Origin: Thermomonas aquatica
GTDB lineage: Bacteria; Pseudomonadota; Gammaproteobacteria; Xanthomonadales; Xanthomonadaceae
DNA length: 64,000 nucleotides
NCBI RefSeq assembly: GCF_006337105.1
Contig: NZ_CP040871.1
Coordinates: 2,203,501 to 2,267,500 of the forward strand
Direction of reading: 5' to 3'
Numbering within the stretch: position 1 is the stretch's first letter; every line of letters starts with the position of its first letter. Shown here one piece after another: positions 1 through 64,000 of the stretch. A model generated the notes under the pieces. It was given only the letters and a program-made list of their open reading frames with translations. It ran no database searches and had not been told where the DNA came from. Both the position numbers and the translations under genes were made by a program.

Positions 1-734
1 CAGAACCAGCTGACGCCGAGCACCGAATTGCGCACCGCGAGTTGCTTCTTCGTCAGCCGCAGGATCGCCAGCGATTCCGGGATCGGGTTCCACTGCACCT
101 TCAGGTCGGGCGCGGAGGCATCGACGGTCGGGATCGCGCGGCTGGCCAGGTTGCCGCAGACCGCCAGCAGGATCACCGCCACCGCCGCCGCCTGCGTGCC
201 GTGTTCGCCCGCCACCGCGAAGATCAGCCCGCCGAACAGCATGCCCAGCAACACCGCGATGCTGGTGCCCATCTCCACCAGCCCGTTGCCGCCGGTCAGC
301 TCTTCCGGCTTCAGCACCGAGGGCAAAATCGAATACTTCACCGGCCCGAACAGCGTGCTCTGCACGCCGGTGGCGAACAGGCACACCAGCAGCAGCGGCA
401 GGCTCTGCAGCAGGAAGGCGACCGCCGCCACCGACATGATCGCGATCTCCATCGCGGTGGTGATGCGGATCAGCTTCGACTTCTCGGTGCGCTCGGCGAA
501 CTGCCCGGCGATCGAGGAGAACAGGAAATACGGCAGGATGAACACCGCCGGCGCCAGCTGGGTGTAGGTGCCGCGGGTGGACGGATCCAGCGTGCCCGCC
601 GCGGCCATCACCCCCAGCAGGCCGATGATCGCCTGCCGGAACACGTTGTCGTTGAAGGCCCCGAACGCCTGCACGGTGAAGTAGGGCAGGAAGCGGCGCT
701 GCTTGAGCAGTTCGAACTGGCTGTGGCCGGACAT
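1..734 (-). CDS. MFS transporter, N-terminal part (LplT-like), truncated by window edge
   Basis: This reading frame is open from an ATG at 734 to the left edge of the window, so only about the first 244 residues are visible. It starts MSGHSQFELLKQRRFLPYF and continues with QAFGAFNDNVFRQA, the signature of the MFS branch that includes lysophospholipid transporter LplT and the transporter half of acyl-ACP synthetase/acyltransferase fusions. Several hydrophobic segments alternate with short charged loops, for example AERTEKSKL between helices 2 and 3 and GPVKYSILP after helix 4. In that branch, proteins flip lysophospholipids across the inner membrane for re-acylation. The substrate here is inferred from the family only. 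Whether an acyltransferase domain follows is outside the window. Confidence 0.75.
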   Translation of the reverse strand, partial: MSGHSQFELLKQRRFLPYFTVQAFGAFNDNVFRQAIIGLLGVMAAAGTLDPSTRGTYTQLAPAVFILPYFLFSSIAGQFAERTEKSKLIRITTAMEIAIMSVAAVAFLLQSLPLLLVCLFATGVQSTLFGPVKYSILPSVLKPEELTGGNGLVEMGTSIAVLLGMLFGGLIFAVAGEHGTQAAAVAVILLAVCGNLASRAIPTVDASAPDLKVQWNPIPESLAILRLTKKQLAVRNSVLGVSWF

Positions 735-848
735 GCGTCCCCCGGGGTTTTGCGGAGTCTAGCGGAGCCGAAAAGGCGAAATGGAGTCCAGATCGAATTT
801 CGCGTCCACGATGTCTGCTCAGTCTTGAGCGACAGTCGAGAAACTTCG

Positions 849-862
849 CTCTGACCCCTTTT
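849..862. repeat. Short repeat copy at left edge of restriction cassette
   Basis: CTCTGACCCCTTTT here is identical to part of the inverted repeat at 4623-4705, on the other side of the restriction/NERD gene pair. The sequence before it (771-804, beginning AAAAGG and ending ATTTCG) loosely resembles the opposite arm, so 771-862 may be a decayed copy of the whole hairpin element. The exact 14-bp match is seen directly. The extended homology is tentative. Confidence 0.5.
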
Positions 863-894
863 CGCGATAGCCTCGCGGGCAGGGAGGGCAACGG

Positions 895-3687
895 ATGCCG
901 CTGAGTCTCAACGAAATACGGGAGCGCGCCCGCGCGTTCGCCAAGGAATGGGCGCAAGAGACCTCGGAGCGTGCGGAAGCGCAGAGCTTCTGGAACGGCT
1001 TCTTCGATGTGTTCGGCGTCAAGCGCCGCCGCGTGGCGGTGTTCGAGCAGAAGGCCGAGCGTTTCTCCGGCAGCAAGCAGGGCCGCATCGATGTGTTCTG
1101 GCCCGGCGTGATGCTGGCGGAGCACAAGAGCGCCGGCGTGGATCTGGATGCCGCCTACGCGCAGGCCACCGATTACTTCGCCGGCATCGGTGATGCCGAG
1201 TTGCCACGCTACGTGCTGGTCAGCGACTTCCAGCGCTTCCGGCTGCACGACCTCGAAGGCGATGCCGCTCCGGTCGAATTCAAGCTGGCCGACCTGCCCA
1301 AGCAGATCGGCCGTTTCGGCTTCATCAGCGGTTACCAGGCCCGTACCTACAAGGAAGAAGACCCGGTCAACGTGCAAGCCGCCGAGCGCATGGGCAAGCT
1401 GCACGATGCGTTGAAGGCCGCAGGCTACGACGGCCACTCACTGGAACTGCTGCTGGTGCGCCTGCTGTTCTGCCTGTTCGCGGATGACACCGGCATCTTT
1501 CCGCGGCAGGCCTTCCATGACCTCATCGACCAGCGCACCTCCGTGGACGGTGCCGACCTCGGCCTGTGGATCGGCCGCCTGTTCCAGGTGCTGAACACCC
1601 CGCCGGAGGCGCGCCAGAAGACGCTGGACGAGCAGCTCGCCGAGCTGCCCTACGTCAACGGCAAGCTGTTCGAGGAAATGCTGCCGCTGGCCGATTTCAA
1701 CGCGCAGATGCGCGGCCTGCTGCTGGACGCCAGCACGCTGGACTGGAGCCGGATCAGCCCGGCCATCTTCGGTTCCATGTTCCAGTCGGTGATGGACAGC
1801 AAGGCGCGGCGCAACCTGGGTGCGCACTACACCAGCGAGAAGAACATCCTCAAGCTGATCGGCCCGCTGTTCCTGGATGGGCTGAAGGTGGAACTGGACA
1901 AGGCCGGCAAGGACGAGAAAAAGCTGGCCCAGCTGCACCGCAAGCTGGCCACGTTGAAATTCCTCGATCCCGCCTGTGGCTGCGGCAATTTCCTGGTGAT
2001 CGCCTACCGCGAACTGCGCGAACTGGAGCTCGAGGTGTTGAAGCGCCAATTCGCCACCCAACAGTCGGTGCTGGTGCGGGTGCAGGACCATGTGTTGATC
2101 GATGTGGACCAGTTCTACGGCATCGAGATCGAGGAGTTCCCGGCGCAGATCGCCCAGGTGGCGATGTGGCTGATGGATCACCAGATGAACCTGCGGGTGT
2201 CCGAGCACTTCGGCGAAAACGTGGTGCGGCTGCCGCTGAAGAAATCCGCGACCATCGTGCATGGCAATGCGTTGCGGATCGATTGGAACGACGTGGTGCC
2301 GGCGGTGGAACTGAGCTACATCCTGGGAAATCCACCGTTTATCGGGCATCAGTGGCGCGACGCCGATCAGATGGCAGACATGACTCGCATCTGGGGCTCG
2401 GAAGGGCGGTTCGGGCGGCTCGATTACGTCACGGCTTGGTACCGCTTGGCTGTTGATTACATGCAAGGCAATCCAGCAATTCGGGCTGCATTCGTTTCGA
2501 CAAATTCGATCAGTCAAGGCGAACAGGTTGGCATTCTGTGGGCAGATTTGTTAGCTCGCGGAGTGCGCCTTCACTTCGGCCATCGTACTTTTCAGTGGAC
2601 AAATGAGGCAAAGGGAAAAGCAGCGGTTCATTGCGTCATCGTTGGATTCGGTTTGACGGATGCAGTTCCTAAGCGAATTTTCGATTACGTCGAACTCAAA
2701 GGCGAGCCACATGAGCAGATCGTCGGATCACTGAGTCCGTATCTCGTGGAAGGCGGTGAGTTGGTACTTCCGTCCAGGACACAGCCGCCGCACGGCTATC
2801 CACTAATGACTAAAGGCAGCCAGCCGACTGATGGCGGTCATCTGATTCTTGATCCAGAGGAAAGAGAAGACTTGCTCGCACAAGATCCAATTGCCGCCGA
2901 GTGGGTGAAACCGTTCATCGGTGGCGAAGAGTTGATCAATGGGTCAATGCGATATTGCTTGTGGCTAAAGGATTGTCCGCCGAGCGCGTTGCGGAAGATG
3001 CCGGCTGTACTTGATCGACTTGAAAAAGTGAAGGCGGCCCGTCTGAGAAGTTCAACTGCAAGTGTGCGCGAGTGGGCTATTCGCCCGAGCCTTTTCACGC
3101 AGGATCGCCAGCCGACGACGTCATATCTGGCAATCCCTAGAGTTTCATCGGAACGGCGCACATTCATCCCGATGGGATACCTCGAGCCTGATGTCATCGC
3201 CCACGAGAAGCTCATCATCATTCCGGGTGCGACGCTTTTCCACCTCGGTGTTCTGACATCGACCATGCACATGGCTTGGATGCGCGCCGTCGCTGGTCGA
3301 CTTGAAAGTCGCTACAGCTATGCGCCCGCCGTCTACAACAACTTCCCCTGGCCGGACATCAGCGACGAGAAACACCGTACCTCCATCGAAGCCGCCGCCC
3401 AAGGCGTACTGGGCGCCCGCGCCCAGTTCCCCGATGCTACGCTGGCCGATCTCTACGACCCACTGACCATGCCACCCGCCCTGGTCAAGGCGCATGCCGC
3501 CCTCGACAAGGCCGTTGACGCCGCCTACATCGCCGCCGAAAAGGCCGCAGGCCGCAAACCACCAAAACTGTCCACCGACGCCGAGCGAGTGGCCTTCCTG
3601 TTCGAACGCTACCAGGCCCTCACCAGCCTGTTGCCGGCCACGAAGCAGAAGAAGACGGCGCGCAAGCGCAAGGACCCGGTTGCATGA
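895..3687 (+). CDS. Type IIL (MmeI-like) restriction-modification enzyme
   Basis: A single-chain restriction endonuclease plus adenine methyltransferase of the MmeI family, 930 residues against about 920 for MmeI. The N-terminus closely resembles MmeI, and D66, then nine residues, then E76-x-K78 matches the MmeI nuclease motif. The methyltransferase domain shows a motif X region (LGAHYTSEKN, near residue 310), motif I DPACGCGNF at 358-366 and motif IV NPPF at 479-482. The remainder is the target-recognition part. Such enzymes methylate one strand of a short asymmetric site and cut about 20 nt away. Codon usage turns AT-richer from about codon 480 to 810 and then returns to normal, which suggests the specificity region was replaced. 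Its stop overlaps the next start (ATGA). The recognition site cannot be read from sequence alone. Confidence 0.9.
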   Translation: MPLSLNEIRERARAFAKEWAQETSERAEAQSFWNGFFDVFGVKRRRVAVFEQKAERFSGSKQGRIDVFWPGVMLAEHKSAGVDLDAAYAQATDYFAGIGDAELPRYVLVSDFQRFRLHDLEGDAAPVEFKLADLPKQIGRFGFISGYQARTYKEEDPVNVQAAERMGKLHDALKAAGYDGHSLELLLVRLLFCLFADDTGIFPRQAFHDLIDQRTSVDGADLGLWIGRLFQVLNTPPEARQKTLDEQLAELPYVNGKLFEEMLPLADFNAQMRGLLLDASTLDWSRISPAIFGSMFQSVMDSKARRNLGAHYTSEKNILKLIGPLFLDGLKVELDKAGKDEKKLAQLHRKLATLKFLDPACGCGNFLVIAYRELRELELEVLKRQFATQQSVLVRVQDHVLIDVDQFYGIEIEEFPAQIAQVAMWLMDHQMNLRVSEHFGENVVRLPLKKSATIVHGNALRIDWNDVVPAVELSYILGNPPFIGHQWRDADQMADMTRIWGSEGRFGRLDYVTAWYRLAVDYMQGNPAIRAAFVSTNSISQGEQVGILWADLLARGVRLHFGHRTFQWTNEAKGKAAVHCVIVGFGLTDAVPKRIFDYVELKGEPHEQIVGSLSPYLVEGGELVLPSRTQPPHGYPLMTKGSQPTDGGHLILDPEEREDLLAQDPIAAEWVKPFIGGEELINGSMRYCLWLKDCPPSALRKMPAVLDRLEKVKAARLRSSTASVREWAIRPSLFTQDRQPTTSYLAIPRVSSERRTFIPMGYLEPDVIAHEKLIIIPGATLFHLGVLTSTMHMAWMRAVAGRLESRYSYAPAVYNNFPWPDISDEKHRTSIEAAAQGVLGARAQFPDATLADLYDPLTMPPALVKAHAALDKAVDAAYIAAEKAAGRKPPKLSTDAERVAFLFERYQALTSLLPATKQKKTARKRKDPVA

Positions 3688-4571
3688 AATGGCAAGTCTT
3701 CATCGGTCACTTCGTCTTCGTGGCGTCGGTGCTCTTCACCGGCGTCGTCGTGATTGGCTTCAAGCTGCTACGCCAGTACCAGCGCCGACGTTCGCCACTG
3801 CATGGTAAGCAGATCGGCCATGTGCCGGGACAGCAATTGCTGGATCGAATCGAAAAGGCCAGTGAAGGTGTCGGCTACGGCGTCGACGTCATGACGCTCG
3901 CGTTGCCGTTGCTGTTTCTGGTCTGGGCAACGCTGCGAATCGATTGGACGAACGTTCGATTCGGGGTGGCCGAGCTGATATTCGTGGCAGGTTGGCTCAT
4001 TTTTTTCGGATATGGCTTTTGGCAGTACCAGCGCCATGCCAAGCAGCGTGAGCAAGCGCGCGATGGACTTTTGGCGGAACGCGTCACGGGAATGCAGCTC
4101 AATCGGCTCGTCGCCCAAGGATGCGTGGTGCTGCATGACTTGCCTAGCGAGGTCGGCAATATCGATCATGTGGTTGTGTCGCCGCAAGCGGTGTTTGCGA
4201 TCGAGACGAAATCCTTCCGGAAGCCGAAGGGCGATGGCGAAAACCATCGCGTCCGATTCGACGGACGGGCACTGCATTTCCCCGATTTCACTAACGTCGA
4301 AGCCGTGCCGCAGGCAGAGCGAGGGGCGCAATGGTTGGCGCGCTTCCTGCGAGAGAAGCTGGGGAGCGATTTCCCGGTGATCCCCGCTCTGTCGTTGCCG
4401 GGCTGGTACATCGAACGCACGGAGCAAGCGAAGGCATCCCCCGTTCGCGTGTTCACGCCGATGGGGCGGGGGGCGGATTTCATGGCATACCCAACCGAAC
4501 GGATTGATGCGAACCAACGTGCGCTGATTGCACAGTCGCTAGCGCTCCGTTACCCGGAAATCAAGGAATAG
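3684..4571 (+). CDS. Membrane-anchored NERD-domain protein
   Basis: A 295-residue protein with an N-terminal membrane helix (about 6-27), two more hydrophobic segments (about 70-84 and 95-113) and a cytoplasmic NERD (nuclease-related) domain from about 127. The NERD core is visible as VVLHDLP, then GNIDHVVV with D161, then AIETKS with E174 and K176. This D...ExK arrangement is typical of restriction-type nuclease folds. The gene overlaps the MmeI-like gene by 4 bp, so the two are probably translated together. This suggests an accessory defence role, although the function of NERD proteins is poorly defined. Base composition is lower in GC than the surrounding genes (30 of 60 bases at 3961-4020), consistent with acquisition by transfer. 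Confidence 0.75.
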   Translation: MKWQVFIGHFVFVASVLFTGVVVIGFKLLRQYQRRRSPLHGKQIGHVPGQQLLDRIEKASEGVGYGVDVMTLALPLLFLVWATLRIDWTNVRFGVAELIFVAGWLIFFGYGFWQYQRHAKQREQARDGLLAERVTGMQLNRLVAQGCVVLHDLPSEVGNIDHVVVSPQAVFAIETKSFRKPKGDGENHRVRFDGRALHFPDFTNVEAVPQAERGAQWLARFLREKLGSDFPVIPALSLPGWYIERTEQAKASPVRVFTPMGRGADFMAYPTERIDANQRALIAQSLALRYPEIKE

Positions 4572-4605
4572 TGCCGATGACCAAGGCAAGCGGTTTTGTC
4601 ACGGC

Positions 4606-4705
4606 GGAAAAGAGGTCAGCGGAAAAGGGGTCAGAGTAGAGTTTCGTGGTGTGGTGTACGGGCTGGCCGGGCTGGGTCGGCACGAAATCTACTCTGACCC
4701 CTTTT
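4606..4705. repeat. Inverted repeat element (REP/MITE-like) at right edge of restriction cassette
   Basis: An 18-bp sequence AAAAGGGGTCAGAGTAGA (4623-4640) recurs as its exact reverse complement at 4688-4705. The pairing extends inward through TTTCGTG (4642-4648) and CACGAAA (4681-4687) with one bulged base, leaving a loop of about 32 nt. A near-copy of the first 15 bases (4606-4620) sits directly before it as a tandem repeat. A partial copy lies at 849-862. Sequences of this type are often found near REP-associated transposase genes in related bacteria, but no transposase is encoded here. Confidence 0.65.
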
Positions 4706-4743
4706 CCTTTATGAAGAAGATCCTGCGGCAGTAGCATGGCGCC

Positions 4744-5184
4744 ATGCCGCGCTCCCGCCTCCCCATCCCCTGGACCCACGTTGCCCTGTACGCCGCGCTG
4801 CTCGCGGCCGGCACCGTGCTCCTGCAGTGGCTGGACTACCAGCGATTGGTACGCAGCAACGCGGGGCTGGTCTACGACGGCCTGCTGGCCACCGGCTTCC
4901 TCGCGCTCGGCATCTGGCTGGGGGTACGCCTGCTGGCGAAGCGTCCGCCGCCGACGGAAGGCGAGGGCAATCCGCAAGCCCAGGCGGCGCTCGGGATCAG
5001 TGCGCGCGAGCTGGAGGTGCTGCACGAGATCGCTGCCGGCCATTCCAACAAGGAGATCGCGGCGCGCCTGCATGTCTCGCCGAACACGGTGAAGACCCAT
5101 GTCGCGCGGCTGCTGGAGAAGTTGGGGGCCAAGCGCCGCACGGAGGCCTTGCGACGGGCGCGGGAACTGGGCCTGATGCCGTAA
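4744..5184 (+). CDS. Membrane-anchored LuxR-family HTH regulator
   Basis: A small 146-residue protein with two predicted membrane helices (about 11-29 and 45-65) followed by a LuxR/GerE DNA-binding domain (about 84-141). The domain has the usual core SARELEVLHEIAAGHSNKEI and then VSPNTVKTHVARLLEKL. There is no receiver or ligand-binding domain, so this is a DNA-binding domain tethered directly to the membrane. It is followed 107 bp downstream by a DUF4199 membrane protein. That spacing and order suggest the two work together, possibly as a sensor and regulator of envelope state. No target genes can be named from the sequence. The ATG at 4744 is preferred because it leads straight into the first helix. 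Confidence 0.8.
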   Translation: MPRSRLPIPWTHVALYAALLAAGTVLLQWLDYQRLVRSNAGLVYDGLLATGFLALGIWLGVRLLAKRPPPTEGEGNPQAQAALGISARELEVLHEIAAGHSNKEIAARLHVSPNTVKTHVARLLEKLGAKRRTEALRRARELGLMP

Positions 5185-5291
5185 GCCTGCGTTTTGATGG
5201 GTGATTCCGATGAAATCACCCTTCCGGGCGATGGACGCGGCGGGGCGAATCGCCTGCAATCCGGGCTGGTGCAATCAATCGGAGGTGGGGC

Positions 5292-5825
5292 ATGTGGCGC
5301 GACATCCTGAAGTACGGCGCGATCGCGGGGCTGGTGGTCGGCGCGGTGATGATCGTGGGGTTCTGGTCGGCCGGCGGCGACATGCCGCACGGCGCGATGG
5401 GCATGGTCATCGGCTACGCGACCATGCTGCTGGCGCTGAGCGCGGTGTTCATGGGCATCAAGCACCACCGCGACGTGGCCGGCGGCGGGGTGATCCGGTT
5501 CTGGCCGGCGTTCGGCATGGGCCTGGGGATCTCGTTCGTCGCCGCGCTGTTCTACGTGGCGGCGTGGGAGTTCGTGCAGGCGACCATCGTCCACGACTTC
5601 GCCGGCAGCTACGCCGCGTCGGTGATCGCCGCGCAGAAGGCCAAGGGCATCGACCCGGCCGCGCTGGCCAGGCTGACCGCAGACATGGAGGCGTTCAAGG
5701 TCCAGTATGCGAACCCGCTGTTCCGCCTGCCGATGACCTTCGCCGAGGTGTTCCCGGTCGGCGTGCTGGTCTCGCTGGTGTCGGCGCTGGTGCTGCGCAA
5801 TCCGCGGGTGCTGCCGGCGCGGTAA
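5292..5825 (+). CDS. DUF4199 membrane protein
   Basis: A 177-residue inner-membrane protein with four hydrophobic segments (about 7-26, 36-57, 73-95 and 150-170). The long loop between the third and fourth is charged and alanine-rich. The pattern and residues such as MGIKHHRD after the second helix fit the DUF4199 family, whose function is unknown. A good ribosome-binding site (GGAGG at 5280-5284) precedes the ATG. It follows a membrane-tethered LuxR-type regulator, a pairing that suggests a shared role. Confidence 0.75.
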   Translation: MWRDILKYGAIAGLVVGAVMIVGFWSAGGDMPHGAMGMVIGYATMLLALSAVFMGIKHHRDVAGGGVIRFWPAFGMGLGISFVAALFYVAAWEFVQATIVHDFAGSYAASVIAAQKAKGIDPAALARLTADMEAFKVQYANPLFRLPMTFAEVFPVGVLVSLVSALVLRNPRVLPAR

Positions 5826-5897
5826 CGCACCGTTGCGTTCCATCCATCGGCATCGCACCTGCGCAGCCGTGCCCATAGAGTGAGGGGGTCGATGCCG

Positions 5898-6773
5898 ATG
5901 GAGTCCGCCATGTCCGCCACCCCGCTGATGCCCGCCGCCTTCCTCGGCCACGGCAGCCCGATGAACGCGCTGGAGCGCAACCGCTATACCGAGGCCTGGC
6001 GCGCGTTCGGCGCGGCGGTGCCGCGGCCGCGGGCGATCCTGGCGGTGTCGGCGCACTGGTACGTCAACGGACTGGCGGTCACCGCGATGCCGCGGCCGCG
6101 CACCATCCACGATTTCTACGGCTTCCCGCAGGCGCTGTTCGACGTGCAGTACCCGGCGCCGGGCCTGCCGGAACTGGCGCAGGAAGTGGCCGACGCCATC
6201 TCGCCGGATCGCGTCGGCGCGGACCTCGATGGTTGGGGGCTCGACCACGGCACCTGGGGCGTGCTGGTGCATGCCTTCCCCGATGCCGACATCCCGGTGG
6301 TGCAGTTGTCGATCGATGCGCGCAAGCCGCTGGACTGGCACCTGCAACTGGGTGCGAAGCTGGCGGCGTTGCGCGAACGCGGCGTGCTGATCGTGGGCAG
6401 CGGCAACGTGGTGCACAACCTGCGCGCGATGGATCGCCACCAGCCGGATGGCGGGTTCGATTGGGCGCAGCGGTTCGATGACGCCGCGCGTGCGTTGATG
6501 ACCGAACGCCCGCACGACGTGCCGTCGCTGGCCTCGCATCGCGATTACAAGCTCGCGGTGCCGACCGACGAACATTTCCTGCCGCTGCTGTATGTCGCCG
6601 GGCTGGCGTCTGCCGCCGGCAAGACCACGGATGTGCTGGTCGATGGCTATGCCCTGGGTTCGCTGTCGATGACCGCGTACACGCTGCAGGCGCATTGCCC
6701 CGAAGCCACGGGCGATGGCGGCGGCGCGGCGCCGATCGACACCACCCTGCCGCCGGAAGACGCGAACGTGTGA
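5898..6773 (+). CDS. ygiD: 4,5-DOPA-extradiol-dioxygenase-like protein (YgiD family)
   Basis: A class III extradiol ring-cleavage dioxygenase of the DODA/YgiD family. The N-terminus has the family signature FLGHGSPMNA, followed by AILAVSAHWY with a metal-ligand histidine. LDHGTWGVL and the GSGNVVHNL stretch supply further conserved histidines. Family members use a metal ion to open catechol rings, and E. coli YgiD acts on L-DOPA in vitro; the physiological substrate is uncertain. Three in-frame ATGs (5892, 5898, 5910) are possible. 5898 lies 9 nt after a GGGGG ribosome-binding site and is preferred, giving about 291 residues, close to but somewhat longer than the usual family length. It appears to be a single-gene unit. 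Confidence 0.82.
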   Translation: MESAMSATPLMPAAFLGHGSPMNALERNRYTEAWRAFGAAVPRPRAILAVSAHWYVNGLAVTAMPRPRTIHDFYGFPQALFDVQYPAPGLPELAQEVADAISPDRVGADLDGWGLDHGTWGVLVHAFPDADIPVVQLSIDARKPLDWHLQLGAKLAALRERGVLIVGSGNVVHNLRAMDRHQPDGGFDWAQRFDDAARALMTERPHDVPSLASHRDYKLAVPTDEHFLPLLYVAGLASAAGKTTDVLVDGYALGSLSMTAYTLQAHCPEATGDGGGAAPIDTTLPPEDANV

Positions 6774-6905
6774 ACGGCGACGCCGTCACGAGGCGTCGAC
6801 ACGGCTGAACCCGACGGAACCGCGATCGGTGCGCGGCGCGCGCGTTCGCGCGGTGGACAGGTCGGGGTCGGTACGGTGGCGCCTCCCCCACCCAGGAGCC
6901 ACCCC

Positions 6906-7181
6906 ATGACGGCCGATGTGAAGACGCCGCTGGAACAAGTGAATGCCGCGCTGGCGCAGCTGAAGGAAATGCGGCACTACTCCAGGACCTACGTGGAGCA
7001 GCTGACCGCGCAATGGCTGCTGTTCGACGGCCCGCTGAAGAAATTGAAACAGGCGGGCAAGTTCGAGGAGCTGATGACCCGCCAGGCCGAATTCCACGAG
7101 GTGCTCGACGAGGAAGTCGGCTTGCTGGAGGACCTGGCGAAGGAACTGCAGCCACCGCCGGAACAGGAGGCCGTGGCCTGA
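6906..7181 (+). CDS. Small hypothetical helical protein
   Basis: A 91-residue, charged, largely helical protein without signal peptide or membrane segment. It is rich in Leu, Glu, Lys and Gln and ends in a proline/glutamate tail. The central segment LFDGPLKKLKQAGKFEELM suggests a coiled coil or helical bundle. The ATG at 6906 has an AGGAG ribosome-binding site (6894-6898) at 7-nt spacing, so it is preferred over the in-frame upstream ATG at 6876. No family was recognised. The gene converges on the hemerythrin-domain gene. Confidence 0.6.
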   Translation: MTADVKTPLEQVNAALAQLKEMRHYSRTYVEQLTAQWLLFDGPLKKLKQAGKFEELMTRQAEFHEVLDEEVGLLEDLAKELQPPPEQEAVA

Positions 7182-7217
7182 GGCCGGAACGGATGCGGCC
7201 GGTCGCGGCCGCATCCC

Positions 7218-7679
7218 TCATTCGGCGGCCAGCTTGCGCAGCATCCTGGCGTAGTCGCGTCGGTAGCCGCCGGCGTAGCGCAGCTTCGCGGCCGCGCCGA
7301 GGATCTTCCCGGAAAGCTGGAAGAACTTCCTTTCCTCCTCGCGCAGGTGGTGGTGCACCTGGTGCGAGAGTCCGCGCGCTTTCTCGAGCCACGGTTCGCC
7401 GCGCGGATCCAGCGACTGCAGCTCGGCCACCCGTTCGTCGATCTCGTGGTGCTCGTGCAGCGCATGGCGCGAGGCATCGAGGCCGGCGTCGTCCATCAGC
7501 ATCGGTACGTAGAGGTAGCGCTCCTCGGCGGCTTCGTGCGCGGCCAGTTCCAGGCGCAGCGCGGCGAACAGCTCGATGCGCGCGCGGGTGCCGGGCTTGG
7601 AGCGCAGCAGCCGGCGGCACAGGCCGCGCTGGCGTTCGTGGCTTTCGCGCAGGGCGTCGTACAGGTTCCCGGTGGTCAT
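7218..7679 (-). CDS. Hemerythrin HHE domain protein
   Basis: A 153-residue four-helix protein of the hemerythrin HHE family. The iron-binding histidine and glutamate pairs are visible as ESHERQ near the start, LAAHEAAEERYL in the second helix, HEHHEID in the third and VHHHLREEERKFF in the fourth. Proteins of this family bind a di-iron centre and sense or buffer oxygen, nitric oxide or iron. The ATG at 7679 follows an AGGAGAA ribosome-binding site, so the longer upstream extension is not needed. It is transcribed away from the FAD oxidoreductase that follows; the roughly 80-bp gap should hold both promoters. Confidence 0.85.
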   Translation of the reverse strand: MTTGNLYDALRESHERQRGLCRRLLRSKPGTRARIELFAALRLELAAHEAAEERYLYVPMLMDDAGLDASRHALHEHHEIDERVAELQSLDPRGEPWLEKARGLSHQVHHHLREEERKFFQLSGKILGAAAKLRYAGGYRRDYARMLRKLAAE

Positions 7680-7759
7680 GGCGTTCTCCTGTCTCGTTGA
7701 CTCTTCCTGCACGGGAATGCGCACAGGCTGCGCCCACGGAGGCAAGTGCCGGGGCAGGC

Positions 7760-8977
7760 GTGGACCTTAAGAGCGGATACCCCTATTGGGCCGTGAAGAA
7801 CGGCCTGATGCAGGCCTTCCCGCCGCTCGCCGGGGACCAGCGGTGCGAGGTCGCGGTGGTCGGCGGCGGGATCACCGGCGCACTGATCGCCTGCGAACTG
7901 GCGGCGCACGGTTTCGATGTGGTGCTGGTGGAGCAGCGCGACATCGGCTGGGGCAGCACCGCGGCGAGCACGGCGCTGCTGCAATACGAGATCGATACCC
8001 CGCTGCTCGAGCTGGCCAAACGGTACGGCGCAGCCGATGCGGCGATGGCGTACCGCGCCTGCGCGCAGGCGCTCGATGCGCTGGCCGGGCTGGCCGCACA
8101 GCTCGGCGACGTGGACTTCGCGCGTGCCGACAGCCTGTATTTCGCCAGCCGTCGCTGGCATGCGGGCGCGATGCGCGAGGAATGCGCGTTGCGCGCGCGG
8201 CACGGGCTGCAGGTGGAATGGCTGGAGCGCGCCGCGCTGCGCGAGCGCTTCGGGATCGGCGCGGCGGGCGCGATCCTGAGCGCGCAGGCCGCGCGCATCG
8301 ACCCGTATCGCTTCACCCATCGCCTGCTGCAGCGCCTGCAGCGCGGCGGTGCGCGGATCTTCGACCGCACCTGCATCGCCAGTCTGGAGGCCGGCTCGCG
8401 TGGCGTGGCGCTGCGGACCGATCACGGCGCCACGCTGCGCGCTGGCCAGGTGGTGCTGGCCACCGGCTATGCCGCGCAGCACTGGCTGGATGCACGCGTC
8501 GCGCGCAACGCGAGCAGCTACGCCTACATCACCGATCCCTTGCCTGAAGGCGCCTTGCGCGCGCTGGCGGACACGCTGGTGTGGGAATCCGCGCGGCCGT
8601 ACCTGTACCTGCGCAGCACCGGCGATGGCCGGCTGCTGGTCGGCGGCGCGGACGATGCCGTCGACGTGCCGGCGCGCCGCGACCGCCGCGTGCTGTCGAA
8701 GGCACGGCAGCTGCGCAAGCGGGTGGAGCGCATGTTTCCGCAGCTGACGCTGCAGCCCGCCTTCTGCTGGGCCGGCACCTTCGCCGAAACCGGCGACGGC
8801 CTGCCGTTCTTCGGCGCGCATGCGCAACATGGCCCGCGCGTGCAGTTCGCGATGGCCTATGGCGGCAACGGCATCACCTATGCGGCGATCGGCGCGCGCA
8901 TCCTGCGCATGCAGCTGCAGCGCAGGCGCCATCCGTTGCAGGCCCTGTTCGGCTTCGAACGCATGTCGCGCGGTTGA
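7760..8977 (+). CDS. FAD-dependent amino-acid oxidase-type (DAO) oxidoreductase
   Basis: A 405-residue flavoprotein of the DAO/glycine-oxidase-like family. The dinucleotide-binding motif VAVVGGGITGALIACELA lies near residue 35, followed by the acidic ribose-binding stretch VVLVEQRDIGWGSTAAST. A C-terminal FAD-contacting region ends with YGGNGITY, typical of the family. Enzymes of this type oxidise amines or amino acids and reduce FAD; the substrate is unknown. The start is probably the GTG at 7760, since sequence homologous to the family begins just after it and no ATG is closer than codon 17. The gene ends 4 bp before the convergent YbbP-like permease gene. Confidence 0.8.
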   Translation: MDLKSGYPYWAVKNGLMQAFPPLAGDQRCEVAVVGGGITGALIACELAAHGFDVVLVEQRDIGWGSTAASTALLQYEIDTPLLELAKRYGAADAAMAYRACAQALDALAGLAAQLGDVDFARADSLYFASRRWHAGAMREECALRARHGLQVEWLERAALRERFGIGAAGAILSAQAARIDPYRFTHRLLQRLQRGGARIFDRTCIASLEAGSRGVALRTDHGATLRAGQVVLATGYAAQHWLDARVARNASSYAYITDPLPEGALRALADTLVWESARPYLYLRSTGDGRLLVGGADDAVDVPARRDRRVLSKARQLRKRVERMFPQLTLQPAFCWAGTFAETGDGLPFFGAHAQHGPRVQFAMAYGGNGITYAAIGARILRMQLQRRRHPLQALFGFERMSRG

Positions 8978-8980
8978 ACC

Positions 8981-11470
8981 TCAGCTGCCGGCGCCCAGCG
9001 TCTCGCGCACCGTCGCGTGCAGGTGGCGGCGCATGCTGAGCCAGCCGGCCAGCATCGCCGCCACGGTGCCGACGATGGCGCCGGTGGCGAGCGTGGTCGC
9101 GCTCCAGGTCGGCGGCAGGTCGAGCACGCGCTGCGCGAACAGGGTGCCGATGCCGGCCGCCGCGACTGCGGCGATGCCGCCGGCGATCGCGCCGATCGCG
9201 CCGAACTCGACCAGCTGCGCATTGCGCAGTTGCGCGCTGCTGGCCCCCAGCGTGCGCAGCACGCCGAGCTCGGTGATGCGCTCGCGCCGGGTCGCCGCCA
9301 CCGCCGCCACGAACACCAGGCAGCCGGACAGGAAGGCGAACCAGAACACCACCTGGATCACCAGCGCGGCCTGGTCGCCGATGCACCGGATCTCGCCGGT
9401 GATCGCATCGATGTCGATCACGTTGGCGTTCGGCAGCGCTTGCGAGAGCGCACTGGCCAGCGCAGTATCGCCGCGCGGCACGCGCACCGCGGTGATGTAG
9501 GTGGCGGGCAGCTCGCGCGCCATGTTGGGCGAGGCCAGCACGAAGAAGTTCGGCGTGAAGCTTTCCCAGCGCACGTCGCGCAGGCTGGTGATCTTGCCTT
9601 CGATGCGTTGGCCGGCGACATCGAACGTGATCTTGTCGCCCAGCTGCCAGCGCAATTGTTCGGCGAACCTGGTTTCCACGGAAAATTCATTGCGCGCCGT
9701 CGCCGCATTCCAGAACTTTCCGGCCTTCAACGTATTCCCTGCCGGTAGCGCATCGGCGGTGGACAGGTTGAATTCGCGGTCGGCCAGGCGTTCGCCGCGG
9801 CCTTCGGGCGCGGGACGCCCGCGCTGCTGCGCACTGGGGCCGATGTAGCGCGCGCGGATCAGCGGCGACAGCCCGACCGAGTGGTAGTCGAGGCGCCGGA
9901 GCACGGCATCGAACGCCGGCCGCTGTTCCGGCTGCACATTGATCACGAAGCGGTTCGGCGCATCGCCGCGCACCGTGGCCTGCCACTGCTCCCACACATC
10001 GGTGCGCACCAGCAGCAACAGCAGCAACGCCATCAGGCTGGTGCCCAGCGCGACCACCTGCGCCACGGTGAGCCGGTGGCGTCGCGACAGGTTCAACAGC
10101 GCATAACGGGTGATGCCGCTGCCGCCGCGTCCGGCGCGCGCGACCAAGGCGGCCAGCGCCCAGCCGGCGATGCCGAGCACCAAAGTGGTCGCCAGCAGGC
10201 CGCCGAGCAGGATGCCGGCCGCCTGCGCATTGCCGGCGGCTTGCCAGAACAATGCGAGCAGGCCAAGCAGCGCCAACGCGAACAGCAGCAAGGCCGGCGG
10301 CGACGGCGTGCGCAGGTCGCTGCGCAGCACCGCCAGCGCACTCACCCGGCGCAATGCCAGCAACGGCGGCAGCGCGAAGGTGAGCAGGATCCAGATGCCG
10401 ACCAGCGCGCCCTGCAGCAACGGCAACAGTCTCGCCGGTGGCAGCGCGGTGCCGAGTTGCTCGGCGATCCACGCGCCGGCGATCTGCTGCAACACCGCGG
10501 CGGCAATGACTGCGGCGAGGATCGCGATGCCGCCGAGGATGGCGAGCGTGCCGACGTACAGGCCGACGATGTCGCGCTGGCCCGCGCCGAGCGCGCGCAA
10601 GGTGGCCGCGATCTGCCGATGCCGTTCCGCATGCTGGCGCGCCGCCATGCCGATGGCGACCGCCGCCAGTGCGGCCGTCAGCACCAACGACACGGACAGG
10701 AAACGTTGCGCGCGCTCCAGCGCGTTGCGCAATTGCGGACTGAGGTCGTCGCCGGTTTCGACGCGGGCGCCGGGCATGCGTTCGGCTTCACGCGCCTTGA
10801 CCCATTGCGCGATGGCGACGGGTGCGCCGGTCACCGCCACCCGCCAGGTCGCGCGCGCGCCGGGGCCGAGCAGTCCGCCGGCTTCGACTTCCGAAAGCGG
10901 CAGGATCACCCGCGGCCCGAGCTCCACGCCGTTGAGCGGACGGTCGGGTTCCTCGACGACGATGCCGGCCAAGCGCAGCGGCCGACCGCCGACCTCGACC
11001 ATGCCGCCAAGCTTGCTACGCATGCGCTGCGCGCCGGTGTCGCTCAGCCACAGCGTGCCGGCGGCGGGGCGCGGCAATCGCTGCACGCCCTGCGCGGTGC
11101 GCACGGTGTACGGACCGAGCAGAGGCGCATCGTCGGCCAGCGCCTTCAGCGTGCCGAGCTGCGGTGCGGCCTCGTGCGATCCGACCATGCTGGCCAGTTC
11201 CACGCTGCGGAACATGCGCAGGTGCAGGCGTTGCGCATCGCGTTGCGCGGCATCGATGGCGCGGTCGTCGCTGCTGAACGCGGCATCGCCGCCGACCAGG
11301 CGCCGGCTTTGTTCGGCCAGCGCATCGGTGGTGCGCTGGGCGATGCTGCCGACGCCCGCGAGTGCGAGCACCGCCACGAACAACGCGGCCAGCAGCACGC
11401 CGAATTCGCCGTTGCGCCAGCCCTGCCACGCCTGCCGCGTGGCCATCCGCATCGTCCCCGCGAAAGTCAT
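8981..11470 (-). CDS. ybbP: FtsX-like ABC transporter permease (YbbP family)
   Basis: An 829-residue inner-membrane permease with the FtsX/MacB arrangement: one N-terminal helix (EFGVLLAALFVAVLAL), a large periplasmic domain, a helical bundle near residues 260-430, a second periplasmic domain and three C-terminal helices. Its ATG overlaps the stop of the ATPase gene upstream (ATGA at 11467-11470), so the two subunits are co-translated. In E. coli the YbbA-YbbP pair lies beside tesA, as here, and is thought to move lipids or other hydrophobic compounds across the envelope. The substrate is not established. Confidence 0.85.
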   Translation of the reverse strand: MTFAGTMRMATRQAWQGWRNGEFGVLLAALFVAVLALAGVGSIAQRTTDALAEQSRRLVGGDAAFSSDDRAIDAAQRDAQRLHLRMFRSVELASMVGSHEAAPQLGTLKALADDAPLLGPYTVRTAQGVQRLPRPAAGTLWLSDTGAQRMRSKLGGMVEVGGRPLRLAGIVVEEPDRPLNGVELGPRVILPLSEVEAGGLLGPGARATWRVAVTGAPVAIAQWVKAREAERMPGARVETGDDLSPQLRNALERAQRFLSVSLVLTAALAAVAIGMAARQHAERHRQIAATLRALGAGQRDIVGLYVGTLAILGGIAILAAVIAAAVLQQIAGAWIAEQLGTALPPARLLPLLQGALVGIWILLTFALPPLLALRRVSALAVLRSDLRTPSPPALLLFALALLGLLALFWQAAGNAQAAGILLGGLLATTLVLGIAGWALAALVARAGRGGSGITRYALLNLSRRHRLTVAQVVALGTSLMALLLLLLVRTDVWEQWQATVRGDAPNRFVINVQPEQRPAFDAVLRRLDYHSVGLSPLIRARYIGPSAQQRGRPAPEGRGERLADREFNLSTADALPAGNTLKAGKFWNAATARNEFSVETRFAEQLRWQLGDKITFDVAGQRIEGKITSLRDVRWESFTPNFFVLASPNMARELPATYITAVRVPRGDTALASALSQALPNANVIDIDAITGEIRCIGDQAALVIQVVFWFAFLSGCLVFVAAVAATRRERITELGVLRTLGASSAQLRNAQLVEFGAIGAIAGGIAAVAAAGIGTLFAQRVLDLPPTWSATTLATGAIVGTVAAMLAGWLSMRRHLHATVRETLGAGS

Positions 11471-12216
11471 GCGCGCAGGCGCCCGGCATCCAGCCGCAGC
11501 TGGCGGTCGCAACGCGCGGCCAGGCGCTCGTCGTGGGTGACCACCACCACCGTGGTCGCGCGCGCGCTGTCCATGTCGAACAGCAGGTCCTCGATGGCGA
11601 GGCCGGTCTTGCGGTCGAGGTTGCCGGTGGGTTCGTCGGCGAACAGGATGCGCGGCCTGGCGACGAAGGCGCGGGCGATGGCGACGCGTTGCTGCTCGCC
11701 GCCGGACAACTGGCGTGGCAGGTGATGCAGGCGTTCGCCCAGGCCGACCTTCTGCAGCAATTCGCGCGCGGCCTGCGTGCCGGACTTCCCGCGCAATTCC
11801 AGCGGCAGCGCCACGTTGTCGAGCGCGCTCATCGCCGGCATCAGCTGGAAGTTCTGGAACACGAAGCCCACCGCCTGCGCGCGCAAGGCGGCGCGTGCAT
11901 CTTCATCGGCCGCGTGGATCGGCACGCCGTCCAGCCACACCTCGCCGTGGCTGGGCACGTCCAGGCCGGCCAGCAGCGAGAGCAGGGTGGTCTTGCCGGA
12001 ACCGGATTCGCCGACGATGGCCACGCGTTCGCCGGCCGTGATGTCCAGGCCGATGTCGTCGAGGATGGTCAGCTGACTGTCCGGCAACGCCACCGTCTTG
12101 CCGACCCCGCGCGTGCGCAGGCTGCCGCGCGCGGGCGTGCTAGCGTCTGCGGCAGGCGTTGGAACGGGAGCGGTGTCGATGTCGTTGCGGGCGTGGGTAT
12201 CGGGCGTGTGCGTCAT
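11467..12216 (-). CDS. ybbA: ABC transporter ATP-binding protein (YbbA/LolD-like)
   Basis: A 249-residue ATPase of the LolD/MacB-type group. Walker A GESGSGKTT is at 69-77, the signature LSGGEQQR at 170-177 and Walker B LFADEPT at 191-197; VVVVTHDE follows as the H-loop. It powers the FtsX-like permease encoded next. The first 30 residues are rich in Thr, Pro and Ala and are not typical, so the true start may be a later non-ATG codon. As drawn, its 5' end overlaps the divergent esterase gene by 38 bp. Confidence 0.88.
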   Translation of the reverse strand: MTHTPDTHARNDIDTAPVPTPAADASTPARGSLRTRGVGKTVALPDSQLTILDDIGLDITAGERVAIVGESGSGKTTLLSLLAGLDVPSHGEVWLDGVPIHAADEDARAALRAQAVGFVFQNFQLMPAMSALDNVALPLELRGKSGTQAARELLQKVGLGERLHHLPRQLSGGEQQRVAIARAFVARPRILFADEPTGNLDRKTGLAIEDLLFDMDSARATTVVVVTHDERLAARCDRQLRLDAGRLRA

Positions 12217-12790
12217 GGCTTTGATGCTAGCCGCTCCGGCGGCCGCGGCGCGCGGGCAGCAAGTCCTGGTGATGGGCGATTCATTGTCCGCGGCCTATGG
12301 CCTGCGCCCGGAACAGGGCTGGGTGGCGCTGGCCGAGGCGAAATCCGCGCGCTACGACTTCCACAACGCCAGCATTTCCGGCGAGACCAGCGCCGGCGGG
12401 CGCAGCCGGATCGCCGCCGAACTGGCGCGGACGAAACCCGACATCGTGGTGATCGAACTCGGCGCCAACGACGGCCTGCGCGGCCTGCCGCTCACGCAAC
12501 TGGGGTCGAACCTGGGCTGGATGATCGGTGCATCGAAAGCGGCCGGTGCGCGCGTGCTGCTGGTCGGCCTGCAGCTGCCGCCGAACTTCGGCCGCTACGC
12601 CACGGATTTCCAGCGCAGCTACGCGCTGATCGCCCAGCGCCTCGATGCCGGGTTGGTGCCGCATTTCCTGGCGCCGCTGGGCACGCAGCGCAAATGGTTC
12701 CAGGCCGACAACCTGCACCCGGTGGCCGCGGCGCAGCCCTTGCTGGCGGACCAGATGTTGCGGGCGCTGGACGCGTTGCCCGCGCGCTGA
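12179..12790 (+). CDS. tesA: Arylesterase / acyl-CoA thioesterase I (TesA), secreted
   Basis: A 203-residue SGNH-family hydrolase with a signal peptide (about 1-25, ending AAAA before RGQQ). The catalytic blocks are GDSLSAAYGL with the nucleophile S35, GAND at 95-98, and D177-x-x-H180 near the C-terminus. TesA hydrolyses acyl thioesters, esters and lysophospholipids in the periplasm. The ATG at 12179 has a GGGAG ribosome-binding site (12166-12170). The gene is divergent from the YbbA-YbbP exporter genes, an arrangement shared with E. coli, which hints that esterase and exporter cooperate in lipid turnover. It stops 1 bp before the convergent purD. Confidence 0.9.
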   Translation: MSLRAWVSGVCVMALMLAAPAAAARGQQVLVMGDSLSAAYGLRPEQGWVALAEAKSARYDFHNASISGETSAGGRSRIAAELARTKPDIVVIELGANDGLRGLPLTQLGSNLGWMIGASKAAGARVLLVGLQLPPNFGRYATDFQRSYALIAQRLDAGLVPHFLAPLGTQRKWFQADNLHPVAAAQPLLADQMLRALDALPAR

Positions 12791-12791
12791 G

Positions 12792-14083
12792 TCAGGCCGT
12801 GCCGTGTTCGCGCGCGATCGCGCGCCAGCCGATGTCGTGGCGGTGGAATTCGCTGTCCCAATGGATCGCGTCGACGCCGGCATAGGCATTGCGCTGCGCA
12901 TCGGCCACGCTGTCGCCCAGCGCGGCCACGCACAGCACGCGACCGCCGGTGGCGATGACCTTGCCGGCATTGTCCAGCGCGGTGCCGGCATGGAAGACCT
13001 TGGCGTTCGCGGGCACGGCATCGAGGCCCGAGATCGCATCGCCGGTGATCGGCGTGTCCGGATACGGTTTGGATGCAAGCACCACGCCCAGCGACGGTTG
13101 CGGCGTCCAGCGCGCCTCGATGGCGTGCAGCTGCTCGTCGATGGCGGCTTCGACCAGCTCGACCAGGTCGGATTCCAGCCGCAGCATCACCGGCTGGGTT
13201 TCCGGATCGCCGAAGCGCACGTTGAATTCGATCACCTTCGGTGCGCCGTCGGCGTCGATCATCAGCCCCGCGTAGAGGAAGCCGGTGAACGGGATGCCGT
13301 CGGCGATCATGCCGGCCACGGTCGGATTCACCACTTCGCGCATCACCCGCGCATGCACCTCGGGCGTGACCACGGGCGCGGGCGAATACGCGCCCATGCC
13401 GCCGGTGTTGGGGCCGCTGTCGCCATCGCCCACGCGCTTGTGGTCCTGCGAGGTGGCCATCGGCAGCGCGGTCTTGCCGTCCACCATCGAGATGAAGCTG
13501 GCTTCCTCGCCATCGAGGAATTCCTCGATGACGACGCGCGCGCCGGCGTCGCCGAAGGCGTTGCCGCTGAGCATGTCGCGCACGGCGGCTTCGGCTTCGT
13601 CCTGCGTCATCGCCACGATCACGCCCTTGCCGGCGGCCAGGCCATCGGCCTTGACCACGATCGGCGCACCCTTCTCGCGGAGGTAGGCAAGCGCGGCATC
13701 GACATCGGTATGCACGGCGTAGAACGCGGTCGGGATGCCGTGGCGCTGCAGGAAGTCCTTCGCATACGCCTTGCTGCCTTCCAGCTGCGCCGCCTTGGCG
13801 GTGGGCCCGAAGATGCGCCGGCCCTGCGCGCGGAACGCATCGACCACGCCGGCCACCAGTGGCTGCTCGGGCCGACCACGGTCAGTGCGATGTCCTCGAT
13901 CTGCGCGAGCTGCAGCAGGCCGTCGATGTCGGTGGCCTTGACCGCGACGTTGCGGCATTTGCTTTCGGTCGCGGTGCCGGCATTGCCGGGTGCGACCAGC
14001 ACTTCGGACACGCGCGGCGATTGCGCGAGCTTCCACGCCAACGCGTGTTCGCGGCCGCCGGAACCGATGACGAGGACTTTCAT
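12792..14083 (-). pseudogene. purD: Phosphoribosylamine-glycine ligase with single-base frameshift
   Basis: The start [19 protein letters not shown] and the rest of a GARS protein (EQPLVAGVVDAFRAQG onward, with the ATP-grasp region and GPNTGGMGAYSP) are both present but in different frames. The break follows residue 71 at TVVGP: the reverse strand reads GGCCCGAGCAGCC where GGCCCGGAGCAGCC would be needed, so one G is missing (near 13868-13871 on the plus strand). With that base restored the protein has 430 residues, the normal family length. PurD makes GAR from phosphoribosylamine and glycine in step 2 of purine synthesis. The frame is otherwise intact, so a sequencing or assembly error is as likely as a true mutation. 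It overlaps the GNAT gene by 4 bp. Confidence 0.9.
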
Positions 14084-14592
14084 GACATTGCCTCCGGGGC
14101 AAGAACGAGTTGCTGCAGGGACACCAGTTTGCTGCCGCCGGCGACATGTTGCCGGCCGACTTCGACGAAACCGAAGCGGTCGTGGAAGGCTTTCGACGCC
14201 GGATTCGGCGGCGCCAGGTTGTATTCGCACACGACGCGATCGATGCCGCGCCGGCGCGCCTGCGCGAACAGGTCGCGGTAGAGCGTGCCGCCGATGCCCA
14301 TGCCGGCCGCGGCGGCATCCACCACGATGCGGTCCACGTAGACGAAGCGCGGCGCGTGCGCGGCGAACCAGCGGAAGTTGTCGTTGTCGTAGGCGGCGTC
14401 GTGATCCATCGCCAGCAGTAAGCCGACCACGCGGCCATCCGCTTCGGCGACGGTGAAGCGACAGGCCAGCGCGGCCAATGCCTCCAGCCGCACGCGATCC
14501 ATCGCGCTGGTCTGCGTCACTTCGGCGGCATTCAGCGCAAGCACGCGCTCGAAGTCCGCCGCCACGGCATCGCGCAGGATCGCGTCGGCCAT
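14080..14592 (-). CDS. GNAT family N-acetyltransferase
   Basis: A 170-residue acetyltransferase of the GNAT superfamily. The fold is visible as a beta strand [18 protein letters not shown], the core [23 protein letters not shown] that carries the acetyl-CoA-binding loop (AGMGIGG), and a late strand [18 protein letters not shown]. Members transfer an acetyl group to amines or peptides; the substrate is unknown. It lies between purH (2 bp away) and purD (4-bp overlap), so it belongs to the same transcription unit. Confidence 0.85.
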
Positions 14593-14594
14593 CG

Positions 14595-16184
14595 TCAGTG
14601 GCGGAAGTGGCGCACGCCGGTGAACACCATCGCGATCCCGTGCTCGTCCGCCGCCGCGATCACCTCGTTGTCGCGCATCGAACCGCCCGGCTGGATCACC
14701 GCCTTGATCCCGGCCTGCGCGGCGGCGTCGATGCCATCGCGGAACGGGAAGAAGGCATCGCTGGCCATCACCGAGCCTTCGACCACGAGGCCCGCGTCCT
14801 GCGCCTTGATCCCGGCGATGCGCGCGGAATACACGCGGCTCATCTGCCCGGCGCCGACGCCGATGGTGCGGTGGTCCTTCGCATAGACGATCGCGTTCGA
14901 CTTCACGAACTTCGCTACCTTCCAGGCGAACAGCAGGTCGGCGAACTGCGCCTCGGTGGGCGCGAGCTTGGTCACGACCTTCAAGTCGTCGCGGGTAATC
15001 ACGCGGTCGTCGGCGGTCTGCATCAGCATGCCGGAGCCGACGCGCTTGGTGTCGATGAAGCCGGGCGAGGGCTTGGCCATCGGGATGCGCAGCACGCGCA
15101 CATTCGCTTTCTTGCGCGCGTAATCGAGCGCGCCATCCTCGTAATCCGGCGCGATCAGCACTTCGACGAACTGGCGGTCGAGGATCGCCTTGCAGGTCGC
15201 CGCATCCAGCCTGGTGTTGAACGCGAGGATGCCGCCGAACGCGCTGGTCGGGTCGGTGGCGTAGGCGGCTTCATAGGCATTGGCGCAACCGGCGCCGATC
15301 GCCACGCCGCACGGGTTGGCGTGCTTGACGATCACGCAGGCCGGCAGCTCGAACTGGCGCACGCATTCCCACGCGGCATCGCTGTCGGCGATGTTGTTGT
15401 AACTGAGTTCCTTGCCCTGCAGCTGGGTGAACGTCGCCAGCGAACCGGGCGCCGGCCACAGGTCGCGGTAGAACGCGGCCTGCTGGTGCGGGTTCTCGCC
15501 GTAGCGCAGGTCCATCACCTTGACGAAGTTGCCGTTGGCCTGCGCGGAGAACTGCGCATGGCTGCCGTCGTCCTGCTTCGCCGACAGGAAATTGCTGATG
15601 CAGGCGTCGTAGAAGGCGACGTTGTTGAACGCCGCGACGGCCAGGCCGAAGCGGGTCTTCGCCGACAGCGCGCCGGCATTGGCATTCAACTCGTCGACGA
15701 TCCCGGCGTACTGCGCCGGATCGGTGGCGACGGCGACGCGGGCGAAGTTCTTGGCCGCGCTGCGCAGCATCGCCGGGCCGCCGATGTCGATGTTCTCGAT
15801 CACGTCCTCGAAGCTGCTGGCCGGATCCATCGACACCTTCAGGAACGGATACAGGTTCAGCACCAGCAGGTCGATCCTGTCGATGCCGTGTTCCGCCATC
15901 ACCGCGTCGTCGGTGCCGGCGCGGCCGAGCAGGCCGCCGTGCACCTTCGGGTGCAGCGTCTTCACCCTGCCATCCATCATTTCCGGGAAGCCGGTGTGCT
16001 CGCTGACGTCCTTCACCGTGAGGCCAGCCTCGCGCAGCGTCTTGGCGGTGCCGCCGGTGGAGAGCAGTTCCACGCCGTGCGCAGCCAGCGCCTTGGCGAA
16101 ATCGAGCAGGCCGGTCTTGTCGGAGACGGACAGCAGGGCGCGGCGAACGGCCACGGACGGGCCTTCGAACAGGTTTGCGGTCAT
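14595..16184 (-). CDS. purH: Bifunctional AICAR transformylase / IMP cyclohydrolase
   Basis: A 529-residue PurH of normal length. The first 200 residues form the IMP cyclohydrolase domain, with [18 protein letters not shown] and [13 protein letters not shown] typical of the MGS-like fold. The rest is the AICAR formyltransferase domain, with the conserved [11 protein letters not shown] segment near residue 290 and [12 protein letters not shown] near 220. It catalyses the last two steps of IMP synthesis. It is followed by the GNAT gene and purD in the same orientation, and fis lies 55 bp upstream, so fis, purH and purD may be co-transcribed. Confidence 0.97.
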
Positions 16185-16239
16185 GCGGAGAGGCGGTGCG
16201 GAGGGGAGCGCGAATTATAAACGCGCTGCCGCCGCAGGC

Positions 16240-16542
16240 TCAGGAGGAGAGCCCGTAATCCTTGAGTTTCTTGCGCAGGGTGGCGCGATGGATGCCGAGC
16301 ATGGTCGCGGCGCGGCTCTGGTTGCCGTCGCAGTGCTTCAGGACCTCGGCGAACAGCGGGATTTCCAGCTCGCGCAGGGCGATGTTGTACAGGTCGTCGG
16401 TATCGCAGCCGTCGAGATCGCGCAGGTAGCGGCGCACGGAGGTTGCCACGTGGTCGCGCAACGGCGCGCGGCTGGCGTCCTGGCGGTCGGCGGAAACGTT
16501 CAAGCGGGAGCCCTCGATGCGAACCGCGTCGAGCGAATCCAT
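16240..16542 (-). CDS. fis: Fis family DNA-binding protein
   Basis: A 100-residue homologue of the nucleoid protein Fis. The C-terminal helix-turn-helix (about 74-94, [20 protein letters not shown]) is almost canonical, and the preceding helices [20 protein letters not shown] fit the dimerisation region. Fis bends DNA and modulates rRNA and many other promoters with growth phase. The gene lies between the DUF3426/prmA genes and purH, an order common in Xanthomonadales. The first 25 residues are variable, as usual. Confidence 0.92.
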
Positions 16543-16643
16543 CGCCGCGGGAGGGCGAGTCTAGCGCGAAATGTTTGCGCCGCGCAGCGCGCCGACGCAT
16601 TCATCGAAAAATATCCTGCCGCCGCGCGGAATCGTGCGGTGCG

Positions 16644-17150
16644 TCACTCGAAGCGGAAGTCGAAGGCGACCACGCCCGCTGCCGGTTCGACGATGTCGAA
16701 CGCCAGTTGCGTGGCCTGGCCGGGGGCGAGCAGCGCGTCCTTCGGCGCATTGCCGAGGTAGTCGCGCGGCAGGAAGCGACGCATGCCGAGCTGCCGGCCC
16801 TCGGCATTCGACAGCGCCAGCACCAGCGCCGGCCACGGTTGCGCCCAGGCGGCGTCGTTGCGGAAGCTGGCCTGCACGCGCAGCACGCCGGGGCGCCCGG
16901 GCACTGCGATCACGTCGCGCGAAAGCATGCTGAAGGCGCCGGGTTCGCGCCATGCCGGCACGCTGCAACCGAGCGCGCCGCAGGCTGCGACCACCATGGG
17001 GCGCCAGCGCGCATCCGCCGCGAGCGGCGCGCGCTGGCTGAAGAACAACTGCGCCAGCAGCGCCAGCGCGAGCAGCGCCAGCGCGATCCATTCGCCGATG
17101 CGCGCGCGGCGCGGCGCGGCTTCGCGGATGAAGCTGGGCGCGCGGCTCAC
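16644..17150 (-). CDS. DUF3426 membrane protein
   Basis: A 168-residue protein with one membrane helix (about 20-38, [17 protein letters not shown]) and a C-terminal beta-rich domain that fits DUF3426 ([12 protein letters not shown], then RDYLGNAP and the ending VVAFDFRFE). Many relatives also carry an N-terminal zinc ribbon, but none is present here. Its ATG overlaps the stop of prmA (ATGA), so the two genes are co-translated. The function of the family is unknown. Confidence 0.75.
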
Positions 17151-18058
17151 CTGCGCCGGCCTTCGATGCGGATCCAGTCATCCTGGCGGGCGACGCGCAG
17201 CTCGTCGAACCAGGCGGCATAGCGTTCCAGCAGTTCGCCTTCCTGGCCGGCGAGGATGCCGGACATCGCGATGCGTCCGCCCGCCTCGGTGCGCGCGGCC
17301 AGGGTCTCGGCCAACGCGTCCAGCGCGACCGCGAGGATGTTGGCGACCACCACCGGGTAGGCGCGCACCGGTTCGTCCTGCGGCAGGAATACGTCGATGA
17401 CCATGCCGTTGCGCTGGGCATTGTCGGCGGTGGCGATCAATGCCTGCGGATCGTTGTCGACGCCGACCGCGCGCGCCGCGCCGAGCTTGAGCGCCGCGAG
17501 CGCGAGGATGCCGCTGCCGCAGCCGAAATCGAGCAGCTCGCGGCCCTGCAGTTCGCCGCGCGCGGCGAGTCCATCCAGCCACGCGAGGCAGAGCGCGGTG
17601 GTCGGATGGGTGCCGGAGCCGAACGCCAGGCCGGGATCGAGGCGCACGACCGCGGCATCGCCGGCTTGTGCAGCATCGGGCAGCTCGTGGTTCCACGGCA
17701 CGATCCAGGTGCGCGCGCCGAAGCGCATCGGCTGGAACTGGTCGAGCCAGGCGCGTTCCCAGTCCTGGTCCTCGACCTTCTCGAAGCGCGCCTGCGTCCA
17801 GTCGATGCCGGGATCGAAGGCTTCCAGCGCGGCCAGCAGCCACAATGCGTCGCTGTCGGCATCGAACAGCGCGGTCAGGGTCATCTCCCGCCACAGCGGG
17901 ATCTCGCCGACGCCGGGTTCGAAGATCGCCTGCTCGTCGGCGGCATCCAGGTGCGCGTCCTGCAGGGTCACGGCAAGCGCGCCGACGTCCTCGAGCGCGC
18001 GCTCGACGCGCGGTTGCCGGTCTTCGGTGCAGGGAATGGCGAGTTGCAGGTAGGGCAT
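17147..18058 (-). CDS. prmA: Ribosomal protein L11 methyltransferase
   Basis: A 303-residue SAM-dependent methyltransferase that trimethylates ribosomal protein L11. Diagnostic blocks are [14 protein letters not shown] at 141-154, motif [10 protein letters not shown] at 177-185, VGVDNDPQA near 200 and VANIL at 238-242. The N-terminal alpha/beta domain (about 1-100) binds L11. The ATG at 18058 gives the conserved start [10 protein letters not shown], and longer frames upstream do not look coding. The DUF3426 gene follows with a 4-bp overlap. Confidence 0.95.
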
Positions 18059-18101
18059 GCGCCAAGTATTGGGCATTGCGGCCGTCGCGGGAATGGCCGT
18101 T

Positions 18102-18830
18102 TCAGGATTCGAGCCGTTCCTGCGCGTTGCGCGAGACGATCCATGCCTGCCGCCGCTGCAGCAGGCGCACGCCGCCAAGCAGGTAGTTGACGCTGAACAG
18201 CAGGGTCAGGCCGATCAGCAACAGGTGCCAGCCGCGATCGACGAAGATGGCCGGGTAGGTCCGCACCAACCACCATGCCAGCCCCTGGAAGGCGATCGCG
18301 GCCGGCATCATGAAGCGGATGTTGATGCGCTGGTCGCTGACGATGTCGTCGAGCAGGGCGCGTTCGTCTGCGGTGCCGAAATCGTCCGCATGCCTGCGCA
18401 CGATGCGCAGGTCGTAGCCGTACAGGCCCCAGACCGCGATCGCGTAGAGCGCGTTCAAGGCGAACCAGCGCTGCGGGTCGCCGACCTGGGTCAGGGCCAC
18501 GGCCTCCAGCAGGGTCGCGCCGAAATACACGAAGGTATGGCCGAATTCGAGCGGCCAGCCGATGAACGAAAGCGTGTGCAGCAGCGCGCGCGACCAGAAG
18601 ATCAGCACCACCAGCAGGCCGGTGGCGATGTACGGCCAGGCTTGCCATTGCAGCTCGACCAGCGGCGCCACGCTGGCGCTCGCCAGCACGCCCAGGGCCA
18701 GGCCCTGGATGATGCTGATCAGGGTGAGCTCGATGTTGACCACGGTCGCGTCGAGCGCGGTCTTCGCCGACGAGCGCGCCGCCAGCGCGGGACCGGCGTT
18801 GCTGGACGGGGACGATGCGGGATCGGACAT
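18102..18830 (-). CDS. Hypothetical multi-pass membrane protein
   Basis: A 242-residue protein with about five or six hydrophobic segments, including [52 protein letters not shown] and [18 protein letters not shown]. The short N-terminal region is rich in Ser and Ala and is probably cytoplasmic. No family was recognised. It lies 43 bp upstream of prmA on the same strand but with an unrelated function. The ATG at 18830 gives the serine-rich start MSDPASSPS. The gene between it and accC is also unknown. Confidence 0.65.
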
Positions 18831-18897
18831 GGCGGCCTGGCTTCGGACCCGCGCCCATGGTGGCATGGACGCGGGCAGGGCGCTGCGCCGCGCTGGC

Positions 18898-20214
18898 TCA
18901 GCCGCCGAGGATGCCCTTCAGCAGGCCCTTCATGCCGGGCTTCTTCTGTTGCTGCTGTTGCTGGCCGTCGCCGTCGTCCATCTGCTGCATGTTGCCGAAG
19001 TCCATGCCCAGCATCGCGGTGGCGGTGGACTTGGCGCGCAGGCGGACGCTCCACTCCGGATTCCACGGCTGCTTCGGGTCGGCCGGCTTGGGCGGATAGG
19101 TGATCCAGCTTTCCGGGCCGTAGGCGGTCATCATCAGCATGCCCGGCATGCTGGCCTGCTGGCCCTGCACGTTGGAGGCGCCGGCGAAGATGCCCTTCGG
19201 GACGGTGCAACTGGTGGCGCTGGAAGGCAGCAGGATCTTCTGCTTCAGCCATTTGTCGATGTAGCTGCCGCTCAGGTAGGCGTGCAGTTCCTGGCCGGCG
19301 CCGGGAACTTCGGCGCTGCTCCAGACGGTGAGCGCGTACGAGTTCTCGCCCAGAATCTGCATGTGCATGCCGCTGATGAAATAGGCGCGCGCGCGATCCA
19401 CCGACGGCCAGCTCAGGCCGACCGCGGCGGTGGCTTCGCCCTGCGTGCGCAGCATCAGCTTGGGCATGAAGTCGGCGGACTGCTCGACCTGGAACTGCAT
19501 CGAGGCCGGGATGCCGTCGCCGGTGATCCTGTGCTCGCCGGCCAACCGCGCGCCGCTCGGCACCTGCTTGCCGGACTTGCGGTTAGGCCAGTAGACCCAG
19601 CCCGGCTTCAGGTCGATGTCGCGGTCCGGCACGTATTGGCCCTTGGACAGGCTGCCGCTGGACTGGAAGTCCACGCCCTGCATGCCGCCCATCGGGTTCT
19701 TCGGGTCGATGGTCCTGCCGCCGCCCTTGATCTTGAAGGTCGCGACCTTGGGCTGGCCCGGGCGCACCGCCGCGCCGCAGCCCCAGTATTCGGAGATCTT
19801 CACCTCGACATCCGGGATCTTGCCCGGCGGGGTGCTGCCCTTGGTCGGCGTGCTGGGTTCGGGCTCGATCAAGGTCAGCGATTTGCCCAGCTTCAGCCCG
19901 CCCGGGATCAGGTCCTGCGCTTCCACGCCCGGCTTGAGGTCGTTGCGCAGCGCCATGTCCATGTACTGCCCGGTCATGCCGCCGACGCGCGCGGTCGGGT
20001 AGACGAACCGGTTCTCGGCGCCGCCGCCCATGCGCTTGGCCATGAAACCGCCAAGTCCGCCCATCATCCCGCCCATGTCCGGCATTCCCGCCATGTTGTG
20101 GGTGAGGACGTCGATGTACAGGTTGGTCGGCGGGTTCTTGGCCTTCTGGCTGGACGCGGGCAGGGCCACGAGCGCGGTGGTCAGGGCAAGGCAGAGCAGG
20201 TGGCGACGTTGCAT
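18898..20214 (-). CDS. Secreted Met/Gly-rich hypothetical protein
   Basis: A 438-residue protein with a signal peptide (MQRRHLLCLALTTALVALPASS). After the leader a Met/Gly-rich segment (about 40-66, including GMPDMGGMMGGLGGFM) follows, then a long beta-rich region with WGCGAAVRPGQPK and PDRDIDLKPGWVYWPN. The C-terminus has a glutamine run (six Q) and a basic tail. No family was recognised, although similar proteins occur in xanthomonads. It is probably periplasmic or outer-membrane associated. It lies 78 bp from accC on the same strand but is likely a separate unit. Confidence 0.7.
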   Translation of the reverse strand: MQRRHLLCLALTTALVALPASSQKAKNPPTNLYIDVLTHNMAGMPDMGGMMGGLGGFMAKRMGGGAENRFVYPTARVGGMTGQYMDMALRNDLKPGVEAQDLIPGGLKLGKSLTLIEPEPSTPTKGSTPPGKIPDVEVKISEYWGCGAAVRPGQPKVATFKIKGGGRTIDPKNPMGGMQGVDFQSSGSLSKGQYVPDRDIDLKPGWVYWPNRKSGKQVPSGARLAGEHRITGDGIPASMQFQVEQSADFMPKLMLRTQGEATAAVGLSWPSVDRARAYFISGMHMQILGENSYALTVWSSAEVPGAGQELHAYLSGSYIDKWLKQKILLPSSATSCTVPKGIFAGASNVQGQQASMPGMLMMTAYGPESWITYPPKPADPKQPWNPEWSVRLRAKSTATAMLGMDFGNMQQMDDGDGQQQQQQKKPGMKGLLKGILGG

Positions 20215-20292
20215 GGCGGCTCCGGGTTTTCGTGTCGATCTTCCACTGGATAGCGGATTTTCGCGGCAAGACCGGTCACGCCGGCGGGCGCG

Positions 20293-21660
20293 TCAGATCA
20301 CCGACAGCGCCTTGTCCTTGCGTTCCGCCAGCTTCTTTTCCAGGTAATGGATGTTCTGCCCGCCCTGGGCGAAACCGCCATCGGCCAGGATCCGCTGCTG
20401 CAGCGGCACGTTGGTCTTGATCCCGTCCACCACCATCTCGCTCAGCGCCACCCGCATGCGCGCGATCGCCTGCTCGCGGGTCGCGCCGTGCACGATCAGC
20501 TTGCCGATCATCGAATCGTAGTTCGGCGGCACCCGGTAGCCCTCGTAGATGTGCGAATCCACCCGCACGCCCGGGCCGCCCGGCGAGTGGAAGTGGGTCA
20601 CCAGGCCCGGCGAGGGCATGAAGGTGTCCGGGTCTTCCGCGTTGATGCGGCATTCGATCGCATGGCCCTTCAGCACCACGTCGCTCTGCTTGATGCTGAG
20701 CTTGTGGCCGGCGGCGATCAGCAACTGCTCGCGCACCAGGTCGATGCCGGTGACCAGTTCGGTGACCGGGTGCTCCACCTGGATGCGGGTGTTCATCTCG
20801 ATGAAGTAGAAGCGGCCGGCCTCGTACAGGAACTCGAAGGTGCCGGCGCCGCGGTAGCCGATGCGGATGCAGGCTTCCACGCAGACGCGGCCAATCTCGG
20901 CGCGCTGTTCGTCGCTGATGCCGGGCGCGGGCGCTTCCTCCACCACCTTCTGGTGGCGGCGCTGCATCGAGCAGTCGCGCTCGCCCAGGTGGATGGCGTT
21001 GCCCTGGCCGTCGGCCAGCACCTGGATCTCCACGTGGCGCGGGTTCTCCAGGAACTTCTCCATGTAGACCATGTCGTTGCCGAACGCGGCCTTGGCTTCC
21101 TGCTTGGTGGTGGCGATGGCATTGGCCAGCGCGGCTTCGGTGTGGACCACGCGCATGCCGCGGCCGCCGCCGCCGCCGGCCGCCTTGACGATCACCGGGT
21201 AGCCGATCTCCGCGGCGATCTTCACGTTGGTCGCCGTGTCGTCGCCCAAGGGGCCGCCGCTGCCGGGCACGCAGGGCACGCCCGCGGCCTTCATCGCGCG
21301 GATCGCTTCCACCTTGTCGCCCATCAGGCGGATGGTGTCGGCCTTGGGGCCGATGAAGACGAAGCCGGACTGCTCCACGCGTTCGGCGAAGTCCGCGTTC
21401 TCCGACAGGAAGCCGTAGCCGGGGTGGATGGCCTGCGCGTCGGTCACCTCGGCGGCGGCGATGATCGCCGGCATGTTGAGGTAGCTCTCGCTGGATGGCG
21501 CCGGGCCGATGCAGACGGATTCGTCGGCCATCGCCACGTGCTTGAGGTTGCGGTCCACGGTGGAATGCACCGCGACCGTGCGGATGCCCATCGCATGGCA
21601 GGCGCGCAGGATGCGCAGCGCGATCTCGCCGCGGTTGGCGATGACGACTTTATCGAGCAT
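20293..21660 (-). CDS. accC: Biotin carboxylase, acetyl-CoA carboxylase subunit
   Basis: A 455-residue biotin carboxylase. The ATP-grasp glycine loop GGGGGRGM is at 162-169, and [14 protein letters not shown] at 288-301 carries the catalytic glutamate and arginine. It uses ATP and bicarbonate to carboxylate biotin on AccB, the first half of malonyl-CoA synthesis for fatty acids. accB lies immediately upstream, with aroQ before it, so aroQ-accB-accC form one operon. Confidence 0.97.
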
Positions 21661-21672
21661 GGGAACCCCCGA

Positions 21673-22164
21673 TTACCCGATAACGAAAAGAGGCTGGTCG
21701 AATTCGACCGGCTGCCCGCTCTCGCACTGGATGGCGAGCACGGTGCCGGAGACGTCGGCCTCGATCGGGTTGAACATCTTCATCGCCTCGATGATGCCCA
21801 GCGTCTCGCCGGCCTTGACCGCCTGGCCGACGCTGACGAAGGCCGGCTTGTCCGGCGACGGGCTGGCGTAGAAGGTGCCGACCATCGGCGCGCGCACCAC
21901 GTGGCCGGGCGGCAGGTCGGCATGCGGCTTGTGCGAGCCGCCGGTGGCGGCTTCCGACGGCGAATGCATCGGCATCACCGGGGCCGGCGCCGGCGCGGCG
22001 GCGGGCGCGGCGACGTGCTGGACCATCGGCGCGGCGGCCTGGACCAGGCCGCCCTTCGGCACGCGCGCCAGGCGTACGGATTCCTCGCCTTCCTTGATCT
22101 CGATCTCGGCCAGGTTGGATTCTTCCAGCAGGTCGATCAGCTTCTTGATCTTGCGCAGGTCCAT
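21673..22164 (-). CDS. accB: Biotin carboxyl carrier protein
   Basis: A 163-residue BCCP. The biotinyl domain is the last 80 residues, with EAMKM at 126-130, so K129 is the attachment site. An Ala/Pro-rich linker (about 43-70) joins it to an N-terminal helical region that binds AccC. It carries the carboxybiotin between AccC and the carboxyltransferase. It lies 12 bp before accC and 18 bp after aroQ. Confidence 0.97.
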
Positions 22165-22182
22165 GGAACGGGTCCTCTTGGG

Positions 22183-22623
22183 TCAGGCCGCGAGCCGCGC
22201 AAGCGCGGCATCGAGGGCGTAGCGATAGGAATCGGCACCGAAGCCGCAGACCACGCCGACCGCCTTGTCGCTGAAATAGCTGTGCTGGCGGAAGGGTTCG
22301 CGGCTGTGCGGGTTCGACAGGTGGATTTCGATGAAGGGGATGGCCACGGCCGCCAGCGCGTCGCGCAGGGCCACCGAGGTGTGGGTGAAGGCAGCGGGGT
22401 TGATCAGGATGAAGGCGGTGCCGTCGTTGCGGGCGGCATGGATGCGTTCGATCAGCACGTGCTCGGCGTTCGACTGCAGCGACAGCAGGGCATGGCCGGC
22501 GGCGGCGGCGCGGGCGGCCAGGTCGGCGTCGATGTCGGCCAGCGTGGTGCGGCCATAGACCTCGGGCTCGCGGCTGCCGAGCAGGTCGAGGTTGGGGCCG
22601 TGCAGGACCAGCAGCTGTGCCAT
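22183..22623 (-). CDS. aroQ: Type II 3-dehydroquinate dehydratase
   Basis: A 146-residue class II dehydroquinase. The family start [21 protein letters not shown] carries the catalytic tyrosine and the lid arginine, and [17 protein letters not shown] with [16 protein letters not shown] supplies the remaining active-site residues. It dehydrates 3-dehydroquinate in the shikimate pathway. The ATG at 22623 is used; a TTG two codons earlier is possible. It is the first gene of aroQ-accB-accC, an arrangement common in gammaproteobacteria. Confidence 0.95.
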
Positions 22624-22860
22624 CGACAAGGCCGTCGGAGCGGGCGCGCAGTGTCGCGCAAGCCGGCGATGCTGTCCAGTTCGGCGAACTTCAGCTTGAT
22701 AACGGAATTTTAAGCGCTTGTTTGAGCGAAGGCTCTAATGGGCTGGTTGGCCGCTGCGACTGAGGGGCAGGCATGTGCAACCGCTTCATCCGGTCATCAC
22801 GACGGAGCGGCGGCAGTGCCGCGAATGCCGCCCGTGCTCCTTTGCATGCCCGCCGGCTCT
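22624..22860. other. Intergenic region upstream of aroQ-accB-accC
   Basis: This 237-bp gap separates the start of the aroQ operon from the end of the TlpA gene. It should contain the aroQ-accBC promoter on the minus strand. An AT-richer stretch around 22696-22735 (with TTAAAAT on that strand) is the only candidate, and no convincing -35 was found. No RNA gene or repeat was recognised. Confidence 0.4.
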
Positions 22861-23466
22861 TCAGTGCTGCGTCCAGTCGGCGATGTCCTGCCGGCTTTCA
22901 AACGGCCCGATCCTGGTCTTCAACACGCGCCCTTCGGCCGAGACCAGCACCGTGTACGGCAGCACGCCGGCCGGGTTGCCCAGGCGCACACCGGCATCGG
23001 CGGGGCCGGGGGCGTCGACCAGGTTGGGATAGGCGATGCGCAGTCGCTGCAGCATGGCCTGCGCCGAAGCTGCATCGTCCAGCGCAATGCCGACGACTTG
23101 CGTGCCATTTGCCCCCTGTTCGCGGGCGAATGCCTCAAGTTCCGGCATTTCCTTCAGGCAGGGTGCGCACCAGCTGGCCCACAGGTTGACCAGGGTGGTT
23201 CTGCCGGCCCAGGCCTTGGGGATGCCGGTTGCGGCGCCATCGACCGTCAAAAGGCGCATGGCAGGCACGATGTCGCCACGTTCGGCGACGATCACCCCAT
23301 GCGGTGGCGCCGGGGCACGTGTTTGCAGCACCGCGCCGAGCATCCGCTGGCCGAGTTCGGTGCCGGCCAGGCGCTGGGCGATGCTGGGCTCGAAGTACAG
23401 GCTTGCGGCCGCCCCGGCGAGCGCCGCCAGCAAAGCGACGCCGATGATCGCCTTGTTCGATGGCAT
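22861..23466 (-). CDS. TlpA-family thioredoxin-like protein
   Basis: A 201-residue protein with an N-terminal membrane anchor (about 6-25) and a periplasmic thioredoxin fold. The redox motif WCAPC is at 99-103 within TLVNLWASWCAPCLKEMPEL, typical of TlpA/ResA reductants. Its ATG overlaps the stop of dsbD by one base (TGATG), so electrons delivered by DsbD across the membrane are probably passed to this protein. The final target (cytochrome c maturation or general disulphide repair) is not evident. Confidence 0.88.
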   Translation of the reverse strand: MPSNKAIIGVALLAALAGAAASLYFEPSIAQRLAGTELGQRMLGAVLQTRAPAPPHGVIVAERGDIVPAMRLLTVDGAATGIPKAWAGRTTLVNLWASWCAPCLKEMPELEAFAREQGANGTQVVGIALDDAASAQAMLQRLRIAYPNLVDAPGPADAGVRLGNPAGVLPYTVLVSAEGRVLKTRIGPFESRQDIADWTQH

Positions 23467-25769
23467 CAGCGCCCGCCCGCAGCCTGCGCCAGGGCGTCCT
23501 CGACCAGGCCCGGGGTCAGGATCACCGGCAGGATCCGGCCTTCGCCGCCGCCGCGCGGATAGACCACGTACAGCGGCACGCCGACCGCCTTGTGCCGTTC
23601 CAGGTAGGCGGTGATGGACGGATCGACATCGGTGTAGTCGCCGGTCATGTACACCGCATCGGCGGCGTCTATCGCCGCGCGGAAACCGTCGCGGGCGAAC
23701 ACGGCCTTTTCGTTGACCTTGCAGCTCACGCACCAGTCGGCGGTCATGTTGACCAACACCACCCGGCCCTGCGCGCGCAGGTCGGCCAAGGCCTGTTCGG
23801 AGAAGGCGATGCTGGCGATGCCGTTGCGCGCGGCCATGGCGGGCGCGGCTTCCGGTTTCGGCAAGCCATGCAGCGTGGCCAGCGGCCATGCCGTCGCGAT
23901 CAGGGCCAGCAGCGCCGCCGCCCTCCAGCGGTTGCGCCCGCCCTGTTGCGCCCGCATCCAGGCCCAGGCGGCGAACGCCAGCCCGATCGCCGCCAGCAGC
24001 CATTGCCACACGGCTTCGGCGCCGCGCAGCGAGGCCAGCACGAACACCAGCCAGGCGGCGGTGACGTACATCGGGAAGGCCAGCAATTGCTTCAGCGTCT
24101 CCATCCACGCGCCCGGCCTCGGCAGCAGGCGGGCGAACGCCGGCACGAAACCGATCAACAGGAACGGCAGCGCCAGGCCCAGGCCCAGCATCAGGAATAC
24201 CAGCATCCCGCCCGCGGCCGGGCCGGTGAAGGCATAGGCCAGCGCCGCGCCCATGAACGGCGCGGTACAGGGCGTGGCCAGCACCACCGCCAGTACGCCG
24301 GTGAAGAAATCGCCCGACATCCCGCCGCGCCGGATCAGCGCGCTGCCGCGCTGGCCGATGCCGACATTGGCGTACCACAGCCCCGACAGGCTCAGGCCGA
24401 AGGCGAACACCACCAGTGCCAGCACGCCGACCACCAGCGGTTGTTGCAGCTGGAAGCCCCAGCCCAGCGCCAGCCCGGCCTTGCGCAGGGCCAGCGCCAG
24501 CGCGCCCAGCGCGGCGAAGCTCAGCAGCACGCCGGCGGTGTAGGCCAGCGCATGGTTGCGCGCGCGCTGCGGGCTCTCGCCGCCCTGCGCCAGCGCCAGC
24601 GCCTTCAGCGACAGCACCGGCAGCACGCAGGGCATCAGGTTCAGGATCAGGCCGCCGAGCAGGGCCAGCAGCAACGAGCCGAGCAGGCCGCGGGTCTGTT
24701 GCTGCGGCGGTTGCGTGCGTTCGGCATCGCCGGAAGGTGGGGCATCGCTTGCGGTGGCATCGCTTGCCGGGGCCGCTGCGATCGGCGCATCGCTGGCAGT
24801 GCCCGGATCGGCATTGGCGCCTGCGGCATCGCCGCCCGCCGCCGGCGCGATGGCCGCGGCCGGCGTGACCGTGCCCGCCGGCAGCGACACCGCCAGCCGC
24901 CGGGTCATCGGCGGATAGCAGATGCCGCCGTCCTGGCAGCCCTGCAGGCCCAGCACCAGCGTGCCCTTGGCGGCATCGGTCACGCGGCGGGTCACCGGCA
25001 GCGCGATCTCGACCTGGTCGAAATACACCGCGACATTGCCGAAATGCTCGTCGCGGTAAGGCTGGGCCTTCGGCAGTTTCGATGCCGGCGGCAACGAGGC
25101 GGACAAGCCCTTGCCGGCGTCCAGCTTCACCGACAGCTTGTCGCGGTAGAGGTAGTAGCCCTTGGCCGGGGTCAGCCGCAGCAGCAGCCGGTCGCCGCCA
25201 TCGGCGATGACCTCGCTGGTGAAGGCGCGTTCCACCGGCAACGGCGCGGCATCGACCGCGCCCGCGTCGTTGCCGCCCAGGCCGAACAGCCCGCCGCCCT
25301 TCTTCGCGAAACCGAAGCCGCCGTCGCCGGCGGCTTCGCCCGGCAGCGCGACCTTCAGCGTGCGCGTCTGCGGCGGATAGCAGACGCCGGCATCGGCGCA
25401 GCCCTGGTATTTCACGGTCAGGGTGGTCGTGGCCGCACCCGCGGCGGGGGTGCCGCGCAGCGTGCCGACCAGTTGCCGACGATAGGTTTCGACATCGCCG
25501 AAGAATTCGTCGCGATGCTTGTCGCCGGTCGGTAGCGCCAGTTTGGCGCCGGTGAAGGCGGCATCGGCCTTGACCGAGGTGCGATGGCGGTACAGGTAGT
25601 AGCCCTTGGCGATCTGCCAACGCACCTCGATGCGATCCGGCGCGGTGGCCTGCGCGGACAGCACGAAGACCTCGTCGACCGGCGGCAACTCGACATCGGC
25701 CGCGACGGCGGGCAGGGCCATCGCCAGCGCGAAGCCAGCCAGCCAGCGACGGAAACGGGACAACGGCAT
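23466..25769 (-). CDS. dsbD: Thiol:disulfide interchange protein DsbD with duplicated alpha domain
   Basis: A 767-residue membrane reductase. After a signal peptide (about 1-24) come two tandem DsbD-alpha-like domains, each with a CYPP motif and paired cysteines (C124/C130 and C278/C284). An Ala/Pro/Gln-rich linker follows, then an eight-helix membrane domain with PCVLP (C381) and ATPCTAPF, and a C-terminal thioredoxin domain with WCVSC at 679-683. DsbD moves electrons from cytoplasmic thioredoxin to periplasmic proteins. E. coli DsbD has only one alpha domain, so the duplication is unusual. The ATG at 25769 gives a normal signal peptide. TlpA is encoded downstream and cutA 4 bp upstream. Confidence 0.93.
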   Translation of the reverse strand: MPLSRFRRWLAGFALAMALPAVAADVELPPVDEVFVLSAQATAPDRIEVRWQIAKGYYLYRHRTSVKADAAFTGAKLALPTGDKHRDEFFGDVETYRRQLVGTLRGTPAAGAATTTLTVKYQGCADAGVCYPPQTRTLKVALPGEAAGDGGFGFAKKGGGLFGLGGNDAGAVDAAPLPVERAFTSEVIADGGDRLLLRLTPAKGYYLYRDKLSVKLDAGKGLSASLPPASKLPKAQPYRDEHFGNVAVYFDQVEIALPVTRRVTDAAKGTLVLGLQGCQDGGICYPPMTRRLAVSLPAGTVTPAAAIAPAAGGDAAGANADPGTASDAPIAAAPASDATASDAPPSGDAERTQPPQQQTRGLLGSLLLALLGGLILNLMPCVLPVLSLKALALAQGGESPQRARNHALAYTAGVLLSFAALGALALALRKAGLALGWGFQLQQPLVVGVLALVVFAFGLSLSGLWYANVGIGQRGSALIRRGGMSGDFFTGVLAVVLATPCTAPFMGAALAYAFTGPAAGGMLVFLMLGLGLALPFLLIGFVPAFARLLPRPGAWMETLKQLLAFPMYVTAAWLVFVLASLRGAEAVWQWLLAAIGLAFAAWAWMRAQQGGRNRWRAAALLALIATAWPLATLHGLPKPEAAPAMAARNGIASIAFSEQALADLRAQGRVVLVNMTADWCVSCKVNEKAVFARDGFRAAIDAADAVYMTGDYTDVDPSITAYLERHKAVGVPLYVVYPRGGGEGRILPVILTPGLVEDALAQAAGGR

Positions 25770-25773
25770 TCGG

Positions 25774-26097
25774 TCAGTCCTTGCGACGGGTTTCATCGGC
25801 CAGCCACTGCAGGTACCCGGGCAGGCCAAGCGCGGGTTCGACCGCCAGCAGCTCCGGCAGTTCATACGGATGCAGGTCGCGCAGGCGATCCTGCAGGGCG
25901 GGGTAGGCCTCGCGGCTGGTCTTGATCAGCAGCAGGACTTCATCCGCGGTCTCGACCTGGCCCTGCCAACGGTAGATCGAGCGCATCCCCGGCAGGATGT
26001 TCACGCAGGCGGCCAGCCGTTCCTCCACCAGCGCGCTGGCGATGCGCCCGGCGGTATCGGCGTCGGGGCAGGTGCAGTAGCAGAGCAGCGCAGTCAT
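25774..26097 (-). CDS. cutA: Divalent-cation tolerance protein CutA
   Basis: A 107-residue CutA1-type trimeric protein. Conserved features are the start LLCYCTCPDADTAGRIASAL, ERLAACVNILPGMRSIYRWQG in the middle and KTSREAYPALQDRLRDLHPYE, followed by ELPELLAVE. The family binds copper and other divalent cations and is often placed near dsbD. The ATG at 26097 fits the usual start, and another ATG lies two codons earlier. It is the first gene of cutA-dsbD-tlpA. Confidence 0.93.
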   Translation of the reverse strand: MTALLCYCTCPDADTAGRIASALVEERLAACVNILPGMRSIYRWQGQVETADEVLLLIKTSREAYPALQDRLRDLHPYELPELLAVEPALGLPGYLQWLADETRRKD

Positions 26098-26165
26098 CCG
26101 CATAGGGTAGCGGCAGCCCCGGGCCGGCGAACCTGCCGAAGGTTCGCGAATGGTTGCCGTTTGCC

Positions 26166-26193
26166 CTTGAAAGCCCCGCCAGCCGCCCCATCT
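26166..26193 (+). promoter_or_regulatory. Sigma-32 heat-shock promoter of groESL
   Basis: CTTGAAA at 26166-26172, then 13 bases, then CCCCATCT at 26186-26193 matches the RpoH consensus in both boxes and spacing. Transcription should start near 26200, upstream of the CIRCE-like operator and about 105 bp before groES. Confidence 0.85.
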
Positions 26194-26233
26194 CGGTGCC
26201 ATGCCGGGTTCGCCCGGTGCTGTTGTCCGCAAT

Positions 26234-26260
26234 TTGGCACTCGCTTCGACCGACTGCTAA
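26234..26260 (+). promoter_or_regulatory. CIRCE operator (HrcA site) upstream of groES
   Basis: TTGGCACTC, nine bases, then GACTGCTAA is a CIRCE inverted repeat with one mismatch in each arm (consensus TTAGCACTC-N9-GAGTGCTAA). HrcA binds such sites and represses groESL until heat shock. hrcA is not in this window. Confidence 0.85.
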
Positions 26261-26305
26261 AATCGCCGGGTTTTCCCACGTCAATCAACCATTTACGAGG
26301 TTGCC

Positions 26306-26596
26306 ATGTCCAATATCAAGCCGCTGCACGACCGCGTGGTCATCAAGCGCATGGAAGAAGAGAAGTTGTCCGCCGGCGGGATCGTGATCCCGGATTCGGC
26401 CACCGAGAAGCCGATCAAGGGCGAAGTGATCGCCGTCGGCACCGGCAAGGTGCTGGACAACGGCCAGGTCCGCGCGCCGCAGGTCAAGGTCGGCGACAAG
26501 GTCCTGTTCGGCAAGTACAGCGGCACCGAAGTGAAGCTGGACGGCGTCGAGCTGCTGGTGGTGAAGGAAGACGACCTGTTCGCGATCCTCGGCTGA
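26306..26596 (+). CDS. groES: Co-chaperonin GroES
   Basis: A 96-residue co-chaperonin of standard length. The start [20 protein letters not shown], the mobile-loop region [15 protein letters not shown] and the conserved [18 protein letters not shown] are all present. It caps the GroEL cavity during folding. groEL follows 56 bp downstream. Expression is controlled by the sigma-32 promoter and CIRCE site upstream. Confidence 0.98.
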
Positions 26597-26631
26597 TCGC
26601 GCGTCGCTTCCCCGCATTCCCTATCTACTGA

Positions 26632-28293
<1,662 letters not shown>

Positions 28294-28320
28294 TCCGGCC
28301 CGCCACGTCAGCCTGAATGC

Positions 28321-28351
28321 GAAGCCCGGCCTTGTGCCGGGCTTCGTTTTT
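28321..28351 (+). terminator. Rho-independent terminator after groEL
   Basis: A 10-bp perfect stem GAAGCCCGGC / GCCGGGCTTC with a 5-nt loop is followed by a G and a run of T (28347-28351). It starts 28 bp after the groEL stop. Confidence 0.9.
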
Positions 28352-28394
28352 GCGGCAGAGTGCGGCGCATCTAAGGAAGGAGCATGCCCGCGCC

Positions 28395-30011
28395 ATGAGT
28401 CGCCATCCCGCGCCGCCGAAGCCCTTGCTCTTTTCGCGCCGTCAAGCACTGGCGATGTTGTCGTCGTCCATCGCGCTGGCCGCATGCGGCGGCGGGGGCG
28501 GCAGGTCCAGTCCCGGGCCGTCGCCGTTGCCACCGCCGGTGACGCCGCCCCCGCCGGCAGTGAATGGCCCGGCCTGGTTCAGCTACGGGCACGATGCGCA
28601 GCACACCGCGGTCAGCGCGATCGCCACGCAGGACCTGGCGCGCGTGGCATGGACGACGCCGGTCGACCTGGCCCCGCAATACACACCGTCCGGCGCGCTG
28701 CTCACCCACTACGGTTCGCCGGTGGTGACCACCCACAACACCGTGCTCATCCCGGTGAAGACGACGGCCACCGGCGCTTACCGCGTGGAAGGCCGCAACG
28801 GCGCCAACGGCGCGCTGGTCTGGCAGGCGAATACCGACTACGTGACCCCGCCGCACAACTGGGTTCCGCCCTACAACCTGCTGCTCACCCCGCAGGGCCG
28901 GTTGTATGCGCCGGGCGCCGGCGGCAAGTTGCTGATGCGGGCCGACGGCGACGCCGCCACCGGCACGTTCACGCCGCAGGTGTTCTACGGCGCCGCGCAG
29001 TACAACGCCAATCCGGCCGCGTTCGACGCCACCGTCTTCATCAACACGCCGGTGACCGCGGACGCGCAGGGCAATCTGTTCTTCGGCTTCCAGGTGACGG
29101 GGAGCAATCCGGCCGGGCTGGTGAGCGGCATCGCCCGCATCGCCGCGGACGGCACCGGCACCTGGGTCGGCGTCGCCGCCGCCGCCGCCGATCCGACCAT
29201 CGTGAAGCCGGTGCTCAACTGCGCGCCGGCGCTCTCCAACGACGGCAGCACCGTCTACATCGCGGCGAATCGCGGCGCGACCAGCGCGACCCAGAACGGC
29301 GTGCTGCTCGCGCTCAACAGCACCACGCTGGCCACCCGCGCCAGCGTCGCCCTGATGGATCCGAACCTGGGCGTTCCTGCACGTCTCAGCGACGACGGCA
29401 CGGCGACGCCGGTGATCGGCCCCGATGGCCACGTGTTCTACGGCGTGCTGGAACGCACGTTCGGCACCCACAACGCGCGCGGCTGGCTGCTGCAGTTCGA
29501 TGCCATGCTCAATCCGGTGGGCGTGCCGGGCAGCTTCGGCTGGGACGTGTCGCCGAGCGTGATCCCGGCATCGATGGTGCCGTCCTACACCGGCGCCTCG
29601 ACCTACCTGCTTGCGCAGAAGTACAACAACTATGCCGGCGTCGGCACCGGCATCGGGCTCAACCAGCTGGCCATCCTCGATCCGGGCGCGAGCCAGGCCG
29701 ACACGATCGTGCCGGCCATGCAGGTGATGAAGGAAGTGCTCACCATCCTCGGCCCGACGCTGGACGTCGGCTCGACCACGGCGCGGCGCGAATGGTGCAT
29801 CAACACCATGGCCGCGGACCCGGCGCGCAAGTCGATCCTGGCCAACAACGAGGACGGCATCCTGTATCGCTGGGACCTCACCACCAACACCTTCACCCAG
29901 AACGTGCGGCTCAACGCCGGGCTCGGCCAGGCCTATACGCCGACCCTGGTGGGTGCCGACGGCGGGGTCTACGCGATCAGCAACGCGACCCTGTACGCGA
30001 TCCGCGCCTAG
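28395..30011 (+). CDS. Secreted lipoprotein with beta-propeller-like repeats
   Basis: A 538-residue protein with a twin-arginine leader (SRRQALA at 14-20) and a lipobox ending LAAC (C31), then a Gly/Pro/Ser linker. The remainder resembles a PQQ- or WD-type beta-propeller: repeated blocks such as GNLFFGFQVTG, DGSTVYIAANRG and GHVFYGVLERTFG. The exact family was not recognised. It probably sits lipid-anchored on the periplasmic side. Its stop overlaps that of the convergent di-haem lipoprotein gene by 4 bp, and the two may cooperate. The ATG at 28395 lies 12 bp after AAGGAAGGAG; an earlier start would put the lipobox deep in the protein. Confidence 0.72.
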   Translation: MSRHPAPPKPLLFSRRQALAMLSSSIALAACGGGGGRSSPGPSPLPPPVTPPPPAVNGPAWFSYGHDAQHTAVSAIATQDLARVAWTTPVDLAPQYTPSGALLTHYGSPVVTTHNTVLIPVKTTATGAYRVEGRNGANGALVWQANTDYVTPPHNWVPPYNLLLTPQGRLYAPGAGGKLLMRADGDAATGTFTPQVFYGAAQYNANPAAFDATVFINTPVTADAQGNLFFGFQVTGSNPAGLVSGIARIAADGTGTWVGVAAAAADPTIVKPVLNCAPALSNDGSTVYIAANRGATSATQNGVLLALNSTTLATRASVALMDPNLGVPARLSDDGTATPVIGPDGHVFYGVLERTFGTHNARGWLLQFDAMLNPVGVPGSFGWDVSPSVIPASMVPSYTGASTYLLAQKYNNYAGVGTGIGLNQLAILDPGASQADTIVPAMQVMKEVLTILGPTLDVGSTTARREWCINTMAADPARKSILANNEDGILYRWDLTTNTFTQNVRLNAGLGQAYTPTLVGADGGVYAISNATLYAIRA

Positions 30012-31156
30012 CGGCGGAACGGATCGCCGAAGCGCGGATCCGTTGTCAGCGCGGGATCGTCCAGCGTCTTCAGGAAGGCGACCAGCGCGGCGCGGTCGGT
30101 CGCATCGAGGTGCAGGCGTCGTGGCGCGCCGCCGTCGCGCAGGCGAGGGTCGAGCGCCGGGCCGTCCTGGATTCCCGAAGCGTAGAAATCGATCACCTCG
30201 GCCAGGGTCGCGAAGCGGCCGTCGTGCATGTACGGCCCGCTCAGGCCCACGCTGCGCAGCGATGGCGCCTTGAACAGCCGCGTCTCGCCGGCATCGAGGC
30301 CATTGCTGCGCGCATCCGCGGCCAGGGCGAAGGTCGGCGGCCGGTGGCAGGACGCGCAGCCGGCGCCGCCCTGGTCCACGGAGGTCATGAACAGGTGGCG
30401 GCCGTGGTTCTCCTGGGCAGTGAAATTCGGCAGGTCGACGTCCAGCGCCCGGTTCGGCGCGGTGGGCGAGAACACCCGCGCATAGCCGGCATCCCAGCGA
30501 CTGTCGTGCGAGACCATCGCCCGCACGAACTGGGCCAGCGCCTGCTGGATGCGCGGCTCGCTGATCGTCGCGCTGCCGAACGCCCAGGCGAACAGGTCCG
30601 GGTAGTAAGCCGTCGCCGCCATCTTGCGGAGCAGGGCATCGATGCCGCCCGCGGTCTCGCCCCAGCCCATCTCGACCAGGCTGTGCAGCGGCTGGCTCGC
30701 CTGCGCTTCCGCGGTGGGCATGCGCCGGTCCCAGAAGGCGCTGCCCGGCCGCCAGTAACGCAGGTTGCCGAGCCGCATGGCATGGAAGTCGGTGGTGCCG
30801 GCGGTGCTGATGCCGTTGCTGAAGCGCAGCGGATCGGTGAAGCCGATGCGTTGCTGGTGGCAGGCGGCGCAGGAGCTGCGGTTGTTGGTGCTCAGCCGCA
30901 GGTCGTGGAACAGCACCCGCCCGAGCGTCGCCACCCGGTCGTCGCCGGGGTTGGACGCCGGGCTGTTGTCGAGCGCGGCCACCGTCCCGTCGAAATAGGC
31001 GGGCAGCGGCGGCGCGGCGTAATTGGCGACCTGCGCGAAATCGATGCGGGTGGCGGCGGCGACGCCCGCCGGAGTGGGGGACGGGACGTCCTCGCGGCCG
31101 CATGCCGCCAGCGCCAGGATCGCCGCGGCGCAGGTGAGCGCCCTGATGCTTCGCAA
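30008..31156 (-). CDS. Di-haem cytochrome c peroxidase / MauG-family lipoprotein
   Basis: A 382-residue protein of the bacterial cytochrome c peroxidase/MauG family. It has a lipoprotein leader (LAAC, C19) and two haem c motifs, CAACH at 96-100 and CASCH at 267-271. Other family blocks are LGRVLFHDLRLS, RNNRSS-like flanks before the first haem, FKAPSLRSVGLSGPYMHDGRF after the second, and LVAFLKTL near the end. Family members reduce H2O2 or oxidise protein side chains in the periplasm. The partner is unknown. The convergent beta-propeller lipoprotein gene is a candidate. Confidence 0.88.
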   Translation of the reverse strand: MRSIRALTCAAAILALAACGREDVPSPTPAGVAAATRIDFAQVANYAAPPLPAYFDGTVAALDNSPASNPGDDRVATLGRVLFHDLRLSTNNRSSCAACHQQRIGFTDPLRFSNGISTAGTTDFHAMRLGNLRYWRPGSAFWDRRMPTAEAQASQPLHSLVEMGWGETAGGIDALLRKMAATAYYPDLFAWAFGSATISEPRIQQALAQFVRAMVSHDSRWDAGYARVFSPTAPNRALDVDLPNFTAQENHGRHLFMTSVDQGGAGCASCHRPPTFALAADARSNGLDAGETRLFKAPSLRSVGLSGPYMHDGRFATLAEVIDFYASGIQDGPALDPRLRDGGAPRRLHLDATDRAALVAFLKTLDDPALTTDPRFGDPFRR

Positions 31157-31395
31157 GCCCGTCCTCTCCCGGTTCGTCCGCGATTCATCCTAGCCGGTTT
31201 GCCGAGGGTCGCCAGCATCGCCGCACCCGCCGCCGCCTCGATCGCCGGTCCGAGAAGTACGGGCCGGCGCCGATGGGCCAGCGGCAGGGATTTCCGATCC
31301 GCGGTTGCATGCATGCCCTTGCATCGACATGCCGCCTCGGCTTCGGCGGCCTTTCCTTCGTGCGGACCTCGACTGGGTATGCTTGCCGTACGTGT
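31157..31395. other. Divergent intergenic region
   Basis: This 239-bp stretch separates the MauG-like gene and the TPR-LicD operon and should hold both promoters. A -10-like TATGCT preceded by TGGG (near 31374-31383) could drive the plus-strand operon. No clear -35 or operator was recognised. In-frame ATGs at 31273 and 31309 leave the exact start of the next gene open. Confidence 0.4.
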
Positions 31396-32745
31396 GTGGT
31401 CGGAGCCGCTGCATTGCTTTCCGCTTGTGTCATCACTCAGCCCGCGTCCGTCGCGTTTCCGCCGGCTGCCCGTCTGGCCGCGGAGGCGACGCGTCGATTG
31501 TCGATGGGCGACCACGACCAGGCGCGGCGTGCCTATGCCGAAGCGTTGCGACGGGCCTCGACCTGGCAGTGCTGGTCGAACCTGTCGGCGCTCGCGCTGG
31601 GACTGAAGGATTTCGATGCCGCGCTCGCGAATGCGCGCAAGGCGATCGGCATGGCGCCGGCGCAGGCGGAGGCGTGGGTGAACGCAGGGGTCGCTTGTTG
31701 GCATGCCGGAGCGCGCAAGGACGGCGCACGGGCAATGGCGCATGCAGTCGAACTCGCGCCCGCGAACGCAACGGCGGCGATCGACTACGCCTACATGTTG
31801 CGTAGCGTGGATCGCGTGACCCAAGCCTACGAGGTGATGCGCGCGGCGCGCGAATGCGGCACCCGGACGGCGGCGCTGTTGCGGGCGATGGCGGAGTTGG
31901 AGCGGATCCTCGGGCGGTTCGGCGATTGCCGCCAGCATGCGTTGGAGGCATTGCAGTTGATGGCGAACGAGGGATTGCCGAGTCCGGCACTGCCCGAGCT
32001 GCCCGCGCAGCTTCCCCATTCGCTCGAGGCATGGCGCGGGGTGCTGGAGGATTGCCTGCGGAGGCTGGCGCCCCTGCGTTGCGATCCATGCATGGCGGGT
32101 GGCGCGGTGCGCATCTACGCGTTGCACGGCGGGCTGCCAGAACCGCGCAAGGATATCGACATCGTCGTCGATAGCCGGGTCGGCCACGACGCGCTGCGCG
32201 CCGCCTTCGCCGACGGCTACCGTCCGTTCGCCCGGCAAGGGCAGATTGCCCCGAGTGGCGGCGCGATCGGCGTGCTCGGCCTGGTGCACGAGGCCAGCGG
32301 CATTCCGATCGACATCATGCTGCAGGACCGGAGCGGCGGGCGCTGGCGGGGCTCGTTTGGCGCCCCGGATCACCTGGTGTTCGACACGCCCGCATTCTCG
32401 ATCGTCGAGGAAGCATGCGCGGGAATGCAGGTGCCGTTGCCGCTACCGCAGCCGCTCGACGAATACCTGCAATGGATCTACGGCGACGACTGGGCGCTGC
32501 CTACCCAGATGGTGGCCGGCACCCCGGTGCCCCGGGAATTCATCCAGAAGGGCTTGCACAGCCCGGGGATCGCGTCGGCGAGTCGCCCGGCAGCGCTCAA
32601 CCGCGCCCTGCTGTCGCTTCTCACGGCCTTGCACGAGGGCCAGATGCGGTCGGCGGCGGCGTTGTGCCACCAGATCCTCGCCGTCGAACAGCAGGACGCG
32701 GTGCGCGAGGTGCAAGCACGGTTGTCGGGCGGTCGGATTCGGTAA
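31396..32745 (+). CDS. TPR protein with LicD/fukutin-like nucleotidyltransferase domain (copy 1)
   Basis: A protein of about 449 residues with an N-terminal tetratricopeptide-type region (about 25-190, for example AYAEALRRASTWQCWSNLSA and NARKAIGMAPAQAEAWVN). A LicD-like phosphotransferase domain follows, with KDIDIVV at 252-258, GIPIDIML and a C-terminal PLDEYLQWIYGDDW. LicD and fukutin-type enzymes transfer phospho-alcohols from CDP donors. It is paralogous to the next gene but lacks part of the usual motif before DID. Starts at 31309 (ATG), 31396 (GTG) or 31414 (TTG) are possible; alignment with the paralogue favours about 31396-31430. The next gene begins 26 bp later. Confidence 0.7.
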   Translation: MVGAAALLSACVITQPASVAFPPAARLAAEATRRLSMGDHDQARRAYAEALRRASTWQCWSNLSALALGLKDFDAALANARKAIGMAPAQAEAWVNAGVACWHAGARKDGARAMAHAVELAPANATAAIDYAYMLRSVDRVTQAYEVMRAARECGTRTAALLRAMAELERILGRFGDCRQHALEALQLMANEGLPSPALPELPAQLPHSLEAWRGVLEDCLRRLAPLRCDPCMAGGAVRIYALHGGLPEPRKDIDIVVDSRVGHDALRAAFADGYRPFARQGQIAPSGGAIGVLGLVHEASGIPIDIMLQDRSGGRWRGSFGAPDHLVFDTPAFSIVEEACAGMQVPLPLPQPLDEYLQWIYGDDWALPTQMVAGTPVPREFIQKGLHSPGIASASRPAALNRALLSLLTALHEGQMRSAAALCHQILAVEQQDAVREVQARLSGGRIR

Positions 32746-32771
32746 CATGCGCGGCGCTCTCAGGGGGCATC

Positions 32772-34109
32772 GTGAGCCAATTGCAGTGGAACGTCCGGGT
32801 CGCGCGATCCCCGGAGCCGGCGGCGGATGCCATCGTCCAGGCCGCCAGGTCGCTCGACGCGGGGGATAGGCAAGAGGCCGAACAGGGCTATCGCAAGGCG
32901 CAGAAAGAGGCCTTGCGCCATCCCGCGAGCTGGTCGAACCTCGCCGCGCTCGGCATCGGCCTGGGCGATGCCGCCGGCGCGCGCGCGCATGCGCAGCGCG
33001 CGCTGCAGCTGGACAGTCGCCATGCCGACGCCTGGGTGAATTACGGCGTCGCCAGCTGGATGCTGCAACGACGGCGCGATGCCGCGCAGGCCATGCACCA
33101 GGCGCTGGTGCTGGTGCCCGGCTTGGAAGCGGCGGCATTGAACTATGCGCAGATGCAGCGCGCGGTGGGGCGGGACGACCGCGCGCTGGAGGTCCTGCGG
33201 GATGCCGCGGCGCGGCTGCCCGGCAATTGGCAACTCGCGCTCGCCCACGCAGAGCAGGCGCGCCTGCGCATGTGCCACGACGAGGCGCGCGCAGCCGTGT
33301 TGCAGGCCTTGCGCGGTCTGTCCGCAGCGACGGATTTCGCTGCGCCGGGACGAAGCGGCCTGCGCCCGCCGGCGGATGCCGGGGTGACGGCGGTGCTGCA
33401 CGACACGTGCGCGCAGCTCGATGCGCTGGGCGTCGGCTATCACCTGACCGCGGGCGTCCTGCTGGCGATCGTCAAGGACGGGCGGCCGTTCCCGCACGAC
33501 AAGGACATCGACCTGGCCCTCCCCGACCTTTCCGAGCACGGCCGCGAGCGGGTCCGCGCGCATTTCGCCGCCAATCCGGACTATCGCGCGTTCCCGCCGC
33601 CGCCGTCGGCGCCTGTCACCGTGATCGGACTGCTGCATGTCGCCAGCGGCATCGGCGTGGACCTGATGCTCCCGCGCAGCGGGCCGGACGGGCGCATGCG
33701 CAACCAGATGGGCTGGCCGGACCAGTTGGCCTCCGAAATGCCCGCGTACCGGATCGGGACCTTCCATTGGGATGGCCGCGACTGGCCGGTCCCGGAGCCG
33801 CTGGATGCATTCCTGGGCGCGATGTACGGCGCCGATTGGCGCGAACAGCGGCGGGTGGATGCCGGTATCGAATACGACCGCTGCTACAGCGACACCATGC
33901 TGTCGAACCCGAGCCGGACAGCGGAGTCCTTGCCGCGCGCGGTGACGCTGGGCCTGTTGCGGCTGGCGCATGCGTTGCGCGGGCGGGAATGGGCGCGCGC
34001 GGTGGCCTATTGCGCGCAACTGCTGGCGCGCGAAGACCTGGCCGAAGTGCGCGGCCTGCTGGCCAGGCTGCAGGCCGCCGGCCATGACGGGCTGCGTTTC
34101 GATGGCTGA
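32772..34109 (+). CDS. TPR protein with LicD/fukutin-like domain (copy 2)
   Basis: A 445-residue paralogue of the preceding protein. TPR-type helices fill residues 15-185 (for example AQRALQLDSRHADAWVNYGV). The LicD-like domain runs from about 205, with GYHLTAGVLLAIVKDG then FPHDKDIDLAL (D245, D247), a later GVDLML (D297), and PEPLDAFLGAMYGADW. The HDKDID stretch corresponds to the metal-binding DxD of LicD/fukutin phosphotransferases. A GTG start at 32772 follows CAGGGGG. The stop overlaps the IspD-like gene by 8 bp. The acceptor molecule is unknown; a surface glycan or lipid is plausible given the neighbouring genes. Confidence 0.75.
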   Translation: MSQLQWNVRVARSPEPAADAIVQAARSLDAGDRQEAEQGYRKAQKEALRHPASWSNLAALGIGLGDAAGARAHAQRALQLDSRHADAWVNYGVASWMLQRRRDAAQAMHQALVLVPGLEAAALNYAQMQRAVGRDDRALEVLRDAAARLPGNWQLALAHAEQARLRMCHDEARAAVLQALRGLSAATDFAAPGRSGLRPPADAGVTAVLHDTCAQLDALGVGYHLTAGVLLAIVKDGRPFPHDKDIDLALPDLSEHGRERVRAHFAANPDYRAFPPPPSAPVTVIGLLHVASGIGVDLMLPRSGPDGRMRNQMGWPDQLASEMPAYRIGTFHWDGRDWPVPEPLDAFLGAMYGADWREQRRVDAGIEYDRCYSDTMLSNPSRTAESLPRAVTLGLLRLAHALRGREWARAVAYCAQLLAREDLAEVRGLLARLQAAGHDGLRFDG

Positions 34110-34761
34110 AGTCGAAGTGTCATGCCTGATTCCCTCGGCGGGCAGCGGTGATCGGCTCGGGCTCGGCTGCAAGGGTTTCCTGGAACTGGCCGGGCGGCCC
34201 CTGCTGCGCTGGCTGGCGGACAAGGGGCGCCGGGTCGCGGATGAAGTCGTGGTCGCGGTGCCGGCCGACCGGCTCGACGAAGCCAACGCGCTGTTGCCCG
34301 ATTGCCGGGTGATCGTCGGCGGCGAAACCCGCCACGACAGCGTGGCCCTGCTGGCCCGCGCCGCGCGCGGCGACTGGTTGCTGCTGCAGGATGCTGCCAG
34401 GCCGTTCTCCAGCATCGCGCTGTGTGCCGCGGTGCTGGCCCGCGCGCGCGAAACCGGTTGCGCCGGCGCGTTCGTGGATCCCGAAGTGCCGGTGGCGCGG
34501 CTGCGCGACGGCAAGGTGGCAGCGGTCCTGCTGCGCCACGAAGCGGGCGTGTTCCAGTCGCCGCAGGCATTCTCGCGCGAGACGATGCGCAGGCTGCTGG
34601 CGCATGCGCAGGAACGCGGCTACCGGCCGCAATCGACCTTGCAACTGGCGATCGACGCGGGAATCGAGGTGGCCGCCGTCGCCGGCGAGAAACACAACAT
34701 CAAGTTGACCACGCCGATCGACTGGCGGGTCGCGACATTGCTGGAGGAATACCTGACATGA
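34102..34761 (+). CDS. IspD-like cytidylyltransferase
   Basis: A 219-residue nucleotidyltransferase of the IspD/TarI family. The CTP-binding start PSAGSGDRLG (11-20) with K24, then GGETRHDSV (73-81), QDAARPF (96-102), QSPQAF (152-157) and NIKLTTPID (199-207) match the family blocks. Members couple CTP to methylerythritol phosphate (IspD) or to ribitol or glycerol phosphate (TarI, human CRPPA). Context argues against isoprenoid synthesis: the gene sits in a LicD/RuBisCO-like operon, not beside ispF. A CDP-alditol product is more likely. It overlaps the TPR-LicD gene by 8 bp and the RuBisCO-like gene by 4 bp. Confidence 0.82.
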   Translation: MAEVEVSCLIPSAGSGDRLGLGCKGFLELAGRPLLRWLADKGRRVADEVVVAVPADRLDEANALLPDCRVIVGGETRHDSVALLARAARGDWLLLQDAARPFSSIALCAAVLARARETGCAGAFVDPEVPVARLRDGKVAAVLLRHEAGVFQSPQAFSRETMRRLLAHAQERGYRPQSTLQLAIDAGIEVAAVAGEKHNIKLTTPIDWRVATLLEEYLT

Positions 34762-35990
34762 GCAGTGGCAACATGCCGCGCACGCAGCACCCCGAACTGT
34801 TCCAGTGGCAAGCCCGGTTGTCGCCGGCGGATTACCTGCGGGCGACCTATCGGGTGGCGTCGCAACACGACGGCGTCGCCACCGCGATGGCGATGGCGAT
34901 GGAACAGAGCGCGGCGACCACCGCGATCCGCGGGCACGTCGAACCGGCGATGCTGGAGGACTGGACGATCCGCGTGCTCGACGTGCAGGCGGATGGCGAT
35001 GCCGCGGGCGCGGTGGCGCCCTACCACCTGCAGACCGAGGTGTACGCCGACGAGGAAGGCGGCGAAAGCGCGTGGCGCGTCGAACTGGCCATCCCCCGGC
35101 GATTGCTGGCCGGCAAGCCGGCCCAGCTGTGGAACGTGGTGGTCGGTGAAATCCCGCGGCTGGGGTTCCTGACCCGGTTCCAACTGGCCGCGCTGGCGTT
35201 GCCGGAAGGTTTCGGGCCCGGTCCGGGCTTCGGCGTGTCCGGCATCCGCGCCATGCTGGGAATCGAGCGCGGGCCGGTGTTGTGCCGCTCGATGCGGCCC
35301 GCTGTCGGCCTGGACACCGACACCATGGCGCGGCTCAACCGCGAGGTGCTGGAAGGCGGCTTCCACATGGTCAAGGACGACGAATTGCAGGTGTTCGCGG
35401 ATGGCGGGGATTTCGCCCGCCATGTACAGGCGATGGTGGCCGCGCGCGATGCCGCGCGCGCGGCCAGCGGCCAGCGCAAGGGCTACCTCGCCAACCTGAT
35501 CTGCGAGCCCTGGGAACTGCAGTCGCGCTGGGAGGTCGCGTGCGAGGCCGGCGTGGACGCGGTGCTGGTGGCGCCCGGCATCCAGGGCATGGGCACGCTG
35601 GAGATGCTGGCGCGCCAGCGGCGCATGCCGATCCTGGCCCACAACACCTTCAGCGACCTGCTCACCCGCAATCCCGGCTGGGGCGTCGCGCATCCGGTGA
35701 TGTGCGCCTTGCACGAGGCCTTCGGCGCGGACTGGGTGGTGACCTCGGGCGAGTACGGCGCGCATGACGGCGCCGGCATGGCCGATGCCTGGCCGTTCGC
35801 GCGACCGCAGCGGGCGATGCCGATCCTGCAGGGCGGCAAGTCGCCCGACGGACTGGCGCGCTACCGCGCGGCGATCGGCAGCGACGACTACATGCTGATC
35901 GTCGCGTCCTGGGTGGATGGCCATGCGCAGGGCATGCGCAACGCCGCCGGCATCTTCCGCGACGCGCTGGACCGGCAGGCGCCGGGCTGA
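34758..35990 (+). CDS. RuBisCO-like protein (Form IV, non-carboxylating)
   Basis: A 410-residue protein with the RuBisCO large-subunit fold. The barrel is recognisable by RSMRPAVGL (178-185), GGFHMVKDDE (200-209) and MPILAHNTFSD (290-300). The late segment ILQGGKSPDGLARYR and VASWVDGHAQGMRNAAG corresponds to the phosphate-binding end. The lysine of KDDE (K206) and H295 are kept. The catalytic lysine pair of IKPK is replaced by R180 and A182, and the loop-6 lysine is absent, so carboxylation is not expected. Relatives act as enolases, isomerases or decarboxylases on sugar phosphates. It begins in a 4-bp overlap with the IspD-like gene, implying a shared pathway. Confidence 0.83.
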   Translation: MSSGNMPRTQHPELFQWQARLSPADYLRATYRVASQHDGVATAMAMAMEQSAATTAIRGHVEPAMLEDWTIRVLDVQADGDAAGAVAPYHLQTEVYADEEGGESAWRVELAIPRRLLAGKPAQLWNVVVGEIPRLGFLTRFQLAALALPEGFGPGPGFGVSGIRAMLGIERGPVLCRSMRPAVGLDTDTMARLNREVLEGGFHMVKDDELQVFADGGDFARHVQAMVAARDAARAASGQRKGYLANLICEPWELQSRWEVACEAGVDAVLVAPGIQGMGTLEMLARQRRMPILAHNTFSDLLTRNPGWGVAHPVMCALHEAFGADWVVTSGEYGAHDGAGMADAWPFARPQRAMPILQGGKSPDGLARYRAAIGSDDYMLIVASWVDGHAQGMRNAAGIFRDALDRQAPG

Positions 35991-36072
35991 GCCGGATGGG
36001 CGTGTCCGCCATCGGATGGCGGATGCGTTGGCATGGGCAGAGGCATCGTCGATGCCGATCGCGAGGTGGCCC

Positions 36073-36591
36073 ATGCCCAAGAACATTGGCGGAACCGTCG
36101 GTCGCGGCGGCAGGAATTTCCCCGCGCTGGACGTGATGACCGTGCAGTACCTGCTCAACTGCGTGCCTGCCGCAGCCGGCGGGCCGATGCAGGAGCTGGC
36201 GGTGGATGGCGCGGCGGGCCCGAAGACCATCGCGGCGATCGAGAAATTCCAGCGCGGCAATGGCTGCGTCTGCGATGGCCGGGTGGATCCGGGCGGCGCC
36301 ACCTTGCGCAACCTGCAGGCCAGGGCGAACGACCCCTACCCGAACCAGCCGCTGAGCCCCGCCGCTGCGAAAGGCCCGGCCAATCCATTCGGGCAGAAGG
36401 GCTTCGGCCAGCCGGGCGGCAAGGGCGGCGGTCCCGGCGATCCGTTCGGGCAGAAGGGCTTCGGCCAGCCGGGCGGCAAGGGCGGCAGTCCCGGCGATCC
36501 ATTCGGGCAGAAAAGCGGTGGCGGCATGCCGCCCGGCGGGGGCGGCGGATTCCCGTTCCCGCAGAAGGGCGGCGGTGCCAAGGGCTATTGA
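36073..36591 (+). CDS. Peptidoglycan-binding domain protein with glycine-rich repeats
   Basis: A 172-residue protein. The first 85 residues match a peptidoglycan-binding-like fold: VMTVQYLLNCVPAAAGGPM, then AVDGAAGPKTIAAIEKFQ, which is the recurring pattern of PG_binding_1 domains. The C-terminal half contains two perfect-length 19-residue repeats (starting PFGQKGFGQPGGKGG) plus a third start, ending in a glycine-rich tail. No signal peptide was seen. It might be exported by another route or act inside a larger complex. The ATG at 36073 is preceded by GAGG. The SET-domain gene follows 8 bp later. Confidence 0.7.
   Translation: MPKNIGGTVGRGGRNFPALDVMTVQYLLNCVPAAAGGPMQELAVDGAAGPKTIAAIEKFQRGNGCVCDGRVDPGGATLRNLQARANDPYPNQPLSPAAAKGPANPFGQKGFGQPGGKGGGPGDPFGQKGFGQPGGKGGSPGDPFGQKSGGGMPPGGGGGFPFPQKGGGAKGY
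36385..36511 (+). repeat. 57-bp tandem repeat in coding sequence
   Basis: The unit begins CCATTCGGGCAGAAGGG or CCGTTCGGGCAG at 36385, 36442 and 36499, spaced exactly 57 bp. Two full copies are present and a third is cut short. It encodes the glycine-rich repeats of the peptidoglycan-binding protein and is prone to copy-number change. Confidence 0.85.
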
Positions 36592-36599
36592 GGCCGCGC

Positions 36600-37115
36600 A
36601 TGGTTGGGGCGGCTGACCCGGGCGAGGACGCCACCGCCTTCGTGCGCGAAGTCCTGATGCCGGGCGGACCGTGGCAGCAACCCCGGCTCGAGGCCGGGGC
36701 CAGTGCGTTCCGGCTGCGCCTGGATCGCTCGCGGATCCACCGCTGGGGCGTGTACGCCGACCAGGACATCCCGGCGCGACGGCGGGTGATCGAATACACC
36801 GGCCAGCGGATCGGCCTGCGCGAAGGCTTCCGTCGCCGGCTGCGTCCGCAGTTGTACCTGTTCCGCTGCAGCGCGCGCCGGCTGATCGACGGCGGCATCG
36901 GCGGCAGCGGCGCGCAGTACATCAACCACGGCTGCGAACCGAACCTGGCCGCCCGCTTCGACCACCGCCGGGTATTCCTGCTCAGCCTGCGGCCGATCGC
37001 CGCGGGCGAGGAACTGCTGTTCGACTACCACCTGCGCGGCGAGATCGACCCGATTCCCTGCCGTTGCGGCGCGGCGCTTTGCCGGGGCTTCCTCAACGAG
37101 CCGGAGCCGGGCTGA
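36600..37115 (+). CDS. SET-domain lysine methyltransferase-like protein
   Basis: A 171-residue SET protein. The motif set is complete: HRWGVYADQDIPARRRVIEYTG at the start of the domain, QYINHGCEPNL (NHGCEPN at 109-115) for SAM and lysine-channel residues, ELLFDYHL (141-143 FDY) and a post-SET cysteine cluster CRCGAALC (154-161), which binds zinc. Bacterial SET enzymes are known in several pathogens, but this target is unknown. It follows the peptidoglycan-binding gene by 8 bp and precedes the PYROXD2-like gene by 65 bp. The ATG at 36600 is the start that lies closest to the domain. Confidence 0.85.
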   Translation: MVGAADPGEDATAFVREVLMPGGPWQQPRLEAGASAFRLRLDRSRIHRWGVYADQDIPARRRVIEYTGQRIGLREGFRRRLRPQLYLFRCSARRLIDGGIGGSGAQYINHGCEPNLAARFDHRRVFLLSLRPIAAGEELLFDYHLRGEIDPIPCRCGAALCRGFLNEPEPG

Positions 37116-37180
37116 AGCACGCTTCCGTTTTCCGCGCCGGACAGGGATCATCGGCGGCAAACGAGGCGAAGGCGGTACCC

Positions 37181-38800
37181 GTGCGCGAATCCCGGAACGA
37201 CGATGTCCTGATCATCGGTGGCGGCCACAACGGCCTGGTCTGCGCGGCCTATCTCGCGGCCGCGGGACTGAAGGTGCGGGTGCTGGAGCGCCGGCAGCTG
37301 GTCGGCGGCGCGGCGGTGACCGAGGAATTCCACCCCGGCTTCCGCAACTCGGTGGCCAGCTACACGGTCAGCCTGCTCAACCCGAAGGTGATCGCCGACC
37401 TGCGCCTGCACCAGCACGGCCTGCGCGTGGTCGAGCGCCCCTACGCGAATTTCCTGCCGTTGCCGGACGGACGCAGCTTCCGCCTCGGCGGCGGCCACAC
37501 CGAAGCCGAGATCGCCAAGTTCGCGCCGGGCGACGTCGCGCGCTGGGCCGGCTACAACGCGATGCTGGATCGGGTGGTCGCGGTGTTGAAGGAGCTGGTG
37601 CACCTGACCCCGCCGAACATCGGCGAGCGCATCGCCTTCGCCGACTGGCTGAATTCCTACGCGGTGGCCAAGCGGCTCAAGCACCTCGACCTGCGCGGCC
37701 GCCGCGACCTGCTCGACCTGTTCACCAAGTCGGCCGGCGAATTGCTCGACCACTACTTCGAGGGCGCGCCGCTGAAGGCGGTGCTGGGCTGGGATTCGGT
37801 GGTCGGCAATTTCGCCAGCCCCTACACCCCGGGCAGCGCCTACGTGCTGCTGCACCACCTGTTCGGCGAAGTGAACGGCAAGACCGGCGTGTGGGGCCAT
37901 GCGATCGGCGGCATGGGTGCGATCACCCAGGCCATGCGCAAGGAATGCGAGGCGCGCGGCGTCGCCATCGAAACCGATGCGGAAGTCGCGCGACTCATCG
38001 TCGAGAACGGCAAGGCGGTCGGCGTCGCGTTGGCCGACGGCCGCGAGCTGCGCGCGGCCACCATCGCCAGCAACCTCAACCCGAAGTTGCTGTACACCAA
38101 GCTGGTCGAACGCGGTCAACTGGACGACGACACCGCCAACCGCATCGAACGCCATCGCAACGGTTCGGGCACCTTCCGCATGAACGTGGCGCTGAGCGAA
38201 CTGCCGGATTTCACCGCGATGCCGGGCACGCAACAACAGCCGCACCACTCCAGCGGGATCCTGATCGGGCCGTCGCTGCAGTATTTCGAGCAGGCGTATT
38301 TCGACGCCAAGTCGAAGGCGCACAACGCCGGCTGGGCGCGCAAGCCGATCGTCGAGGTGGTGATTTCCTCCACGCTGGACGACACCCTTGCGCCCGCCGG
38401 CCAGCACGTCGCCAGCCTGTTCTGCCAGCAGGTGAACCCGGAGGTGGAGGGCGGCTGGGACGCGCACCGCGATACCGTGGCCAGGTTGATGATCGATACC
38501 GTCAACGACTATGCGCCGAACTTCGCGCGCAGCGTGCTCGGTTACGAAGCCTTGAGCCCGCTCGACTTGGAGCGCCGCATCGGCCTGGTCGGCGGCGACA
38601 TCTTCCACGGCGCGCTCGGCCTGGACCAGATGTTCAGCGCGCGCCCGCTGCTGGGGCAGGGTAATTACCGCGGTGCGTTCAAGAATCTCTATCTCTGCGG
38701 TTCCGGCGCCCATCCGGGTGGCGGCGTGACCGGCCTGCCGGGGCGCAATGCCGCGCGCGAGATCCTGAAGGACTTGCGCAAGGGGCCGCGTCCGGATTGA
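37181..38800 (+). CDS. FAD-dependent oxidoreductase, PYROXD2/phytoene-desaturase-like
   Basis: A 539-residue flavoprotein. The Rossmann motif GGGHNGL is at 13-19, followed by KVRVLERRQLVGGAAVTEEF, which is typical of the PYROXD2/CrtI-like group. The C-terminal block LYLCGSGAHPGGGVTGLPG closes the FAD site. Members oxidise or isomerise lipophilic substrates, but here the substrate is unknown and no carotenoid genes are nearby. It starts at the GTG at 37181, since upstream codons run into the intergenic stretch, and a GAAGG precedes it. A monoamine-oxidase-like gene follows. Confidence 0.83.
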   Translation: MRESRNDDVLIIGGGHNGLVCAAYLAAAGLKVRVLERRQLVGGAAVTEEFHPGFRNSVASYTVSLLNPKVIADLRLHQHGLRVVERPYANFLPLPDGRSFRLGGGHTEAEIAKFAPGDVARWAGYNAMLDRVVAVLKELVHLTPPNIGERIAFADWLNSYAVAKRLKHLDLRGRRDLLDLFTKSAGELLDHYFEGAPLKAVLGWDSVVGNFASPYTPGSAYVLLHHLFGEVNGKTGVWGHAIGGMGAITQAMRKECEARGVAIETDAEVARLIVENGKAVGVALADGRELRAATIASNLNPKLLYTKLVERGQLDDDTANRIERHRNGSGTFRMNVALSELPDFTAMPGTQQQPHHSSGILIGPSLQYFEQAYFDAKSKAHNAGWARKPIVEVVISSTLDDTLAPAGQHVASLFCQQVNPEVEGGWDAHRDTVARLMIDTVNDYAPNFARSVLGYEALSPLDLERRIGLVGGDIFHGALGLDQMFSARPLLGQGNYRGAFKNLYLCGSGAHPGGGVTGLPGRNAAREILKDLRKGPRPD

Positions 38801-38846
38801 GTCGCTGCGCGCGTTGATCCGGGACGACGCACCCCGGAGTCCACCC

Positions 38847-40427
38847 ATGGGCCGCACCCCGCTGTTCCGCCTGCTGCAACGCGCCGCCGCCATCGCCCGC
38901 GCATCGCGCCACGTGCGCATGCCGCTCGACGAATTCCACGATGCCGCGCGCGCGCAGCGCATCGACCATCGTCGTCGTCGCCTGCTGCAATCGGCGGGCG
39001 CCAGCGCATTGCTGGCCGGTTGCCAATCGCTGCCGTTGCCGATGCGCGCGAAGACGGACGATGAAGTCGCCATCGTCGGCGCCGGCATCGCCGGCCTGAC
39101 CGCGGCGTGGCGGCTGCGCCAGGCCGGCGTGCGCGTGCGCGTGTACGAAGCGCAGAACCGCATCGGCGGGCGCATGCTGTCGCTGCGCAACCATTTCGCC
39201 GATGGCCAGGTGATCGAACTCGGCGGCGAGCTGATCGACACCGGGCATGCGCACATCCGCAAGCTGGCCGGCGAACTCGGCCTGACCCTCGACGACTTGC
39301 TCGACGGCGACGGCGACCATGACAGCTGGTTCTTCGATGGCCGCGCGATCGGCGAGGCCGAGATCGTGCGCGCGTTCGTGCCGGTGGCGGCGGCGATCGA
39401 GCGCGACCTCGCCGCCGCGGGCGATGGCGACTACGACTACACCGACCAGAACCCGAAATTCCGCGAACTCGACGCGCTCAGCATCGCCCAGTGGTTCGAC
39501 CGCAATGGCGTGAACGGCTGGCTGCGCAAGCTGCTCGACGTGGCCTATACCACCGAGATGGGGCTGGAAATCGAGCAGCAGTCGGCGCTGAATTTCCTCA
39601 CCTTCATCGGCACCGAGGACAAGGACGCATTCCGCATCTTCGGCGGCAGCGACGAGCGCTTCCACGTGCGCGGCGGCAACGACCTGATCCCGCAGGCGCT
39701 GGCGGCGAAACTGTCCGACGCGATCGAAACCGGCCACGTGCTGGAAGCGGTGCGTGGCGATGCCGATGGCTACGTGCTCAGCTTGCGCAAGGGCGATTCC
39801 TCGCGCGAGGTGCGTGCGCGGCAGGTCGTGCTGGCGTTGCCATTCACCCTGCTGCGCAAGGTGCGCATCGATGTCGCGCTGCCCGCGCGCAAGCGCCATG
39901 CCATCGACCACCTGGCCTACGGCACCAATGCCAAGCTGATGATCGGCTTCGAGCGCCGCACCTGGCGCGAACAGCACGCCAACGGCGCATCGATGAGCGA
40001 CCTCGGCTACCAGACCAGTTGGGATACCTCGCGCAAGCAGGCCGGCACGGCGGGTGCGCTGACCAATTTCACCGGCGGACGCCACGGCATCGAACTCGGG
40101 CAGGGCACGCCGAAGCAACAAGCCGAAGCCGCGGTGCGCGACCTCGAACGGGTGTTTCCCGGCATCGCCGCCGCCCGCGGCAATGCCGCGGAGGCGCGCA
40201 TGCACTGGCCGTCGAACCCGTGGGTGCTGGGCAGCTACGCCTGCTTCCAGCCGGGCGACTGGTCGTCGATCGGCGGGGCGATGGGCGAGGCCGTCGGCGG
40301 CCTGCATTTCGCCGGCGAACATTGTTCGATCGAAGCGCAGGGCTTCATGGAAGGCGGCTGCGAATCCGGCGAGCTGGCCGCGCAGGCGGTCCTGCTGCAG
40401 CGTGGCCTGGCCGCGCATCGGCGCTGA
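38847..40427 (+). CDS. Lipoprotein flavin monoamine oxidase-like protein
   Basis: A 526-residue FAD enzyme of the amine-oxidase family. A twin-arginine-rich leader ([11 protein letters not shown] near 41-51) is followed by a lipobox LAGC (C59), so it is probably exported folded and lipid-anchored. The FAD motif GAGIAGL is at 78-84, then [12 protein letters not shown], and the C-terminal FAEHC-like segment reads [17 protein letters not shown]. The substrate is not apparent. The ATG at 38847 keeps the leader near the N-terminus, although 40 residues precede it. A candidate non-coding RNA and terminator follow. Confidence 0.8.
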
Positions 40428-40430
40428 GTC

Positions 40431-40566
40431 GTTATTCCTGCACTGGGCAGTCCTTTTTTGCAGTGCAGCGTGCAAAGCCCATAACGATTCCTTCACGATC
40501 ACCCCGCATCCCGACGTGGGGGAGGGAGCAAGCCCGCAGAGACTTCGGTCGAAGCGGGCTTTTTTT
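40431..40566 (+). ncRNA. Candidate structured small RNA or 3' UTR upstream of glnE
   Basis: Three potential hairpins lie in a row between the amine-oxidase gene and glnE. The first has an 8-bp stem CTGCACTG / CAGTGCAG (40438-40445 and 40461-40468) with flanking GTTAT / ATAAC. The second pairs CCCC with GGGG (40502-40505 and 40518-40521). The third is a terminator with T-tail. No promoter was recognised, so this may instead be the 3' end of the oxidase transcript. Confidence 0.35.
40531..40566 (+). terminator. Rho-independent terminator before glnE
   Basis: The stem AGCCCGC (40531-40537) / GCGGGCT (40554-40560) encloses an inner CTTCGGTCGAAG hairpin and is followed by six T (40561-40566). It would end transcription from the amine-oxidase gene or a small RNA. 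Confidence 0.8.
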
Positions 40567-40618
40567 ATGCGCGCATGCCGCGGCACGGGATGCCATGCGC
40601 GCATGCAAGAATCGAGCG

Positions 40619-43393
40619 ATGCACGATTTCGATCAGCTCGTCGAACGCAAGCTCGCCCGCCTGCCTGCGGAATCCGCCTGGCGCGGCGATGCCGGCTTCA
40701 TGGCGAAGCTGCGCAGGCTCGCCATCGCCAGCGATTTCGCGCTGGCTGTCTTGGCGGCGCAACCTGCGCTGATCGAGCGCCTGCAGGCCGATGGCGGTGC
40801 CGCGCCTGCGCCGCTGCCGGCGCTCGATCCCGGCAACCGCGCCGACTGGCCGCGCCTGCTGCGCCGCCATCGGCAGGCCGAATCCACCCGCCTGGTCTGG
40901 CGCGATGTCGTCGCCGGCGATCCGGTCGAGGCCATCCTCGCCGGCAGCACCGCATTGGCGGAAAACTGCCTGCAGCTCGCATTGGCTGCGCTGGAAGCCG
41001 AGTTCGCGCAGCGCTTCGGCACGGTACGCGATGCCGAGGGCAACCCGCAGCGACTGGTGGTGTTCGGCCTCGGCAAGCTCGGCGGCGGCGAACTCAATTT
41101 CAGTTCCGACATCGATCTGGTCTATGCCTACGAGCACGAGGGTGAATCCGACGGCGCGCGCCCGCTGGCGGCATCGGACTACTTCGCGCGGCTCGGCCAG
41201 CAACTGGCCAAGCTGCTCGACGAAGTCACCGCCGATGGCTTCAGCCACCGCGTCGACCTGCGCCTGCGCCCGTTCGGCAATGCCGGCCGGGTCGCGCTGA
41301 GCTTCGCGGCGATGGAGCAATACTTCCAGCGCGAGGGTCGCGACTGGGAGCGCTACGCCTGGCAGAAGGCGCGGCCGGTGGCCGGCGACCTGGCGGCCGG
41401 CGAACGCTTCCTCGCCGCGTTGCGGCCGTTCGTGTATCGCCGCTACCTCGACTACGGCGCGCTGGACGGCCTGCGCACGATGAAGGCGGCGATCGCCGCG
41501 GAAGTCGCGCGCAAGGAACTGGCGGACGACATCAAGCGCGGGCCGGGCGGCATCCGCGAGATCGAGTTCCTGGCGCAGGCGCTGCAGCTGATCCGCGGCG
41601 GGCGCGAACCGGCGCTGCGCGAACGCCGCCTGCTGCCGGCGCTGCGGGCGCTGGTGGACGCGGGCCATGTCGATGCCGAAGCGGGCGCCGCCCTGGTGGA
41701 TGCCTACCGCTTCCTGCGCGTGCTGGAGAACCGCATCCAGATGCTCGGCGATGCGCAGGCGCATGCGCTGCCGGCCGATCCCGCGCAACGCGAGCGGATC
41801 GCGGGTGGGCTGGGATACGCGGACACGCCCGCGCTCGAACGCGAACTGCAGGGCGTGCGCGCGCGCGTCGCGTCCGAGTTCGCGGCATTGTTGGCGCCAC
41901 GCCAGGCCGCAACCGGCGACAGCGACCTGGCCCTGTACTGGCGCAGCCTGCCCGACGATGGCGATGCGGGCCAGCTGGCGGCCGCCGGCTTCGAGGCCGG
42001 CGACGCGTTGCACCGCAGCCTCTGCGATTTCGCGCGCGCGCCCGGCGTGCGCGAGCTGTCCGATGCCACGCGTGCGCGGCTGGATCGGGTGCTGCCCGCG
42101 CTGCTGCAGGCGGCGGCCGTTTCTTCGCAACCGGATGCCTCGCTGCGCCGTTTGCTGCCGCTGTTGCACACCCTGCTGAAGCGCGCCAGTTACCTGGCCC
42201 TGCTCGACGAACAGCCGGTCGCGCTGCAGCGCCTGGTCGATGCGCTGTCGCGCAGCGCGCTGCTCGGCGAACGGCTGGCCGCGCATCCGCTGCTGCTGGA
42301 CGAATTGCTGGACCGGCGCGTGGCCGGCGGCCTGCCGGATCGCACCGCGATGCAGGCCGAATGCGCGGCCGCGTTGCGCGAGGGCGATGCGGAAGCCTCG
42401 CTGCACGCGCTCAACGAAGTGCGGCAGGCGCTGAGCTTCCGCATCGCGCTGGCCTTACTGGATGCGCGTTGCGATGCGCAATCCTGCGCGCAGCGGTTGG
42501 CCTGGCTGGCCGACGCGGTGGTGGCCTGCGTGCTGCGCATCGCGCTGGAGGAAATGCAGGCCGCGCACGGGACGATCGAAGGCGGGCGCTTCGCCGTGCT
42601 CGGCTACGGCAGCCTGGGCGGCGAGGAACTCGGTTTCGGTTCCGACCTCGACCTGGTGTTCCTGTACGACGCTGCCGCCGATGCGCAGTCGGACGGCGCG
42701 CGCGCGATGGACGCGCCGCGCTGGTTCGCCCGGCTCGGCCAGAAGATCGTGGCCCTGCTCGGCGCCGGCACCGGCGCCGGTCGATTGTTCGAGGTCGACG
42801 TGCGCCTGCGCCCGGATGGCGCGAAAGGCTTGCTGGTCTCGAGCCTGGCCAGTTTTTCCGAGTACCAGCGCGAACGCGCCTGGACCTGGGAGCACCAGGC
42901 GCTGGTGCGCGCGCGCGCGGTGGCAGGCGATGCCACATTGATCGCCGCGTTCGATGGCTTGCGCGACGAAGTGTTGGCGCGACCGCGCGATGCGGTTGCG
43001 CTTGCCGGGGATGTGTCGTCGATGCGCCAGCGCATGCGCGCCGAACTGGACCGCAGCGATGGCGCGGTATTCGACCTCAAGCAGGGCGAGGGTGGGTTGG
43101 TCGACCTGGAATTCCTGCTGCAGTGCCTGGTGATGCGCGATGCGGCCACGCATGCCGCGCTACTCCGGCCACGGGCGACGCCGGCCTTGCTCGATGCCGC
43201 ACGCGATGCCGGTGCGATCGATGCATCGACGCACGCCGCGCTGCTCGCTGCACACGCGGTGCTGCTGGATGCCGGCATGCGCTGCACGCTGGATCGCAGG
43301 CCACGGCGCGTGCCGTACGGCGACGTCATCGAACGGGCGCGGGCAGCGATCCGCGATGCGGCGCGCGTGCAGGGCCTGCGCTTCCAAGCTTGA
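40619..43393 (+). CDS. glnE: Glutamine synthetase adenylyltransferase/adenylyl-removing enzyme
   Basis: A 924-residue bifunctional enzyme that adenylylates and de-adenylylates glutamine synthetase. Both nucleotidyltransferase domains are intact: the first has [15 protein letters not shown] at 155-169 (D164, D166), the second [15 protein letters not shown] near 667-681 (D676, D678). A regulatory helical linker lies between. Activity is normally set by PII protein and glutamine. Length is normal for the family. It begins 53 bp after the terminator; a weak ribosome-binding site (GAG) precedes the ATG. Confidence 0.95.
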
Positions 43394-43399
43394 CGTACG

Positions 43400-44200
43400 C
43401 TAGCGGCCTGGACTGTCCGGCTTCACGTCGCGCCAGTCCGCCAGCGGCAGGCCCTGTTCCTTGCAGAACTTCACCGTCCCGGACGCCTTGAGGTAGGCGT
43501 CCACCGAGTCCGGTGTCGGCGCCATGCCGTCCCGGAGCATGATGGCCATCTGTTGCTGGGCGGTGACCAAGATGGAAGCGTTCAGTCGACGCAGCGTTTC
43601 GATATCCACCAGGTAGTCACGGCGCGCATCCGCGTCCAGCGCGGTCGGGTAGGACAGGGCCATCAACCGCCCGGACAAGCGGTTGGCGTCCTCCTTGTAG
43701 TCGCGCGCGGCCGCGATGCTGTCGCTGAGCATGCTGTAGACGTCCTGCCGCCGCTGGCTGAAGTGGGTGGCGGTGCCGTTCGCGACCAATGCCTCCCAGA
43801 CCGGGAATCGCCAGGGGCGGATGGGCATGCGCACCACGAAGCGCGGACTGGTCGGGGTGGCATCGGCATGCACGGCTGCCGGCATCAGGGTGGCACCGCT
43901 GTCCAGCACGCGTCGTGCGAGCTCATCCAGTTGCGTCTGGACGCAGGGCTGGGTCGCATAGTGTTCCGCGCCCCACACGAAGATCCGATTCGCCTCGCCT
44001 TGCACGCGACGTTCGCCGTCATGCACTTTGGCCCGCCAGCCCCAGTCCTCCGCCGCCTCGTTGGCGGCCAGCGCGATCGCCACGCCCAGCACCACGATCA
44101 GGATTTCGCTCCAGAACGCCTTCCAGCCCATCGAGGGCGAGAACCGCCGCCAGCGCGAGCGATGGGCAGGGGCGTTGGTATCGGCGTTGTCGTCGTTCAT
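43400..44200 (-). CDS. Hypothetical single-pass membrane protein
   Basis: A 266-residue protein with one membrane helix near residues 32-45 ([22 protein letters not shown]) and a long, mostly helical extracytoplasmic part. No family was recognised. Its ATG overlaps the stop of the ELM1-like gene by 4 bp, so the two are translated together, although no functional link is known. The C-terminus ends in a short Arg/Pro segment. It is convergent with glnE. Confidence 0.65.
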
Positions 44201-45168
44201 TGGCCGGAGTTACGCACTTGCAGGCCGGCATCGGACAACCGCCGGCGCACCTCGTCCGCGACCCGCGCGGTTTCGCGCAGGGGTTCCGCCGCGAACGGCG
44301 CCAGCGCAGTATCGAGGTCGCGCACGCGCCCGCTGGCGCGCAAGGCATCGAGGAACACCCGCAGCCGTCCGCTGGCGATGCCGGCCGACCACACGAACAC
44401 CGGCGCCAAGGTCGCCGCCGCCTCGCTGAGCATGTTCACCGAATCCGGCGTGCAGACGATGCGTTGCGCATGGGCGAGCAGGCCGGCATACGGATTGTCG
44501 CCATCGCGCGCGTCGCGCCAGCGGATGCCGGGCACGTCCGCGGGAAGCTTCGCCAGCATTTCGCGCCAGCGTGCGGGCGTGCGCCGTGAGGCGACCGCGC
44601 TGAAGCTGCCGTGCTCGTCGCGGGCGCGTTGCGCGAGTTGCCGCAGCAGCGATTCGAAGTCGCTGTCGCACAGTGCGACATGCTTGCTGGGCGCGCCGAC
44701 CAGCAGCAGCGTGTGCGGTGCGGGCAGGACGGCAATCTGCGGCGCATCGCGGCGCGCCTGCGCCAGCCACAGGTCGTCGATCGGGTTCAGGCTGCCCAGC
44801 ATCGGAATGACGTTGCCGCCGCGCAACCCGTCGTGCTGCGGCGCGACCACGAGATCCCAATGGCGGGTGTCGATGCGCGGGTCGAGGACTTGCACCGCCT
44901 TGCTGCCGCGGGCGCGCAACAGCCGCGTAGCCAGCGCCGCCTGCCGGCCACAGCCGATGGCGAGTTGCGGCGGCCGTGCGGCCTGCGCATCGAATCCGCT
45001 GCCGAATGCGCCAGCCGCGCCGGGCAGGGCACGCGGCGCCAGCCATCGCCATGGCGCGTGCGGCAGCAGGAGGCATTCGCCGGCCTCGGCATCCAGCGCC
45101 CGCGCCAGCGCCAGCGCCTGGCGGGCATTGCCGGCGCGGCCATCGTGCAGGGCGAGGGTGGCGCTCAC
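44197..45168 (-). CDS. ELM1/GtrOC1-like protein
   Basis: A 323-residue protein of the mitochondrial-fission ELM1 family, found in many proteobacteria. Visible family features are a glycosyltransferase-B-like fold with [21 protein letters not shown] and the late [12 protein letters not shown] block. The bacterial role is unsettled; links to surface polysaccharides have been proposed. LPS genes lie about 2.4 kb downstream on the opposite strand, which fits such a role. It overlaps the membrane protein gene that follows. Confidence 0.78.
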
Positions 45169-45225
45169 GCGGCCTGGTCCCCGTGTCGTTGCACGAGTGA
45201 TGCCGATCCGTTCCGATTGCGTGGC

Positions 45226-45253
45226 TTTGGATTCACCCGTGGAACTCTACAAT
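45226..45253 (+). promoter_or_regulatory. Candidate promoter of the rutE-like gene
   Basis: TTTGGA (45226-45231) and TACAAT (45248-45253) are spaced 16 bp. The gene starts 30 bp after the -10 box. The boxes are near sigma-70 consensus and the area is AT-richer than its surroundings. Confidence 0.4.
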
Positions 45254-45283
45254 GGAGGTCGCAAGCACAACCCCGAGGATCGC

Positions 45284-45874
45284 ATGCCGCAAGCCCTGAA
45301 CGATGCCGCGCTGGACCAGCTGTTCCGCACCGCGCGCACCTACAACGCCTTCACCGGCGAGGTTTCCGACGACGCCCTGCACCAGCTCTACGGCCTGCTG
45401 AAGTTCGGCCCGACCGAGGCCAACAGCACCCCGGCGCGGATCGTGTTCGTGAAGTCGGAGGAGGCCAAGGCCAAGCTCGGCCCGGCGCTGAGCGAGGGCA
45501 ACTACAAGAAGACGATGGCGGCGCCCTGCGTGGCGATCGTCGGCTACGACATGCGCTTCTTCGACAAGCTGCCGGTGCTGTTCCCGCATACCGACGCCAA
45601 GCCGTGGTTCGAGCATCGCGAGCAGGACAACCTGGCCTGGGTGGCGATGCGCAGCAGCAGCCTGCAGACCGCCTACCTGATCCTGGCGGCGCGCTCGCTC
45701 GGGCTGGATTGCGGGCCGATGACCGGCTTCGACAACGCCAAGGTCGACGAAGCCTTCTTCGCCGGCACCTCGATCCGCTCCAACATCCTGGTCAACCTCG
45801 GCCATGGCGATCCGGCCAGCATCTTCCCGCGTTCGCCGCGGCTTTCGTTCGACGAAGCCTGCCAGATCCTTTGA
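45284..45874 (+). CDS. rutE: Nitroreductase-family malonic semialdehyde reductase (RutE-like)
   Basis: A 196-residue FMN-dependent reductase. The sequence [20 protein letters not shown], the [16 protein letters not shown] block and [22 protein letters not shown] match the RutE/HadB branch of the nitroreductase family. RutE reduces malonic semialdehyde during pyrimidine breakdown, but here no other rut genes are visible, so another carbonyl or nitro substrate is possible. A GAGGA ribosome-binding site precedes the ATG. YceI follows 25 bp downstream. Confidence 0.85.
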
Positions 45875-45899
45875 CCCCCATTCCCGCAAGGAAACTCCC

Positions 45900-46532
45900 A
45901 TGTTCAAGCGCCTGATCCTCACCGCCGCCCTCGTCGCCGCCAGCGCCAACGCCTTCGCCGCCGGCGTGACCTACAAGCTCGACCCGGGCCACACCAACGT
46001 CATCGCCAGCTGGAACCACATGGGTTACTCGAACCCGAGCGCCAGCTTCAGCGGCGTAGACGGCAGCCTGGTCTACGACGCCGCCGACGTGGGCAAGTCG
46101 AGCGTGCAGGTGACCCTGCCGCTGTCCGGCCTCAACGGGTTCTCCGAGAAGTTCAACGCCCACCTCAACAGCGCCGATTTCTTCGATTCCGCCAAGTTCC
46201 CGACCGCCAGCTTCAAGAGCACCAAGGTCGAGGCCGCGGGCGAAGGCAAGCTCAAGGTCACCGGCGAGCTGACCATCAAGGACATCACCAAGCCGGTGGT
46301 GCTGGACGTGGCCCTCAACAAGCGCGGCGAGGGCAACAACGGCGGCGCCAAGATCGGCTTCGATGCCACCGCCACCATCAAGCGCACCGACTACGGCATG
46401 GGCATGGCGGTGCCGATGGTCAGCGACGAAATCGCGCTGCGCATCACCACCGAGGCGAACGCGCCGAAGGCCGACGCGCCGGAAGCGAAGGCCAAGGCGG
46501 GCAAGACCGGCAAGGCGAGCAACACCAAGTGA
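45900..46532 (+). CDS. YceI family periplasmic protein
   Basis: A 210-residue lipocalin-like protein with a signal peptide ending ANAFAA. YceI features are TYKLDPGHTNVIASWNHMG, the SVQVTLPLSGL strand, and FDSAKFPTASFKST. Family members bind isoprenoid quinones or related lipids. The C-terminal 25 residues are Ala/Lys-rich and are not part of the fold. The pirin gene overlaps its stop by 4 bp. Confidence 0.9.
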   Translation: MFKRLILTAALVAASANAFAAGVTYKLDPGHTNVIASWNHMGYSNPSASFSGVDGSLVYDAADVGKSSVQVTLPLSGLNGFSEKFNAHLNSADFFDSAKFPTASFKSTKVEAAGEGKLKVTGELTIKDITKPVVLDVALNKRGEGNNGGAKIGFDATATIKRTDYGMGMAVPMVSDEIALRITTEANAPKADAPEAKAKAGKTGKASNTK

Positions 46533-47251
46533 TCATCGAACGCCCGTCCGCCGCGCGTGGCGCCGTCGACCTGGGCTGGCTGCGCAGCAAGCACAGCTTC
46601 TCGTTCGGCCATTACCACGATCCCGCGTGGATGGGCTTCGGCCCGTTGCGGGTGATCAACGACGACACCGTCGCCCCCGGCGGCGGTTTCGCCCCGCATC
46701 GCCACGCCAACATGGAAATCATCAGCGTGGTGCTGGACGGCGCGCTGGCGCACAAGGACAACATGTCCAATAACGGCCGCGGCACCGACGGCGTGATCCG
46801 CGCCGGCGAAGTGCAGTGGATGAGCGCCGGCCACGGCATCGAGCACAGCGAATACAACGGCTCGAACACGGCGCCGGTGCATTTCCTGCAGATCTGGATC
46901 CAGCCGGACCGGCTCAATGCGCAGCCGGACTACGCGCAGAAGTTCTTCGATCCCGAAGCGCGGCGCGCACGCTGGGCGACGCTGGTCTCGCCGGATGGCG
47001 CGGACGGCTCGCTGGCGATCCGCCAGCAGGCCACGCTGCGCGCTACCCGCCTGCTTGCGGGCGATGCGGTGACCACAACGCTCGATCCGGCCCGCAAGCA
47101 GTGGCTGCATGTCGCCGCCGGCGAAGTCGCCGTGGGCGAGCGCGTGCTGGTGGCCGGCGATGCACTGGGCTTCGTCGACGAAGCCGGCGAGCTGGCCCTG
47201 CGCGGCATCGGCGAGGCCAGCGACGTGCTGCTGTTCGACCTGCCGGCCTGA
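46529..47251 (+). CDS. Pirin family protein
   Basis: A 240-residue bicupin of the pirin family. The N-terminal metal site is visible as FAPHRHANMEIISVVLDGAL, and GHGIEHSEYN carries another ligand set. Some bacterial pirins act as quercetin dioxygenases or as redox-linked regulators; the role here is not known. Its ATG overlaps the stop of the YceI gene by 4 bp, and a zinc-ribbon gene follows 60 bp later. Confidence 0.9.
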   Translation: MIIERPSAARGAVDLGWLRSKHSFSFGHYHDPAWMGFGPLRVINDDTVAPGGGFAPHRHANMEIISVVLDGALAHKDNMSNNGRGTDGVIRAGEVQWMSAGHGIEHSEYNGSNTAPVHFLQIWIQPDRLNAQPDYAQKFFDPEARRARWATLVSPDGADGSLAIRQQATLRATRLLAGDAVTTTLDPARKQWLHVAAGEVAVGERVLVAGDALGFVDEAGELALRGIGEASDVLLFDLPA

Positions 47252-47311
47252 GTCGGAACGCGACCTGCGGCTGGTAAACTGGCGCGGTTCCCGCCACCGC
47301 GCCGCATCGCC

Positions 47312-47506
47312 ATGACCCAGACCGCCTCGTCGCCCGCCAATGCCCAGCAACGCTACGAGGTGCGCCGCGCCGACCTGCCGCTGAGCTGCCCGCAGCCGTC
47401 GATGGCGCTGTGGAACTCGCATCCGCGCGTGTACCTGCCGATCGAGGCCGACGGCGGCACCTGCCAGTGCCCGTACTGCGGCGCGACCTACGTGCTGGTC
47501 GACTGA
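47312..47506 (+). CDS. Small zinc-finger (CHCC) protein
   Basis: A 64-residue protein of the zf-CHCC family, related to the NDUFS6-type subunit. The ligands are C26, H37 (WNSHPRVYLP) and CPYC at 53-56. The family is widespread in proteobacteria, usually as a short orphan protein. It precedes the GT4 gene by 16 bp and could be co-transcribed with the LPS genes. The start MTQTASSPANAQ is unremarkable. Confidence 0.85.
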   Translation: MTQTASSPANAQQRYEVRRADLPLSCPQPSMALWNSHPRVYLPIEADGGTCQCPYCGATYVLVD

Positions 47507-47522
47507 CGCCGACCCCGACCCG

Positions 47523-48635
47523 ATGCGCCGCCTGACCGTGGTGCAGCTGCTGCCGGCGCTCGAGTCCGGCGGTGTCGAACGTTCCACCCTCGAGATCGCC
47601 GACGCGCTGGTGCGCGCCGGGCATCGCGCCATCGTGGTGTCGAAGGGCGGGCGCCTGCTGCCGCCGCTGGAAGCGCTGGGCGCGGAGCATGTCGCGCTCG
47701 ACATCGGCCGCAAGTCGCCGTTGACGTTCCGCCACGTGCCTGCGCTGCGGAAACTCTTCCGCGAGGTCGATGCCGACATCGTGCATGCGCGCTCGCGCTT
47801 GCCGGCATGGCTGGGCTGGTTCGCGTTGCGCGGCATCGGCGACAAGCCACCGCATTTCGTCACCACCGCGCACGGCCTGAATTCGCCCTCGCGCTACAGC
47901 GCGATCATGGCCCGCGGCGAGCGCGTCATCTGCGTGTCGCAGGCGGTGCGCGAGTACCTGCTCCGCCACTATCCGAACAGCGATCCCGCACGCCTGGCGG
48001 TCATCCCGCGCGGCATCGATCCCGTAGCGTTCCCGCGCGCGCCGATGCCGGATCCGCAGGCGCGGGCACGCATCGCCGCGCGGCATCCGCAACTCGGCGG
48101 CGCGGGCCCGCTGCTGCTGCTGCCCGGGCGCGGCACGCGCTTGAAGGGCCATGCCGATGCGATCGCCTTGCTGGCGAACCTGCGCGCCTCGGGCCTCGAT
48201 GCGCGGTTGTGGATGCCGGGCGCGCAGCAGGATGGTCGCGAGGCGTACATCGCCGAACTCGAAGAACTGGCCAGTGAAGCCGGCGTCGAGGATGCCATCG
48301 CGATCAGCGAGACTACCCCGGCCATCGCCCAGGCCTATGCCGCCAGCGACCTGGTCCTGCAGCTGTCGCGCAAGCCGGAGTCGTTCGGGCGCACGGTGAT
48401 CGAGGCCTTGTCGGTCGGGCGGCCGGTGCTGGGCTGGGCGCACGGCGGCGTCGGCGAGTTGCTGCGCGAACTGCAACCACGGGGCGCGGTGCCGCCGTTC
48501 GATGCCGCGGCGCTGGCGGCAGCGGCGCGCGAACTGCTCGCGCATCCGCCGGCAGCCGTTACGATGCAGGCGTATCGATTGCAGGCGATGCAGGAGGCGA
48601 CCTTGGGGCTGTACCGATCGCTGGTGGACGCATGA
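47523..48635 (+). CDS. Glycosyltransferase family 4
   Basis: A 370-residue GT-B glycosyltransferase. The N-terminal block QLLPALESGGVERSTLEIA and the C-terminal nucleotide-sugar-binding segment KPESFGRTVIEALSVGRPVLGW with a catalytic E-x7-E pattern are typical of GT4. It probably adds a sugar to the LPS core or a related lipid-linked glycan. It starts the tightly packed group GT4, O-antigen ligase and GT2, and its stop overlaps the next gene by 4 bp. Confidence 0.9.
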   Translation: MRRLTVVQLLPALESGGVERSTLEIADALVRAGHRAIVVSKGGRLLPPLEALGAEHVALDIGRKSPLTFRHVPALRKLFREVDADIVHARSRLPAWLGWFALRGIGDKPPHFVTTAHGLNSPSRYSAIMARGERVICVSQAVREYLLRHYPNSDPARLAVIPRGIDPVAFPRAPMPDPQARARIAARHPQLGGAGPLLLLPGRGTRLKGHADAIALLANLRASGLDARLWMPGAQQDGREAYIAELEELASEAGVEDAIAISETTPAIAQAYAASDLVLQLSRKPESFGRTVIEALSVGRPVLGWAHGGVGELLRELQPRGAVPPFDAAALAAAARELLAHPPAAVTMQAYRLQAMQEATLGLYRSLVDA

Positions 48636-49924
48636 GCGCAAGCCCGGCCGCGCCCGGTTGGCGTTGGGCCCCGCCATGGGTGCTCGCGTTCGTCGCCCTG
48701 TGGCCGGCGCCCGGTTATGCGGAAGCGGTGCTGGCGCTGGGGGCGATCGCCGGCATCGTGCAGCTGTTGCTGTCGCGTTTCCGCGGCAGTGCGAGCCTGC
48801 TCAGCGGCCCGGCCTGGGCGCTGACCAGCGTGCTGTTCTTCGCCTACTGGCTGCCGGAGGCGATCTCCGCGATCGACGCGGCCGACCGCGTGCGCGCCTT
48901 GCGCGAAGCGCTGGTCGACCTGCGCTACCTGCCGTTCCTGTGGATCGTGGCCTCTGCGGTGGCCAGCGAGGAAGGACGGCGACGCACCTTCGGCGGGTTG
49001 GCGGTGATCGTCGGCGTCTGGACGCTGGATGCCCTGCTCGAAGCCGCTACCGGCACCAGTCCATTGTTCTGGGCGATCGACTCCGCCAAGCAGGCGATCA
49101 GCGGCCACGGCATGTGCACCGTGCAGGAAGTGGCCGCGCTGGACCGGCTCGGTGGCGTGCTCGGGCCGTGCAACCTCAAGCTCGGCATCGTGCTGGCCAG
49201 CCTGTCGCCGTTCGCGCTGGACGCGGCGTGGCGGCGCTATGGCCGTGCCGGCTGGTTCATCGCCGCGGCATTGGTTGGCTTGGTCATCCTGCTCGCCGGC
49301 GCGCGCGCGGCCTGGCTCACCTATGGCCTGGTGCTGGCGTGGACCGGCTGGCGGCTGCTCGGCTGGAAGCGGTTGCTCGCGGTGTTCGGCCTGGGCGCCG
49401 CATTGTTGCTGGCCGCGGCGCTGGTGTCTCCGCCGGTGGCCGAACGCCTCAACCGCAGCACCGCGGTGTTCGTCGGCAACGCGCAGGGCGTGGACCATGC
49501 GCTGTCCGGCCGCAGCAGGATCTGGTCGGCGGCGCTGTGCATGGCGCGCACCCATCCGTTCAACGGCGTCGGCGCGCGCGGTTTCCGCGAAGCCTTCCCC
49601 GCTTGCGATGCGGAGAGCGGCACGCTTGCGGCCTGGGGCACCGGCCCGGCCTTGCATGCGCACCAGATCGTGCTGGAGGTGCTGAGCGAAACCGGCGGCT
49701 TCGGCCTGCTGCTGTGGCTGGCGGGCGCGGCGATGGCCAGGCGCGCCTGGCGTTACGCGGATGCCGCGGCGCGCGAGGCCGCGCGTCCGGCGATGCTGGC
49801 GCTGGCGGTCACCGTGTTCCCCTTCAATACCCACCTCGCCGTGTACTCCACCTTCTGGGGCGGCGTGCTGTTGCTGCTCGCCGCGCTGTATGCGGGCAGC
49901 CTGCTGGGCCGCGAGTCCACGTGA
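48632..49924 (+). CDS. O-antigen ligase family protein (WaaL-like)
   Basis: A 430-residue membrane protein with about ten to twelve helices and a large periplasmic loop, the layout of the Wzy/WaaL family. The loop region carries GRSRIWSAALCMARTHPFNGVGARGF and HAHQIVLEVLSETGG, which contain the conserved arginines and histidine. Such proteins join O-antigen to lipid A core. Whether this is a ligase or a polymerase cannot be told from the sequence alone. It overlaps genes on both sides (ATGA and GTGA). Confidence 0.85.
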   Translation: MSASPAAPGWRWAPPWVLAFVALWPAPGYAEAVLALGAIAGIVQLLLSRFRGSASLLSGPAWALTSVLFFAYWLPEAISAIDAADRVRALREALVDLRYLPFLWIVASAVASEEGRRRTFGGLAVIVGVWTLDALLEAATGTSPLFWAIDSAKQAISGHGMCTVQEVAALDRLGGVLGPCNLKLGIVLASLSPFALDAAWRRYGRAGWFIAAALVGLVILLAGARAAWLTYGLVLAWTGWRLLGWKRLLAVFGLGAALLLAAALVSPPVAERLNRSTAVFVGNAQGVDHALSGRSRIWSAALCMARTHPFNGVGARGFREAFPACDAESGTLAAWGTGPALHAHQIVLEVLSETGGFGLLLWLAGAAMARRAWRYADAAAREAARPAMLALAVTVFPFNTHLAVYSTFWGGVLLLLAALYAGSLLGREST

Positions 49925-50673
49925 AGCCGCGGCTTTCCGCGGTCGTCACCACGCTGGACAACGCGGCGACGCTGGAGGCTTGCCTGTCCAGCCTGGGGTT
50001 CTGCGACGAGATCGTGTTGCTGGATTCGGGCTCGGCCGATGCCACCCTCGAGATCGCGCGCCGGCATGGCGCGCGCATCGAAACCCAGGCCTTTGCGGGC
50101 TATGGTCCGCAGAAGCAGGCGGCGATCGAGCTCGCGACCGGCGACTGGATCCTGCTGCTGGATGCGGACGAACACCTGACCGATGCCGGGCGCATCGCCA
50201 TCGAACGCGAGCTCGCCGCGCCGCGCGCGGACGGTTACCGCCTGCCGCGCCAGGAATGGCTGTTCTGGCGCTGGCCGCATGCGGGCACTCGCGCGAATTG
50301 GCAGCTGCGCCTGTTCCGCAAAACGGCGGGTCGGATGAACATGGTGCCGGTGCATGCCGCGCCGGAAGTCGATGGGCGCCTGCTCGACCTCGACGCGCCA
50401 TTCCGCCATTACGGTGAGCCGCGGCTCGCCGATCGCGTCGACAAGGTCAATCGCTATTCCTCAGGCCTGGTCGAGCACAAGCGCGGCAAGCGCGTGCGTT
50501 TCATCGCCTTGCGGCTGCTGTTCTACCCGGGGGTCGCGTTCCTGAAGCTGTACTTCGGCAAGCGCTACTTCCTCAACGGATGGGCCGGCTTCTTCGCGGC
50601 GAAGACGCAGTCGTTCTATGCCTTCCTCAAATACGCGAAGGTGCTGGAAGCGCAGCGTCAGTCGCGCGAATAG
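49921..50673 (+). CDS. Glycosyltransferase family 2, LPS core type (WaaE/KdtX-like)
   Basis: A 250-residue GT2 enzyme. SAVVTTLDNAATLEACLSSL and the GDWILLLDADEHLT segment (DAD motif) match the WaaE/KdtX family, which adds glucose or related sugar to the LPS inner core. FFAAKTQSFYAFLKYAK near the C-terminus could lie on the membrane. A GTG start at 49921 overlaps the previous stop by 4 bp. Its 3' end overlaps the convergent LpxL-like gene by 16 bp. Confidence 0.87.
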   Translation: MKPRLSAVVTTLDNAATLEACLSSLGFCDEIVLLDSGSADATLEIARRHGARIETQAFAGYGPQKQAAIELATGDWILLLDADEHLTDAGRIAIERELAAPRADGYRLPRQEWLFWRWPHAGTRANWQLRLFRKTAGRMNMVPVHAAPEVDGRLLDLDAPFRHYGEPRLADRVDKVNRYSSGLVEHKRGKRVRFIALRLLFYPGVAFLKLYFGKRYFLNGWAGFFAAKTQSFYAFLKYAKVLEAQRQSRE

Positions 50674-51584
50674 CGCGGCGGCGCGCCTTCGGGTTGGCGC
50701 TTGAAGCGTCGGTGCAGCCACAGGTACTGCGTGGGCGCTTCGCGCACCATCGCCTCGATCGCGGCATTGACCGCGCTGGTGTCGGCCACCGCGTCGTCGC
50801 TGGGGAAGGGCGCGAGCGGCTCGCCGATGCGCAGCAGGTAGCGATCCCCTTCGCGCCTGTGGAAGAAGGGAACCACCGCGCAACCGGTGAGGCGCGCGAA
50901 CTGGTGGGTGGCGGTGATCGTCGCCGCGGGGATGCCGAAGAACGGCGCGAACACCGTGTCCTTGCCGCGCATGTCCTGGTCCGGCGCGTACCACAGCAGG
51001 CCGCCGCGCTTGAGGTGGCGGATCGCGGCGCGGGTGTCGCCGTTGCCGAACATCGCGCTGGCGTAGCGCAGGCGCCCGCGCAGCACCGCCCACTCCATCA
51101 CCGGGCTGCGGTGCTTGCGGTACATGCCGGCCAGCGGCACGTGGTCGCAGACCAGGCGGCCGCACATTTCCAGGGTCATGAAATGCCCGGAGACCAGCAG
51201 CACGCCGCGGCCTTCGGCCTGCAGCTTGTGCAGGATGCCGAGGCCTTCGATGGTCGCGGTGCCGCGCATCGGTTCGGCATCGCCCCACCAGGCGCGGGCG
51301 AACTCGAACAGGCCGATGCCGACATCGCGGAAGTTCGCGTGCAGCAAGGCTTCGCGTTGCGCCGCATCGAGCTCCGGCAGGCACAGCGCGAGGTTGGCGC
51401 GTGCGGCATCGCGGCGGCGGCGCGACAGCCGCAGCGCCAGCCAGCCGACTGCCGCGCCCAGCCTGCGTTGCACCGGCCACGGCAGGCGCGCCAAGCCCAT
51501 GCAGACGGCGACGCCGAACCATACCGGCCAGTGGCGCGGGCCGCATGGCGGGATCGGAAGTTCGGGTGCTGCGGTCGCGGACAT
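50658..51584 (-). CDS. Lipid A acyltransferase (LpxL/HtrB-like)
   Basis: A 308-residue inner-membrane acyltransferase. The catalytic motif H134-x4-E139 lies in LLVSGHFMTLEM, and the RGGLLWYAPDQDMRGKDTVFAPFFG block is family-typical. It transfers a fatty acid to lipid A precursors. A hydrophobic segment near residues 20-32 anchors it. The ATG at 51584 is used; the upstream in-frame codon adds seven unlikely residues. It is divergent from waaA, with 58 bp between. Confidence 0.88.
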   Translation of the reverse strand: MSATAAPELPIPPCGPRHWPVWFGVAVCMGLARLPWPVQRRLGAAVGWLALRLSRRRRDAARANLALCLPELDAAQREALLHANFRDVGIGLFEFARAWWGDAEPMRGTATIEGLGILHKLQAEGRGVLLVSGHFMTLEMCGRLVCDHVPLAGMYRKHRSPVMEWAVLRGRLRYASAMFGNGDTRAAIRHLKRGGLLWYAPDQDMRGKDTVFAPFFGIPAATITATHQFARLTGCAVVPFFHRREGDRYLLRIGEPLAPFPSDDAVADTSAVNAAIEAMVREAPTQYLWLHRRFKRQPEGAPPRYSRD

Positions 51585-51642
51585 GCCCCGGATTCTACCC
51601 ACGCGCTGCTATCGGGCGGGCGCGCTTGGTTATGCTGTAGCG

Positions 51643-52929
51643 ATGCGGGCCGACCTCACCGAGCGCGTGCTGCGCGGCCTGTACTCCGCCGCCCTGTACA
51701 TCCTTGCGCCGATCACCCTCTACCACCTGATCTGGCGCGGGTTCCGCCAGCGCGCCTATTTCCAGCGCTGGAACGAACGCTATGCCAGTTATCCGACCAT
51801 CGCGGTGGAGGCGCCGCTGTGGCTGCATGCGGTTTCGGTGGGCGAGGTCAATGCCGCCGCGCCGCTGGTGACGCGCCTGCTGCGCGACCACCCCGGCTTG
51901 CGGCTGGTGGTCACCACCATCACCCCCACCGGTTCCGAGCGCGTGCAGGCGCTGTGGGGGGATGCGGTGGTGCATGTCTACCTGCCTTACGACCTGCCCG
52001 GCGCGGTCTCGCGTTTCCTCGAGCATTTCCGGCCGGCCCTGGCGCTGATCGTGGAAACCGAGCTGTGGCCGAACCTGCTGTTCGGCTGCCGCGACCGCGG
52101 CATCCCGTCGTACATCCTCAATGCGCGCCTGTCCGCGCGCTCGCTGCGCGGCTACCGGGTGCTCGGGCCGCTGATCCGGCGCGCGTTGCGCAGCGTGCAC
52201 CTGGTCGCGGCGCAGTCGGATGAAGACGGCAAGCGCTTCGCCCGGCTCGGCGCGCAGCCCGAGCGCGTCGTGGTGACCGGCAATCTCAAGTTCGACACCC
52301 TGCCGGTGGACAACACCGATTTCGTGCGCGAATTCCGCGCGCATCGCGGCAGCGGGCCGACCTGGATCGCCGCCAGCACCCACGAGGACGAGGAAGCCGC
52401 GGTCCTCGACGCGCATCGCGCGGTGCTCAAGGCCCATCCCGATGCGCTGCTGCTGTGGGCGCCGCGCCATCCGGAGCGTTTCCGCGCGGTGGCGCTGCAT
52501 GCGGCGGAGGCCGGCTTCGCGGTGGCGACGCGCAGCGAACAGCGTTGGCCGCGCCCGGGGACGCAAGTGTTCGTGGTCGATACCCTGGGCGAGCTGGCGC
52601 GCTTCTACGCCTGCGCCAGGATCGCCTTCGTCGGCGGCAGCCTGCAGCCGGTCGGCGGGCACAACCTGCTGGAACCGGCCGCGACCGGCACCGCCATCCT
52701 CAGCGGCCCGCACCTGCACAACTTCGCCGACATCGCCAAGCGCCTGCGCGAGGCCGATGCGATGCGCGTCGTCGACGATGCCGCGGGGCTGGGCGCGGCG
52801 CTGCTCGAGCTGTTCGCCGACGAGGCCATGCGCGAACGCATGGCCGCGAACGCGCAGCACCTGTTGCAGGCCGGTCGCGGCGCGCTGGAGCGCACCATGG
52901 CCCTGATCGAGCCCGCGTTGCCGAAGTGA
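51643..52929 (+). CDS. waaA: 3-deoxy-D-manno-octulosonic acid transferase
   Basis: A 428-residue Kdo transferase. An N-terminal membrane helix (about 14-30) is followed by WLHAVSVGEVNAAAPLV, which contains the catalytic glutamate, then TTITPTGSERV, ETELWPNLL and PVGGHNLLEPAA near the C-terminus. It adds Kdo residues to lipid IVA, linking lipid A to the core made by the nearby glycosyltransferases. A bidirectional terminator follows. Confidence 0.95.
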   Translation: MRADLTERVLRGLYSAALYILAPITLYHLIWRGFRQRAYFQRWNERYASYPTIAVEAPLWLHAVSVGEVNAAAPLVTRLLRDHPGLRLVVTTITPTGSERVQALWGDAVVHVYLPYDLPGAVSRFLEHFRPALALIVETELWPNLLFGCRDRGIPSYILNARLSARSLRGYRVLGPLIRRALRSVHLVAAQSDEDGKRFARLGAQPERVVVTGNLKFDTLPVDNTDFVREFRAHRGSGPTWIAASTHEDEEAAVLDAHRAVLKAHPDALLLWAPRHPERFRAVALHAAEAGFAVATRSEQRWPRPGTQVFVVDTLGELARFYACARIAFVGGSLQPVGGHNLLEPAATGTAILSGPHLHNFADIAKRLREADAMRVVDDAAGLGAALLELFADEAMRERMAANAQHLLQAGRGALERTMALIEPALPK

Positions 52930-52934
52930 CGGGC

Positions 52935-52963
52935 AAAAAAATCCCCGCCTGCGCGGGGATTTT
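52935..52963. terminator. Bidirectional terminator between waaA and tolC
   Basis: A run of A (52935-52941), a stem ATCCCCGC / GCGGGGAT and a run of T form a symmetrical terminator that can stop both convergent genes. Confidence 0.88.
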
Positions 52964-52986
52964 CGCATCCAGGCGTGCGTCCGCGG

Positions 52987-54330
52987 CTACTGCGCGCCGA
53001 TCGCCTTGGCCACCGATTCGTCGGTGGTGAGCAGGCGGTTCACGTCCTCCAGGTCGGAGACCTGCAGGGTGCCTGCGGCCTGTTCCAGCAGCAGGCGGTT
53101 CTGCAGGAAGTTGTACTTGGCCTGCGCGTAGTCCTGCTGCGCGGAGAACAGGGTGCGCTGGTTGTTCAGCACGTCCAGCACGGTGCGGGTGCCGACTTCC
53201 AGGCCGACCTGCGAGGCGTCGTAGGCGCTCTGCGCGGACACCAGTGCCAGGCGGCGCGCCTCCACTTCGCTGATGCCGGCGACCAGCGCCTGGTAGGCAT
53301 TGCGGGTGTTGCGTTCCAGCGCGCGCTTCTGCTGTTCCAGCTGGTCGCGGGCGATGTCGCGCTGGGCCAGCGCGCTGCGTACGCCGGACTGGGTGGCGAA
53401 ACCGGAGAAGATCGGGATGCTCAGGGTCAGGCCGACGCTGGTGGAGGTCTTGTCGCCGCTGAACTCCGGGTTGCCGTACAGGCTCGGCAGGGCCTGGCCA
53501 TAGCCAGCGCGCAGGCCCAGGGTCGGATAGTGGCCGGAGCGGGCGGTGGCGACGTTGTGCTCGGCGGCCTCGAGGTCCGCAGCCTGCGCCTTCAGCGAAG
53601 GGTTTTCGGCCAGGGCGGTGGCGACCCAGCCGTCGGCATCGCGCGATTCCGGCAATGCCGGCTTGAAGTCGTCCGGCAGGCCCTTGAGGTTGCCGACCGG
53701 GGTGCCGGTGATCTCGACCAGCGCCTGGTAGGCGTCCTGCACCGCATTGCGGGCGAGGATGCTGTTGGCGCGGGCGGCGTCGTACTGCGCGCGCGCTTCG
53801 TGCACGTCGGTGATCGGCGCCAGGCCGACATCGAGGCGCTTGCTGGCGAAGTCGAACTGCTTCTTCAACGCGGTTTCCGCGGCTTCGGCGGCGTTCAGCG
53901 TCTCCAGCTGCACCAGCACGTTGAAATAGGCGGCCGAGGTGCGGGTGATCAGGCTGAGGCCGGCCGCTTCCAGGTCGAACCCGCCGGCGCGGTCCTGCGC
54001 CTTGGCGGCGCGCAGTGCGGTGTAGTTGCCGTAGTCGAACACCGACTGCGAGGCGCTCACGTCCCACGAGCCGCTGCGGCGGCCATCGCCGGGGCTGCCG
54101 TTGCGGCTCCAGCCGACCGAACCGTTCACCTGCGGCAGCAACGCCGCGCGCGCCTGCACCGGGCGTTCCGCGGCGACCGCGCGGCTGGATTCGGCGGCGG
54201 CGTATTGCGGGTCGCTGTTGCGCGCGTTGGTGTAGCTCTGCAGCAGGTCGTCGGCCTGCGCCGCGGCGGGCAGCAAGGCTGCTGGTAGCAGGGCGGTTGC
54301 AAGGGCGAAGGCGAGCGGGCGACGCAGCAT
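52987..54330 (-). CDS. tolC: TolC-family outer membrane channel
   Basis: A 447-residue outer-membrane efflux protein with a signal peptide (ending AAAQA before DDLLQSY). Two structural repeats each carry coiled-coil helices (for example LEAAGLSLITRTSAAYFNVL and VEARRLALVSAQSAYDASQV) and short beta segments such as VSASQSVFDYGNYTAL and VGLTLSIPIFSG. It forms the exit duct of type I and RND exporters. The ATG at 54330 gives a normal leader; longer frames are not needed. It may serve the RND pump encoded nearby at 55924-60198. pcm lies 41 bp upstream. Confidence 0.92.
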   Translation of the reverse strand: MLRRPLAFALATALLPAALLPAAAQADDLLQSYTNARNSDPQYAAAESSRAVAAERPVQARAALLPQVNGSVGWSRNGSPGDGRRSGSWDVSASQSVFDYGNYTALRAAKAQDRAGGFDLEAAGLSLITRTSAAYFNVLVQLETLNAAEAAETALKKQFDFASKRLDVGLAPITDVHEARAQYDAARANSILARNAVQDAYQALVEITGTPVGNLKGLPDDFKPALPESRDADGWVATALAENPSLKAQAADLEAAEHNVATARSGHYPTLGLRAGYGQALPSLYGNPEFSGDKTSTSVGLTLSIPIFSGFATQSGVRSALAQRDIARDQLEQQKRALERNTRNAYQALVAGISEVEARRLALVSAQSAYDASQVGLEVGTRTVLDVLNNQRTLFSAQQDYAQAKYNFLQNRLLLEQAAGTLQVSDLEDVNRLLTTDESVAKAIGAQ

Positions 54331-54371
54331 GGGGGAATCCTTGGGCGCGAAATGGTTTCGGGTAGGGATGC

Positions 54372-55025
54372 TTAGAGGGCGAATGCCGGTTGCGGCGCGG
54401 CACCGGCCAGGTAGGGCAGGTCGGTCTCGAACAACGATTCGGTGCGCGCGCCGTTGACCTCGCGGTGCACCAGGGTCGCTTCCATCGCCGGCGAACGGCC
54501 CTGCACGGCGAAGATGCGGCCGCCCGGCTTCAGCCATTCGAGGAAGCGCGGCGGCAGCGTCTCGACCGCACCGCCGACGCAGATCGCATCGAACTGCTGG
54601 GTGTTGTCCCAGGACAGCGCGTCCGCGGTCTCGATGCGCACATTGCCGATGCCCTGCGCAGTGATGCGCGCGCGCGCGGCCTCGGCGAGGTCGGGGTGGC
54701 GTTCGATGCTGACGACTTCGCGGGCCAGGGTGGCCAGGCAGGCGGTCAGGTAGCCGCTGCCGGTGCCGATCTCCAATACGCTCTCTTCCGCCTGCGGCAG
54801 CAGCGCCTGCAGGGCGCGGCCTTGCAGCACCGGCTTCATCATCGCCTCGCCATGGCCCAGCGGCAGTGCGGTATCGGCATAGGCCAGGGCGCGCAGCGCC
54901 TCCGGCACGAAGGTTTCGCGCGGCACGCTGGCGATCGTCTCCAGCACGCGCGCGTCCAGCACGTCCCAGGGACGCACCTGCTGTTCCACCATGTTTTCGC
55001 GTGCCTTGGCGTAGTCGATGCTCAT
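54372..55025 (-). CDS. pcm: Protein-L-isoaspartate O-methyltransferase
   Basis: A 217-residue SAM-dependent repair enzyme. EIGTGSGYLTACLA is motif I, and the start region MVEQQVRPWDVLDARVLETI and PRETFVPEALRALAYAD match the family. It methylates isoaspartyl residues to restart repair of damaged proteins. It lies upstream of tolC on the same strand, an order common in xanthomonads. Confidence 0.92.
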   Translation of the reverse strand: MSIDYAKARENMVEQQVRPWDVLDARVLETIASVPRETFVPEALRALAYADTALPLGHGEAMMKPVLQGRALQALLPQAEESVLEIGTGSGYLTACLATLAREVVSIERHPDLAEAARARITAQGIGNVRIETADALSWDNTQQFDAICVGGAVETLPPRFLEWLKPGGRIFAVQGRSPAMEATLVHREVNGARTESLFETDLPYLAGAAPQPAFAL

Positions 55026-55094
55026 GCGCTTGGAATCCGTTGCGGGGAACCGGTCATTTTAGCGGTGCTGCGACCCCGATGCCGGGCAGTTTGG

Positions 55095-55108
55095 CTGTGC
55101 TAGCACAG
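55095..55108. promoter_or_regulatory. Perfect 14-bp palindrome upstream of pcm
   Basis: CTGTGCTAGCACAG equals its own reverse complement. It lies 70 bp upstream of pcm and 64 bp after the TetR gene end. It may be an operator for the pcm-tolC unit, but it could also be chance. A TAAAAT box on the minus strand lies between it and pcm. Confidence 0.3.
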
Positions 55109-55171
55109 TGGCACGCAGTGCCGGAAGTCACCGGGACTGGCGTCACCCGGGCCGTTGCGGGCGCGCTGCGT

Positions 55172-55840
55172 TCAGCGGCGTACCGCATAGGCGCGCAGGA
55201 ACAACTCGACCACCGAGGCCACATGCTGCGCGGGCGTGTCGACATGGCCGCCGCAGCTGAAGCCGAATACGGCCAGCGCATGCGGTTCGCCCTTGAGCAG
55301 GGTGAAGAACTGCGAGGCCGCGCGCTGGCAGTCGTCGATCTCCAGTTCGCCGCTGGCCACGCGGCGCTCCAGCAGGTCCGCGAACGACTGTTGCACGCGT
55401 TGCGGGCCGGCTTCCCAGAATGCCGCCGGCATCGAACTGCAGGCCACCTGCGGTGAGCACAGGATGCGATGCCCGGCGATCGCCTCGGGCGTCATGATCA
55501 TGCTGAAGAAGGCGGTGCCGATGGCGAGCAGGCGCTCGCGCACCGGAGTGTCCGGCTCGGCCACGAACAGGGTGGTGGGCATGCCCTGTTCGCAATGCGC
55601 GCGCACCGCCTCGGTGAACAGGCTGTCCTTGTCGCCGAAGTGGCTATAGACGGTGAGCTTGGAGACCCCGGCCTCGGCCGCGATCTGGTCCATGCTGACC
55701 CGCTCGAAGCCCTGGCTGACGAACAGCCGCTTGGCCGCGTCCAGGATCGCCGCGCGCTTGCCCGGATCCTTCGGGCGGCCGGGCCCGGCAGCCTTGGCGA
55801 CCGTGGTGTCTGGCGTTTGCGATGCGACCGGCGGGATCAT
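55172..55840 (-). CDS. TetR family transcriptional regulator
   Basis: A 222-residue TetR-type repressor. The N-terminal helix-turn-helix (about 26-72) reads AKRLFVSQGFERVSMDQIAAEAGVSKLTVYSHFGDKDSLF, typical of the family. The C-terminal ligand domain is AcrR-like. It is divergent from the RND adaptor and pump and probably represses them. The 83-bp gap (55841-55923) is AT-rich and contains -10-like TATACT (55873-55878), so the operator should lie there. Confidence 0.9.
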   Translation of the reverse strand: MIPPVASQTPDTTVAKAAGPGRPKDPGKRAAILDAAKRLFVSQGFERVSMDQIAAEAGVSKLTVYSHFGDKDSLFTEAVRAHCEQGMPTTLFVAEPDTPVRERLLAIGTAFFSMIMTPEAIAGHRILCSPQVACSSMPAAFWEAGPQRVQQSFADLLERRVASGELEIDDCQRAASQFFTLLKGEPHALAVFGFSCGGHVDTPAQHVASVVELFLRAYAVRR

Positions 55841-55923
55841 GCTTGAATACTAGACTACTTGGTTCGATATTTATACTATACCGTCAAGTTCATTAATTTT
55901 TGGCGAATGCCGCCGGGGGCGAT
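55841..55923. promoter_or_regulatory. TetR/RND divergent promoter and operator region
   Basis: An AT-rich gap between divergent tetR and the adaptor gene. TAGACT (55851-55856) and TATACT (55873-55878), 16 bp apart, could form the pump promoter. GGTTCGATATTTATACTATACC (55861 on) is weakly symmetric and may be the repressor site. No exact operator was proven. Confidence 0.5.
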
Positions 55924-57012
55924 ATGGGGCACAGGACGAAGCTTGCGATGCTGGCGGCGGCACTCACGATGGGTCTTGCGGCCTGCGCCAAACCCGAGGC
56001 GCAGGCGGAAACCGCGCGGCCTGTGCTGGTTGTGCATCCCGCCGGCGGCGCGCAATCCGCGTTCAGCGCCTATGCCGGCGAAATCCGCGCCCGCGAAGAG
56101 AGCGCATTGTCGTTCCGCATCGGTGGCAGTTTGGTGAAGCGGCTGGTCGATGCCGGCGATCGCGTGCATCGCGGCCAGTTGCTGGCCGAGCTCGATCCGG
56201 GCGATGCCGGCCTGCAGGTCGCCGCCGCACAGGCGGAGATGGCACGCCTCGGCGGCGACCTCGAGCGTTATCGCAAACTGGTCGCGCAGAAACTGGTCAG
56301 CCAGTCGGCGTTCGACGCGCAGCAGGCCGCCTATCGCGCCGCCCGCGCGCAATACGAACTGATGCGCAACCAGTCCGCGTATACCCGCCTGCATGCGCCG
56401 CGCGATGGCGTGATCGCGACCCGCCTGGCCGAAGCCGGGCAGACCGTGGCCGCCGGCCAGACCGTCTACACGCTGGCCGGCGATGCCGGCCGCGAGGTCG
56501 CGATCGCCCTGCCGGAATCGCGCATCCGCCAAGTGGTGGTCGGCCAGCAGGTGCTGGTCGAACTGTGGAGCGCTCCCGGCCAGCGTTTGCCGGGTCGCGT
56601 GCGCGAGATTTCCCCCGCCGCCGATCCGCAGGCGCGCACCTATGCCGCGCGCGTCGCGCTGGATGGCGATGCCGCCGGTGCGGTCGAGCTGGGCCAGAGC
56701 GCGCGCGTGTACATGCAGGAACAGGGCGAAGCCGCGGCGTTGAGCGTGCCGCTGTCGGCGGTACAGCGTGCAGCCGACGGCAAGCCAGCCTCGTTGTGGG
56801 TGGTCGATCCGAAATCGCATCGCGTACACCTCGCAACGGTGCAACTGGGCGCCTATGCCGAAGATGCGGTGCCGGTATTGGGCGGCATCGATGCGAACGC
56901 ATGGATCGTCGCCGCCGGCGGCCACCTGCTGCGCGAGGGCCAGCTGGTGGCGCCGGTGGATCGCGACAACCGCCCGGTGCTCGAGGCCGCGCCCGCGGCC
57001 GCGGCGAAGTAA
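55924..57012 (+). CDS. RND efflux membrane-fusion (HlyD) adaptor lipoprotein
   Basis: A 362-residue periplasmic adaptor with a lipoprotein leader (GLAAC, C21). The biotinyl-lipoyl halves (VKRLVDAGDRVHRGQLLAELD and RLHAPRDGVIATRLAEAGQ) flank a helical hairpin (about 75-120). It links the RND pump to an outer-membrane channel. The ATG at 55924 follows GGGGG at 5 nt. The pump gene starts 6 bp later. TolC, encoded 1.6 kb away, could complete the complex. Confidence 0.9.
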   Translation: MGHRTKLAMLAAALTMGLAACAKPEAQAETARPVLVVHPAGGAQSAFSAYAGEIRAREESALSFRIGGSLVKRLVDAGDRVHRGQLLAELDPGDAGLQVAAAQAEMARLGGDLERYRKLVAQKLVSQSAFDAQQAAYRAARAQYELMRNQSAYTRLHAPRDGVIATRLAEAGQTVAAGQTVYTLAGDAGREVAIALPESRIRQVVVGQQVLVELWSAPGQRLPGRVREISPAADPQARTYAARVALDGDAAGAVELGQSARVYMQEQGEAAALSVPLSAVQRAADGKPASLWVVDPKSHRVHLATVQLGAYAEDAVPVLGGIDANAWIVAAGGHLLREGQLVAPVDRDNRPVLEAAPAAAAK

Positions 57013-57018
57013 GCCGCC

Positions 57019-60000
57019 ATGAACTTCAATCTTTCCGAATGGGCGCTGCGCAACCGCACCCTGGTGCTGTACGCGATCCTGATGCTGGGCCTGCTCGGCG
57101 CGTGGTCGTACCGCCACCTCGGCCAGTCCGAGGATCCGCCGTTCACCTTCAAGGCGATGGTGGTGCGCACGCTCTGGCCGGGCGCGACCGCCGAGGACGT
57201 CTCGCGGCAGATCACCGACCGCATCGAAAAGAAGCTGATGGAGACCGGCCAGTACGAGTTCATCCGCGCCTATTCGCGGCCGGGCGAGTCGCAGATCATC
57301 TTCATCGCCAAGGATTCGCTGCGCAGCAAGGACATCCCGCCGCTGTGGTACCAGGTGCGCAAGAAGGTCGGCGACATCAAGGCGACCCTGCCGCGCGACG
57401 CCATCGGTCCGTTCTTCAACGACGAGTTCGGCGACACCTTCGGCAACATCTACGCGCTGACCGGCGAGGGTTTCGACTACGCCGTGCTCAAGGACTACGC
57501 CGAACGCCTGGAACTGGAACTGCAGCGCGTGCCCGACGTCGGCAAGGTCGACCTGCTCGGCCTGCAGGACGAGAAGATCTTCATCGAGTTGTCCAACACC
57601 AAGCTGGCGTCGCTCGGGATTCCGTTGACGACGGTGCAGCAGGCGCTGGACGAACAGAACGCGGTGGTGCCGGCCAGTTATTTCGAGACCGCCGGCGAAC
57701 GCGTGCAGATGCGCGTCAGCGGCCGCTTCGATTCGGTGCAGGCGATCCGCGATTTCCCGATCCGCGCCGGCGACCGCACCTTCCGCCTCGGCGAGATCGC
57801 CACGATCGTCCGCGGCTTCTCCGATCCGCCCGCGCCGCGCATGCGCTTCATGGGCGAGGACGCGATCGGCCTGGCGGTATCGATGCGCGACGGCGGCGAC
57901 ATCCTCAAGCTGGGCAAGTCGCTGGAAAGCGAATTCGCGCGCCTGCAGCAGACCCTGCCGACCGGCATGCAGCTGCGCAAGGTCTCCGACCAGCCGCTGG
58001 CGGTCACGCGTTCGGTCGATGAATTCATCAAGGTGCTGACCGAGGCGGTGGCGATCGTGCTGCTGGTCAGCTTCCTGTCGCTGGGCCTGCGCACCGGCAC
58101 CGTGGTCGCGTTGTCGATCCCGCTGGTGCTGGCGATGACCTTCGCCGCGATGCAGTACTTCGGCATCGGCCTGCACAAGATCTCGCTGGGCGCGCTGGTG
58201 CTGGCGCTGGGCCTGCTGGTCGACGACGCGATCATCGCCGTGGAGATGATGGTGGTGAAGATCGAGCAGGGCTACGACCGGATCAAGGCGGCGGCCTTCG
58301 CGTGGGAGAGCACCGCGTTCCCGATGCTGACCGGCACGCTGGTCACGGCCGCGGGCTTCCTGCCGATCGCCACCGCGGCGTCCAGCACCGGCGAGTACAC
58401 GCGCTCGATCTTCCAGGTGGTGACCATCGCGCTGCTGATCTCGTGGGTGGCGGCGGTGGTGTTCATCCCGTACCTGGGCTACCAGTTGCTGGAAGAGCAG
58501 GGCGCCGAGGCCGCGCCGAAGGGCCGGGTCTCGCGCGCGTTCCGCCGCCTGCGCGATGCGTTTGCCGCCGGTGCATCGCGCATCCCGCGCATCGGCAATG
58601 CGCTGTCCGACCACATCACCGCCAAACACCACCACGAGGCCGCGCACGATCCCTACCAGAGCGCGTTCTACCAGCGCTTCCGCAGGCTGGTCGCATGGTG
58701 CGTCCGCTATCGCAAGACCGTGATCGCGGTGACCGTGGCGATCTTCATCGCCTCGATCATGCTGTTCCGCTTCGTGCCGCAGCAGTTCTTCCCCGCATCC
58801 ACGCGGCTGGAACTGATGGTGGACATGGAGCTGGCCGAAGGCGCGTCGCTGAAGGCGACCGCGGCGCAGGCGAAGAAGCTGGAGGCGATGCTGCAGAAGC
58901 AGGAGGGCGTGGAAAGCTACGTCGCCTACGTCGGCACCGGTTCGCCGCGCTTCTACCTGCCGCTGGACCAGCAGCTGCCGGCGGCGAACTTCGCCCAGTT
59001 CGTGCTGCTCACCCACGACATCGAAGCGCGCGAAGCCGTGCGCAAATGGTTGATCGAGGAAGCCGCGCCGGCGTTCCCGGAACTGCAGGTGCGCGTCACC
59101 CGCCTGGAGAACGGCCCGCCGGTCGGCTATCCTGTGCAGTTCCGCGTGTCCGGTGAGCACATCGACCGCGTGCAGGCGATCGCGCGGCAGGTCGCCGACA
59201 AGGTGCGCGCCAATCCGCATGTGACCAACGTGAACCTGGACTGGAGCGAGCCGAGCAAGGTGGTGCGCCTGCGCATCGACCAGGAACGCGCGCGCGCGCT
59301 GGGCGTGAGCTCGGCGGCGGTGGCGAAGTTCCTGTCCGGTTCGCTGTCCGGCACCTCGGTCAGCACCTATCGCGAAGGCAACGAGGCGATCGAGATCCTG
59401 TTGCGTGGCCCCGGCGAGGAGCGCACGCGGCTCGGCATGCTCGGTTCGCTGGCGGTGCCGACGGCGAGCGGCAAGGCGGTCTCGCTGAGCCAGATCGCGA
59501 CGCTGGAGGACGGCTTCGAGGACGGCATCGTCTGGCATCGCAACCGCCTGCCGACGGTGACCGTGCGCGCCGACATCTACGGCAAGGAACAACCGTCGAG
59601 CGTGATGGCGCAGATCTCGCCGACGCTGGACGGCATCCGCGCTGCGCTGCCGTCCGGCTACCTGCTGCAGATCGGCGGCACGGTGGAGGACTCCGCGCGC
59701 GGGCAGAACTCGGTGAACGCCGGCATGCCGCTGTTCGTGCTGGTGGTCACCACGCTGCTGATGCTGCAGCTGCGCAGCTTCTCGCGGGTGCTGCTGGTGT
59801 GGCTGACCGCGCCGCTGGGCCTGATCGGCGTGAGCCTGTTCCTGCTGGTGCTGCGGGTGCCGTTCGGCTTCGTGGCGATGCTGGGCACGATCGCGCTGTT
59901 CGGCATGATCATGCGCAACTCGGTGATCCTGGTCGACCAGATCGAACAGGACATCGCCGCCGGGCATGCGCCTTGGCAGGCGATCATCGACGCCACCGTG

Positions 60001-60198
60001 CGCCGCTTCCGCCCGATCGTGCTGACCGCGCTGGCGGCGGTGCTGGCGATGATCCCGCTGTCGCGTTCGGTGTTCTTCGGGCCGATGGCGGTGGCGATCA
60101 TGGGCGGCCTGATCGTGGCGACCGCGTTGACCCTGCTGTTCCTGCCGGCGTTGTATGCGGCGTGGTTCCGGGTGAAGCCGGAGCCGTCGCACGCCTAA
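57019..60198 (+). CDS. RND efflux pump permease
   Basis: A 1059-residue pump of the AcrB/CusA superfamily, in the smaller hydrophobic-compound branch that pairs with lipoprotein adaptors. The N-terminal helix (ALRNRTLVLYAILMLGLLGAW) is followed by a large periplasmic domain, then helices 2-6 and the same layout again. The proton-relay aspartates D402 and D403 lie in LALGLLVDDAIIAVEMM (helix 4). It uses the proton gradient to export small molecules. Substrates are not evident. Regulation is probably by the divergent TetR protein. Confidence 0.93.
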   Translation: MNFNLSEWALRNRTLVLYAILMLGLLGAWSYRHLGQSEDPPFTFKAMVVRTLWPGATAEDVSRQITDRIEKKLMETGQYEFIRAYSRPGESQIIFIAKDSLRSKDIPPLWYQVRKKVGDIKATLPRDAIGPFFNDEFGDTFGNIYALTGEGFDYAVLKDYAERLELELQRVPDVGKVDLLGLQDEKIFIELSNTKLASLGIPLTTVQQALDEQNAVVPASYFETAGERVQMRVSGRFDSVQAIRDFPIRAGDRTFRLGEIATIVRGFSDPPAPRMRFMGEDAIGLAVSMRDGGDILKLGKSLESEFARLQQTLPTGMQLRKVSDQPLAVTRSVDEFIKVLTEAVAIVLLVSFLSLGLRTGTVVALSIPLVLAMTFAAMQYFGIGLHKISLGALVLALGLLVDDAIIAVEMMVVKIEQGYDRIKAAAFAWESTAFPMLTGTLVTAAGFLPIATAASSTGEYTRSIFQVVTIALLISWVAAVVFIPYLGYQLLEEQGAEAAPKGRVSRAFRRLRDAFAAGASRIPRIGNALSDHITAKHHHEAAHDPYQSAFYQRFRRLVAWCVRYRKTVIAVTVAIFIASIMLFRFVPQQFFPASTRLELMVDMELAEGASLKATAAQAKKLEAMLQKQEGVESYVAYVGTGSPRFYLPLDQQLPAANFAQFVLLTHDIEAREAVRKWLIEEAAPAFPELQVRVTRLENGPPVGYPVQFRVSGEHIDRVQAIARQVADKVRANPHVTNVNLDWSEPSKVVRLRIDQERARALGVSSAAVAKFLSGSLSGTSVSTYREGNEAIEILLRGPGEERTRLGMLGSLAVPTASGKAVSLSQIATLEDGFEDGIVWHRNRLPTVTVRADIYGKEQPSSVMAQISPTLDGIRAALPSGYLLQIGGTVEDSARGQNSVNAGMPLFVLVVTTLLMLQLRSFSRVLLVWLTAPLGLIGVSLFLLVLRVPFGFVAMLGTIALFGMIMRNSVILVDQIEQDIAAGHAPWQAIIDATVRRFRPIVLTALAAVLAMIPLSRSVFFGPMAVAIMGGLIVATALTLLFLPALYAAWFRVKPEPSHA

Positions 60199-60210
60199 CC
60201 AAGTAGGCAT

Positions 60211-60313
60211 GCGCTCCGGCGCGGGGTGTGCCGGAGCGAATGTCCTCCGGCATCGGTAAAAGCGCCGATGCCTCCCCCTTGATTTCGCTCCGGCACACCC
60301 CGCGCCGGAGCGC
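60211..60313. repeat. BIME-like pair of inverted hairpins between RND pump and leuB
   Basis: A 30-bp sequence (60211-60240) recurs as a perfect reverse complement (60284-60313). Each copy also contains its own 8-bp stem GCTCCGGC / GCCGGAGC around GCGGGGTGT. The 43 bp between hold a further stem GGCATCGG / CCGATGCC. This is the layout of paired REP units. No T-run follows, so termination is not clear. Confidence 0.75.
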
Positions 60314-60340
60314 CCGATCTTTACCGCGGTTTGCAGTGGA

Positions 60341-61429
60341 TCAATCGCGTAGTTCGGCTACGTAGCAATCCGCTTCCAATTGTTCGAGCACCGCACGCGT
60401 CGCGTCCGCGGTGCGCACGCCACGACCCGCGGGTGCGAGATCGGCAGTCAGTACGCCCGCATCCAGCGCCTTGCCCACCGCTTGTTCGATGCAGGTGGCT
60501 TCGCGTTCCAGGCCCAGCGAATGGCGCAGCAACATGGCCGCGCTGAGGATGGTCGCGAACGGATTGGCGATGCCCTTGCCTGCGATGTCCGGCGCGGAAC
60601 CGTGGATCGGCTCGTAGATCCCAACCCTGTCGTCCCCCAGCGATGCGCTCGGCAGCAGGCCCAGCGAACCGGCCAGCATCGAGGCTTCGTCGGTGAGGAT
60701 GTCGCCGAACATGTTCTCGGTGACGATCACGTCGTACTCGCGCGGCTTGGCCAGCAGGTGCATCGCCATCGAATCGACCAACTGGTGTTCCAGTTCGATG
60801 TCGGGGAATTCCTCGCGCACCACGCGCTCGGTGGTTTCGCGCCACAGCCGCGAGGTTTCCAGCACGTTGGCCTTGTCCACGCTGGTGACCTTGCCGCGGC
60901 GCGCGCGCGCCAGCGTGCAGGCGCGGCGCACCACGCGTTCGATCTCGGCCGCGCTGTAGCGGCACAGGTCGCTGGCGGTGTCGGCATCGCGGGTCTTGTC
61001 GCCGAAATAGATGCCGCCGGTCAGCTCGCGCACCACCATCAGGTCCACGCCGTTGAGCAGGTGCGGCTTGATCGGGGAGGCGCCCAGCGTGGCCGGGTGC
61101 GGCGTCACCGGGCGCAGGTTGGCGTACAGGCCCAGCGCCTTGCGGATCGCCAGCAGGCCTTGCTCCGGTCGTACCTTCGCCTTCGGGTCCGACCACTTGG
61201 GGCCGCCGACCGCGCCCAGCAGCACGGCATCGGCCCTGCGCGCCGCATCGAGCGTGGCCTGAGGCAGTGGTTCGCCGGTGGCGTCGATGGCGGCGCCGCC
61301 GATCAGCTTTTCCTCGAAATGGAAGTCGTGGCCGTAGCGTTTGGCGATGGCGCGCAATACCGACACCGCCGCGGCAGTCACTTCGGGGCCGATGCCGTCG
61401 CCCGGCAGGACAAGGATGTTCGCGTTCAT
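60341..61429 (-). CDS. leuB: 3-isopropylmalate dehydrogenase
   Basis: A 362-residue LeuB of normal length. The start [21 protein letters not shown] and the [22 protein letters not shown] block carry the substrate and metal-binding residues. [17 protein letters not shown] binds NAD. It oxidises and decarboxylates 3-isopropylmalate in leucine synthesis. Its ATG overlaps the stop of leuD (TGATG). Confidence 0.97.
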
Positions 61430-62019
61430 CAGGCAGCCTCCGCCGCGTCGCGTGCGGCTTCGAATCGTTCAATGGCAGGGCGTTGGTTGAGCAGGTAGCC
61501 GAGCTGGTCCACGCCTTCGAGCAGGCAGGTCTGCGCGAACGCATCCAGCGGGAATTCGAAGCTGCGGCCATCGGGCAGGGTGAGCGTGCGCGCCGCGATG
61601 TCGATGCGCAGTTCGATGCCGGGCTGTGCCAGCAGCTCATCGACGACGGCATCGTCCAGCACGATCGGCAGCAGGCCGTTCTTCAGCGCGTTGCTGCGGA
61701 AGATGTCGGCGATCTCGCTGCTGACCACCGCGCGCAGGCCAAGGTCGGTCAACGCCCACGGCGCATGCTCGCGCGATGAGCCGCAACCGAAGTTGCGGCC
61801 GGCGACCAGGATCTGCGCGCCGGCATTCTCGGCGCGGTTGAACGGGAACTCCGGGTTGGGCGTTCCGTCGGGCAGGCGGCGCCAGTCGTTGAAGGCATGC
61901 TGGCCCAGGCCCTTGCGCTCGGTGGTGGTCAGGAAACGCGCGGGGATGATCTGGTCGGTATCGATATTGCGTTCGCGCAACACCACGGTGTGCGCTTGCA
62001 GGTGCTTGAACGGCTGCAT
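61429..62019 (-). CDS. leuD: 3-isopropylmalate dehydratase small subunit
   Basis: A 196-residue swivelling domain that pairs with Leu[15 protein letters not shown] and [17 protein letters not shown] are diagnostic. It completes the isomerisation of 2- to 3-isopropylmalate. The ATG at 62019 overlaps the leuC stop by one base, so translation is coupled. It is one residue block shorter than E. coli LeuD but otherwise typical. Confidence 0.97.
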
Positions 62020-63434
62020 CACGCGGCCTCCTGTTGCTGGAGGAATGCGCGCGGGTCGGTGATCTCGCCGGTCACCGCGCACACCGCCGCGGTCAGTGGC
62101 GAGGCCAGCACGGTGCGCGCGCCCTTGCCCTGGCGACCTTCGAAATTGCGATTCGAAGTCGACACCGCCAACTGCCCGGCCTGCACGATGTCGCCGTTCA
62201 TCGCGATGCACATCGAGCAGCCCGGCTCGCGCCATTCCGCGCCGGCGGCGCGCACGATGGCGTCGATGCCCTCGGCTTCCGCGTCTTGCTTCACCTGCTC
62301 GGAGCCGGGCACCACCAACATGCGCACGCGCGGGTGCACCTTGCGGTTCTTCAGCACGCGGGCGGCTTCGCGCAGGTCGCTCAGCCGCGAATTGGTGCAG
62401 CTGCCGATGAAGACCACGTCCACCGCGCGCCCGGCCACCGCCGCACCAGCCTCCCAGCCCATGTAGTCGCGCGCCTTGGCCTCGTCGCTACCGGCATCGG
62501 CGGGGATGCGCCCGGCGACCGCGGCGACTTGCCCGGGGTGCGTGCCCCAGGTGACGGTGGGCGTGATGTCGCGCGCGTCGATCCGCACTTCGCGGTCGAA
62601 CCTGGCGCCTTCGTCGGTGTGGAAGGTGCGCCATTTCGCCACTGCCGCATCGAACGCATCGCCCCGTGGCGCGCGCGGCGTCTGCCGCAGGAAGTCGAAC
62701 GTGGTCTGGTCCGGCGCGATCAGGCCCGCGCGCGCGCCGGCTTCGATCGACATGTTGCACACGGTCATGCGCTCGTCCATCGACAACGCGCGGATCGCGC
62801 TGCCGCGGTATTCGATGACATGGCCGGTGCCGCCGTTGACGCCGATGGTGCCGATCACGTGCAGGATCAGGTCCTTGGCAGTCACGCCGGGGCCGAGTTC
62901 GCCATCGATGCTGATCGCCAGCGTCTTCGGCTTGCGCTGCAGCAGGCATTGGGTGGCCAGCACGTGGCCGACTTCGCTGGTGCCGATGCCGAACGCCAGC
63001 GCGCCGAACGCGCCATGCGTGGCGGTGTGGCTGTCGCCGCACACGATCGTCATGCCCGGCTGGGTGATGCCGAGCTCCGGCCCGATCACGTGGACGATGC
63101 CGCGGTGCGCGCTACCGAAGTCGAACAGCTCGACGCCGAATTTCGCGGCGTTTTCGCGCAACTTCGCCACTTGCGCTTCGGCCTCGGGGTTCGCGTATGG
63201 CAGCTTGCCGGTGGCATCGGCGGGCAGCGTCGGCGTGGAGTGATCGAGCGTGCCGGTGGTGCGTTGCGGCCGCGCGACCGGCAGGCCGCGCGCCTCCAAT
63301 TCGGCGAAGGCCTGCGGCGAGGTCACTTCGTGGATCAGGTGCAGGTCGATGTACAGCACGGCCGGCGCGGCCTCGGTTTCCGGCGCGACCAGGTGCGCGT
63401 CCCACAATTTGTCGAACAGGGTGCGCGGCGACAT
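62019..63434 (-). CDS. leuC: 3-isopropylmalate dehydratase large subunit
   Basis: A 471-residue aconitase-type subunit. The iron-sulphur ligands are C346 (IGSCTNSR), C406 and C409 (GCSMCI). [24 protein letters not shown] is also conserved. It needs LeuD to isomerise isopropylmalate. The ATG at 63434 overlaps the leuA stop (TGATG); a GTG directly before it is less likely. Confidence 0.97.
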
Positions 63435-64000
63435 CACGCGGCCTCCACGCGCGGCTGCGCCTGGCGCATGCGCAACACGCGGTTGGCCACGTCCAGCCAG
63501 GCGATCGCGCTGGCTTCCAACACGTCGCGGCTGGTGCCTTGCCCGCTCATGGTCTCGCCGTCGATGCGGCCGCTCAGGTTGGCTTCGCCGCGGGCATCCG
63601 CACCCACACCCATGCTGTGCACCTCGTAGCTTTCCAGCACGAAGCCGACCCCGGTCGCATGCGACAGCGCGGCGAACAGGGCTTCGATCGGCCCGTCGCC
63701 TTCTGCGCTCTGCACCACGTGGCGGCCATCGGGCGCGGACAGGTCGACGCGCGCATGGGTCGCATCGTCGGCATCGGACAGGTGCATCGCGGAGATCCGC
63801 CAGCCCGGGCCGTAACGTTCGCCTTCGACCAACCGCTGCAGGTCGGCGTCGTGGATGATGTGCTGGGTCTGGGTCAGCGCCTTGGCGGCGGCGATCACCT
63901 GGTCCAGCTGTTCGTCTTCCAGCACGTAGCCCAGCTGGCGCAGGCGGTCGGCGACCGCGGCGCGGCCGCTGTGGCGGCCCAGCACGATCTGCGAATCCGG
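63434..64000 (-). CDS. leuA: 2-isopropylmalate synthase, C-terminal part, truncated by window edge
   Basis: The last 188 residues of LeuA, open to the right edge. They start [15 protein letters not shown], the junction after the catalytic barrel, and continue as the LeuA regulatory (leucine-binding) domain, including [15 protein letters not shown] and [21 protein letters not shown]. LeuA makes 2-isopropylmalate, and leucine inhibits it through this domain. It is the first gene of leuA-leuC-leuD-leuB in the visible portion. Confidence 0.93.

Follow-up and report, generated by a model that had tools for sequence, protein, structure and literature searches.

Several described systems place a cytidylyltransferase next to a phosphotransferase. 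In mammals, the IspD-family enzyme ISPD (CRPPA) makes CDP-ribitol, from which the LicD-domain enzymes FKTN/FKRP transfer the phospho-alditol; ISPD–LicD fusions occur in some bacteria, and bacterial ISPD homologues are sometimes fused to a reductase that makes ribitol-5-phosphate (PMC4873967, available portions). A cytidylyltransferase beside a CDP-polyol phosphotransferase, with a LicD or PF04464 protein as the transferase, also characterises the TarI/TarJ, Bcs1 and LicD/TagF teichoic acid and capsule systems (in part PMC4873967, same portions). In the phosphonate cytidylyltransferase (PntC) clusters, CTP activation is likewise found beside LicD-like phosphotransferases, with PEP mutase as the precursor enzyme (PMC6697681, available portions). 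As for RuBisCO-like proteins (RLPs), the accessible parts of the literature report roles in methionine salvage, the MTA–isoprenoid shunt and apiose breakdown (PMC6302742, PMC4958253, PMC10663253), in which sugar-phosphate-like compounds are tautomerised, isomerised or decarboxylated (PMC6302742, PMC4958253), as well as an RLP that aids biotin-poor growth (PMC8914248).

Here, we describe an operon from a 64,000-nucleotide stretch (the window) of the 3.0-Mb single-contig genome of Thermomonas aquatica that encodes TPR–LicD-type proteins, an IspD paralogue (IspD2) and an RLP. Its two-enzyme logic is that of the bacterial IspD–LicD fusions, from which it differs in having separate genes, an added RLP and a TPR domain. 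The TarI/TarJ and Bcs1 systems pair the cytidylyltransferase with a reductase, whereas the partner in the operon is the RLP; FKRP, unlike licB, is not known to carry TPRs. The mammalian pathway, with which the operon shares the IspD-family enzyme and a LicD-domain enzyme of licB-like fold, contains no RLP, and its substrate and acceptor have proposed counterparts here. PntC clusters differ in both substrate and precursor enzyme.

Gene content and conserved residues

All four genes lie on the + strand, are free of internal stops and follow one another at +26, −8 and −4 bp. The tight packing described in the first-pass annotation (26 bp, then 8-bp and 4-bp overlaps) and its coordinates proved exact, save that the start of the first gene is uncertain. 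This gene, licA (31396..32745; GTG at 31396 or ATG at 31504), encodes a TPR protein that also carries a divergent homologue of the domain found in licB (32772..34109). In licB, TPRs (residues 14-189) are followed by a LicD/FKRP-type transferase domain with an FKRP-like nucleotidyltransferase fold (residues 193-414; 33348..34013). Next come ispD2 (34102..34761), an IspD-family cytidylyltransferase paralogue with an altered acceptor-substrate loop, and rlp (34758..35990). No reductase is present in the operon, in contrast to known CDP-ribitol routes.

The first two products had been taken for TPR–LicD proteins, which held for the TPRs. In Pfam, both have TPR matches and neither has a LicD match; for licB, the LicD/FKRP-type assignment holds as judged from its relatives and its predicted structure. 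PF04991 is matched at E ≤ 0.01 by 25 of 38 aligned members, and the model contains an FKRP-like domain with the FKRP-type catalytic fold. Where a LicD-type gene precedes ispD2 (six loci, see below), it matches PF04991 at E ≤ 0.001 in five, the window being the exception, and reaches the cut-off of 22.6 bits in four, G011 falling below at 20.1. Within the metal-binding Asp motif, K244, D245, D247 and D297 are present in all 38 rows and D243 in 35, the other three being licA-type rows with R. licA itself has R for the first Asp of the DxDxD motif and retains KDID, and none of the three licA-type proteins matches LicD in Pfam (0/3); its LicD label derives from its homology to licB.

ispD2 matches PF01128 (IspD) at 103 bits (cut-off 27), in line with the identity first given to the third gene. 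It scores below the IspD equivalog TIGR00453 (109.6 against a cut-off of 181.3 bits) and far below the D-ribitol-5-phosphate (TarI) model NF001183 (48.7 against 166 bits). The early caveat that it might be the sole IspD of the genome falls away with a canonical copy elsewhere (873205-873870, 233.9 bits), which adjoins an ORF resembling IspF by eye. We aligned 126 rows, i.e. the seven loci below and 119 of 120 homologues listed (a 331-aa sequence was excluded), with some loci repeated. R20, K27, D106, R109 and K213, which we take to be the CTP and catalytic residues of IspD, are retained in 122 to 125 of these rows; the Andreprevotia protein is without D106 and R109. The D139-T140 loop, TDEA and R157 are presumably MEP-site residues: V and P stand in place of E. 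coli IspD D139 and T140 in 126/126 rows, TDEA is replaced as well, and the R157 position is R in 87, whereas the canonical copy of the genome retains both the D139-T140 loop and TDEA. Because the CTP and catalytic residues are kept and the MEP-site D139-T140 and TDEA are replaced, IspD2 probably acts as a cytidylyltransferase that takes CTP but not MEP.

The RuBisCO-like identity proposed for the fourth gene was borne out by PF00016 (RuBisCO_large, 54.9 bits). rlp has the RuBisCO fold and the carbamate/metal triad, and forms a clade apart from the six RLPs and one RuBisCO compared. K201, E204, H294, G380 and G381 are each retained in at least 38 of the 40 rows, and K201, D203 and E204 correspond to the KDDE motif (residues 206-209; 35373..35384). 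K175, in contrast, is R in 40/40 rows (R180 in the window, codon 35295..35297), the K334 position holds K in none, nor does any column within three of it, and 39 rows have E or D for N123. With all three replaced, identity as a RuBisCO carboxylase was rejected, as was identity as an OiaX decarboxylase (85.1 bits against a cut-off of 700, NF042437). A subclade of four rows, among them the RLP of G022 (L029 9085-10311), has C for D203 (KDCE for KDDE). With K175 and K334 lost, and D203 lost in the subclade, catalysis is not certain. The fold and the carbamate-Lys metal site are shared with MtnW, OiaX and the Rhodospirillum rubrum MTRu-1P isomerase (available portions of PMC6302742 and PMC4958253); the separate clade, K175R in all rows and a context of CDP donors rather than salvage or catabolism set rlp apart. 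Two further sequences were noted: an RLP of another type (L042, genome G109), 28% identical and by eye adjoining GAPDH and aldo/keto reductase genes, and, in G011, a second copy of a C-terminal piece of rlp (L027 8482-8568), which lies between rlp and the relocated licA and is a trace of local duplication.

Recurrence and rarity

Whole ispD2 and rlp genes occur together in seven loci from three families: the window, four members of its genus (G011, G012, G014 and G022), one from another family of the order (G060) and Andreprevotia lacus. This recurrence of the cluster is more than chance, and the 4-bp overlap of ispD2 and rlp is found in 7/7. The gene preceding ispD2 is LicD-type in six; in G060, the slot is filled by a PF04464 glycerophosphotransferase (TagF-type; 67.5 bits, cut-off 22.1), which overlaps ispD2 by 4 bp. 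Copies of licA are also present in G012 and in G011, there 3′ of rlp, and a second licB-like gene takes its place in G022. MAG contig L004 has rlp preceded by the 3′ part of an ispD2-like reading frame that is interrupted further upstream. Separation of the four genes in all relatives, which the first-pass annotation had named as refuting its reading, was not observed, the variants being the relocated licA of G011, the TagF-type enzyme of G060 and a lone LicD in G003.

Among 25 genomes of the genus, rlp is found in five, ispD2 in the identical five and TPR-LicD in those five plus G003; since the genes are linked, these five co-occurrences should not be counted as independent. At least eight contig sizes (2536, 5023, 6469, 7980, 9474, 33475, 374936 and 1863959) are common to the listed homologues of rlp, licB and ispD2; this hints indirectly at additional complete loci, with the caveat that the shorter sizes could match by chance. 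At E ≤ 1e-30, rlp was detected in 6/99 relatives, 3/398 genomes from the order, 2/369 from the class (one a different RLP), 1/398 from the phylum (the window itself) and 1/10 in the family of G060; no relative turned up on plasmid or viral contigs. Holophagaceae is among the names of the listed homologues. The gene set is real, conserved and rare.

A proposed CDP-X pathway and its rivals

From this gene set, its conservation, the predicted folds and the residues kept and lost, we infer the reactions of a dedicated CDP-X pathway, their order, X and the acceptor; that the operon encodes such a pathway, running from the RLP through IspD2 to the TPR-LicD proteins, is in our judgement evenly poised. 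The RLP, with metal-dependent enolate chemistry and one phosphate site, would isomerise, tautomerise or decarboxylate a mono-phosphorylated ketose or related compound. IspD2 would join CTP to the resulting phosphate, or to the corresponding alditol phosphate supplied by an unlinked reductase, yielding CDP-X. The TPR-LicD proteins (in G060, the TagF-type enzyme) would transfer phospho-X from this donor, the likely acceptor being a glycan, at the surface or on a protein held by the TPR. If X is an alditol, the unlinked reductase is needed, the weakest step of the proposal. By analogy, the RLP would occupy the position where a ribitol-5-phosphate-making reductase is expected; known RLPs rearrange sugar-phosphate-like compounds, and this one may determine the carbon skeleton of the polyol or ketose phosphate activated by IspD2.

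The first-pass annotation had suggested a CDP-alcohol route to a phospho-pentitol or similar modification, and this is partly supported: the CDP-alcohol logic gained from the predicted FKRP-like fold and from PF04464 in the G060 transferase slot. Sequence and fold lend good support to the CDP-donor logic; the RLP step is novel and hypothetical. The diverged licA, the lone LicD of G003, the D203C subclade and the absence from the window of glycan genes directly adjoining the operon count against the pathway. On the whole, the data point to a previously undescribed surface-decoration pathway with a RuBisCO relative shaping the building block. More specifically, and tentatively, somewhat short of even, an enzyme of the RuBisCO fold might supply an unusual phosphate, of a sugar or a polyol, from which the IspD-like protein of the overlapping gene makes a novel CDP donor; FKRP-like transferases would then use it to decorate the cell surface or glycoproteins. 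In literature searches whose coverage excluded most subscription journals, none of the papers listed linked an RLP with a glycan pathway of the IspD or LicD type. If true, this would be, as far as these searches show, the first biosynthetic, glycan-directed role of the RLP family, and the conserved RLP–IspD–LicD unit would add a bacterial system near the human FKRP pathway as well as a novel CDP donor.

The uncertain catalysis of the RLP, with K175 and K334 gone and D203 lost in one subclade, fits a version in which the CDP-X pathway consists of IspD2 and LicD, and the RLP, rather than making the precursor, acts elsewhere, for example on a by-product or on the moiety once attached, or in a structural or regulatory capacity. 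We consider this unlikely, if worth keeping in mind: the near-invariance of the five retained positions is unlike a dead enzyme, and the overlap with ispD2 recurs at every locus. It is less probable again that CDP-X leads to a small molecule, such as a phosphonate-like compound or other secondary metabolite, instead of to a surface decoration, given the LicD-type and PF04464 transferases, the TPR domain in most and the lack of a PEP mutase or similar gene beside the operons examined (by eye and Pfam).

An isoprenoid link has a precedent in R. rubrum, where an RLP isomerase and a cupin channel MTA into DXP (available portions of PMC4958253 and PMC10663253). Here, the RLP would yield a xylulose-5-phosphate-type compound reaching MEP, with IspD2 as a second IspD, to which it is indeed nearer than to the D-ribitol-5-phosphate model (109.6 against 48.7 bits). 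The canonical IspD, the loop altered in every ispD2 row, the LicD and TagF partners and the absence of any cupin seen by eye among genes of the operons examined make this very improbable. Finally, RLPs with a methionine-salvage role exist (PMC6302742, available portions), and rlp scores 86.4 bits with the MtnW enolase model NF007095. Yet this is far below the cut-off of 409 (a second MtnW model gave 64.7 against 513.6 bits), MtnC, which performs that step, is encoded in 25/25 genomes of the genus, and the coupling to IspD2 is conserved, so that an MtnW sited here by chance can be almost wholly discounted.

Genomic site and neighbouring genes

The operon lies between groEL and an FAD-oxidoreductase gene (window 28293-37181). 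We surveyed 17 loci around the downstream oxidoreductase, ten of which had both genes in view. The pair adjoin each other, no more than ~180 bp apart, in G009, G001, G007 and G008, and in G015 are separated solely by homologues of the two genes that precede the operon. G018 carries a type I restriction system at this spot, G002 a GGDEF-EAL sensor protein. The operon is an occupant of a variable cargo spot in the genus. In G003, the lone TPR-LicD (L076 8468-9919) sits there with neither ispD2 nor an rlp of the present type; this genome also encodes a form I-like RuBisCO (L037).

Downstream of the operon in the window are a peptidoglycan-binding-domain protein with glycine-rich FGQKGFGQPGGKGG-type repeats (36052-36591) and, 3′ of it, a SET-domain protein (36600-37115; PF00856, 62.7 bits); both genes also come after the operon in G012 and G014. 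About 12 kb past the operon, three ORFs (47523-50673) resemble glycosyltransferase and O-antigen-ligase-type genes by eye. In Andreprevotia, a TPR protein that also matches GT9 (L005 9340-10704; 26.4 bits, cut-off 22) lies 82 bp past rlp and is possibly an acceptor-side glycosyltransferase.
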